Shown here: piece after piece, positions 1 to 33,040 of the stretch
How the letters are laid out: every line of letters starts with the position of its first letter
Position numbering within the stretch: position 1 is the first letter of the stretch
Source: Microcaldota archaeon
Lineage (GTDB): Archaea; Micrarchaeota; Micrarchaeia; Micrarchaeales; Micrarchaeaceae
Direction: 5' to 3'
DNA: 33,040 nt
NCBI GenBank assembly: GCA_021800515.1
Contig: JAJYYU010000005.1
Span: 1 to 33,040 of the forward strand
Made by a program: the position numbers and the translations under genes
The notes under the pieces: generated by a model
Told to the model about the DNA's origin: nothing
What the model saw: the letters and a program-made list of their open reading frames with translations, nothing else
The model's database searches: none

Positions 1-43
1 TTCTCAGATTCATACAGAAGTCATGGAAATTATAAGCTCTATG

Positions 44-118
44 GCTCCTTTCGTCTAGTCCGGCCAAGGACACAGGGCTTTCAACCCTGTAACCCGGGTT
101 CAAATCCCGGAAGGAGCA
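44..118 (+). tRNA. tRNA-Glu (anticodon UUC), no intron
   Basis: Complete cloverleaf. The acceptor stem GCTCCTT pairs with AAGGAGC. The D-arm GTCT/AGGAC has GG in the loop. The anticodon stem CAGGG/CCCTG closes the loop CTTTCAA, giving anticodon TTC. The T-arm CCGGG-TTCAAAT-CCCGG is followed by discriminator A. No CCA is encoded and no intron is present, unlike the other two tRNAs in the window. The promoter would lie at or beyond the left edge. Confidence 0.95.
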
Positions 119-180
119 AAAGAATTTCGGGGTTATATATAGCGACCACATTTTGCACCCCTATTCTGTCGTCGAAGCTA

Positions 181-201
181 AAATTTATCGTCGATAAATT
201 T
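181..201. other. Perfect 9-bp inverted repeat with 3-nt spacer
   Basis: AAATTTATC, spacer GTC, then GATAAATTT. It sits between tRNA-Glu and the small reversed gene that starts at 412, so it lies downstream of both. It could be a transcript-end hairpin or a leftover of the mobile DNA nearby. It is AT-rich with no clear T-run on either side. Confidence 0.4.
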
Positions 202-271
202 CGTGTTTCTTAGAGGTAAGATTTTAACATAATTTTAGTATGAAGAAGGGCTGAGATAGAGAAGTATAAGA

Positions 272-412
272 TTATAGACCTTCAATTACTTTGATGAAGC
301 TTTTAAAATAAGGAATTATTTGTGTAAACCAACCTTGCGAATAAAAATATGCTACTACTATTATGACTAACACGATAACAATGATTATACCTGCTTTAGC
401 TTTATTTTCCAT
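272..412 (-). CDS. 46-aa single-TM small protein (hypothetical)
   Basis: ATG at 412-410 opens a 46-residue frame with a short basic N-terminus (MENKAKAG), one strongly hydrophobic segment at about residues 8-23, and an amphipathic tail ending in FIKVIEGL. It overlaps the end of the transposase fragment in another frame, so its start lies inside that fragment. It may be a real small membrane protein translated from the transposon promoter, or a chance ORF. I recognise no family. Its main support is the clean TM profile. Confidence 0.4.
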   Translation of the reverse strand: MENKAKAGIIIVIVLVIIVVAYFYSQGWFTQIIPYFKSFIKVIEGL

Positions 413-740
413 TACTTCGCCGTCTATTTTTATACAGTCTTTGTATTATAGATTCAGCAACAGAGCCAATGATCTCCTCGCCAATTTCTCTTCGCACTTT
501 TGAAAATATTGAATGATCTGGCGCATTTTTATAGCCAAATATCTTTAATAAGTTTTTGCTTTCTAATTCTTCAGGTAGCTCTCTATCAGAAACTCGGAAT
601 ATATTTCCAAGACCTAATGCAATTATATGTTTTCCATACATCGTACCATTTCCATACCAGTGGCAAAATTCTTTGCATTTAAAACCAACCTCCGAAATTA
701 TAGAAGGTATTATATTTTTTATTTTCTTTATGATTTTCAT
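402..740 (-). pseudogene. Truncated IS5/IS4-like transposase, N-terminal fragment
   Basis: This 112-residue frame resembles the N-terminal (DUF772/InsH-like) region of IS5/IS4-family transposases: a helix-rich stretch containing RVSDRELPEEL, then LLKIFGYKNAPDHSIFSKVR, which matches the usual 'alG....pS.stlsRf.rrlG' segment. The DDE catalytic part that should follow is missing, because the frame stops at 402 and runs into unrelated sequence. Upstream of its start (811-899) is an IS-end-like repeat with tip CTGTTGAAAAT when read in the transposase direction. That supports a decayed insertion sequence whose 5' end survives. The family assignment rests on the pattern only. Confidence 0.5.
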
Positions 741-810
741 ATTACTACTTTGGCGATGGCTCGCCGTTGATACAGCGACGGGCTCCGCTAATGCTTATGC
801 ATATCTATTT

Positions 811-899
811 ACAAAATGGCCATCAAGGTCGTCCTTGTCGCCAATTTATTAGTGGAAAGATAAAAACAAAAAATTTCTGTATAATTAAATTTTCAACAG
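811..899 (-). repeat. IS-end repeat, copy 1 (tip CTGTTGAAAAT)
   Basis: This stretch ends in ATTTTCAACAG at 889-899. It aligns over about 88 bp with 10911-10998 and more loosely with 1761-1842, sharing blocks such as CCTTGTCGC, AATTTATTA and CTGTATAATTAAATTTTC. It lies upstream of the reversed transposase fragment, which fits the 5' terminus of that insertion sequence. Confidence 0.65.
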
Positions 900-924
900 C
901 CTCTGCCTTTTATATATTGATTAA

Positions 925-1533
925 ATGGAGTATGAATATTCGAATGGAATTTTAAAGCTGCCAGGCATGAAATTAACAATGCTGGATAAAATTGTCTTAG
1001 ATTTCATTTCATTAATAGACTGCAAATATGTCATAATAAGCGGATATGTCGCAATATTATTCGGCAGGAGCAGAAATACAGAGGATGTAGATATTTTCAT
1101 AGAAAATAAAGGCATCAAAGGATTTTTAAAATTTTATCAAAAGGTAACGTCCACATCAAAATATTATCCTTTAAATGCAGAAAATGCGAATGATGCCTAT
1201 GATCTTATGATAAGTACAGGCTCTCTGAGATTTGCGGAGAGAGGGACTTTTGTGCCGAACTTCGAAATCAAATTCCCTAAAGATCAGGCAGATTTCTATT
1301 CTTTGAATAATGCATTAATCGTAGATCTTGGAGAAGGCAGGCGATTAAGATTTTCTCCGCTGGAACTAGAGATTGCATACAAATTATTTCTGGGAAGCGA
1401 CAAAGATTTTGCTGACGCAAGTCATTTATATATAACTTTCAAGGAATCCTTAGACATGCAAAAGCTTAAAGAGTTTCTTAGCGAATTACCTATTAAAAAA
1501 TCTACAATCAAAAATATACTGGGAACAATATGA
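925..1533 (+). CDS. Nucleotidyltransferase-like protein (MNT/AbiEii-type fold), possible toxin-antitoxin component
   Basis: 202 aa. Residues 36-58 carry the minimal nucleotidyltransferase signature: a G at 40, then GRSRNTEDVDIFI with the paired acidic residues D54 and D56 that bind metal in this superfamily. The rest (PLELEIAYKLFLGSDKDFAD) matches the later helical part common to AbiEii/DUF6036-like proteins, which often read 'K..a.r.kD..Dl..l'. The stop overlaps the next gene's ATG (ATGA), so the two are probably translationally coupled. The location beside IS remnants, and a decayed duplicate of part of this gene at 1911-1980, suggest a mobile or addictive module. The toxin-antitoxin role is an inference. 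A housekeeping nucleotidyltransferase is less likely given the context. Confidence 0.65.
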   Translation: MEYEYSNGILKLPGMKLTMLDKIVLDFISLIDCKYVIISGYVAILFGRSRNTEDVDIFIENKGIKGFLKFYQKVTSTSKYYPLNAENANDAYDLMISTGSLRFAERGTFVPNFEIKFPKDQADFYSLNNALIVDLGEGRRLRFSPLELEIAYKLFLGSDKDFADASHLYITFKESLDMQKLKEFLSELPIKKSTIKNILGTI

Positions 1534-1757
1534 AGAAGAACACGAACCTGCTAAAGGTCGCGGATAGGAAGAAGTTCTTCAAGGACCTCGCACTTAGCAA
1601 GAAACGCAATTATGAAAGCAATATGGCTTTTATAAGACTTTATGCAGAGTGGATAAAGCGCGCGAGTAACAAGGAATGGAGTAAAAGGCGCAAACTATTG
1701 ATTGATGAGGTGTATAAAACTAATAGGCGCCTGAGGCTGAATTCAGCGCATAATTAG
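1530..1757 (+). CDS. 75-aa basic partner protein of the nucleotidyltransferase
   Basis: The start ATG overlaps the stop of the nucleotidyltransferase by 4 nt. The protein is highly charged and probably all-helical, with many Lys and Arg (DRKKFFKDLALSKKRNYES, NKEWSKRRKLL). There is no TM segment or cysteine pair. I recognise no family. Tight coupling to a nucleotidyltransferase suggests a partner or modified target, as in two-gene toxin-antitoxin units, but nothing in the sequence shows which gene would be the toxin. Confidence 0.6.
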   Translation: MKKNTNLLKVADRKKFFKDLALSKKRNYESNMAFIRLYAEWIKRASNKEWSKRRKLLIDEVYKTNRRLRLNSAHN

Positions 1758-1760
1758 TTC

Positions 1761-1842
1761 TGCAAAATAGAGCAAAGGTTGTCACTAGGTTATTATTAAA
1801 AAATAAAAACAAAATACTCCTGTTCATCTGAATTTTCAACAG
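1761..1842 (-). repeat. IS-end repeat, copy 2 (degenerate)
   Basis: It ends in AATTTTCAACAG at 1831-1842 and shares TAAAAACAAAA and the surrounding AT-rich blocks with copy 1. As in copy 1, sequence related to the nucleotidyltransferase gene lies just downstream (1911-1980). The spacer order is therefore repeated, pointing to duplication of a unit made of IS end plus gene. Confidence 0.5.
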
Positions 1843-1910
1843 TACGTATCGAAAAAAGACTACACAAATTTCTCCATTGCTTGAAGGAGAAATCGCAGTC
1901 TGGTAAAATA

Positions 1911-1980
1911 AATTTCTATTCTATAAATAATGCATTAATCGTAGATCTTGGAGAAGGCGTTGATTAAGATTTTCTACGTT
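1911..1980 (+). pseudogene. Fragment of a second nucleotidyltransferase gene
   Basis: About 65 bp closely match 1291-1362 inside the intact nucleotidyltransferase gene, including a near-identical stretch of more than 40 bp (shared blocks AATAATGCATTAATCG and TAGATCTTGGAGAAGGC, then GATTAAGATTTTCT). No open frame of useful length surrounds it. A 2-bp difference after GAGAAGGC shifts the frame. It is a decayed remnant of a paralogous or duplicated copy and lies just beyond the end of the reversed ftsY gene. Confidence 0.75.
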
Positions 1981-2022
1981 GATTTTTTATGCGGCATTCC
2001 TTTTTCAATTCCTCAAAATATG

Positions 2023-3357
2023 TCAAGCCGGAAGTACTGAATCAATAATAAACTTTGGGCTGAAGTTTACCAGTGCATCATATGACTCTCCTGTCCCCAT
2101 AAATAATATGGGTGTATCTGTGTCATATGCGATTGAGATTGCATTTCCGCCCTTTGCATCACAGTCGAGCTTAGTAAGTATTATCCCATTTATTTTTATG
2201 AATTTTGAGAATTCATTTATCTGCTCTGAAATTACATGGCCAGATATACTCTCTCCGACAAATAGAGTAATATCAGGCTTTGTCACGCGTGCCATCTTTG
2301 AAATCTCATTTATGAGGTTCTTGTTTGTCTCTTGCCGCCCAGCGCTGTCAATTAATACAACTTTTATATTATGTGCATTCGCATAGTTAATAGCATCAAA
2401 CGCAACGCTTGCAGGATCCGCGCCGTACTTGCTTTTTATTACTGGGACACCTACTTTGTTTGCATGGTACTCTGTCTGCTCTATTGCAGCAGCTCTGAAT
2501 GTATCGCTTGCGGATAGAATTGATGTTATACTGCGCTTCTTCAGTTCATTTGCTATCTTTGCAATTGTGGTTGTCTTTCCTGTTCCATTTGGTCCTATAA
2601 ATAGAATTTTAACAGGAACTTCATTTTTTGCTACCCTATTGCTTATTGTTCCAAACAGATCTATGTAGCTGCCCATGTTTTTATTAAGTACATCATTTAG
2701 TGCCAGCCTTACCTGCTCTATTATCTGCCTGCTTATCTCTTTTGATTCAAATTCATTGTCTCTCAATTTTTTGTCAAGATCTTCTGTAAATCTTTCCATT
2801 GTGTTGTATGATACATCTGACTGCAGCAATGATATCTTCAGCTCATCTAGAAATTGATTTATATCAGAATCATTAAGTTTTATCTTACTTAAAAATACTT
2901 TTTTTATTTTTGTTTTTATTGAAAGATTAATATTGTAATTCTGTTGATTTTTGCTTTTAACTTCTTCATGTTCTGTCTTTGTTTTAGGCTCACTGATCTC
3001 TTTATCCTCTTTCTTATTTATTCCGTTGTCTCTCTCTTTTTGTTCTTGCTTTTTTTGCTCTTGTTTTTTATTTTCTGACACCTTAGGCCCTGTTTCTGCA
3101 GCTTGTGTTTCATCATCTGTAACAGATTTATGATTCTCTTTAGGCGAATTATCAATATCTGAATATTCCTCTGTTTCCGTGTTGTTTGGCTCATTTTTTT
3201 TATTCTCTATGCTATTTTTTGGTTCCTCTGCCGTTGTTTCATTTTTGGATTCTGCATCCTCTTTTACCTCTTCTTTCTTTTCATCTATTTCTGCTTCCTC
3301 TTTTTTGATAAACCCTCGTATTACTCCTGAAATTTTATTTTTAAGCCCTTCAAACAT
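2023..3357 (-). CDS. ftsY: Signal recognition particle receptor FtsY
   Basis: 444 aa. SRP receptor GTPase that docks SRP54-ribosome complexes at the membrane. Residues 1-17 form an amphipathic basic helix (MFEGLKNKISGVIRGFIKK). Residues 18-140 are a very long, Glu/Lys-rich low-complexity A domain. About 145-240 is the helical N domain. From about 250 is the G domain, with P-loop GPNGTGKTT at 255-263, then DTFRAAA, DSAGR, TKLD and GTGE in order. The absence of a Met-rich M domain excludes SRP54. It is the last gene of LX-prefoldin-ftsY, a conserved archaeal order, but 193 bp of AT-rich DNA separates it from pfdA, so it may have its own promoter. Confidence 0.95.
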   Translation of the reverse strand: MFEGLKNKISGVIRGFIKKEEAEIDEKKEEVKEDAESKNETTAEEPKNSIENKKNEPNNTETEEYSDIDNSPKENHKSVTDDETQAAETGPKVSENKKQEQKKQEQKERDNGINKKEDKEISEPKTKTEHEEVKSKNQQNYNINLSIKTKIKKVFLSKIKLNDSDINQFLDELKISLLQSDVSYNTMERFTEDLDKKLRDNEFESKEISRQIIEQVRLALNDVLNKNMGSYIDLFGTISNRVAKNEVPVKILFIGPNGTGKTTTIAKIANELKKRSITSILSASDTFRAAAIEQTEYHANKVGVPVIKSKYGADPASVAFDAINYANAHNIKVVLIDSAGRQETNKNLINEISKMARVTKPDITLFVGESISGHVISEQINEFSKFIKINGIILTKLDCDAKGGNAISIAYDTDTPILFMGTGESYDALVNFSPKFIIDSVLPA

Positions 3358-3550
3358 GTCATCAGCTATATTGTATGCGCTACGTATTAAACTTATATTA
3401 AAGAATTAAAGAGTATACTAAAAATAATTAAAATAAATTATATTAAAATTATATTAAATAAAAATAAATCATAATTAAAATAAATCAAGAAATAAAAAAT
3501 ACCTAAAAATAAAAACAACGCATTGCTGCTCACTCTATGCAAATCAGGAG
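3358..3550. other. AT-only-like spacer between pfdA and ftsY
   Basis: About 190 bp of very AT-rich sequence built from short runs such as TTAAAATAAA and ATATTAAA. I see no ORF or RNA fold. Several TATA-like words on the minus strand could serve ftsY, but none is singled out. Confidence 0.5.
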
Positions 3551-4039
3551 TTATTTGCTATGCAGTTCATGTCCTCCATGTTCGTGGCGTGCATTGAGTT
3601 CTGATAATTTATAAGTGATTTTAAAAAGTATGTCTCTAATTTCACTTCTGCCTTTGTTCAAGAATTCGATCTCTTTTTCATATGCTTTTATTTTTTTGTC
3701 TATAAATTTTTTTGCGTCTTCTATGCTTTTTTCAGCAATGTAGTTTAATCCTATATTTACAAGCATAGTGCCAGTATTTTCTATCTTTGCATTTGCATAT
3801 ATGCTGTTTCCAAGGTTTATGACCAGACTTCCATTTTTGATATCCTCCTCTTTGCCGAGTACGAGAGAGGAGTTAATAAGCTCATTCAGCACCTTCGCAT
3901 GGTTGTTTATGTTTTGGGTCGTATTATTATACTGTGTTTCATATATGCTATAAAGATATTCCAACTGATCAGCAGAATTGCTTTTTTCAATTAATGCATT
4001 TACATCCATGTCCTGTCCATTGCTTTCCTGTGCACTCAT
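3551..4039 (-). CDS. pfdA: Prefoldin alpha subunit
   Basis: 162 aa, slightly longer than the usual 140-150 because of an N-terminal extension (MSAQESNGQDMDV) and a His-rich tail (ARHEHGGHELHSK). Two long coiled-coil helices (about residues 14-60 and 105-150) flank the beta-hairpin core (NGSLVINLGNSIYANAKI, then GTMLVNIGLNYIAEKS), the alpha-class prefoldin layout. It forms a hexameric ATP-independent chaperone with the beta subunit, which passes unfolded proteins to the thermosome. Its ATG overlaps the stop of the LX gene (ATGA), so the two are coupled. The His-rich tail is unusual and might bind metal. Confidence 0.9.
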   Translation of the reverse strand: MSAQESNGQDMDVNALIEKSNSADQLEYLYSIYETQYNNTTQNINNHAKVLNELINSSLVLGKEEDIKNGSLVINLGNSIYANAKIENTGTMLVNIGLNYIAEKSIEDAKKFIDKKIKAYEKEIEFLNKGRSEIRDILFKITYKLSELNARHEHGGHELHSK

Positions 4040-4206
4040 TTGCTCATCTCCTTTATCTCAGTTATAACTATGCTGTGCTTTCTTATTTTTTGCTTGCTGC
4101 CCAGCTTTACGTATGCTATTTCCTTTGCATAGGACTTGTTGCTCGCCTCTACCTCTATCTTAAATACAGAGTTCTTTTTTATTGTACCGCTAACTAAAAA
4201 CTTCAT
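4036..4206 (-). CDS. rplX: Ribosomal protein LX (eL20/L18Ae family), short
   Basis: A 56-residue frame starting MKFLVSGTIKKNSVFKIEVE and continuing with YAKEIAYVKLGSKQKIRKHS and IVITEIKEM. This is the usual archaeal LX pattern, where the typical protein is about 57-80 aa. It belongs to the large ribosomal subunit. It precedes pfdA with a 4-nt overlap, and the LX-prefoldin-FtsY order, known from many archaea, supports the call. A TATA-like word (TTATATAAG, minus strand, about 4288-4296) lies roughly 85 nt upstream. Confidence 0.88.
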   Translation of the reverse strand: MKFLVSGTIKKNSVFKIEVEASNKSYAKEIAYVKLGSKQKIRKHSIVITEIKEMSK

Positions 4207-4659
4207 AAAATCACTAAAAATATGAATAACAAATAGCCATGATTGGCATTCCTAATCGTTAGTATGTGCTCTTTTCTGTTTTTGCTTATATAATATTGTA
4301 ATGGATTATTGTCATAGACCCTGCTGCAGAATAAAAACCAATAACACAATCGCATATTCTATTTTATTTAATAATATGCTTATATGTTTAGACTATGAAA
4401 TGAATTAATATAATAAGGTATAACTAAAATATTTATATATTTTTGTTAAACCCTGTATTACAGATTTGTTAGATAATGTTCTTCTCTATCCCTCTCTATT
4501 TCATATTTTCCCTGCTTTAATGAAATAGTCACATTTATCTGTTTAAGGCAGGCTTTTGCATTTGATTTGCTGCTTCTATTTAAACTTATATTTTAATATT
4601 TTAATATTAAATTTTAATGGTTATTTAAAAATAAAAAATATGGATAAATAATGGATTAA
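4207..4659. promoter_or_regulatory. Divergent intergenic region, rplX / asnS
   Basis: 453 bp of AT-rich DNA without a convincing ORF or structured RNA. It separates rplX (minus) from asnS (plus) and should hold both promoters. Candidates are TTATATAAG on the minus strand near 4290 for rplX, and TTATTTAAAAATA at about 4621-4633 on the plus strand, some 30 nt before the asnS ATG, compatible with a leaderless or nearly leaderless mRNA. A short hairpin, GCC-ATGATT-GGC near 4233, is too small to call. Confidence 0.5.
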
Positions 4660-5973
4660 ATGGAAACTATTTTTAGGGAGATATCTGGGACAATTCCTAT
4701 TAAGGAAGCAATACAGCATATAGGCTCTGCAGTTGCTATCAGAGGTTGGATTCATAGGAAGCGTGGCAGCGCCAAGAGGATATTTATAATAATGAGGGAT
4801 GTGACAGGTATAATACAGTGCGTTGCTGATAAGTCAGCGCTATCAGAATCAAGATGGGCTGAACTTGATAGAGCATATATAGAGTCAAGCGCAGTTGTTT
4901 TAGGCGTTATAAAAAAAGATGAACGATCTCAGACTGGCTACGAACTTACAGTTTCTGATTTTAGGCTGATATCAAACAATGAGCAGCAGTTTCCGATAAC
5001 AGAATACCAGAGCCCTGAATTTCTTCTTGATGTAAGGCATCTTTGGCTCAGGAGCCTGAGGATGATAAACATAATGAAAGCGCGTTCGTTAATCTTTAAG
5101 TATGCAAGAGACTTCCTAGATTCTAAAGGTTTTTTTGAAATAACACCTCCATTGATTACGCAGGCAGGAGGCGAGACAGGGGCAAATCTCTTTGAGCTAG
5201 ACTATTTTGGTCAGAAGGCATACCTTACGGAGTCATCGCAGCTTTATGCAGAAGCTATGATCTTCGCGCTTGAAAAGGTTTATTCTTTCGCGCCGTCCTA
5301 CAGGGCAGAAAAATCCCGTACGATCAAGCATCTTGCAGAATACTGGCATCTTGAGCCTGAGATTGCATACTTCAACAATGAACAGAATATGGCGCTTCAG
5401 GAGGATCTTGTATCCCATATTGCAAACAAGTTCTCCTCAGAAAGTGATATCCTAGACTTTTTCAACATTGACAGAAATGAACTTCTTAGCATAAAGCCCC
5501 CTTTCAAAAGAGTCAGCTACGAGGAAGCTTTAGGGATCTTGAATGCAAGAGGGGCAAAGAAGGAATGGGGAGATGATTTTGGAGTCGAGGATGAAAGGCT
5601 TTTAACAGAAGATGAAAAAAAACCAATGTTCATATATAACTGGCCAAAGGAGATAAAAGCATTCTATATGCCAGTCAATCCGGACGACCCTCGCACAGTG
5701 CTGTGTTCTGACCTTCAGGCTCCAGCAGGCAATGGCGAGATAATAGGGGGAAGCGAGAGGATATGGGATGCGAATGAGCTTATTGCAAGAATGAATGAGA
5801 AAGGCCTTAACATTAGCAAATATTCTTGGTATATAGACCTTAGGCGCTACGGCTCTGTCCCACATTCTGGATTTGGGATGGGAATAGAGCGTATAATAAA
5901 ATGGCTGCTGCATCTTGACCACATCAGGGATGCAATCCCCTTCCCAAGAATGATAAATAGGGTTACTCCATAG
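4660..5973 (+). CDS. asnS: Asparaginyl-tRNA synthetase (archaeal type)
   Basis: 437 aa, close to the ~434 of archaeal AsnRS. Class IIb enzyme that charges tRNA-Asn with asparagine. Residues 1-105 are the OB-fold anticodon-binding domain (AIRGWIHRKRGSAKRIFIIM). The catalytic domain follows, with ETGANLFELDYF, AYLTESSQLYAEAMIFALEK, motif 2 SYRAEKSRTIKHLAEYWHLE, and motif 3 GSVPHSGFGMGIERI near the C-terminus. HLAEYWHLE and the WGDDFG segment fit AsnRS. Archaeal AspRS reads HLNE.ts.d.E instead. ATGs just upstream run straight into stops, so 4660 is the start. Confidence 0.9.
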   Translation: METIFREISGTIPIKEAIQHIGSAVAIRGWIHRKRGSAKRIFIIMRDVTGIIQCVADKSALSESRWAELDRAYIESSAVVLGVIKKDERSQTGYELTVSDFRLISNNEQQFPITEYQSPEFLLDVRHLWLRSLRMINIMKARSLIFKYARDFLDSKGFFEITPPLITQAGGETGANLFELDYFGQKAYLTESSQLYAEAMIFALEKVYSFAPSYRAEKSRTIKHLAEYWHLEPEIAYFNNEQNMALQEDLVSHIANKFSSESDILDFFNIDRNELLSIKPPFKRVSYEEALGILNARGAKKEWGDDFGVEDERLLTEDEKKPMFIYNWPKEIKAFYMPVNPDDPRTVLCSDLQAPAGNGEIIGGSERIWDANELIARMNEKGLNISKYSWYIDLRRYGSVPHSGFGMGIERIIKWLLHLDHIRDAIPFPRMINRVTP

Positions 5974-5984
5974 GTGCAATAATC

Positions 5985-7010
5985 ATGCAACAATTTATCC
6001 TGTTTGCTATTTTGTATATATTTGTATTATTCGGAGTGTTTTTTGCAGCAATTTTTTTTATTGATGCAAAAAAAGAAAAAAATAATATAAAAAGGAAAGA
6101 TAAGCGCATATCAGACCCTTTAAGAAAGCAGACTGTATTCTTCCTAGTGTCTCTTGCGCTGGCAGCAGCAATCGCTATAATTTTCTATAATTCTGCATTT
6201 TTCATAGTCGGTGCGCTTGTTATATCCTCAATATCATTTGCTGCTTCTTTCTTTTATTCCAGAAGTTCAAAGAAGTTTATCCTTGCGCTCTTCCTCTTAT
6301 TAGCTATTGTAGTTTATTTTACTTCTTTTGGATATCTCCAATTGTTTATTCAGGTATTTCCAGTTGCTACAATACTTGGGTTCATATCAAAAAATTCAAC
6401 ACTAATAAACCTTGAGCAGGACCTGAAAATTATTCCTGCTAAAAAAAATATTAAGGTAGAACTGCAAAGAGATATATTTCAGATTTTTATAGGCCTCCTA
6501 ATTATTCTGATATTAATATATCTGCGCTCGGCATTACTGGTAATCACTTTTCTTACTTTATTCAGCTACTTGCTGATAAATATAATTTCATTTGACATCA
6601 AGAAAGGAAATGTGATTACAGATGCACTGAAACAGCTTGAAAGAATAAACATTGTCTATGGGACAGGAGCAATATATCTTGCCTGCTCTGCGCTGCTTAT
6701 ACTAGCATTTGTAGGCAATCTTATTGCAATTATAGGGCTAATAGCAATATTTTTTGCAGATTCAATGGCAACCATAGTAGGAATAACATTTAGAGGTATT
6801 AGGCTGCCATATAACAAGCACAAAACGATTGTAGGCTCTGCAGCATTCTTTGCAGTTTTGTTTGCATTTGAAATGCTGTTAAGCGTAAAGCTTACCTACG
6901 CTGTACCAATTGCATTTACGCTTGCAGTTATCGAAAGCATGGAATTTGAAGATAACTTAAGTATAATGCTTGCGATAATAATACTATCATTTGCAATCTC
7001 CATTGCATAA
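5985..7010 (+). CDS. Polytopic membrane protein of the SEC59/VTE5 (dolichol/phytol kinase-like) family
   Basis: 341 aa with about 8-10 TM segments. The diagnostic part is the C-terminal third: FADSMATIVGITFRGIRLPY followed by NKHKTIVGSAAFF. This matches the conserved 'gDs.AsiiG..fG...l....KTleGS.aff' signature of CTP-dependent polyprenol and phytol kinases and related cytidylyltransferase-like enzymes. The probable role is phosphorylating an isoprenoid alcohol for lipid or glycan-carrier metabolism. It starts 12 nt after asnS and is likely co-transcribed with it. The first ~40 residues hold one TM and a Lys-rich loop. The substrate cannot be read from sequence. Confidence 0.65.
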   Translation: MQQFILFAILYIFVLFGVFFAAIFFIDAKKEKNNIKRKDKRISDPLRKQTVFFLVSLALAAAIAIIFYNSAFFIVGALVISSISFAASFFYSRSSKKFILALFLLLAIVVYFTSFGYLQLFIQVFPVATILGFISKNSTLINLEQDLKIIPAKKNIKVELQRDIFQIFIGLLIILILIYLRSALLVITFLTLFSYLLINIISFDIKKGNVITDALKQLERINIVYGTGAIYLACSALLILAFVGNLIAIIGLIAIFFADSMATIVGITFRGIRLPYNKHKTIVGSAAFFAVLFAFEMLLSVKLTYAVPIAFTLAVIESMEFEDNLSIMLAIIILSFAISIA

Positions 7011-7098
7011 TGCATACTCAAATATTATTTATGTGGTCTCTAAAATACTTTTAATATTTTTGCAGAAAATAACTTTTTAATATGCATAGTACGAGATC

Positions 7099-7124
7099 CC
7101 AAACCACTGCTTAAAGCGGTTTGG
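7099..7124. terminator. Hairpin between convergent genes
   Basis: CCAAACC (7099-7105) pairs with GGTTTGG (7118-7124). The loop can add a GCT/AGC pairing. It lies between the kinase-like gene (plus) and the six-TM protein gene (minus), so it could end one or both transcripts, or be part of a small RNA. T-rich tracts lie nearby but not directly adjacent. Confidence 0.4.
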
Positions 7125-7192
7125 CTGTTACAATATAAAAATAAAAAAAGCCTGTAACCAATTTCCACTTCGATTTTATATATTTCTAATTT

Positions 7193-7864
7193 TTATCTCT
7201 TTTTTCTAGGGTTTTGGTTTTTTGATTCCATCTTTCTAGCGAGTTCTGCATAGGCATTGACTACTTCCTGCGATGAATGGAATATCAATGCTATTCCAAC
7301 TATCCCTGAAATTAATATTGCAGATACCAATGTTACAAAATAGATAATAGATATTGGTACAGATGTTGAATAAAATGAGTTGATTGCAAATATTATCCAA
7401 AGCGCAAGCCCGCCGAATCCTATTTCATTGAAATAGTATTTGAACACTCCTCCTATTGAAAGATATAACAGAATTAAAAATCCTCCAAACATAAATATTG
7501 CGCTTAAAGCCTGCAATGGTGCTTTTAATAGATACACTGGAAGAGTAAATAATAATATGCTTAATAATATTACGAAGATCCATGTTCGCACATGTTTAAT
7601 GTGAGCTATTTTTTCATTCGAGTTCATTAAATCCGCTAATGAACTGTGTGCATAAAGAAGATTTGTGATTATTATTAAAAACGAAAATATTACCAGTATT
7701 GCAATAAATAGCATAATGATTGATAAGTTGATTATTGTCCCAAATAAAGATATGCTTGAGATACTTATTGCCAGTATGAGAGAAAGAAGTAATAAAGCTA
7801 CTCCTATCACCCTTCCATAAACATAAATTCCATGTTTCCTTATATGCGTTCTTAAATATTCCAT
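7193..7864 (-). CDS. Six-TM membrane protein, unknown function
   Basis: 223 aa with six hydrophobic segments (about residues 18-40, 47-70, 93-112, 120-140, 150-172, 175-195). A basic N-terminus (RTHIRKHG) and a charged C-terminal tail (ELARKMESKNQNPRKKR) are both expected in the cytoplasm. No catalytic motif is visible. The sole paired-charge loop is MNSNEKIAHIKHVR between TM2 and TM3. It is divergent from the LSm gene, and a TATA-like word at 7888-7897 sits about 25 nt before its ATG. I do not recognise a family. Confidence 0.75.
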   Translation of the reverse strand: MEYLRTHIRKHGIYVYGRVIGVALLLLSLILAISISSISLFGTIINLSIIMLFIAILVIFSFLIIITNLLYAHSSLADLMNSNEKIAHIKHVRTWIFVILLSILLFTLPVYLLKAPLQALSAIFMFGGFLILLYLSIGGVFKYYFNEIGFGGLALWIIFAINSFYSTSVPISIIYFVTLVSAILISGIVGIALIFHSSQEVVNAYAELARKMESKNQNPRKKR

Positions 7865-7887
7865 GCCAATCCCTTATTACTATTAAT

Positions 7888-7911
7888 CTATATAAAAGAA
7901 TATATTTAAAT
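7888..7911. promoter_or_regulatory. Divergent TATA elements, membrane protein / LSm
   Basis: On the minus strand TTTTATATAG (7897-7888) lies about 25-28 nt before the ATG at 7864, right for a leaderless transcript. On the plus strand ATATATTTAAAT (7900-7911) lies about 45 nt before the LSm ATG at 7953, giving a leader near 20 nt. The two boxes are adjacent, so expression could be coupled. Confidence 0.5.
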
Positions 7912-7952
7912 ACTTCTGTCCAAATAACATTACAATATATTTTGGTGTTTTT

Positions 7953-8177
7953 ATGCAAGATAGACCATTTGATTTGCTAAATAAAGTAATAGGTAAGAAG
8001 ATTTTGATAAGGCTTAAGAACAGAGTTGATGTAAGGGGGAAGATAACATCTTTTGATGCGCATATGAATCTAGTAATAGAGGATGCAGAAGAACTTGAAG
8101 AAGGTGCTGTAAAGCTTAAACTCGGTACGATTCTTTTAAGGGGCGCAAACATAATTTTTGTTTCTCCTGCAGAGTAA
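7953..8177 (+). CDS. Archaeal LSm (Sm-like) RNA-binding protein
   Basis: 74 aa, standard for SmAP1. The Sm1 motif reads VRGKITSFDAHMNLVIEDAE, with the D-x-H-M-N-L RNA-binding core. Sm2 reads GTILLRGANIIFVSP, where RG binds the uridine pocket. It should form a heptameric ring that binds U-rich RNA and acts in RNA processing or turnover. The gene ends 17 nt before tRNA-Ala, so the tRNA is either co-transcribed or has a promoter inside the LSm gene. Confidence 0.93.
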   Translation: MQDRPFDLLNKVIGKKILIRLKNRVDVRGKITSFDAHMNLVIEDAEELEEGAVKLKLGTILLRGANIIFVSPAE

Positions 8178-8194
8178 TCTTTATCTCTTTTTTT

Positions 8195-8304
8195 GGGCTC
8201 CTGGCGCAATGGTAGCGCATCTGCATGGCATGCAGGGGGTTGCGGGTTCAAAATTAACTCTTGGGATAACTTGCTGAGAGTTTATGGAAATCCCGCGGAG
8301 TCCA
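8195..8304 (+). tRNA. tRNA-Ala (anticodon GGC) with a T-loop intron
   Basis: Acceptor stem GGGCTCC (8195-8201) pairs with GGAGTCC (8297-8303) and contains G3:U70, the classic alanine identity pair. Discriminator A is at 8304. The D-stem is GCGC/GCGC. The anticodon stem TCTGC/GCAGG closes loop ATGGCAT, anticodon GGC at 8227-8229. The T-stem GCGGG (8242-8246) and CCCGC (8292-8296) are interrupted after TTCAAA by a 38-nt intron at 8253-8290. Removing it restores the 7-nt T-loop TTCAAAT. The mature length is 72 nt including the discriminator. No CCA is encoded. Confidence 0.93.
8253..8290 (+). other. Non-canonical tRNA intron (position 59/60) with bulge-helix-bulge
   Basis: The fold is a full BHB. 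The T-stem GCGGG/CCCGC is the outer helix. A 4-bp central helix is formed by TTCA (8247-8250) with TGGA (8285-8288). The 3-nt bulges are AAA (8251-8253) and AAT (8289-8291). The inner helix is TTAACTCT (8254-8261) with AGAGTTTA (8277-8284), with one mismatch. Cutting after the second base of each bulge gives exactly the exon junction needed. Confidence 0.88.
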
Positions 8305-8334
8305 TTTCTTGTTATTAAGCATATAATACTAAGC

Positions 8335-9081
8335 TTATGCGCTGGTTATATGCTTTGATTTTTTTTCAGAATACATTCTTTTATCTGCTTTCATGTACAG
8401 CCTAAAATAATACTTCCTAAATAAGTTCTGCATTTGTGCACTGCTTTTAATTTCTAATTTATCTGAAATATCTGTATTATCATCCTTTAAGTCTGAGAAG
8501 CCCATGCTTACGCTGATGTTATTTTTTTCAAAAGCTTCTTTAAGTTTAAGTTCAACTGTGTGCACATCCTCAAGGCCACTATTTGCTGTTATAACAACGA
8601 ATTCATCGCCGCCTATTCTGCATATGGTATCTATGCTACGTGTATTTTTTTTGATTACATCTGCAGTGCTCTTTATGATCCTGTCTCCTTCTTTATGGCC
8701 TTTGGAATCATTTATGACTTTAAGATTGTCTATGTCTATCAGGAGAAGACCAAAGTCACGGTTTTCCCTTATCGCTTCTTCAAACTGTCTCCTCATTTCA
8801 AATTTTAGCAGGTTTCTATTGCCTACTTTTGTAAGAGGGTCGATCATCGCCAGTTTGTCAAGTTTTTTATTTTTCGTTTTTAATATTTTAATCTCCTTTT
8901 TGCACTCCTCAATCCTTTTTTTAAGGATGCTAATTTTTGAGTTTAATAAATAATAATTATGTTTCTCATGCCCATCATTTTTCCCATAATGCATGCTATT
9001 ACTCTTATTATCTATAATTTCCATTATCAAAACATCCAAATAAAACAATATATCTTTATTAATAATTGCAACAATAATCAT
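8335..9081 (-). CDS. GGDEF-domain protein, predicted diguanylate cyclase
   Basis: 248 aa as drawn. A second ATG at 9024 (residue 20) is the likelier start, because AGATATATTG at 9055-9046 sits about 25 nt before it; that gives 229 aa. After a Lys/Glu coiled coil (about 45-78) comes a complete GGDEF domain: DPLTKVGNRN (81-90), metal-binding D116-I-D118 with the N124-D125 substrate residues, inhibitory RSID (148-151), and GGDEF (157-161). ADKRMYSEKK closes the domain. All catalytic and I-site residues are intact, so c-di-GMP synthesis is predicted. There is no TM, PAS or EAL domain. Its 3' end is 30 nt from tRNA-Ala, and it diverges from a K+ channel gene. GGDEF proteins are rare in archaea, so recent acquisition from bacteria is possible. 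Confidence 0.92.
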   Translation of the reverse strand: MIIVAIINKDILFYLDVLIMEIIDNKSNSMHYGKNDGHEKHNYYLLNSKISILKKRIEECKKEIKILKTKNKKLDKLAMIDPLTKVGNRNLLKFEMRRQFEEAIRENRDFGLLLIDIDNLKVINDSKGHKEGDRIIKSTADVIKKNTRSIDTICRIGGDEFVVITANSGLEDVHTVELKLKEAFEKNNISVSMGFSDLKDDNTDISDKLEIKSSAQMQNLFRKYYFRLYMKADKRMYSEKKSKHITSA

Positions 9082-9097
9082 ATATATTTTTATAATA
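9046..9097. promoter_or_regulatory. Divergent TATA elements, GGDEF gene / K+ channel gene
   Basis: Minus strand: AATAAAGATATATTG (9060-9046), a BRE/TATA-like match about 25 nt before the ATG at 9024. Plus strand: TTTTTATAATA (9087-9097), about 35-40 nt before the channel ATG at 9132. The minus-strand box lies inside the longer possible GGDEF reading frame, which argues for the shorter start. Confidence 0.45.
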
Positions 9098-9131
9098 AAT
9101 CAAATAAAATAGATTTTAAGCAGTGGTATTA

Positions 9132-9866
9132 ATGCGTGTGCCTTTTCTTGTTTTAGTATATGCGGCATCTATATTAGCTGTTCTCTTATTTGGCACATTT
9201 GGTACATATTACTTTAGCCATAATAATGGATTTAACACAAAAACGTCTCTTCTGTCTTCGCTTTACTTTACAGTAGTCACGCTTTCAACTGTAGGCTATG
9301 GAGACATTGTTCCAGTCAGCTCTGCTGCAAAGGTATTTGTAATAATACTTATCATAGTTGGCTTAAGCATATTTCTTACAGCAGTGACGCTGTTGTCTAG
9401 TGAGATTATGAATTCAAGAATCAAAAAATTATCAGGGGAGATTTCCTATCTAGAATCAAAGCTTTCAAAGGCTGATGTTATTCTCATAGGGACTGATTTT
9501 ACAAATATCGCATTAGCTGAAATCTTAAAGAAAGAGGGCAAGAAATATCTTTTAATAACATCTGACAAATCAAAAGCAGATAAGCTGAATAAGCAAGGCC
9601 TAAAAACTTTTGTGGCAGATGAAACCTCGAAATCAGATCTCTCAAAATTCAATTTCAAGAATTCAAAGCTAGCAGTTGTAGATTTCAAGGAAGGGTCAAA
9701 GATAATATATACTGTTTTAATAATAAAGTCCATTTCCCCTAAATTAAAGATTATTGTGATTGCACCTGATACAGAGGTAGAAGCTCATCTCATAAATCTT
9801 GGAATGAATATAGAAGTTATAAATCCTGCGGCACTGACGGCAATTCAAATAGGCAAATATCTGTAG
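9132..9866 (+). CDS. Two-TM potassium channel with cytoplasmic RCK (TrkA-N-like) domain
   Basis: 244 aa from ATG; an in-frame GTG at 9123 would add three residues. TM1 is about 3-24. The pore helix and filter TLSTVGYGD, the K+ selectivity sequence, follow, and TM2 is about 64-86. A short coiled linker leads into a Rossmann-type RCK domain (VILIGTDFTNIALAEIL and on). The nucleotide-binding GxGxxG is degenerate here (GTDFTN), so the usual NAD or ATP ligand may not bind. It has one RCK domain and lacks the TrkA-C part. The next gene, a prepilin peptidase, starts 8 nt after its stop, so the two are probably one operon. Confidence 0.9.
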   Translation: MRVPFLVLVYAASILAVLLFGTFGTYYFSHNNGFNTKTSLLSSLYFTVVTLSTVGYGDIVPVSSAAKVFVIILIIVGLSIFLTAVTLLSSEIMNSRIKKLSGEISYLESKLSKADVILIGTDFTNIALAEILKKEGKKYLLITSDKSKADKLNKQGLKTFVADETSKSDLSKFNFKNSKLAVVDFKEGSKIIYTVLIIKSISPKLKIIVIAPDTEVEAHLINLGMNIEVINPAALTAIQIGKYL

Positions 9867-9874
9867 TTGATGCA

Positions 9875-10756
9875 ATGGAGTTATTTCTTATTAGGATTGC
9901 AAGCCTGCTTGCAGTTGGCATTATATATATGTTGTTTGACATATTTAATAATCGTGATATACCCTCATCCACAGTATATCTACTTTTAGCGTATTCTGTA
10001 GTGTTGACGGTTCTTTACCTGAATGTAAGCATAATTTTAATGAGCGCATTGGTGGCCATAGGGGTAATTGCATTTGGATATATCATTTATAGGGTAGGCC
10101 TTATAGGTTTCGGTGATATTACTGAGCTGGCAACCCTTTCATTAATTTTCCCTTTTTTTAATAAATCATTGTTGTATTCTATAACTCAGCTTAATATCCC
10201 TTTTGTTATTTCTTTGATACTTAACGCAGGGTTTGTTGCAATAATCTTAATACCTATTTTTTATTTGGCAAAATATAAGATAAGACTCAAAAAACCTATT
10301 TTAAAATCAGTGACAGATAGAACAGCATTAAAGGCTGCTGTAATTGCAGCAATGTACTCTCTATTTTTGGTTTTTCTGGCTCTCTCATTTGGCGTGTTCT
10401 ATCCGGGCATTGCAGTAATCAGCATCTTTGCAGCATTCTCAATAATAATGCTTTTGTTTGAGAGGGCCATAACTGATTCCATGGTTGAATATGTTGGCAT
10501 TAAAAAATTTGAGGAAGATGAATTGATAGCAATGAACATGCTTAGCCAGCAAGAAATTGTTAGACTTAGAAAAAAACTGAAACATTTTGGCAGGCTTATT
10601 ACTCCGGCGCTTATAAAAGAAATGAAGCAAAAGCATTTTAATAAAAAGTTACCTGTATACAAATCTCCAATCCCGTTTGCAGCAATGATATTCGTAGGTC
10701 TTGTCGCAACAATTTTATTCGGGAATATTCTATTTTTGGTAATTCCAGGGCTCTAA
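9875..10756 (+). CDS. Archaeal type IV prepilin peptidase (A24 family, FlaK/PibD-like)
   Basis: 293 aa. A membrane aspartic protease that removes the leader peptide of archaellin and pilin-like proteins. The first catalytic Asp is in FDIFNNRDIPSSTVY (the usual 'D...r.IPn..' context). The second is in the G-x-G-D motif GFGDI at about residues 85-89. TM segments fill about 5-25, 30-75, 105-135 and 150-200. A cytoplasmic stretch (EEDELIAMNMLSQQEIVRLR) and a final TM introduced by SPIPFAAMIF match the C-terminal part of archaeal A24 peptidases. Its likely client here is the pilin-like protein at 15724. No archaellin operon is in the window. Confidence 0.85.
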   Translation: MELFLIRIASLLAVGIIYMLFDIFNNRDIPSSTVYLLLAYSVVLTVLYLNVSIILMSALVAIGVIAFGYIIYRVGLIGFGDITELATLSLIFPFFNKSLLYSITQLNIPFVISLILNAGFVAIILIPIFYLAKYKIRLKKPILKSVTDRTALKAAVIAAMYSLFLVFLALSFGVFYPGIAVISIFAAFSIIMLLFERAITDSMVEYVGIKKFEEDELIAMNMLSQQEIVRLRKKLKHFGRLITPALIKEMKQKHFNKKLPVYKSPIPFAAMIFVGLVATILFGNILFLVIPGL

Positions 10757-10768
10757 CTTTTACTAGGC

Positions 10769-10998
10769 CTGTTGAAAATCTTAAATTTTCAACCAATTTC
10801 AATAAAATATAATGCGCACCAAACTTAAAAATCACACTAAATTATTTTGCAAATCTAAAATTACCTTTTTCTCCATTTTGCATTAAAAAATATTATTTTC
10901 AAAATATATTACAAAATGACTATTAGGATCTTCCTTGTCGCTAATTTATTATTGCAAAGATAACTCAAAAGTCCTCTGTATAATTAAATTTTCAACAG
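10769..10998. mobile_element. MITE-like element, 230 bp, with IS-related termini
   Basis: CTGTTGAAAAT at 10769-10779 and its exact inverse ATTTTCAACAG at 10988-10998 bound an AT-rich stretch without any ORF. The right ~88 bp align with the IS end beside the transposase fragment at 811-899. The element is therefore a non-autonomous derivative of that insertion sequence. No target duplication is obvious at the flanks. It sits just before the promoter of the surface protein gene at 11075. Confidence 0.7.
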
Positions 10999-11021
10999 CT
11001 CTCATCTACTATAATAGATAA

Positions 11022-11067
11022 CTTTATATAATTGAGTAACATATATTTATAATATACAAAAAGGAGT
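11022..11067 (+). promoter_or_regulatory. TATA box and Shine-Dalgarno for the surface protein gene
   Basis: CTTTATATAA at 11022-11031 is a good archaeal TATA box. About 25 nt downstream would be the transcript start. AAGGAG at 11061-11066 lies 8 nt before the ATG at 11075, so this gene, unlike many here, has a leader with a clear ribosome binding site. Confidence 0.6.
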
Positions 11068-11074
11068 TGGTTTT

Positions 11075-12916
11075 ATGAACAAAGCAGTCTATTATATTAT
11101 TGTTATACTAGTGTTAATTGGCTTGATATACGTATTATCAAGATTTTTGACATCTACACCTCAGGTTCCATCAATATCACCAAAGGCAAATGCAACATAT
11201 GCTACTTCTGTGATACAGCTTACTGATCCTCCGCAGTTTCCGAATGGCACGCAATCATTGATCTTAAACTACTCAAATATTGAACTGCATGAGACAGGAG
11301 CAGCGAACAACACTGGCTTTATTTCACTCAACTACAGTGGAAGCATAAATCTAGTAAATATGACTAATGTAAGCCAAACAATAGGTATTGCAAAATTCAA
11401 GAAAAACCAAACCTTTGACATGATAAAGCTGAATGTTTCAAGTGCAAAAATAACAATTCTTAATAAAACTTATAATGTAACTGTCCCTGGTAACAAGATA
11501 ATGATAAGGTTCAATAAGAATCTAAATTCAAGCTATAATCTCTCTATGATAGACCTTGTCTCATCTGTAATCCAGATATATGCCCAGAACCAGACGATAT
11601 TTGTTCTGCTTCCATCTGCAAGGGCTGTTGTTGTAAAGAATTATTCCTCTGCTGATGTGCAGGTGGCTCGTGTTGGAAGAAGGCAACCAATAGTGCCTGT
11701 AGCAAGGCAGGAGCTTGAAAAGAGCAGGCAAAACATTTCAATAACAGGCGCTGCGATTTCAGTAGGCAGCAATAATACAACAGATGTCTCAGTCACAGTA
11801 AAAAACAATGGAAACAGTTCTGTTGTGCTGAAAGACATATTTGTAAAAGGATATATGCAGCTTCAAGGTGCAGGATCATCAGCAGGAATAAGAATACCTG
11901 TAAATGGCGCGCCATTCCAGCAAAAAATACAGAACAACCTCTCAAAAGGAATAAGCAATGTTAATTTCGATGCGAATTCCCTGCCAAACATAAATATAAG
12001 TTCAAATTTCAATAATATCTCAGGGCAGGTGCTCAGCAATCTTTCAAAGGTGCTGAATTCCTCAGGAATAAAGATGAGCCCTGGCATTGAAGACTCTGTG
12101 AAGTCTTTGATAAGCTCACATGTCATAAACAATGTAAATGAGAGCAATATAGAGAAGGTTTCAAGCATAGTGCAGTACCTGCAGAAAAACAAGAACTGGA
12201 ATATTTCAAATGTAACCTCCAAAATGCAGCAATACCTATCAAATGCAAACAATTCTGAGAAAGAGAATGCAATGAACATACTTTCAAACAATACAAATCT
12301 TTCAATAGTCGGAGACATGCGTGATTTCAATATGTCCAGAATGCATAGTGCGATAAGCCATGCAGATATGTTCAGCAGGCAGTATCACAATGTTCTTAAT
12401 TTCATTATCTTGGGCAATGGATCTCTTTCACTGCCGTTTTCAAGGCAGCCTGGATTTGCGTCATCTCCAGAAACGCAGGCAGAGATAGTGCAGCAATCTG
12501 CAAATGCAGCGCTTAATGCAACATTCAATCTGTCCTTAAACTCTTCAGCAGCGCATCAGTCTGGCTCTGAAAACGTCTCAATTGGCTCTGGCCATGCAAA
12601 TAATACAATCAGTGCAAATGCATCATCAACATCTCATGAAAATCTGTCGAGCTTGCAGCATATTGCAAATGTAAATGCATCAGAATCCCATGGGCATGAA
12701 TTTGAGATGAACGAATCAGAGTACAGCAATTATTCGCACTGGGCAGCAACAGGCTATACTATCGCATCAGGATCATCGTACACATTTACATTTGATTCCA
12801 AGATAAGCATAGGCAACAGCCCATTGACAATTGCATTGCTAAAAAACCAAACATACATAATTAATGTTATTGGTGAGGATGGCGCAAGTGCAACAATGAA
12901 TGTGACTGCATCCTAA
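11075..12916 (+). CDS. Membrane-anchored, heavily N-glycosylatable surface protein with DUF4382-like domain
   Basis: 613 aa. The N-terminal anchor is at residues 5-25 (YYIIVILVLIGLIYVLSRFL). Residues ~45-165 begin VIQLTDPPQFPNGTQSL and resemble DUF4382, whose members read 'v.lTDpP......v.v.i.nIevh'. Next comes a conserved-looking beta region (ITGAAISVGSNNTTDVSVTV) and a long Asn/Ser-rich region. By eye there are roughly 40 N-x-S/T sequons, so dense N-glycosylation outside the cell is likely. The segment around 500-560 is His- and Ser-rich (HQSGSENVSIGSGHANNT). Function unknown; a cell-surface or S-layer-associated role is the simplest inference. It has its own TATA box and SD. Confidence 0.8.
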   Translation: MNKAVYYIIVILVLIGLIYVLSRFLTSTPQVPSISPKANATYATSVIQLTDPPQFPNGTQSLILNYSNIELHETGAANNTGFISLNYSGSINLVNMTNVSQTIGIAKFKKNQTFDMIKLNVSSAKITILNKTYNVTVPGNKIMIRFNKNLNSSYNLSMIDLVSSVIQIYAQNQTIFVLLPSARAVVVKNYSSADVQVARVGRRQPIVPVARQELEKSRQNISITGAAISVGSNNTTDVSVTVKNNGNSSVVLKDIFVKGYMQLQGAGSSAGIRIPVNGAPFQQKIQNNLSKGISNVNFDANSLPNINISSNFNNISGQVLSNLSKVLNSSGIKMSPGIEDSVKSLISSHVINNVNESNIEKVSSIVQYLQKNKNWNISNVTSKMQQYLSNANNSEKENAMNILSNNTNLSIVGDMRDFNMSRMHSAISHADMFSRQYHNVLNFIILGNGSLSLPFSRQPGFASSPETQAEIVQQSANAALNATFNLSLNSSAAHQSGSENVSIGSGHANNTISANASSTSHENLSSLQHIANVNASESHGHEFEMNESEYSNYSHWAATGYTIASGSSYTFTFDSKISIGNSPLTIALLKNQTYIINVIGEDGASATMNVTAS

Positions 12917-12943
12917 GGCAATTAATAATTATGGGATATTAAA

Positions 12944-12968
12944 GAACTGCATTTTTGTTTTGCAGTTC
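12944..12968. terminator. 8-bp perfect hairpin with T-rich loop
   Basis: GAACTGCA (12944-12951), loop TTTTTGTTT, then TGCAGTTC (12961-12968). It lies 28 nt after the surface protein stop and 65 nt before the next ATG. It may be a transcript end for the first gene or a leader structure for the second. There is no poly-T tail after the stem; the T-run is in the loop. Confidence 0.45.
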
Positions 12969-13032
12969 CTGCAGTCTGCATATTGTTAATACTGCCAAGT
13001 AATGCATCTCGGTCTATCTTAGTGGTAATAGC

Positions 13033-14139
13033 ATGCCTGTAAATAATTCTCCTGCAAACAATGAAATTGTCTTCTTGTTCATGTATGATACAGGATCCAT
13101 ATTTGAAACTGAACAACTCAATGGTATCCTCAAAAATCAGGAGGACTTTTCAAAGTATGAATACCGCAAGCCAGGGCCTGAAGAGATTGCCACATTCAAC
13201 ATTCCGTTGATCTTCAATCTAAGAGATGAAATCATATATATTGATAATATAAAATATCTTTTCAAGGTGCAGGTTTCACTTTACGGTTTCGGTGCATTTT
13301 CAATAAGGATAAGGCACACGTTCTCAGGAACCTATGAGCAGCTTGCAAGGCTGACATTCAGCAAAAGGGTCAACGAATTCGTAAATACAGCCGCAGCAAG
13401 GGCAAAGCGGAGGGTCCTTGCTGCCCTAGGCAAGATCTCCCAAATAAAGGAAAGCAGCCTCAGCGAAAGATACAGATTCTATTATATAGATGCAGACAAG
13501 AATTCGGTGCTGCGCGATTCAAAAAAGCTTATAGCAGGCCTGCTCATCGATGAAGAAAAGACATCCACGCTGGAAAAGGGCTATGTATCATCAGTGTTAA
13601 GGAAGAACATAACCTATGATACCTCAAACATATTCTTTGTAGGCTGGGAAAGTGCTGTAATGATTGACAGGGGCTATGTGTTCGAGCATGAGCTGTTGAT
13701 AGCAGAAATTGCAAATCTTGAACTGCTTGAGGCTAGGCTGCAGCATAAGCAGCTTGTTGAAAAGCTTAAAAATACTAATAAAGAGATCGAGAAGCTTAGC
13801 AAAGAAAGATTATCGATACTAAAAAGCAAAAAGCTCAAAAAGCTGGATCAGTCTCTTGGCAGAGCATATGATACATCAAAGATGATCCTCAATAATGTAG
13901 AGGACACAGCATATGGGTATGGGGAATGGTATCTGTCAAGGCTCTATGGCCTTTTTTATGATGTATTCAAGCTGTCCAATATAGAGACAGTGCTTGAAAA
14001 GGACATGGAAGCGATAGACAATGAAAGAAAGTTTGTAGATGATATGATTGCGTCAAGGCATGAGGATTTTCTTGAATACATAATAATACTCCTCATAATA
14101 ATAGAGGTAATTATAGAGTTGCTTTACCTATTTAAATAA
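13033..14139 (+). CDS. RMD1/Sif2 (DUF155)-like tail-anchored protein
   Basis: 368 aa, tail-anchored. The C-terminal segment (about 345-365, YIIILLIIIEVIIELLYLF) follows a long coiled-coil region (about 225-330). The order GWESAVMID, a helical stretch, YLSRLYGLFYDVF, then FLEYIIILLIIIEVIIELL parallels the DUF155/RMD1 family, which ends 'R...LE.iIi.LI.iEi...l'. The N-terminal half is mixed alpha/beta (NEIVFLFMYDTGSIFETEQL). The family call is by pattern only. RMD1 proteins are best known from yeast and mitochondria, with distant bacterial and archaeal relatives. The gene follows the surface protein in the same direction. Confidence 0.5.
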   Translation: MPVNNSPANNEIVFLFMYDTGSIFETEQLNGILKNQEDFSKYEYRKPGPEEIATFNIPLIFNLRDEIIYIDNIKYLFKVQVSLYGFGAFSIRIRHTFSGTYEQLARLTFSKRVNEFVNTAAARAKRRVLAALGKISQIKESSLSERYRFYYIDADKNSVLRDSKKLIAGLLIDEEKTSTLEKGYVSSVLRKNITYDTSNIFFVGWESAVMIDRGYVFEHELLIAEIANLELLEARLQHKQLVEKLKNTNKEIEKLSKERLSILKSKKLKKLDQSLGRAYDTSKMILNNVEDTAYGYGEWYLSRLYGLFYDVFKLSNIETVLEKDMEAIDNERKFVDDMIASRHEDFLEYIIILLIIIEVIIELLYLFK

Positions 14140-14352
14140 TGCAATAAAGCAGCATTGCAAAAAGCTTTCTAATAAACATTCAGCAACCAATTGTGCAATA
14201 CATTTGCCAAAGCTCAGAATTATAAAGACTAAATTTATGAAAAGCAGGTTTGCAATATGCTTGTGCCCTATAACAACTAATAATAAAATAATAATGAAAT
14301 AAGTTGATAAAATAATAAATACAATGATAATGAATAACAAAGAGAAACAGTA

Positions 14353-14466
14353 TGCGAGTGCCGGGATTTGAACCCGGGTTGTTGACTTTCTTCTTAAAGA
14401 TAAATCCTATATTTACTAAGAAACTTAATGGAAGGCCAAAGTCCTACCAGACTAGACTACGCTCGC
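14353..14466 (-). tRNA. tRNA-Gly (anticodon UCC) with canonical 37/38 intron
   Basis: Read on the minus strand from 14466: acceptor GCGAGCG pairs with CACTCGC (14360-14354) except for a C6-A67 mismatch; discriminator A is at 14353. The D-arm is GTCT/GGAC with GG in the loop. The anticodon stem TTGGC/GTCAA closes loop CTTCCA-A, anticodon TCC. A 41-nt intron (14428-14388) lies between positions 37 and 38. Its BHB has central helix CTTC/GAAG with bulges CAT and AAA. The T-arm is CCGGG-TTCAAAT-CCCGG. A TATA-like CTTAAAAATTT lies about 30 nt upstream on the same strand. Confidence 0.92.
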
Positions 14467-14591
14467 ACAGTATTCTTTAATATGCCTTATTAAAATTTTT
14501 AAGCATTTCCATTTATTGAATTAGGTACTTGGAATACCTATATTATTTAAAACAGTTCAAATCAAGTTTAGCAACTAGTTATATAAATAAA

Positions 14592-14990
14592 TCATTCATG
14601 TATAAGCTCTTTCAGTACTTCTTCATATTTTTCAACTATCTCTTTTTGGGGCTGTACTTCATATCTTATAACCTTTTCATGTCTTAGCAAGGCATAAAGC
14701 TTAAACTCCTCTGCATTATGGCCTGCTTTTACAAGACTCTGTTCTAAGTCTTGCCTGATTTTTGCCATTTTAACCCATCCTTCTTCATAGGGCTTATATT
14801 TTTTAACATAGTTAATGATTTCACTTAATTTTATCTTATCCTTATTTGCGATATCTTTATTTTTTCTTTCTATGCGCAGTTGAACCCATGCCTTCTTGCA
14901 AAGCAGCATGTCTGCTGTTATTGGAACTTTTATTTGCCCTTCTTTAAGCTTGAAAGGAAAATCTATATTTTTATTTTTTGTCTTTTTCAT
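14592..14990 (-). CDS. 132-aa hypothetical protein, basic and helical
   Basis: No recognised family. Residues 1-25 are Lys-rich with a beta-like stretch (DFPFKLKEGQIKVPITADML). The remainder is predicted helical and charged (KKAWVQLRIERKNKDIANKD, LRHEKVIRYEVQPQKEIVEK). It has no TM segment and no cysteine pair. It starts 33 nt after the KH gene on the same strand, so it is probably co-transcribed with a ribosome-biogenesis factor and could act in RNA handling. That is an inference from the neighbour only. Confidence 0.65.
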   Translation of the reverse strand: MKKTKNKNIDFPFKLKEGQIKVPITADMLLCKKAWVQLRIERKNKDIANKDKIKLSEIINYVKKYKPYEEGWVKMAKIRQDLEQSLVKAGHNAEEFKLYALLRHEKVIRYEVQPQKEIVEKYEEVLKELIHE

Positions 14991-15023
14991 AATTCTCCCT
15001 ATGTATTTATCTATTTATACTAT

Positions 15024-15551
15024 TTATACTGCACTTTGATAATGTAATTTTTTCTCAAATAAATTCTTCCTATGCTGTGTCTGCATTTTTGCATATGCTG
15101 ACCCATGATTGAATCCGTTCATTATATTGTTTACAGCTATTTCCGCTTCTTCTATCTGGTCAGTATTTCCTATAAATGAGACAGTATTGCCGTATACGCA
15201 CATTTTAACGCCTGTAATTCTTTCAATATACTTCTTTGCTTTTCCGTCCTTGCCTATTATCCTTGCTTTTACCTGCATCAGTCTTTTTTTGCTTCCGAAT
15301 GCCTGCTTTATGTTTATCTGTGAAAAATAAAAGTTTTCATTTTCAAGGAGCTTTGCAGTATTTAGATCAAAGCCCCTGCTGAACGCAAGTATAATATTTT
15401 TTACAAGGAATTCATTATAAGGGTCTGCAGAAATATATATAAGGTTTTCATTGATATCTATTTTGCAGCTATAATCCTTTTCGAGGATGCTGCTTATATC
15501 CTTTTTTTTGAATTCATATAATTTTTTATATGAAATGTTTATTTCCTGCAT
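15024..15551 (-). CDS. KH-domain RNA-binding protein, Dim2/Pno1-like
   Basis: 175 aa, the usual size for archaeal Dim2. Residues 1-80 form a divergent first KH domain without a GxxG (EINISYKKLYEFKKKDIS). The second KH domain (about 90-150) has the RNA-binding loop in RIIGKDGKAKKYIERITG, then VYGNTVSFIGNTDQIEEAE. The tail HGSAYAKMQTQHRKN matches the 'HstvYkfLerk' ending of this family. It is a probable small-subunit rRNA maturation factor that binds the 3' end of 16S rRNA. It leads a minus-strand unit with the 132-aa gene. Confidence 0.85.
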   Translation of the reverse strand: MQEINISYKKLYEFKKKDISSILEKDYSCKIDINENLIYISADPYNEFLVKNIILAFSRGFDLNTAKLLENENFYFSQINIKQAFGSKKRLMQVKARIIGKDGKAKKYIERITGVKMCVYGNTVSFIGNTDQIEEAEIAVNNIMNGFNHGSAYAKMQTQHRKNLFEKKLHYQSAV

Positions 15552-15723
15552 TCAATTCATTATTTAATTTTATTGTTGTATTTTTATTGTTGATTACTTT
15601 TATTAATTATTGTAACATTATTTAAAATTAATTGTATAATAATTATTTATACTTTTAATTCAATATTCAACTTAATAGAGAATCAGGTTAAATGTCAAAT
15701 AATAGTTAAAAGGATAGAATTTA

Positions 15724-18300
15724 ATGAAAAATATAAAACTGCCAAAAGTTCAAAAAAATAAGCAGCAGTCTGCAGTTGAGTTTCTATCAACTTATTCCTG
15801 GACATTTCTTGTGCTTGCAATGCTTATTGCAGTCCTCCTCTTTTTCATTTCACAGAAATCACCTGTGAACTACCTGCTGAACCAATGCTTCCTTACATCG
15901 CAGATAACCTGCCTTCAGGATATAATCACTACGAATTCGACAAACATCCTCTTTGCTGCAAAGCTTAACAATTATCTCGGATACTCTTCATTGACATATC
16001 TACAGTTCGGAGCGAATTCAATAAATGTGACTCTTACAGGAATCGGCAAAAACGGGACTAACATATTCTATGGGAACTGCTATCCTATGAACACACTTGT
16101 GCCGTATGCAGGACAGACATTCTGCATTGTGAAGATTCCAAAACAGTTTGTACCAAAGCAGGGCCAAAAGATCTCAGCGACATACCAAATTTCATATAAT
16201 ATATGCACAAGTGGAGAAAAGTGCGTATCATCTCATTCATATTCTCAGTCAGGTTACACATACCTGAGCTTTGGAGGCGATTTCGCAGAGTTCGTAGCGC
16301 TCAGCGCAGGAATGCCTACTCCTCAGAATCCTATAATAGGTATAGGTCAGTCAGTAACACTGCATGAGGACGCATATGGAGGAATTACTCCGTATACATT
16401 CACATGGTTTTCAGGGCAGTCATCAAACTGCACAAAGGATTCATTATATGCTGGCAATGTCAGTCAGATAACAGTTTCTCCATCATCGTCAACATATTAC
16501 TGCTACAGTGTTTCTGACAACTACAACCAATATGCGATTTCTCCTGCTGATTTCGTTCAGGTTGTGCCTCCGCCTGCGCCATTGCCAAACGAGGTATTTA
16601 CATATGGCACGCAGCATACGCTTACAGCGACAGCGCAGCTTGGCTCTGATACTATTGAAATTCTTGTAAACAACAAAGTAGTTGCATCAGGAACAGGTAC
16701 TGCTTCGTACACAATATGCAGCGCAATGACAATGCAGACATGCCTTGCGAATGCAACATATTCTGTGGAAGCATACGAAGTGCAGACAAACGAGTATTCA
16801 TCACCGTCAGTGCTGACAATACAGAAGGCTGCGCCGCAGCTAAGCCTAAATTCCCCAAGCAATTTCCAATACACGGGAAGCGGCGGAACGATTAACTATG
16901 GAATAGGCACTCTTGGAAATCAGGCTCTTGCAATGCTTTACGTGAATGGAGGGAATGCAGGATCAACATATACTTCAGCATCATACACAACATCTGCTTC
17001 AGCAGGAACATACAATATATATCTGCAGACAAATGGAAACCAGAACTACACAGCAGCAAGCAGAAGCGCAAGTTTTACGATTTCGCTATCATTCTTATTT
17101 TCAGGGACGATTTATTTTAATAGTACTTATTCTTCATCATGGGTCATGGTCCCGCCTCCAAGCAGCATATGGACTTCCCCTTTTATAGGATGCATTTCTT
17201 GTTCTTCTGGCTATTACGCGCCTCCAACAGGAGGGCCTTATTCAGCGCCACCAATTTATTATAATCCGTTGAGTGGTATATCTGGTTCTGCATCCGGCTT
17301 TAATTATGTTTCAGGTTCCGGCACCGCCCTGAATTTTTACTATACATATTCAAATTGCACAACGGACTATTGGGGATACTCTTCTTGTACTAATTATGCA
17401 AATAGTGCAGGAAATATAAATCTAGGCAATGTTTATACATCCGGTTCAGCAACTAATTTTAGTTCAGTTTCAGGTTCCGGCACCACCTTGAATTTTGGTA
17501 CTGACGTTATCAATCTAATAGGAGCTTTTGCATCAGGTTCAGTATCTGGTGGGCCATTTAGTTCAGTTTCAGGCTCCGGCACCGCCCTGAATTTTTATGG
17601 AAGCTACATCTGCACTAGTTGGGGGTATGTTTATAACCTCTATCAGGAGTGGGGAGGTTATACATATGAGTGCAACGGTGGTTATTATCCTTTTGCTGGT
17701 ACTATAAATCTAAGTCCAGGCCCTACATTCGAAGGCGGATTCGTACCAAATCCTTTGTATCTGCTTACCCAAACGATAGACCTTAAAGGTTCTGGTAAGA
17801 GTATAAACGAAGTGCAGAATAATTACGGGTATAATTTCCAAGATAATCTGTTCATGGGCTATGGCAATTCATCGTCGACAATCGCATCGATAACTTATCA
17901 TCGTTCATCTAATTACTTTTCAGGCGGAATGACCTTTTATTTTTCTGACCCATATGCTTGGAATTGGTGCCACTGGGAAAATTTAGACCAGGCTTCCGGC
18001 GATTATATAGGACCCCCTCAATATGTCCAACTCACTACTTCAGGGGATACCATATATGGCACTGCATCAGGACAAGATTTTCATGTATACTGGCATGGCA
18101 ATTACGGCGGGCATTCAAGCAGCTGCTCGCAAATCCAATGGTCTGTAGGGCAGATAATCTATAATCCTAGTTCAAAGACTTTTTCAGGACAAATCCAAAT
18201 AGAGGAAAACCAAAATTATTATATTTATTTAGTAGGCTCTGGAAATAACATATATGCTGTAGCAAACGGAAAATACATAGGCGCCGTCATCGTAAATTAA
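15724..18300 (+). CDS. Large pilin-like surface protein with Ig-like domains and SGSGT repeats
   Basis: 858 aa. The basic leader (residues 1-14) and QSAVEFLSTYSWTFLVLAML (from 15) match the archaeal type IV pilin class III signal, with Glu at mature position +5 and a long hydrophobic helix. The -1 residue is Gln instead of the usual Gly/Ala. Next comes a Cys-bearing domain, then Ig-like domains: GGITPYTFTWFSG... ending YYCYSVSDNY, and another ending NQNYTAASRSASF. From about 450 it is a Gly/Ser/Tyr-rich region with three VSGSGTxLNF repeats, then a unique Trp/Tyr-rich end. Sequons are frequent. It is the likely substrate of the prepilin peptidase at 9875, and the first of five genes in one direction. 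AAAGG lies at about 15708-15712 before the ATG. Confidence 0.82.
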   Translation: MKNIKLPKVQKNKQQSAVEFLSTYSWTFLVLAMLIAVLLFFISQKSPVNYLLNQCFLTSQITCLQDIITTNSTNILFAAKLNNYLGYSSLTYLQFGANSINVTLTGIGKNGTNIFYGNCYPMNTLVPYAGQTFCIVKIPKQFVPKQGQKISATYQISYNICTSGEKCVSSHSYSQSGYTYLSFGGDFAEFVALSAGMPTPQNPIIGIGQSVTLHEDAYGGITPYTFTWFSGQSSNCTKDSLYAGNVSQITVSPSSSTYYCYSVSDNYNQYAISPADFVQVVPPPAPLPNEVFTYGTQHTLTATAQLGSDTIEILVNNKVVASGTGTASYTICSAMTMQTCLANATYSVEAYEVQTNEYSSPSVLTIQKAAPQLSLNSPSNFQYTGSGGTINYGIGTLGNQALAMLYVNGGNAGSTYTSASYTTSASAGTYNIYLQTNGNQNYTAASRSASFTISLSFLFSGTIYFNSTYSSSWVMVPPPSSIWTSPFIGCISCSSGYYAPPTGGPYSAPPIYYNPLSGISGSASGFNYVSGSGTALNFYYTYSNCTTDYWGYSSCTNYANSAGNINLGNVYTSGSATNFSSVSGSGTTLNFGTDVINLIGAFASGSVSGGPFSSVSGSGTALNFYGSYICTSWGYVYNLYQEWGGYTYECNGGYYPFAGTINLSPGPTFEGGFVPNPLYLLTQTIDLKGSGKSINEVQNNYGYNFQDNLFMGYGNSSSTIASITYHRSSNYFSGGMTFYFSDPYAWNWCHWENLDQASGDYIGPPQYVQLTTSGDTIYGTASGQDFHVYWHGNYGGHSSSCSQIQWSVGQIIYNPSSKTFSGQIQIEENQNYYIYLVGSGNNIYAVANGKYIGAVIVN
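17281..17597 (+). repeat. Three ~60-bp repeats inside the pilin-like gene
   Basis: Units at about 17281-17339, 17440-17498 and 17533-17597 share the core GTTTCAGGTTCCGGCACC, followed by GCCCTGAATTTT or the close variant ACCTTGAATTTT. They encode SGS....VSGSGTxLNF. The spacers between units differ in length and in Cys/Tyr-rich content. The near-identical cores at DNA level imply recent duplication or gene conversion, a common source of surface-antigen variation. Confidence 0.8.
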
Positions 18301-18352
18301 TAAAAATAGGAAGGAGTATATGAAAATAAAAATAGGAAGGAGTATATGAAAT
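18301..18352 (+). repeat. 26-bp tandem duplication carrying the ribosome binding site
   Basis: 18301-18326 and 18327-18352 are the same apart from the last base: each contains AGGAAGGAG then TATATGAAA. Each unit thus provides a strong Shine-Dalgarno and an ATG. The second ATG (18346) starts the 181-aa protein. The first (18320) starts a 9-codon minigene. Confidence 0.9.
18320..18349 (+). other. 9-codon minigene MKIKIGRSI, overlaps the next start
   Basis: ATG at 18320 with the SD GGAAGGAG just upstream opens a frame encoding MKIKIGRSI and stopping at TGA 18347-18349, which overlaps the ATG of the following gene (ATGA). Its GGA-AGG-AGT codons are the second copy's SD. It could act as a translational coupler or be a passive by-product of the duplication. 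Confidence 0.5.
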
Positions 18353-18891
18353 TAATCTATGGCATTTTAGGATTAGCAATTATTGCAATTATTGGCGTTA
18401 TTCTTTATAATATTTATGGATTTAGAGCATCCGGCCAAATAACCAGCCTTAAACCTGCCTCCGCATCTAACGCATCCCCCATCAATTCATTTCCATTGCA
18501 GTTAAATGGCTTTAATAAGACTGCTGCGGAATCAGTTCCGAATACAGGATTAGGCAATGTTTCTTTGCAGATTTACAAAAATCTAACAACAAATTCCACA
18601 ATTAAAATAAAACAGTATATTAATCAGAATGCCGCAACTGCTAATAATATTTACGCTAAATTGTCATCAAATATTTCTGCTATTTTTTCCGCGAACAATA
18701 TAGAGTTTAAACGAATCCCAAATTTACCCCCAAATTTTAATGGTGCATTTGAAATTTATAATAGCCATTACGTGTATTATTTAGTTGCATTTAATAATGC
18801 CACTGCATGTACTTTAAATTATACCTCGACTAAAAATATCTCTATAGCGTTTTTAGAAAGCCTAACAGCAGTTTGTTTGTATCTTAAATAA
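18346..18891 (+). CDS. 181-aa membrane-anchored secreted protein, unknown function
   Basis: N-terminal hydrophobic anchor at residues 3-24 (LIYGILGLAIIAIIGVILYN), then an extracellular part with many sequons (NAS, NKT, NVS, NLT, NST, NIS, NAT, NYT). It has two Cys near the C-terminus (ACTLNYT and AVCLYLK) that could form a disulfide. The soluble part (NVSLQIYKNLTTNSTIKIKQ through FEIYNSHYVYYLVAF) looks like a small alpha/beta fold. I recognise no family. It is the second gene of the five-gene run, 45 nt after the pilin-like gene. Confidence 0.75.
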   Translation: MKLIYGILGLAIIAIIGVILYNIYGFRASGQITSLKPASASNASPINSFPLQLNGFNKTAAESVPNTGLGNVSLQIYKNLTTNSTIKIKQYINQNAATANNIYAKLSSNISAIFSANNIEFKRIPNLPPNFNGAFEIYNSHYVYYLVAFNNATACTLNYTSTKNISIAFLESLTAVCLYLK

Positions 18892-18916
18892 ATAGCCAAA
18901 ATAAGGATGATCTAAT

Positions 18917-19579
18917 ATGAAATTAATTAAAATAATTAAAACCCAATTAAATGCAATGTTCTCTCCAAATAACATATCTAGTAAAGCCATGAGTATGAAG
19001 CAGGCATGGGTATATTTTTATATTTTAGCTGCGCTTTCGATTCCTTTTTATATGGCAATGAATTTTATTACACATTCTGTGTTTATTTATTCTTTTACTA
19101 AAATATTATTTGTAAATATTCTTGGCATTCAAAATGCGCCTTTTTTTGCGTATATGGTCGTGTCTCCATTTATTTTTGTTGGCTTTTTATTTCCAATAAG
19201 CATAATCATTAACTCTATTTTCTTTCATGGCTTCGGGAAATTCGTTTTTAAGACCTTTAATAAAGGGTATAATGCAACACTGACCGCCGCAGTATATGCA
19301 GGCGCGACAGGCGCGACTTTAAGGTGGATTTTAATCCCATTCTTATTGCTTTCATTCAATACCCTTTATTTGGTAATAGTGGGGTATTCTGTTGAAATAC
19401 TTGCAATAATCGTGCTTTTCTTTGCTCTTGCTTCCTTGCATGGCGTTAAAAAAAGGAAGGCATTCGCAGTTGCGGCTGGAATCGCAGTGATAATCATAGC
19501 AGTTGTTGTATTTTTAGTAACAGTTTTACACTGTCCATTCCATCCTGGAATCTGCTATATTGTAGGCGCGTTTTATTAA
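18917..19579 (+). CDS. Yip1-like membrane protein, paralog 1
   Basis: 220 aa, about five TM segments after a cytoplasmic N-terminus of ~28 residues. The hallmark of the Yip1 superfamily is the loop FHGFGKFVFKTFNKGYNATL followed by AAVYAGATGATLRW. Compare the bacterial/archaeal Yip1 pattern 'h...g.fg..a.....f..tf.a..Ya..P..l'. The C-terminal part (CPFHPGICYIVGAFY) has two Cys not found in the paralogs. Yip1 proteins act in membrane organisation or trafficking in eukaryotes; in prokaryotes the role is unknown. Overlap with neighbours is nil; spacers are 25-33 nt. Confidence 0.75.
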   Translation: MKLIKIIKTQLNAMFSPNNISSKAMSMKQAWVYFYILAALSIPFYMAMNFITHSVFIYSFTKILFVNILGIQNAPFFAYMVVSPFIFVGFLFPISIIINSIFFHGFGKFVFKTFNKGYNATLTAAVYAGATGATLRWILIPFLLLSFNTLYLVIVGYSVEILAIIVLFFALASLHGVKKRKAFAVAAGIAVIIIAVVVFLVTVLHCPFHPGICYIVGAFY

Positions 19580-19612
19580 TTTATAATGTATTATTTTATA
19601 TAATTCTGTATT

Positions 19613-20284
19613 ATGCAAGGTGATAAAATGTTTATTATTGATGAAGTCATAAAACAATTGAAAATTGCATTTTTCCAAAAAGATTCAATTCAGTTAATGG
19701 ATAGCAAGGAATCGGTTATATTTTTTTTGAAAATAGCCGCCTTCATAATACCTATTTATATCATACTTAATTTTGTTTTTCATTCCTATTCAACAATCCC
19801 ACTAAATATTTTAAATACTTTTTTAACTTTTAATTCTAAACTTCAGGTATCAAATATATTTATACCTGAAATAATAAGCCCATTTCTTCTTGTTTTGCTT
19901 TTCTATCCTCTAACAATAATTGTTAACTTTATTTATTTTACATTTTTTGGAACATATATTTTCAAAGTATTTAATCACGGATACAGTGCATTGCTGAGCG
20001 CAGCAGTTTATGCTGCTGCAAATGCCGTCCTATTAAGGTGGCTTGCGCTGCCTTTTGAGCATTTTAATAGCCTATCGGCCCCGATTATCTTAGTAATTAC
20101 CGGCTTAATTTGGCCGATAGCAGTATTTTTTTATGCTTTAGTCAATCTTGAAAATTTAAGTCAGTCTTCAAGAAGGCTGGCATTAACTGTTGTAATGTGC
20201 GCCTTGTTATTCCTCTTATATTTCTTATTAACCTTGATAATAGGAAATCATCCTATAATACAATACTTTATTCAATATTTTTAG
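19613..20284 (+). CDS. Yip1-like membrane protein, paralog 2
   Basis: 223 aa, or 218 if the ATG at 19628 (MFIIDEVIKQL) is used, which fits paralog 3 (MFIISALKKQL). It has the same layout as paralog 1: an N-terminal cytoplasmic stretch, about five TMs, FTFFGTYIFKVFNHGYSALL and AAVYAAANAVLLRW. These blocks align without gaps with the other two, so the three arose by tandem duplication, but overall divergence is high. The duplications are not recent. Confidence 0.75.
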   Translation: MQGDKMFIIDEVIKQLKIAFFQKDSIQLMDSKESVIFFLKIAAFIIPIYIILNFVFHSYSTIPLNILNTFLTFNSKLQVSNIFIPEIISPFLLVLLFYPLTIIVNFIYFTFFGTYIFKVFNHGYSALLSAAVYAAANAVLLRWLALPFEHFNSLSAPIILVITGLIWPIAVFFYALVNLENLSQSSRRLALTVVMCALLFLLYFLLTLIIGNHPIIQYFIQYF

Positions 20285-20305
20285 AGGCCAGGTACAGATT
20301 TATTA

Positions 20306-20965
20306 ATGTTTATATTAGATAGCATGTTTATAATTAGCGCCTTAAAAAAGCAATTAGCAATAACCTTCAGCTTAAAAATACCTAAAAAGCATATGAGTTT
20401 TACTCATTCCATTATTTATTATTTGCAACTTGCCATAATATTTATTCCGATATATATTTTGGTAAGCTTTGCTGCAAATCAGTTGGCTATTCCCGTACCC
20501 CCTGCGTTTTTAAATATTTTCGGGCTTAACGCTACTTCTTATTTTAATCTTTCAAAAGTATTAATTTCATTTTTATTTGTGCTTGTTTTCTTTCCTCTGA
20601 GTGCTATTGTTAATACACTTTATTTCCATTTTTTTGGAAAATTTGTATTTAAAGCATTTAAAAGCAATATTAAAGCAACATCGACAGCAGCAGTATACGC
20701 AGCTTCAAATGCAATTGTATTAAGATGGATAATGCCATTTTTATTAAGTCCCCGCACAATATCAATATACAACAAACTTGATCTTATCATTTTGGGCTGG
20801 TCAACAATTGTATTTGCAGTTTCATTGATTAAGTTGCATAAAATAAAATCATTTGTGGATATTATTTCTTTAATTGCGCTTATCATGGCGCTATATGCCA
20901 TTTACCTATTTCTGAATTCCTTGACAACTTCTGCCGTCATTCATTTTCTTCTTTTATGGTTTTAA
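20306..20965 (+). CDS. Yip1-like membrane protein, paralog 3
   Basis: 219 aa, or 213 from the ATG at 20324. It conserves FHFFGKFVFKAFKSNI and AAVYAASNAIVLRW. About five TM segments. It closes the five-gene run and ends 15 bp before the left end of the IS66 element, so any sixth gene or terminator of the operon could have been displaced by the insertion. Its 21-nt spacing from paralog 2 supports co-transcription. Confidence 0.75.
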   Translation: MFILDSMFIISALKKQLAITFSLKIPKKHMSFTHSIIYYLQLAIIFIPIYILVSFAANQLAIPVPPAFLNIFGLNATSYFNLSKVLISFLFVLVFFPLSAIVNTLYFHFFGKFVFKAFKSNIKATSTAAVYAASNAIVLRWIMPFLLSPRTISIYNKLDLIILGWSTIVFAVSLIKLHKIKSFVDIISLIALIMALYAIYLFLNSLTTSAVIHFLLLWF

Positions 20966-20980
20966 ATGTAACAATTCAAG

Positions 20981-22474
20981 AATCTTACGGTTTCGAGGGA
21001 AAGTCTGATCTCAGTATATTTAATAGATTTTCCATATAATTTTGCCCTTGCAATTTAGATGTCATATACATAGACATCTGCATTGCATAGCTATTCATGT
21101 TATCCATTCCTCTACTCTGTTGACTTACTCTTCGTTTTATTACCATTGGTCTCAACATTCTCTCAGCCAGGTTACTTGTCGGATCTACTTCTTTATATTG
21201 AAGAAAAGTGAACCGCTCACCATCAAACTTCATTATGTAATTTATAAGTCTCTTAAAGTTCTTTCCTTCTGTTGGAGCAGATTGAAGTAATTTCCATAAT
21301 TTATCATCATATGTTTTACGTAATTTATTGGAAACGTCGTTGTTTTTCTTTGCAATCTTTCCATCATGGAACAAAAGCGAAAGCTTCTTTACGAATAACT
21401 TATATTCTTTATAACTTTCACCATTGCCGAAGTCATATAGAGGATTCTTTGCCCTTCGTAATGAATGCGACCAATCCCGTTGTATATCTGAAAGGCCATT
21501 ATATCCTGCATAACCGTCGACTACATCAGTACCGTGATTACTTGCGAGTTTTTTTGCAACTTTATGGCTCCTTTGTTTCTCTATAGTATAATATGCCCAT
21601 TCTTTAGTCGCAACTACCCACGCCCAGAAGTTTTTTCCATTATGTCTGTGAGAAGTTTCATCTTTGTACCTTGCATTCGCTGCTTTTACCTTCCCGAGCA
21701 GTTCTTCATGATATGGTCCTAAGTAATATTTCAACCGTTTCAAAGTATTTGTTACGCTCCCTTCAGATATGTTTAATCCAAACGATCCAAACAAAGCAAC
21801 TATGTTACTTATAGTCATATTTGTTGCAGTATACAAATATGAAATTAAGACCATCGTAGTAATATCAAACTCTGCCTTTGGTAACGTATCTGGAACAGGT
21901 GCATCGAATATCTTTCCGCAATCGCTGCATTGATATATTTCACTTTCATGTTCCACATTTTCGAATTTTGGAAGTTGAATGTGTATTACAATTCTTTTTC
22001 TGGTGGATTTGCCCCTTCTTCTTGCTTCACCCCCGCATTTAGGACAATGAGGATCTTCAATAGAATGGTAATCTTGTCTATCTATATGACTAGACCGCGC
22101 ATTTCTGTTGTTTTCCTTCGGTTCAGATTTGTTATCTTCGGAAATCTTTGAGTACTTTTCAACAGTATTTTCAAGTTTCTTTTTCATGTATGAAGGTATT
22201 GCACCTGAGGGTGTATTTTCATTCACGTATTTGCGCAGTTCGTTGTTGAGTTGTTTGACCTTTAATGCCAATTCTTCTACTGTTTTTTGCAGTTTTTCTA
22301 TTATTCTATCTTTCTTATTGTTTTCCTTTTTCAAAAGGTCCATTTCATTCAACAAGTCTGCATAAGACTTATCCATCTGTTCGCCAATATTTATTTGTAA
22401 ATAAATAATGAATAAGTTATGGGAAAAAAGCAAGTAGTGGAATTCTTATTAAAAATCAAAATAATCGTAAGATT
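20981..22474. mobile_element. IS66-family insertion sequence, apparently intact
   Basis: About 1.49 kb bounded by short imperfect inverted ends: AATCTTACGGTTT at 20981-20993 and AATCTTACGATTATT read inward from 22474. The single transposase gene ends inside the left end. No 8-bp target repeat is visible at these limits, so the outer limits are approximate. It lies between the Yip1 run and the UbiA gene. Confidence 0.65.
20985..22376 (-). CDS. IS66-family transposase
   Basis: 463 aa from ATG 22376 (MDKSYADLLNEM); an upstream in-frame TTG at 22433 would add 19 residues that look untranslated. Domain order: coiled coil (1-50), linker, zinc finger CPKCGG...CSDCG (about 112-153), then the IS66 DDE catalytic domain. 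Catalytic residues visible are D in YKDETSHRHNG, D in VVDGYAGYN, and E in NLAERMLRPMVIKRR. No frameshift or stop is seen, so the enzyme may be active. The stop codon TAA overlaps the terminal inverted repeat (CCGTAAGATT). TTATTTATTTAC, about 30 nt before 22376 on the minus strand, fits a promoter. Confidence 0.9.
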   Translation of the reverse strand: MDKSYADLLNEMDLLKKENNKKDRIIEKLQKTVEELALKVKQLNNELRKYVNENTPSGAIPSYMKKKLENTVEKYSKISEDNKSEPKENNRNARSSHIDRQDYHSIEDPHCPKCGGEARRRGKSTRKRIVIHIQLPKFENVEHESEIYQCSDCGKIFDAPVPDTLPKAEFDITTMVLISYLYTATNMTISNIVALFGSFGLNISEGSVTNTLKRLKYYLGPYHEELLGKVKAANARYKDETSHRHNGKNFWAWVVATKEWAYYTIEKQRSHKVAKKLASNHGTDVVDGYAGYNGLSDIQRDWSHSLRRAKNPLYDFGNGESYKEYKLFVKKLSLLFHDGKIAKKNNDVSNKLRKTYDDKLWKLLQSAPTEGKNFKRLINYIMKFDGERFTFLQYKEVDPTSNLAERMLRPMVIKRRVSQQSRGMDNMNSYAMQMSMYMTSKLQGQNYMENLLNILRSDFPSKP

Positions 22475-22510
22475 ATTAAACTCTTACTTTTAAATAATTC
22501 TGTGCATTTA

Positions 22511-23392
22511 ATGAATTTAAAACAAAAATTTACATTTGTTAATGATTTGTTATACCTTCCGCCCCTTGTAATAATATTGCCCGCGCTTATTTTAGGTTTT
22601 ATTTTATCTAAGTATTATAATCTCATTGCTATTGCTTCAATACTGTTATCATTAATAATAGTAGACATTTGCGCAAATTTACTCAATAACTACAAAGATT
22701 GGGAAATTGATAAATTAAATAAAAAAAGGGAGATGCTGCATAAAATATTAAAAAAGAAACAGATTTTGCATTACTTTCTCATCTTATTTTTTATATTAAT
22801 TGCATTTTTAATTATGCTTGCTACTTTTTTCCTAGCTCAAATAAATATTTATTTTATTATAATGGTATTTATTACATTTTTTTTAATTATCGCGTATTCC
22901 TCTTTTCTAAAATTAAAGGATAAATACATTTTGAATTATGTAACTTTAGGGCTGTCTTACGGCGTAGTCCCTTTTTTGATAGGCTTCTTCTTTGGAACGA
23001 ATAACCTATTAAAATTGATTCCTTTTATCCCCCTATTGATTTTTATTTTTTTGACTGATTTCAGTTATAGCATCTCAAAAGATTATCCTGATATAAAAGG
23101 CGACAGACATTTCAAAAAAAATACCTTGCCTGCATCACTTAAGAATTTAAGAGCCTTTAACATTCAATTTATAATGATCGGCATTGCATATGCCTTTTTG
23201 CTATTTGGCGTTATTTTACGCATATTCAATAGTTTTTATCTGCTTTTATTTGCCTCATTTATAATTCAGATTTTAATTCTTAATAAGACGATTAAATCCT
23301 ATAATGTAAAAAATAGCAGAAAAATGCATTTTTATACCCAGCTTAATGAATCTATAATACGATTAATTATTTTGTTTATCATATTCTTATAA
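22511..23392 (+). CDS. UbiA-family prenyltransferase
   Basis: 293 aa from ATG; an in-frame GTG at 22502 is possible. Polytopic, about eight TMs. Both Mg-prenyl-diphosphate sites are present: NNYKDWEID (NxxxDxxxD) at about residues 60-68, and KDYPDIKGDRHFKKNTLP (DxxxDxxxD type) at about 191-208. It transfers a prenyl group to a lipid or polyene acceptor. The next gene, 103 bp on, resembles CruF, and in haloarchaea a UbiA enzyme (lycopene elongase, LyeJ) and CruF together make bacterioruberin. Other UbiA roles, such as archaeal ether lipids, remain possible. Confidence 0.85.
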   Translation: MNLKQKFTFVNDLLYLPPLVIILPALILGFILSKYYNLIAIASILLSLIIVDICANLLNNYKDWEIDKLNKKREMLHKILKKKQILHYFLILFFILIAFLIMLATFFLAQINIYFIIMVFITFFLIIAYSSFLKLKDKYILNYVTLGLSYGVVPFLIGFFFGTNNLLKLIPFIPLLIFIFLTDFSYSISKDYPDIKGDRHFKKNTLPASLKNLRAFNIQFIMIGIAYAFLLFGVILRIFNSFYLLLFASFIIQILILNKTIKSYNVKNSRKMHFYTQLNESIIRLIILFIIFL

Positions 23393-23495
23393 TTAAATTT
23401 GAATAAGAACTTTTGATAAAATATATCTTCCTATTTGTTAATAAAACTTGCAGAGCGTTGCGCTATAGAAAAATTGCCTATTTATTGCTGGTATT

Positions 23496-24257
23496 ATGGC
23501 TAAATTAAAATTGATTTACAGATTACCCCTTATTTTAGGATTTATTGCTATAGTCAGTATACTAATAAATGGGCTTTTCTTCTTTATTTTCATGATTTTG
23601 TCCATGACCTTATTTGTTTTTATCTGGAGGCCATCCTATAAACTTTTTATCTTATCCGCAATTATTGGATCATTGCTTGAAATAATAAATTTAAAAACAG
23701 ACGGGTTTCTTGTCGGTTTATACCGATATAATGTGCATCCTCTTATTTTTGGTGCTATCCCAGTTCAACTAATTATCTGGTGGGCTATTATCGTCTACAT
23801 ATCATATACTACTGTTTCGGCATTTTTTAAAAATAAGATAATAAATTTATTCTTAGTGCCCTTATTAGCAAGTATGTTAGAATTAGTTAATGAGCCTGTT
23901 TCAGCAGATTTGCATATTATTACATGGATAGTAAAAGGCACTGTTATATCTTGGTATGGTATTCCATGGACTGATTTTGTAGGCGTGTATGTCGGCGTAT
24001 TTATAATAATGGCGTTATTTTATTTATTGACTAGAAAAGAAAAAGCCAAGTCTGCAAATAAAATAATGAAAAATTATCCCTTATTATATCTGTCATATAC
24101 TTTTTTTTATTTTATTCTTTTTATAAATTCAAGTATAAAATCGCCTGTAGAATATGGGTTTATTATAATTTTATTAGTTGTTATAGCTTTGTTTTTTGCT
24201 TCTAAATATAGTGATGAAATTAAGCAATTTTTAATATCCTATAAAGAAGATGATTGA
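23496..24257 (+). CDS. CruF/DUF422-like membrane protein (carotenoid hydratase family)
   Basis: 253 aa, about seven TMs. Features shared with the DUF422 family: SLLEIINLKTDGFLVGLYRY followed by HPLIFGAIPVQLIIWWA, LLASMLELVNEPVSAD followed by ITW, and WYGIPWTDFVGVYVG. These correspond to the family's 'E..g...g.fg.Y.Y', 'P.....W', 'lDl..dPva...g.W.W' and 'yyGiP..Nf.GW' blocks, with Glu where Asp is common. Known members hydrate the psi-end of C50 or C40 carotenoids. The adjacent UbiA gene strengthens the idea. No CrtD/CrtI-type gene is in the window. Confidence 0.6.
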   Translation: MAKLKLIYRLPLILGFIAIVSILINGLFFFIFMILSMTLFVFIWRPSYKLFILSAIIGSLLEIINLKTDGFLVGLYRYNVHPLIFGAIPVQLIIWWAIIVYISYTTVSAFFKNKIINLFLVPLLASMLELVNEPVSADLHIITWIVKGTVISWYGIPWTDFVGVYVGVFIIMALFYLLTRKEKAKSANKIMKNYPLLYLSYTFFYFILFINSSIKSPVEYGFIIILLVVIALFFASKYSDEIKQFLISYKEDD

Positions 24258-24282
24258 CAATAAATAAAATGGAGTGAAACTT

Positions 24283-24885
24283 ATGGCTGCAAATAATAAT
24301 GTGAATGCAGTGTTCTATGAAAGCAGGCAGCACTGCTGCAAGAATAATGAGGCTATGGGCGCATATCGTAGTTTTGAAGATAGAATCAACCACGGAAAAA
24401 AAGGGCTGACGTCAGGCAGCGCAATCAAACGCTGGGTCGCTGTGGCTTCTTTTTTGATATTTTTGCTACCGCCCACAGCCGCAGCCAGCGCTGCGCCCTC
24501 TGCTTATGCTATTCTTCCGGCTGCGCAGGCCAATGCCCCTGTTTCTAAGCATCAGCACTACATGAATTCAAACAATGCCCAAAGCCCCCTTCTAAAAGGA
24601 AAGGAATCCTTAAAATCTGGATTTAACCGCGATTTAAAAGCCTTTGTTCGCATCGTCTCTAAAACCGTCTCTGATCCAGACACCCTCAATTGGGGGAGAT
24701 TGAAGGCGATCGAAAAAAAGCTGTCATGCGATGCGAGAAAAATCGATTCTGCATCGCAGTATCCCACATTGCATGCAGTGGAAAAATTGAAAAAATTCAA
24801 AGCGACTAAACATGCCCGAAGCGGTTTTTCAATGCGGAGTTTCATTAGGCGGCCAGATGTGCGTAAGCTTATAGGGGATTTTTGA
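24283..24885 (+). CDS. Ala/Lys-rich orphan protein with one hydrophobic segment
   Basis: 200 aa from ATG 24283, chosen because GGAG at 24271-24274 sits 8 nt before it; GTG 24274 is an in-frame alternative. The N-terminal ~50 residues are polar with two Cys (HCCKNNEAMG), then one hydrophobic stretch (RWVAVASFLIFLLPPTAAAS) with an Ala-rich continuation that looks like a cleavable or stalk region. The rest is Lys/Arg-rich. No family is recognised. Base composition is visibly richer in GC than the genes before it, which suggests a different origin or selection. It converges on the DUF99 gene with a 20-bp gap. Confidence 0.6.
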   Translation: MAANNNVNAVFYESRQHCCKNNEAMGAYRSFEDRINHGKKGLTSGSAIKRWVAVASFLIFLLPPTAAASAAPSAYAILPAAQANAPVSKHQHYMNSNNAQSPLLKGKESLKSGFNRDLKAFVRIVSKTVSDPDTLNWGRLKAIEKKLSCDARKIDSASQYPTLHAVEKLKKFKATKHARSGFSMRSFIRRPDVRKLIGDF

Positions 24886-24905
24886 TTTGCTTTCGGTTTC
24901 CATGC

Positions 24906-25541
24906 CTATATCCTGCCTTTTGACTCCCCTGTCTTGACGCCCCTTGCAATCATATGCGACAGTCTCAGCAGCTCAAAGCACTGCGCTATGCTGCTTCTCA
25001 CATCGCCTATTTCTTTTCTTGTTTGTATATAAAGCCCTTGTTCATGAAATACTTTTCTTGCATTTGCCTTTTCAACCAATAGCCTCTTTTCATCTGCTCC
25101 TCTGTTTCTTTTCCCAGTAGTGCTCTCGCTTCTGTACGCTTCTATCGCGTCTAGCAGCTTCGAAGGCCGCGGTTTATCCCTTGTTATGATTATCACATCA
25201 ACTTTTAGCTTTTTTTCTAAAAGGCCTACATCAACCACGTTCAAACCTGCAAGCGCTATGCCGTTGAGCGCAATGATTTTTATCTGCTCTTTAAATCTTG
25301 ATTTTGAGATCATGCGCAGTATCTCCCTTGTAGCGTTGCTTCCGTCGCATTCAATATAGCATGAGAGCACTCCTTCTATAGCGCCTTTTCTTCCGATTAT
25401 TCCGATTGCGAGAGTATCTGCTCCTGGTTGCTTTCCCCCTCTTTTTCTTGCGATAGGTCCGCTTGTTATTGCGATAATTCTTGCTCCGGGTTTGATTGCT
25501 TTCTGCTGAATATGTATTGTGTCGCTTTTATTTGTTTTCAT
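24906..25541 (-). CDS. DUF99 (UPF0215) family protein
   Basis: 211 aa. Diagnostic block: IIALNGIALAGLNVVDVGLL followed by KVDVIIITRDKPRP, matching the DUF99 'lnGi.fgGfNvvDi..l...tg.PvivV.rk.P' pattern. The N-terminal part (ALGI-like DTLAIGIIGRKGAIEGVLSC) is the first beta strand region of a fold related to endonuclease V/RNase H. No experimentally established role is known to me. It lies downstream of rpo11 in the minus-strand run, with a 223-nt spacer. Composition is more GC-rich than the ribosomal genes. Confidence 0.8.
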   Translation of the reverse strand: MKTNKSDTIHIQQKAIKPGARIIAITSGPIARKRGGKQPGADTLAIGIIGRKGAIEGVLSCYIECDGSNATREILRMISKSRFKEQIKIIALNGIALAGLNVVDVGLLEKKLKVDVIIITRDKPRPSKLLDAIEAYRSESTTGKRNRGADEKRLLVEKANARKVFHEQGLYIQTRKEIGDVRSSIAQCFELLRLSHMIARGVKTGESKGRI

Positions 25542-25676
25542 GATGTGTGCTTTATGAGGATTTTTATTATTGATTTATTTGCTGGCTGCCATGATATAGA
25601 ATATGCCAATTATTTTTCTGCTTTCGCAGAGCAAGCCTCTTTTTGTAGTTTTGCCTGCGTACGACCCATTTCAGTA

Positions 25677-25705
25677 CCTTTTGATGCATCAACAAAGCAT
25701 CAAGG
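25677..25705. other. Hairpin in the rpo11-DUF99 spacer
   Basis: CCTT-TT-GATGC (25677-25687) pairs with GCATC-AAGG (25697-25705): nine pairs with a TT bulge. The 25542-25764 spacer otherwise holds only short basic or broken frames, none convincing. It could terminate the ribosomal operon on the minus strand or be a processing site. Confidence 0.4.
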
Positions 25706-25764
25706 CACTGTCTATTTTTTAGTCCATGCCTGTTCTCTTTTTTGTTGGCGTAAACTCAGTAATA

Positions 25765-26040
25765 TTACTTACTTGCCTTCTCAAGGCTTTCCCTTAAGCT
25801 TTCGAATGATTCCTGAAGCCCCTCAATTGTTTTCTTCAGCACGTCCTCTGCTTTTTTGCTGCCTGTTTTCAAGACGAGCACGGGCTTGCCTATTTCAGGA
25901 TGCTCTTTTGTAACGCCTGCGAACTCTACGTCTTTTGATTCAATTAGAGTGTCAGCGATTAAATCTGCTATTGTTATATCGTTTGTATCAAACTCAACAT
26001 GCAGTTCCTTTGGCTCCTTTTTAAGTATATTGATTTTCAT
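25765..26040 (-). CDS. rpoL: DNA-directed RNA polymerase subunit Rpo11 (RpoL)
   Basis: 91 aa, the normal size. It is the small partner of Rpo3 in the archaeal RNA polymerase assembly platform. The conserved segment LHVEFDTNDITIADLIADTL (first part of 'D.HTl.NLL...L', here degenerate) is followed by VEFAGVTKEHPEIGKPVLVL (typical 'V.fAgY...HPl...p.l.i.T'), then a C-terminal amphipathic helix (GLQESFESLRESLEKASK). It follows S5 by 55 nt on the same strand. Confidence 0.9.
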   Translation of the reverse strand: MKINILKKEPKELHVEFDTNDITIADLIADTLIESKDVEFAGVTKEHPEIGKPVLVLKTGSKKAEDVLKKTIEGLQESFESLRESLEKASK

Positions 26041-26095
26041 TCTATCATCTTTTTATTTTTTGATGAAACTTTTTCCCAAAAAGTTTCTATTGCAC

Positions 26096-26764
26096 TTATG
26101 CCTCTGCTTCTGTGGCTGTGTGGACATGCTCTTCTTTATCGAATGCAGTGATGTTTTTCATTTTGTTTACTGAATCAAGAGCCCTGAATGTTGCAAGTAG
26201 AGTGTTGTATCTTGATCTTGTCCTTCCTCTTGAGAAACTCCATATGTCCTTTAGACCTCCAAGCTCAAGGAATTTTTTAATATGCTTATTTGCGACAATG
26301 CCAAGCCCTTTTGGCGCAGGCTTAAGTATTACTTCAATGCTTCCTGCCTTGCCTTTGGCTGTTACAGGTAGGCTGTGTTTTGTGCCACACAGGCACTGCC
26401 ATGACCCGCAGCCGAATATTATTGGTATCATGTTCTTCTTTGCATTTGTTACTGCAGAATCTATTGCAGCCTTTACTTCAACATTCTTTCCTGCCCCAAC
26501 GCCAAGGTGTCCATTTCCATCTCCGACGATTGCCACTGCCCTAAACTTCTGCTTCCTGTTATTCTTTGTCATCCTCTGGACGCTTGAAATTTCTATTATT
26601 TCGTTTTTTATGCCCGGCATTAGCGCGTCTATGATTTCAAGTTCTTCTATGCGCTTTCCAAGATGGAATATCTGCTCAAGGGACTTTATCTCGCCGCTTT
26701 TGACCGCTTTTCCAAGCTCTGTCTTAGGCTCCCATGAATTTAAATAAAAAGATTCTTCGTCCAA
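26096..26764 (-). CDS. rps5: Ribosomal protein S5 (uS5)
   Basis: 222 aa. The archaeal N-terminal block SWEPKTELGKAVKSGEIKSL is followed by the S5 N-domain (RMTKNNRKQKFRAVAIVGDG, NGHLGVGAGKNVEV) and the C-domain (GSIEVILKPAPKGLGIVANK). The start is TTG at 26764: no other Met or GTG precedes the conserved WEPKT motif, so a rare start codon is needed. It is a small-subunit protein near the decoding centre. It begins 15 nt after L18. Confidence 0.96.
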   Translation of the reverse strand: MDEESFYLNSWEPKTELGKAVKSGEIKSLEQIFHLGKRIEELEIIDALMPGIKNEIIEISSVQRMTKNNRKQKFRAVAIVGDGNGHLGVGAGKNVEVKAAIDSAVTNAKKNMIPIIFGCGSWQCLCGTKHSLPVTAKGKAGSIEVILKPAPKGLGIVANKHIKKFLELGGLKDIWSFSRGRTRSRYNTLLATFRALDSVNKMKNITAFDKEEHVHTATEAEA

Positions 26765-26779
26765 TTAACCACTTACCAT

Positions 26780-27346
26780 TTAATCATTTAATTTTTTCTT
26801 TACCTGTTCAAATACCTTGTCAAGCTGCTTGACATCAATCTTCTTTGATAAATATGATGAGAAATGCACATTGAACTTATCCTTGTCCTCTCCGAACATT
26901 TTTTCAGCATACTTTGCTATTGCGCTTCCATTGATTCTGTCATTGTCGACATTTATTGTACCTCTTATCTTAAGGCCTCCGTCAATTGCACCACGTGCCG
27001 CTGCGAAGACGACCGAATTCTTTGTTGGCCTATATAAACCTATATCAAGTATTATGTCCTGCCCGGCAATGCTTCCTGCTTTTGCCTTAGCCTGTTTTGC
27101 GATATACATTCCTGTAAGATATGCTGTTGGAGCATTGGCTTTTGGATTCCATCCGATTTCTGACAGTTTTGTTGAGTCCACACCAACCACTATCTTGTCT
27201 GCGGTTTTTGAGTATTCTACTATCTGCATTATTATGCCTGTGTTACTTTTTCTGACGACAAGCCTTGGCAGACCAGATTTCAGAAGCTTTACGCGCTTCC
27301 TATAATTCGTTACTCCTTGTCTCCTCCTTTTTTTAATGTCTATCAT
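26780..27346 (-). CDS. rpl18: Ribosomal protein L18 (uL18)
   Basis: 188 aa, archaeal-type. N-terminus RRRQGVTNYRKRVKLLKSGL, then RLVVRKSNTGIIMQIVEYS, AYLTGMYIAKQAKAK and FAAARGAIDGGLKIRG, the expected uL18 order. It binds 5S rRNA. It lies between L19e (27-nt gap) and S5 in the standard archaeal order. Confidence 0.96.
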   Translation of the reverse strand: MIDIKKRRRQGVTNYRKRVKLLKSGLPRLVVRKSNTGIIMQIVEYSKTADKIVVGVDSTKLSEIGWNPKANAPTAYLTGMYIAKQAKAKAGSIAGQDIILDIGLYRPTKNSVVFAAARGAIDGGLKIRGTINVDNDRINGSAIAKYAEKMFGEDKDKFNVHFSSYLSKKIDVKQLDKVFEQVKKKLND

Positions 27347-27373
27347 AAAATCTTTCTTTGCAAAATATACTGT

Positions 27374-27862
27374 TTATCTCTTTTTTGTATCTATATGCTT
27401 CATCTCGTTGAACTTCTCTTCGCTGATCGGCACGCCCTTGCTTTTTATGTGATTTAGCAGCGATGTCTTTGTTTGGAAAACATTTCCTTTTACGAGCCTG
27501 TTAAATGCTTTGAACATATTGTTGTCTATAATACTACTCTGCTTCAGTTCATGCAGTATCAGCCTCTGGCCGCGGATTCTTTTCTTGTAGTCTACAAACC
27601 CTCTAGCCTTCTTAGTCCCTTTCTTCTTTCCAGGCCCTCTTGATCTTCCTTCTTGCCTTTTCTTTTTTAGAACCTTTGAATGGAAGCTGATATTGTGCAG
27701 ATCCTTCTTGATTATTATATTGCCGTCCTTTATCAACTTCTTGACATCATCGCGTGTAAGTGCATTGTTTATGCTTTCCATCGAGGTAGGCTTCAATACT
27801 ATCTTGTTCAGTCCTTTGTTTGATACCTGTGCTGCAATCCTCCTTACAAGTTTATTTGACAT
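27374..27862 (-). CDS. rpl19e: Ribosomal protein L19e (eL19)
   Basis: 162 aa. Starts MSNKLVRRIAAQVSNKGLNK, followed by the SRGPGKKKGTKKARGFVDYK basic motif that is diagnostic of eL19. It has a helical C-terminus. Large-subunit protein. It starts 5 nt after L32e. Confidence 0.96.
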   Translation of the reverse strand: MSNKLVRRIAAQVSNKGLNKIVLKPTSMESINNALTRDDVKKLIKDGNIIIKKDLHNISFHSKVLKKKRQEGRSRGPGKKKGTKKARGFVDYKKRIRGQRLILHELKQSSIIDNNMFKAFNRLVKGNVFQTKTSLLNHIKSKGVPISEEKFNEMKHIDTKKR

Positions 27863-27867
27863 TTATT

Positions 27868-28332
27868 TCACTTCTCTTTTTTTGCCTTAATGTTGTTTTG
27901 GCTTACGCCTGCATTGGCGCCACCTGCAAATTTGTTGATGACACCTTGATTAAGTCCTTTGTTTGCTATTTTTACACTGCTTTTGTTTGCAAGTTCTATC
28001 ATTTCTTGCCTCTTTTTTGTGCCTATGCTGTGGTTTATTATTAATAGGAATTTCTTTTTATCCTCGTCAGTTTTTATCTCACTGATCCTTTGCCTGAGTT
28101 CCTGCATGCTGTTTACAAGCAATGGCTTCCTTCCATCTGATCTGAGCCCCTTTACTTCTTTCTTGTTTCCATAACCTATTGTAGGTTCTGCCCCCATGAA
28201 GTTTTTCTTTACTCTCTTTTTATTGTCTATTCCTCTCTGTTTCCTCCATCTCGGCTTTACTCCCTTCCTTTTCTTCGAGCCATAATTAGGCACATTGAAT
28301 GTTGGGTGGTCTCTTTTTTTGATTTCTGCCAT
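27868..28332 (-). CDS. rpl32e: Ribosomal protein L32e (eL32)
   Basis: 154 aa. Diagnostic basic block HPTFNVPNYGSKKRKGVKPR, then WRKQRGIDNKKRVK and PTIGYGNKKEVKGL. The C-terminal tail KFAGGANAGVSQNNIKAKKEK extends past the core. It lies 89 nt after L6 with AT-rich DNA between; L19e follows with almost no gap. Confidence 0.95.
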   Translation of the reverse strand: MAEIKKRDHPTFNVPNYGSKKRKGVKPRWRKQRGIDNKKRVKKNFMGAEPTIGYGNKKEVKGLRSDGRKPLLVNSMQELRQRISEIKTDEDKKKFLLIINHSIGTKKRQEMIELANKSSVKIANKGLNQGVINKFAGGANAGVSQNNIKAKKEK

Positions 28333-28421
28333 GCTGATCAGTTAAATAAATGTTTATTTATTATTTCTATTATTTTATTAAAATTGATTTCTTAATTTTA
28401 TTTATTATTTGATTTTATTTA

Positions 28422-28952
28422 TTATGCTTCTTCCATGGAATAATACACGCCGTCCTGGAAGACTCTACTGTCCTTATGCCTTATCTTGCATATCTTCCTT
28501 ATATTAGCAGCAGTTTGAGTGACATCATCTTTGCTTGTTCCATATATCTTTATTTTTTGCCCGTTTATTTCAACCTTTGTATTGTTGATTATCTTTGTGG
28601 CTCTTTTTGCTCTTTCGCCTATCATATTTTTTATATAAAACATTCCATTTGCAGTTTCTATTGTTATCGGAAAGTGCGCAAATACAATCTGCATATTTAT
28701 CTCGAAGTATTTGTTGACTCCTTCCATATCATTGGACAGCTCACCGGCCATGGTCTGCTCTATCTTCCTTGCCTTTTTCTCCATTTTTTTGATGTCTTTC
28801 TTTGAATCTATAATGAATTTGCCATTATCTATTTTGACATCTATTAAAGTGTCATTGAATTTTCTGGTGTTGGTGCCGAGCTTTCCAGTAATCTTTATCT
28901 CATTGCCTGATAACTCTGCCTTTGCACTTTGATTAATTTCCAATGAAATCAT
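28422..28952 (-). CDS. rpl6: Ribosomal protein L6 (uL6)
   Basis: 176 aa, as in other archaea. Two tandem L6 beta-sheet domains: the first with SGNEIKITGKLGTNTRKFND, the second ending in VEINGQKIKIYGTSKDDVTQ and TAANIRKICKIRHKDSRVFQ. DGVYYS near the end is the usual archaeal finish. Located after S8 with a 76-nt AT-rich gap. Confidence 0.95.
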   Translation of the reverse strand: MISLEINQSAKAELSGNEIKITGKLGTNTRKFNDTLIDVKIDNGKFIIDSKKDIKKMEKKARKIEQTMAGELSNDMEGVNKYFEINMQIVFAHFPITIETANGMFYIKNMIGERAKRATKIINNTKVEINGQKIKIYGTSKDDVTQTAANIRKICKIRHKDSRVFQDGVYYSMEEA

Positions 28953-29028
28953 AGATATCCTTTGTTTAAATTTTCAATTTATTATATTTAATTTTTATCT
29001 GCATCTGGTATTTAGCGCAATTAAATTG

Positions 29029-29412
29029 CTAATAAACATATAATATCAGCCTTCCGCCTATATTATTTTCTTTTGCTTCCTTATTTGTAAGCAGGCCCTT
29101 TGGCGTTGACACTACCAGCATTCCAAAATCCTTGCTTGGTATATACCTTGCTTCATATTTTTGGAAATTGTCCTTTGATATAGCATACCTTGGCTTTATA
29201 ACTCCTATTGCGTTTATTTTGTTCGCAAGTTGTATTTTTAGATATTTTGCAGGCCCTTCTTGGAACTCTTCAAAGTCCTTTATATACTCATTTTTTTTCA
29301 TAATCTCTAGAATGGCCTTTGTAAGTTTTGTTGAGTACACAATGCACTCCCGTCTGCCTATTCTTTCATTTGTCTTTATCTTATTTATTGAGTCTGCTAA
29401 TCTGTCTACCAT
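29029..29412 (-). CDS. rps8: Ribosomal protein S8 (uS8)
   Basis: 127 aa; archaeal members are about 130. DRLADSINKIKTNERIGRRE at the N-terminus, then YSTKLTKAILEIMKKNEYIK, GVIKPRYAISKDNFQKYEAR and the C-terminal GMLVVSTPKGLLTNKEAKEN-NIGGRLILYVY. A core 16S rRNA binder. It begins 6 nt after the S14 stop. Confidence 0.96.
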   Translation of the reverse strand: MVDRLADSINKIKTNERIGRRECIVYSTKLTKAILEIMKKNEYIKDFEEFQEGPAKYLKIQLANKINAIGVIKPRYAISKDNFQKYEARYIPSKDFGMLVVSTPKGLLTNKEAKENNIGGRLILYVY

Positions 29413-29418
29413 AAATAT

Positions 29419-29577
29419 TCAACCATATTTATTAAAGCCTATTTTTTCAGCTGTCTCTCTGAAACATCTTCTGCATATGTAGAGGCGGTGGGATCTTATA
29501 ACTCCTCTGCTTGTACCGCATATCCTGCATTTCCTTAATCCTTTTCCCTTGAATTTCAAGTCGTTGTTTGCATTCAT
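29419..29577 (-). CDS. rps14: Ribosomal protein S14 (uS14), zinc-binding short form
   Basis: 52 aa. Starts MNANNDLKFKGKGLRKCRIC and has C17, C20, C35 and C38 (CRIC ... CRRC), the four zinc ligands of the C+ archaeal form. GVIRSHRLYICRRCFRE is the usual core and ETAEKIGFNKYG ends it. It sits between L5 (2 nt between L5 stop and S14 start) and S8, as in other archaeal operons. Confidence 0.97.
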   Translation of the reverse strand: MNANNDLKFKGKGLRKCRICGTSRGVIRSHRLYICRRCFRETAEKIGFNKYG

Positions 29578-29579
29578 GC

Positions 29580-30122
29580 TCATTCAGCCGTTTTAACATT
29601 AAATTCTTTTTTCAGGTAATTTTCTATTTCCTCCTTTGATATTATTCCATGCCCTTTTGATATCTTATTGTTTTTTATTTTCCTTATTTTAACTCTTTGC
29701 CCCTTTCTTTTAAATGCAATGTTCACATGCATCCCCATCATTCCTATCTTCGGGTTGTATTTTACGTTCGGAATGTCTATATATTCCTTTATTCCAAAGC
29801 TCATGCTGTTCGGCGTGATGCTTGCAGGATTTATTGTATAGTTAACTGATTCAAAAAGCCTTTTTAGCAACAGTGGCGCCTCTTTTTTCCTTACTGTCAC
29901 AAATGCGCCTATTTTTTGCCCTTTTGATATCTTAAAAGACGGGTTCCTTGTCTTTGAAAGGCTGTCTGTTGGTTTCTTGCCTGTAATTATCTCGAGCAGA
30001 CTTTTTGCATTTGCCTGGGCGTCTTCGCTATTCCCTGTGCCTATATTAATTATGACTTTGTCAATCATAATCTCCTGCATTGGGTTTTTTTGATTTTGGT
30101 CTGAAACACTGTTCTTTTGCAT
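29580..30122 (-). CDS. rpl5: Ribosomal protein L5 (uL5)
   Basis: 180 aa. After a Gln/Asn-rich extension (QKNSVSDQNQKN) comes the core: IDKVIINIGTGNSEDAQANA, LLEIITGKKPTDSLSKTRNP, RLFESVNYTINPASITPN and SFGIKEYIDIPNVKYNP. It binds 5S rRNA and contacts the P-site tRNA. It follows S4e with a 9-nt gap. Confidence 0.96.
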   Translation of the reverse strand: MQKNSVSDQNQKNPMQEIMIDKVIINIGTGNSEDAQANAKSLLEIITGKKPTDSLSKTRNPSFKISKGQKIGAFVTVRKKEAPLLLKRLFESVNYTINPASITPNSMSFGIKEYIDIPNVKYNPKIGMMGMHVNIAFKRKGQRVKIRKIKNNKISKGHGIISKEEIENYLKKEFNVKTAE

Positions 30123-30131
30123 AAAAATCCT

Positions 30132-30812
30132 CTACTCTATGACTATAATATTTTTTAATGATGTTTCAAATATTCCGTTGTTATCTTTTATTATTACCTG
30201 CTTTTTATCCTGCAATTCCTTAATGTTGTCTATTTCACCTGTGCTTCCTACATGGACGCCATTCATGACAAAGCATTTTGCGCCTTTTTTCAGAGGGAGC
30301 AGCTTATTTATCTTCTTATTGCTATCAATAACAACAGAGTCATTTACTTTTATCTCTTTTGTTCCTTTTATGTTTGTTCCGTCGTGAAGGCTTATCATAA
30401 GTGTATCATTCTTTACTTTGTATTTTCTTATTACTTTGCATATCCTTGATGCTGCTGCATTTTTTTCTATTTCAGTGAATGCGAAATGCGCTTTCTTGTC
30501 TATGGAGATTCTGTAATTTTTTCCAAGTTTGTCAATGCTTACAATATCGTTCAGTCCTACTGGAAACTTAAAATCCAGTACTTGCCTATTATTTACTTTT
30601 ACAAGCCCTTGTTTTATTATTTTTATTGCTTCCGATCTGTTTGTGCCAAGGCCTAACTTTTCTCTTATAAATAATAAAAGCGGGATATCACTTTTCTTGT
30701 CAAATCGCCCTGCTTTTGCTTTTGTGGTGTACTTATCATGCTTCTTTGATATTGCATAGTAATTTGAGGAATGTAATGATTTTAAATGTCTTTTGTTTCC
30801 TTTTCTTGCCAT
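30132..30812 (-). CDS. rps4e: Ribosomal protein S4e (eS4)
   Basis: 226 aa from ATG 30812 (MARKGNKRHLKSLHSSNYYA), chosen because S4e normally begins 'MA..gpkkHLKrl'; an in-frame codon three residues upstream is unlikely. An S4-like RNA-binding region lies at ~50-100 (LLLFIREKLGLGTNRSEAIK, IIKQGLVKVNNRQVLDFKFP), followed by the central and KOW-like C-terminal domains (GTNIKGTKEIKVNDSVVI). Confidence 0.94.
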   Translation of the reverse strand: MARKGNKRHLKSLHSSNYYAISKKHDKYTTKAKAGRFDKKSDIPLLLFIREKLGLGTNRSEAIKIIKQGLVKVNNRQVLDFKFPVGLNDIVSIDKLGKNYRISIDKKAHFAFTEIEKNAAASRICKVIRKYKVKNDTLMISLHDGTNIKGTKEIKVNDSVVIDSNKKINKLLPLKKGAKCFVMNGVHVGSTGEIDNIKELQDKKQVIIKDNNGIFETSLKNIIVIE

Positions 30813-30898
30813 AAAAACCATCTGTTAAATATTATTGTTGAATTATATTTGATATTTATTTTATTTTTATTAAATTTATTGGTTATCCTTATTGCCTA

Positions 30899-31366
30899 TT
30901 ATTCTTTTGCAGTTTTTGTACTTTCCGATGCAGGCTCTATTGCCACTGCACCTGCGGCGGATTTTGCATCATTTGATTTTTTTGTTTCTGCTTCTAGCAC
31001 TGTTTTGCTTACATTCAGTTTTGCAACTCTAAATTTATCTCCAAGATTCAAATCTGTTATATATACATTGCTTATATTTATAGGGATGTTGCTTTCTTTT
31101 CCCTTTGCATTTTTTCTTGTCGCAGAGTCAATGAATACTTTAACTTTTTTCAGGTCTACCTTAACTACTTTTCCTGTAACTCCTTTTTTAACTCCTTTAA
31201 TTATCTTTACAGTATCTCCTTTTGAAATCTGCACTGTTCTTTTTTTGATTTTCAGTTTTTCTCTTAGTTGTTTGTCAACATGCGCGTGCACAAAGTGCTG
31301 CCTTTCATGAAGAGGTGCTGTAAACCTGAATTTTCTCTGTTTTCTCGGTTTGCTTGACTGTATCAT
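30899..31366 (-). CDS. rpl24: Ribosomal protein L24 (uL24) with C-terminal extension
   Basis: 155 aa. Core: SSKPRKQRKFRFTAPLHERQ, HVDKQLREKLKIKKRTVQIS, then the KOW motif KGDTVKIIKGVKKGVTGKVV. The last ~30 residues are an Ala/Ser/Lys tail (AKSAAGAVAIEPASESTKTA) beyond the usual end, so the protein is longer than the ~120-130 aa norm. The start overlaps the L14 stop region (TAATG). Confidence 0.95.
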   Translation of the reverse strand: MIQSSKPRKQRKFRFTAPLHERQHFVHAHVDKQLREKLKIKKRTVQISKGDTVKIIKGVKKGVTGKVVKVDLKKVKVFIDSATRKNAKGKESNIPINISNVYITDLNLGDKFRVAKLNVSKTVLEAETKKSNDAKSAAGAVAIEPASESTKTAKE

Positions 31367-31773
31367 TATATCACTCTTGATGCCAGGCCTGCCAGCTTTA
31401 TATTTCTTTCGACGACTTCTCTTGCCATCGCGCCTTTTACTTCTGTCCCTATTGGGAGGTCAGTATCTGAAATAAGTATTGCTGCGTTATCCTCAAATTT
31501 CACTCTTTTTCCATTTGCCCTTCTTATGGGCTGTTTTTGTCTGATTATAATTGCCCTAACTATTTTTTTTACGTTTTTCTGATCCCCTGTTTTTACACTT
31601 GCCATTATTATGTTTCCTATGCCAGCAGTGACAAGCTTCCCTCTTTTTCCTGATTTTCCTATTCTTCCTATCATCATTAGGGTCTTTGCACCGCTGTTGT
31701 CTGCGCATGTCAGCACAGAGCCTATTGTGACAGCTTTTGAAATGTGTGTTGATAATCCCTTCATTGAGAGCAC
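31366..31773 (-). CDS. rpl14: Ribosomal protein L14 (uL14)
   Basis: 135 aa from GTG 31773; ATG 31764 (MKGLSTHISKAVTIGSVL) is the likelier start, giving 132 aa. Core: CADNSGAKTLMMIGRIG, then IMASVKTGDQKNVKKIVRAI, IIRQKQPIRRANGKRVKFED and NAAILISDTDLPIGTEVKGA. It lies between S17 and L24 with almost no spacing. Confidence 0.96.
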   Translation of the reverse strand: MLSMKGLSTHISKAVTIGSVLTCADNSGAKTLMMIGRIGKSGKRGKLVTAGIGNIIMASVKTGDQKNVKKIVRAIIIRQKQPIRRANGKRVKFEDNAAILISDTDLPIGTEVKGAMAREVVERNIKLAGLASRVI

Positions 31774-31775
31774 CT

Positions 31776-32072
31776 TTAGTTTTCAGCTTTGTTAAGTATC
31801 TCAGTGACAACAAATGACTTGGTTTTGCTTAGCCTTCTTGTATTGGCTATAATCACTTCATCGCCTGCCTTTGCATTTATGCATTTCGGATTGTATGCAT
31901 GCAGCTTTGATGTATTTCTGAGAGATCTTTCATATTTAGGCAGGAATGTTGAGTATTCTCTTTCTACTACAACTGTTTTTTCTGCATTGCCTTTGATAAC
32001 AATGCCTTTAAGCTTAAGGTTGTGGACTTTCAAATTGCCGTGTATCGGGCATTTAGGGTCTTTGCATTCCAT
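31776..32072 (-). CDS. rps17: Ribosomal protein S17 (uS17)
   Basis: 98 aa. The archaeal CKDPKCPIHGNLKVHNLKLKG N-terminal block is slightly shortened here to start at MECKDPKCPIHG. Then GIVIKGNAEKTVVVEREYST, LPKYERSLRNTSKLHAYNPK and DEVIIANTRRLSKTKSFVV. Primary 16S rRNA binder. L14 follows directly. Confidence 0.95.
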   Translation of the reverse strand: MECKDPKCPIHGNLKVHNLKLKGIVIKGNAEKTVVVEREYSTFLPKYERSLRNTSKLHAYNPKCINAKAGDEVIIANTRRLSKTKSFVVTEILNKAEN

Positions 32073-32170
32073 AAAATCATTTTGTAAGAAAAATACTGTT
32101 ATTTAGTATTTAGAATTTTGCACTCTATATCTTTAGCACATAATTATTTATTTTTTGTTTTTTATCCGTG

Positions 32171-32452
32171 TTAATCTGCATGCATGCCTATACATTTCTC
32201 AATTCTCTCATAAGGCCTATGGTTTATGTCCTTTCCGTTTACGATAAAGGATTTTTTTCCTGCTGTAAATTCGAACACAGAAACGCTTTTTACTATCCTG
32301 CGGATTCCGGTCTTTGTTTCGACGATCAATAAGTTTTTGGTTTCGTCTACTACAGTGCCTTCAATTCCTGATTGACAGGTGTCAAAGCTATTAATTACTT
32401 TTACATGAAGATTTATAAATTCATGCAATAGTATATTTTTATTATTATACAT
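32171..32452 (-). CDS. rnp1: RNase P protein subunit p29 (Rnp1/Pop4)
   Basis: 93 aa. The Sm-like core is visible as SGIEGTVVDETKNLLIVETK followed by RRIVKSVSVFEF and GKDINHRPYERIEKC, matching 'G..G.V.dET.ntl.i......k.i.K....F....' of archaeal Pop4. It is a subunit of RNase P, which cuts tRNA 5' leaders. In many archaeal operons it sits between L29/SUI1 and S17; here it is the first gene of the cluster in the window. Confidence 0.88.
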   Translation of the reverse strand: MYNNKNILLHEFINLHVKVINSFDTCQSGIEGTVVDETKNLLIVETKTGIRRIVKSVSVFEFTAGKKSFIVNGKDINHRPYERIEKCIGMHAD

Positions 32453-32487
32453 AAATTTAAACCTTTGTTTTTATTTCCTATCTTTGT

Positions 32488-32580
32488 TTACCTGTTTGTA
32501 GATATAAAGTTTGCTTTTTTTATTTTTGCCTCCTGTATAGCGAGTTCAAACACCTTAAGCGCATTTTGTATTTTTGCCAT
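32488..32580 (-). CDS. Possible 30-aa small ORF upstream of rnp1
   Basis: MAKIQNALKVFELAIQEAKI then KKANFISTNR. Helical, basic. It lies where L29 is often found in archaeal operons but lacks the L29 signature. Its tail overlaps a good TATA word for rnp1 (32510-32501), which argues against it being a full gene. It could also be a decayed remnant. Confidence 0.25.
   Translation of the reverse strand: MAKIQNALKVFELAIQEAKIKKANFISTNR
32501..32510 (-). promoter_or_regulatory. TATA box for the rnp1-ribosomal protein operon
   Basis: ACTTTATATC on the minus strand. A transcript starting about 25 nt downstream would have a leader of roughly 28 nt before the rnp1 ATG at 32452. Confidence 0.4.
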
Positions 32581-32937
32581 ATGGCCTATGCAATAAAATA
32601 TTAACAAAGTGAGCAGGATGTTTAGGCACTGTAATGCACTGCCATAAAGCAATGCAATGAGTAAAAAATATTAATGAAAGATAAGCTTAAATAGTTTTTT
32701 ATTTTTGGCATGAAAAATTTCTTTATTATACTTTTTATTATTTGCTTCCTTGATGGCTTCTGGAATTTTCTGTCTATCTAGTCTATTTTCTAAGTATTTT
32801 TTCCGAATACTTACTACTCCATATGAAAGTTTTGTGATGCTAGTGCTTTCCTACCGTATACTCTATGTGGAACTCGCTGAATGAGAATTCCTCAAACCTC
32901 CTCGCAATAAAGACTCCATGCAATAGCTTGGAGTAGT
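32581..32937. other. Intergenic stretch with possible degenerate coding DNA
   Basis: About 357 bp with no confident gene. On the minus strand two adjacent frames read as protein-like but lack starts: one ending RRFEEFSFSEFHIEYTVGKH, the other including RKKYLENRLDRQKIPEAIKE. On the plus strand CTTAAATAG near 32684 precedes a 23-codon hydrophobic frame at 32710. None is convincing. A hairpin (32791-32813) lies within. Confidence 0.35.
32791..32813. terminator. 8-bp perfect hairpin
   Basis: TAAGTATT (32791-32798), 7-nt loop, AATACTTA (32806-32813). It lies downstream of the partial gene at the right edge and could mark its transcript end. No T-run follows. Confidence 0.4.
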
Positions 32938-33040
32938 TTAAGTAAGCGTTGCCCTGCCTTTCAGAATAAGGTAGAGGGCAGCATGTAGAGGCAGTTCGGC
33001 ATCCTGCTCGTTGAATGGTCCGAATTCCTCTCCTTTCATG
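32938..33040 (-). CDS. C-terminal end of a probable GINS complex subunit (partial)
   Basis: The last 33 codons before TAA read MKGEEFGPFNEQDAELPLHA then ALYLILKGRATLT. This resembles the small B domain at the end of archaeal GINS proteins ('..eyGPf..GD...LP...A..Li..GkAe.i'), which join MCM and GAN/Cdc45-like protein in the replicative helicase. The gene enters from the right edge; the Met at 33039 is probably internal. The assignment rests on about 30 residues. A second open frame over the same DNA is less protein-like in this part. Confidence 0.45.
   Translation of the reverse strand, partial: MKGEEFGPFNEQDAELPLHAALYLILKGRATLT

What the first reader, a model, noticed from the sequence alone, without database searches (positions are those of the whole stretch)
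15724..20965. Five-gene pilin-like / secreted / triple-Yip1 run, a candidate new surface system
One co-directional run with 21-45 nt gaps holds a large class III-signal pilin-like protein with Ig domains and repeats, a small anchored glycosylatable protein, and three tandem Yip1-like membrane paralogs. No ATPase or platform (PilB/PilC) gene is present. The combination of a pilin-like adhesin with several Yip1 proteins is not a system I know. It could build or position a cell-surface or host-contact structure.
Basis: partly seen in the sequence, partly recalled or inferred. Interest (0 to 1): 0.75.

Follow-up and report, generated by a model that had tools for sequence, protein, structure and literature searches.

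The report
Swappable-tip pilin cassette in Micrarchaeota
A tiny, probably host-dependent archaeon carries a surface-fibre gene whose stalk part is kept nearly identical between copies, while its tip part has been swapped together with neighbouring membrane-protein genes, between loci and even between species, which looks like a way of changing what the cell sticks to.

Summary
The five-gene run is real: 858-aa class III-signal pilin-like protein (PIL), 181-aa anchored protein (SML), and three Yip1-like proteins (YIPA-C), with gaps of 21-45 nt. It is a Micrarchaeota genome. The run recurs complete in one sister species. A second sister has PIL, small anchored protein and one Yip1 in that order at two separate loci.

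The more important result is in the DNA. PIL has two parts. The base (codons 1 to about 454) is homogenised between loci: paralog dS 0.12 within a genome, against 0.4-0.9 between species. The tip (codons 455-858) is unalignable or at most 44% identical between loci, and one tip type occurs with an SML and a YIPA relative at two different loci. Between two species (dS about 0.9 at control genes) the tip, SML, YIPA-C and flanking genes up to about 25,885 are 98-100% identical (dS 0-0.02). This block starts at the base/tip junction. A KH|MERK gene junction conserved in 22 of 27 relatives is split, with its halves next to different cassettes.

Best reading: a recombining adhesin-tip module carried by the cell's ordinary archaeal type IV pilus machinery, encoded elsewhere. 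Functions of SML and Yip1 are inferred. Outside the genus, Yip1-pilin linkage is not significant.

The parts
15724..18300 (+). PIL: 858-aa class III-signal pilin-like surface protein
   Evidence: ORF; QQSAVEFL motif plus hydrophobic helix; AF2 N-terminal helix and beta head; PIL search has matches in 59 of 60 related genomes, most of the best ones to the N-terminal ~180 aa
15754..17087 (+). Conserved, recombining base of PIL (codons ~11-454): signal, pilin head, Ig-like part
   Evidence: Paralog dS 0.12 within G003 against 0.4-0.9 between species; last dense G000/G001 mismatch at 17087
17088..18300 (+). Variable tip of PIL (codons 455-858), Gly/Ser/Tyr/Asn-rich
   Evidence: Unrelated tip in G003:C4, 44% identical tip in G003:C68; 99% identical DNA in G001
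18299..18355 (+). 26-bp tandem duplication (2.2 copies) carrying the ribosome-binding site and ATG of SML; creates a short MKIKIGRSI upstream ORF
   Evidence: absent (single copy) in G001
18346..18891 (+). SML: 181-aa N-terminally anchored, sequon-rich extracellular protein
   Evidence: relatives in cassette 2 of G003 and a separate paralog in all four congeners
18917..19579 (+). YIPA: Yip1-like membrane protein, partner type of this tip
   Evidence: groups with G003:C68 Yip1 100/98
19613..20284 (+). YIPB: Yip1-like membrane protein
20306..20965 (+). YIPC: Yip1-like membrane protein, UbiA-side member
   Evidence: 78% identical to the single Yip1 of G003:C4, clade 100/100
17088..25885 (.). Recently exchanged block (tip, SML, YIPA-C, UbiA, CruF-like, 203-aa gene, Endo_dU), 98-100% identical to G001 over nearly all its length, apart from IS66
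   Evidence: baseline 78-83%
20968..22487 (-). IS66-family insertion between YIPC and UbiA, with 8-bp target duplication TTTTAAAT (20960-20967 and 22488-22495)
   Evidence: PF03050 E 1.9e-27; absent in G001, ends read
9875..10756 (+). Candidate prepilin peptidase that could process PIL (same window, not in the cassette)
   Evidence: PF01478 E 0.0019, below Pfam cut-off
15024..15551 (-). KH-domain gene (KRR1-like), divergent flank of cassette 1; its order-wide partner MERK now lies beside cassette 2

Best explanation
A swappable-tip adhesin cassette. PIL is a pilin-like subunit: a constant base (class III signal, membrane helix, beta head, Ig-like part) lets it be processed by a prepilin peptidase and loaded onto, or anchored beside, the cell's general archaeal type IV pilus machinery, which is encoded elsewhere in the genome. 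The C-terminal ~400 residues form the variable tip that contacts a host or neighbour. Similar copies of the base at two chromosomal loci act as homology arms. Recombination between loci and between co-resident species replaces the tip together with the genes directly downstream: a small anchored extracellular protein and one or more Yip1-like membrane proteins, which I take to be tip-specific assembly, export or anchoring partners. The three Yip1 genes here are best read as accumulation by such unequal exchange. SHOWN: gene order; two-locus organisation; base homogenisation; tip replacement; interspecies block starting at the base/tip junction; separation of KH from MERK onto different cassettes; pilus ATPase and platform genes in trans. 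INFERRED: filament or tip placement, adhesion to a host, cognate action of SML and Yip1, co-transcription, and homologous recombination (rather than a site-specific recombinase) as the agent.
For: Order PIL-small-Yip1 at two G003 loci and PIL-SML-YIPA-B-C in G001. G003 base paralogs 95-99% identical in DNA while tips are unalignable; dS 0.12 against 0.59-0.62 to the window. The same tip type occurs with an SML relative and a YIPA relative at different loci (window locus 1; G003 locus 2): tip 44%, SML 29%, YIPA 50% identical, with YIPA clade support 100/98. Window against G001: base dS 0.34, tip 0.018, SML 0, YIPs 0.007-0.014, Endo_dU 0.02, against rpS5 0.92 and NFACT 0.87; switch at 17087/17088. 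KH|MERK junction conserved in 22 of 27 relatives but KH lies at cassette 1 and MERK at cassette 2 here. Second pilin copies at assembly breaks in G001 (127-bp exact overlap) and probably G000 (C22 stops just before, C15 starts just after the cassette). Duplicated bases in other genera: G015 95.5%, G055 81-93%, G053 87%. Pilus ATPase and platform genes in trans. Sequon enrichment in all three small proteins.
Against: Only three distinct cassettes could be read, so tip/SML/Yip1 co-travel rests on few cases. G003:C4 pairs an unrelated tip and small protein with YIPC, and YIPC may simply belong to the UbiA side. The exchanged block also carries UbiA, a CruF-like gene and Endo_dU, so selection may have acted on those. 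Tip fold unknown (AF2 pLDDT mostly <50). No binding, filament or transcript data. Genomes are metagenome bins; loci 2 of G000 and G001 are not assembled. Outside the genus pilin-Yip1 linkage is not significant.
Confidence: 0.55

Rival explanations
1. An ordinary duplicated surface-protein gene next to unrelated membrane genes: the five genes are neighbours by chance or weak co-expression, and the mosaic reflects generic recombination among repeats without functional meaning.
For: Yip1 genes outside the genus sit in varied contexts, several next to CDP-alcohol phosphatidyltransferase genes, and pilin proximity there is not significant. The exchanged block includes housekeeping genes.
Against: PIL-small protein-Yip1 order is kept at two loci with different flanks in G003 and in G001; the cassette Yip1 proteins form one exclusive clade (100/99); sequon-rich small proteins are kept even when not recognisably homologous (G003:C4).
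Confidence: 0.25
2. Tip with cognate membrane partners in the style of polymorphic effectors: the conserved base displays a C-terminal domain that acts on neighbouring cells, and SML plus the Yip1 array are matching protective proteins, with extra Yip1 copies retained from earlier tips.
For: Conserved N-terminus, variable C-terminus, immediately downstream genes that change with it, and a tandem array of diverged Yip1 paralogs.
Against: The tip is ~400 aa, Gly/Ser/Tyr/Asn-rich and partly repetitive, more like a binding surface than an enzyme; no effector domain match; Yip1 is not known as a protective family.
Confidence: 0.12
3. Membrane-remodelling/vesicle cassette related to the archaeal Yip1 (arCOG02054) - SpoIIM-like - small membrane protein loci near S-layer genes; PIL is an S-layer-like cargo.
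For: Makarova et al. 2015 (PMC5898192) describe Yip1 in three/four-gene cassettes with fast-evolving small membrane proteins and S-layer genes in Archaeoglobi, Methanococci and Thermococci.
Against: No SpoIIM/COG1300 relative, AAA+ ATPase or ABC transporter was seen in the run; PIL carries a class III pilin signal rather than a Sec signal with S-layer anchor.
Confidence: 0.15
4. Assembly artefact: near-identical pilin copies caused the assembler to join base and downstream parts of different loci or species.
For: Several contigs end inside or beside pilin copies.
Against: Window and G001 contigs agree on the whole five-gene order yet differ by ~0.5%, an IS66 copy and a 26-bp duplication, and both run through to ~84%-identical flanking DNA.
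Confidence: 0.1

Closest known systems
PilV shufflon of I-complex plasmids (R64, TP114; PMC9045228)
   Same: Type IV pilin with a constant N-terminal part (345 aa in TP114) and exchangeable C-terminal adhesin segments that set partner specificity.
   Different: No recombinase gene was recognised among the window proteins scanned; exchange appears to use ~1.1-1.3 kb homologous bases at separate loci and between species, and downstream genes travel with the tip.
Neisseria pilE/pilS pilin variation (from general knowledge)
   Same: Homologous recombination between a constant 5' part and variable 3' parts of pilin copies.
   Different: Here the copies look like full genes with their own downstream partner genes, not promoterless silent fragments; a truncated base-only copy was seen only in G053.
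Archaeal type IV pilins with class III signals and the PilB/PilC-type machine, as in Ca. Mancarchaeum Mia14 (PMC5498576)
   Same: Class III signal, membrane helix, beta head; ATPase and platform genes in the genome.
   Different: PIL is 858 aa, far larger than a standard pilin, with a variable tip and SML/Yip1 partners.
Archaeal Yip1 (arCOG02054)/SpoIIM-like/small membrane protein cassettes (PMC5898192)
   Same: Yip1-family protein next to a fast-evolving small membrane-anchored protein and a surface protein.
   Different: No SpoIIM-like protein here; partner is a pilin-like adhesin; lineage-specific.
Diversity-generating retroelements of DPANN (from general knowledge)
   Same: Diversify a surface or adhesin-like C-terminal region in host-dependent archaea.
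   Different: No reverse transcriptase recognised among the window proteins scanned; whole tips are replaced rather than point-mutated.

Membership tests
Archaeal type IV pilin (class III signal) | Class III cleavage motif followed by N-terminal hydrophobic helix | tested here: met
   QQSAVEFLSTYSWTFLVLAMLIAVLLFF; AF2 helix 17-43
Archaeal type IV pilin (class III signal) | Beta-rich globular head | tested here: met
   Confident strands 62-182; PDB fold matches generic Ig-like only, none below E 0.001
Archaeal type IV pilin (class III signal) | Assembly ATPase, platform protein and prepilin peptidase available | tested here: met
   T2SSE and two T2SSF on G000:C5; peptidase candidate at 9875-10756 is below Pfam cut-off
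Archaeal type IV pilin (class III signal) | Forms or joins a filament | not testable with these tools
   Needs microscopy or proteomics of filaments
Yip1 domain family (PF04893) | Profile match above curated cut-off | tested here: inconclusive
   YIPA 26.8 against 28.6 bits, YIPB/YIPC none; genome relative on C10 over cut-off; 33 of 48 relatives match at E<=0.01
Yip1 domain family (PF04893) | Multi-span (about five helices) membrane topology | tested here: met
   Five long helices 27-52, 76-110, 118-145, 149-175, 179-205, pLDDT 90
PilV-type shufflon | Constant N-terminus with exchangeable C-termini | tested here: met
PilV-type shufflon | Dedicated tyrosine recombinase and short inverted sites next to the gene | tested here: not met
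   No integrase-like gene among window proteins scanned; only an IS66 transposase; junctions lie at the end of a >1 kb homology tract. Not searched genome-wide, and short sites were not searched for separately
Diversity-generating retroelement target | Nearby reverse transcriptase and template repeat | tested here: not met
   No RT among window proteins scanned; not searched genome-wide
arCOG02054/arCOG01996 membrane-remodelling cassette | SpoIIM-like (COG1300) partner | tested here: not met
   No such Pfam match in the run or neighbours scanned

The most novel reading that the evidence does not exclude
A recombination-driven tip-switching system of DPANN archaea in which an adhesin tip and its dedicated anchored and Yip1-type membrane partners are exchanged as one module between loci and between species, with chromosome rearrangements at the cassettes, possibly with the Yip1 genes acting as tip-matched partners kept in arrays. 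As far as my literature searches go it would be the first surface-variation system described for Micrarchaeota and a first function for archaeal Yip1 proteins.
Probability: 0.3. Interest if true: 0.85.

Novelty: new variant of a known kind. Interest (0 to 1): 0.62.

Why it matters
How ultra-small DPANN archaea recognise hosts, and how fast that can change, is open. This locus points to a concrete gene (PIL), a defined switch point (codon ~455), and two named partner families, so host recognition and its variation become testable. It also gives archaeal Yip1-like proteins a surface-assembly context, and shows that near-identical pilin bases break metagenome assemblies, hiding the variable tips that matter most.

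Tried and rejected
(1) Yip1-pilin association as an order-wide rule: rejected, 7/178 near against 8/438 far slots, p = 0.15. (2) SML outside the genus: no match in any of the genomes searched. (3) PDB sequence search with PIL and Yip1 profiles: nothing; fold search with the Yip1 model: nothing below E 0.001; with the PIL model: only generic Ig-like or beta-sandwich matches. (4) AF2 of full PIL: tip unusable, pLDDT mostly <50. (5) NCBIfam gave nothing useful for PIL, SML or YIPA, and PHROGs only weak hits. (6) Endo_dU-NFACT junction as an order-wide reference: it is found only in G002, so only the KH|MERK junction is used. (8) UbiA next to pilins in G055 and G024 looked like the window's UbiA, but is a different member (27% over part). 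(9) Literature: no paper found joining Yip1 and DPANN.
Full report
WHAT IS THERE. The five ORFs are at the stated coordinates, on one strand, with gaps of 45, 25, 33 and 21 nt. The genome has 803 kb in 49 contigs. Records holding two congeners' loci are titled Candidatus Marsarchaeota archaeon FK_Sedi_B_Bin.356 (identical in length and range to G001:C19) and Candidatus Micrarchaeota archaeon FK1.bin87 (same length as G003:C4). The names match the Fankou acid mine drainage samples of PMC5864196, which is an inference from the record titles. PIL has a class III signal and a hydrophobic helix. A search with it has matches in 59 of 60 related genomes, most of the best ones to its first ~180 residues, and its beta head is predicted confidently. 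SML is anchored and rich in sequons (9 against 3.7 expected). YIPA-C are 33-35% identical to each other and belong to a family in which 33 of 48 members match Pfam Yip1.

DISTRIBUTION. Of 164 genomes in the order, close relatives of these Yip1 proteins (>150 bits) occur only in this genus. G001 has the same five-gene order. G003 has, at the same locus (KH on one side, UbiA on the other), PIL - an unrelated small anchored protein - one Yip1 of YIPC type. At a second locus (NFACT on one side, MERK and LysRS on the other) it has PIL - SML - a Yip1 of YIPA type; that locus is read from two contigs, C57 and C68, that both end inside the pilin. NFACT, LysRS and MERK are my labels from sequence by eye and position; MERK is an uncharacterised ~184-aa protein. 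G002 has no cassette at either place. In a tree of 48 Yip1-like proteins the five cassette proteins form one clade (100/99), YIPA pairs with G003:C68 (100/98) and YIPC with G003:C4 (100/100). Elsewhere in the order, pilin-Yip1 proximity is not above background.

BASE AND TIP. In G003 the two pilin copies are 95-99% identical in DNA over codons ~35-365 and then become unalignable. Synonymous divergence between these two copies is 0.12, while each is 0.59-0.62 from the window's copy. Species-level values at other genes are 0.40 (KH), 0.67 (NFACT) and 0.92 (LysRS). Strong constraint alone would not lower dS this way; recent exchange between loci would. G001 carries a second pilin start at the NFACT locus whose contig overlaps the first copy by exactly 127 bp, as an assembly graph leaves at a repeat. 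In the window's own genome, contig C22 stops about 80 bp before, and contig C15 starts about 150 bp after, the place where the second cassette should lie. It is therefore probably present but unassembled.

THE EXCHANGED BLOCK. Window and G001 differ by 17-22% at control loci. In the base the identity is 83-97%. From position 17088 it is 98-100% through the tip, SML, YIPA, YIPB, YIPC, UbiA, the CruF-like gene, the 203-aa gene and Endo_dU up to about 25,885, apart from an IS66 element and with one stretch of the CruF-like gene at 95-98%. It then falls to ~84% in rpS5. dS is 0.34 (base), 0.018 (tip), 0 (SML), 0.007-0.014 (YIPs), 0.02 (Endo_dU), 0.92 (rpS5) and 0.87 (NFACT). The left end of the block, codon 455, coincides with the base/tip boundary seen independently in G003 (end of the shared ...AASRSASFTI). 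This is best explained by recent exchange between species with one crossover at the module boundary.

REARRANGEMENT. The KH gene is followed head-to-head by MERK (often then LysRS) in 22 of 27 other genomes examined. Here KH stands beside cassette 1 and MERK beside cassette 2. Together with the order NFACT-Endo_dU in G002, this fits a crossover between two cassettes. The reciprocal junction is supported by G002 alone.

GENERALITY. Within-genome duplicates of a pilin base also occur in other genera: G015 (95.5% over 534 nt), G055 (one contig flanked by inverted copies 92% identical over 572 nt, plus four further contig ends at 81-93%) and G053 (87% over 576 nt, one copy truncated without a tip). 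Their downstream genes could mostly not be read.

MECHANISM. Most likely PIL is a pilin-type adhesin whose base is recognised by the general type IV pilus machine (T2SSE and two T2SSF on contig C5). Its tip is renewed by homologous recombination that uses other copies of the base as homology. The small anchored protein and the Yip1 protein directly downstream go with the tip in the cases that can be read. Pili-like contacts between ARMAN cells and Thermoplasmatales (PMC5864196, PMC5498576) make host contact a reasonable target, but this is inference. The role of Yip1 is the weakest step: archaeal Yip1 proteins have been placed in membrane-remodelling cassettes near S-layer genes (PMC5898192), and in relatives of this genome several sit next to CDP-alcohol phosphatidyltransferases.

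LIMITS. Only three distinct cassettes are readable; all genomes are treated as metagenome bins; the tip fold is unknown; nothing is known of transcription. The recombination evidence is strong; the functional reading is moderate.

Noticed in passing
20968-22487: IS66-family element inserted 2 nt after the YIPC stop with 8-bp target duplication TTTTAAAT; absent from the otherwise 98-100% identical G001 block, so a recent insertion that separates UbiA from the array.
   Followed up: yes
18299-18355: 26-bp tandem duplication of the SML ribosome-binding site and start codon, single copy in G001; makes a 9-codon upstream ORF and could alter SML translation.
   Followed up: partly
8335-9081 (-): A GGDEF (diguanylate cyclase) domain protein, PF00990 E 1.9e-29, which is unusual for an archaeon.
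   Followed up: no
L069:9025-11009, L122:8835-10229, L148:8867-10234: In other genera the Yip1-like gene lies next to a CDP-alcohol phosphatidyltransferase gene (PF01066), hinting at a link between archaeal Yip1 and membrane lipids.
   Followed up: partly
L210:1-6913 (G055:C4): A whole contig flanked by inverted pilin-base copies (92% identical over 572 nt), enclosing two pairs of genes that look like nucleotidyltransferase-type toxin-antitoxin pairs by eye; could be an invertible segment.
   Followed up: partly
L271:3709-4098 (G053:C1): Truncated base-only pilin copy with no tip, 87% identical to a full copy on another contig; possible silent donor or remnant.
   Followed up: partly
L212:1-1229 and L227:3-2075: A UbiA-family gene (51% identical between the two) divergent from a pilin in two genera of two families.
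   Followed up: partly
L060:6646-7377: Paralog of SML kept at one conserved locus in all four congeners, close to an arginase-like gene and a CDC48-like AAA gene (identified by eye); possible ancestor of SML.
   Followed up: no
L068:3557-7110 (G001:C14): Another secreted protein - small anchored protein - Yip1-like order in G001, without a pilin signal.
   Followed up: no
L056:8746-9705: The tip of cassette 2 in G003 contains nearly identical ~70-80-aa repeats (96-98% DNA), so its copy number is unresolved at the contig ends.
   Followed up: partly
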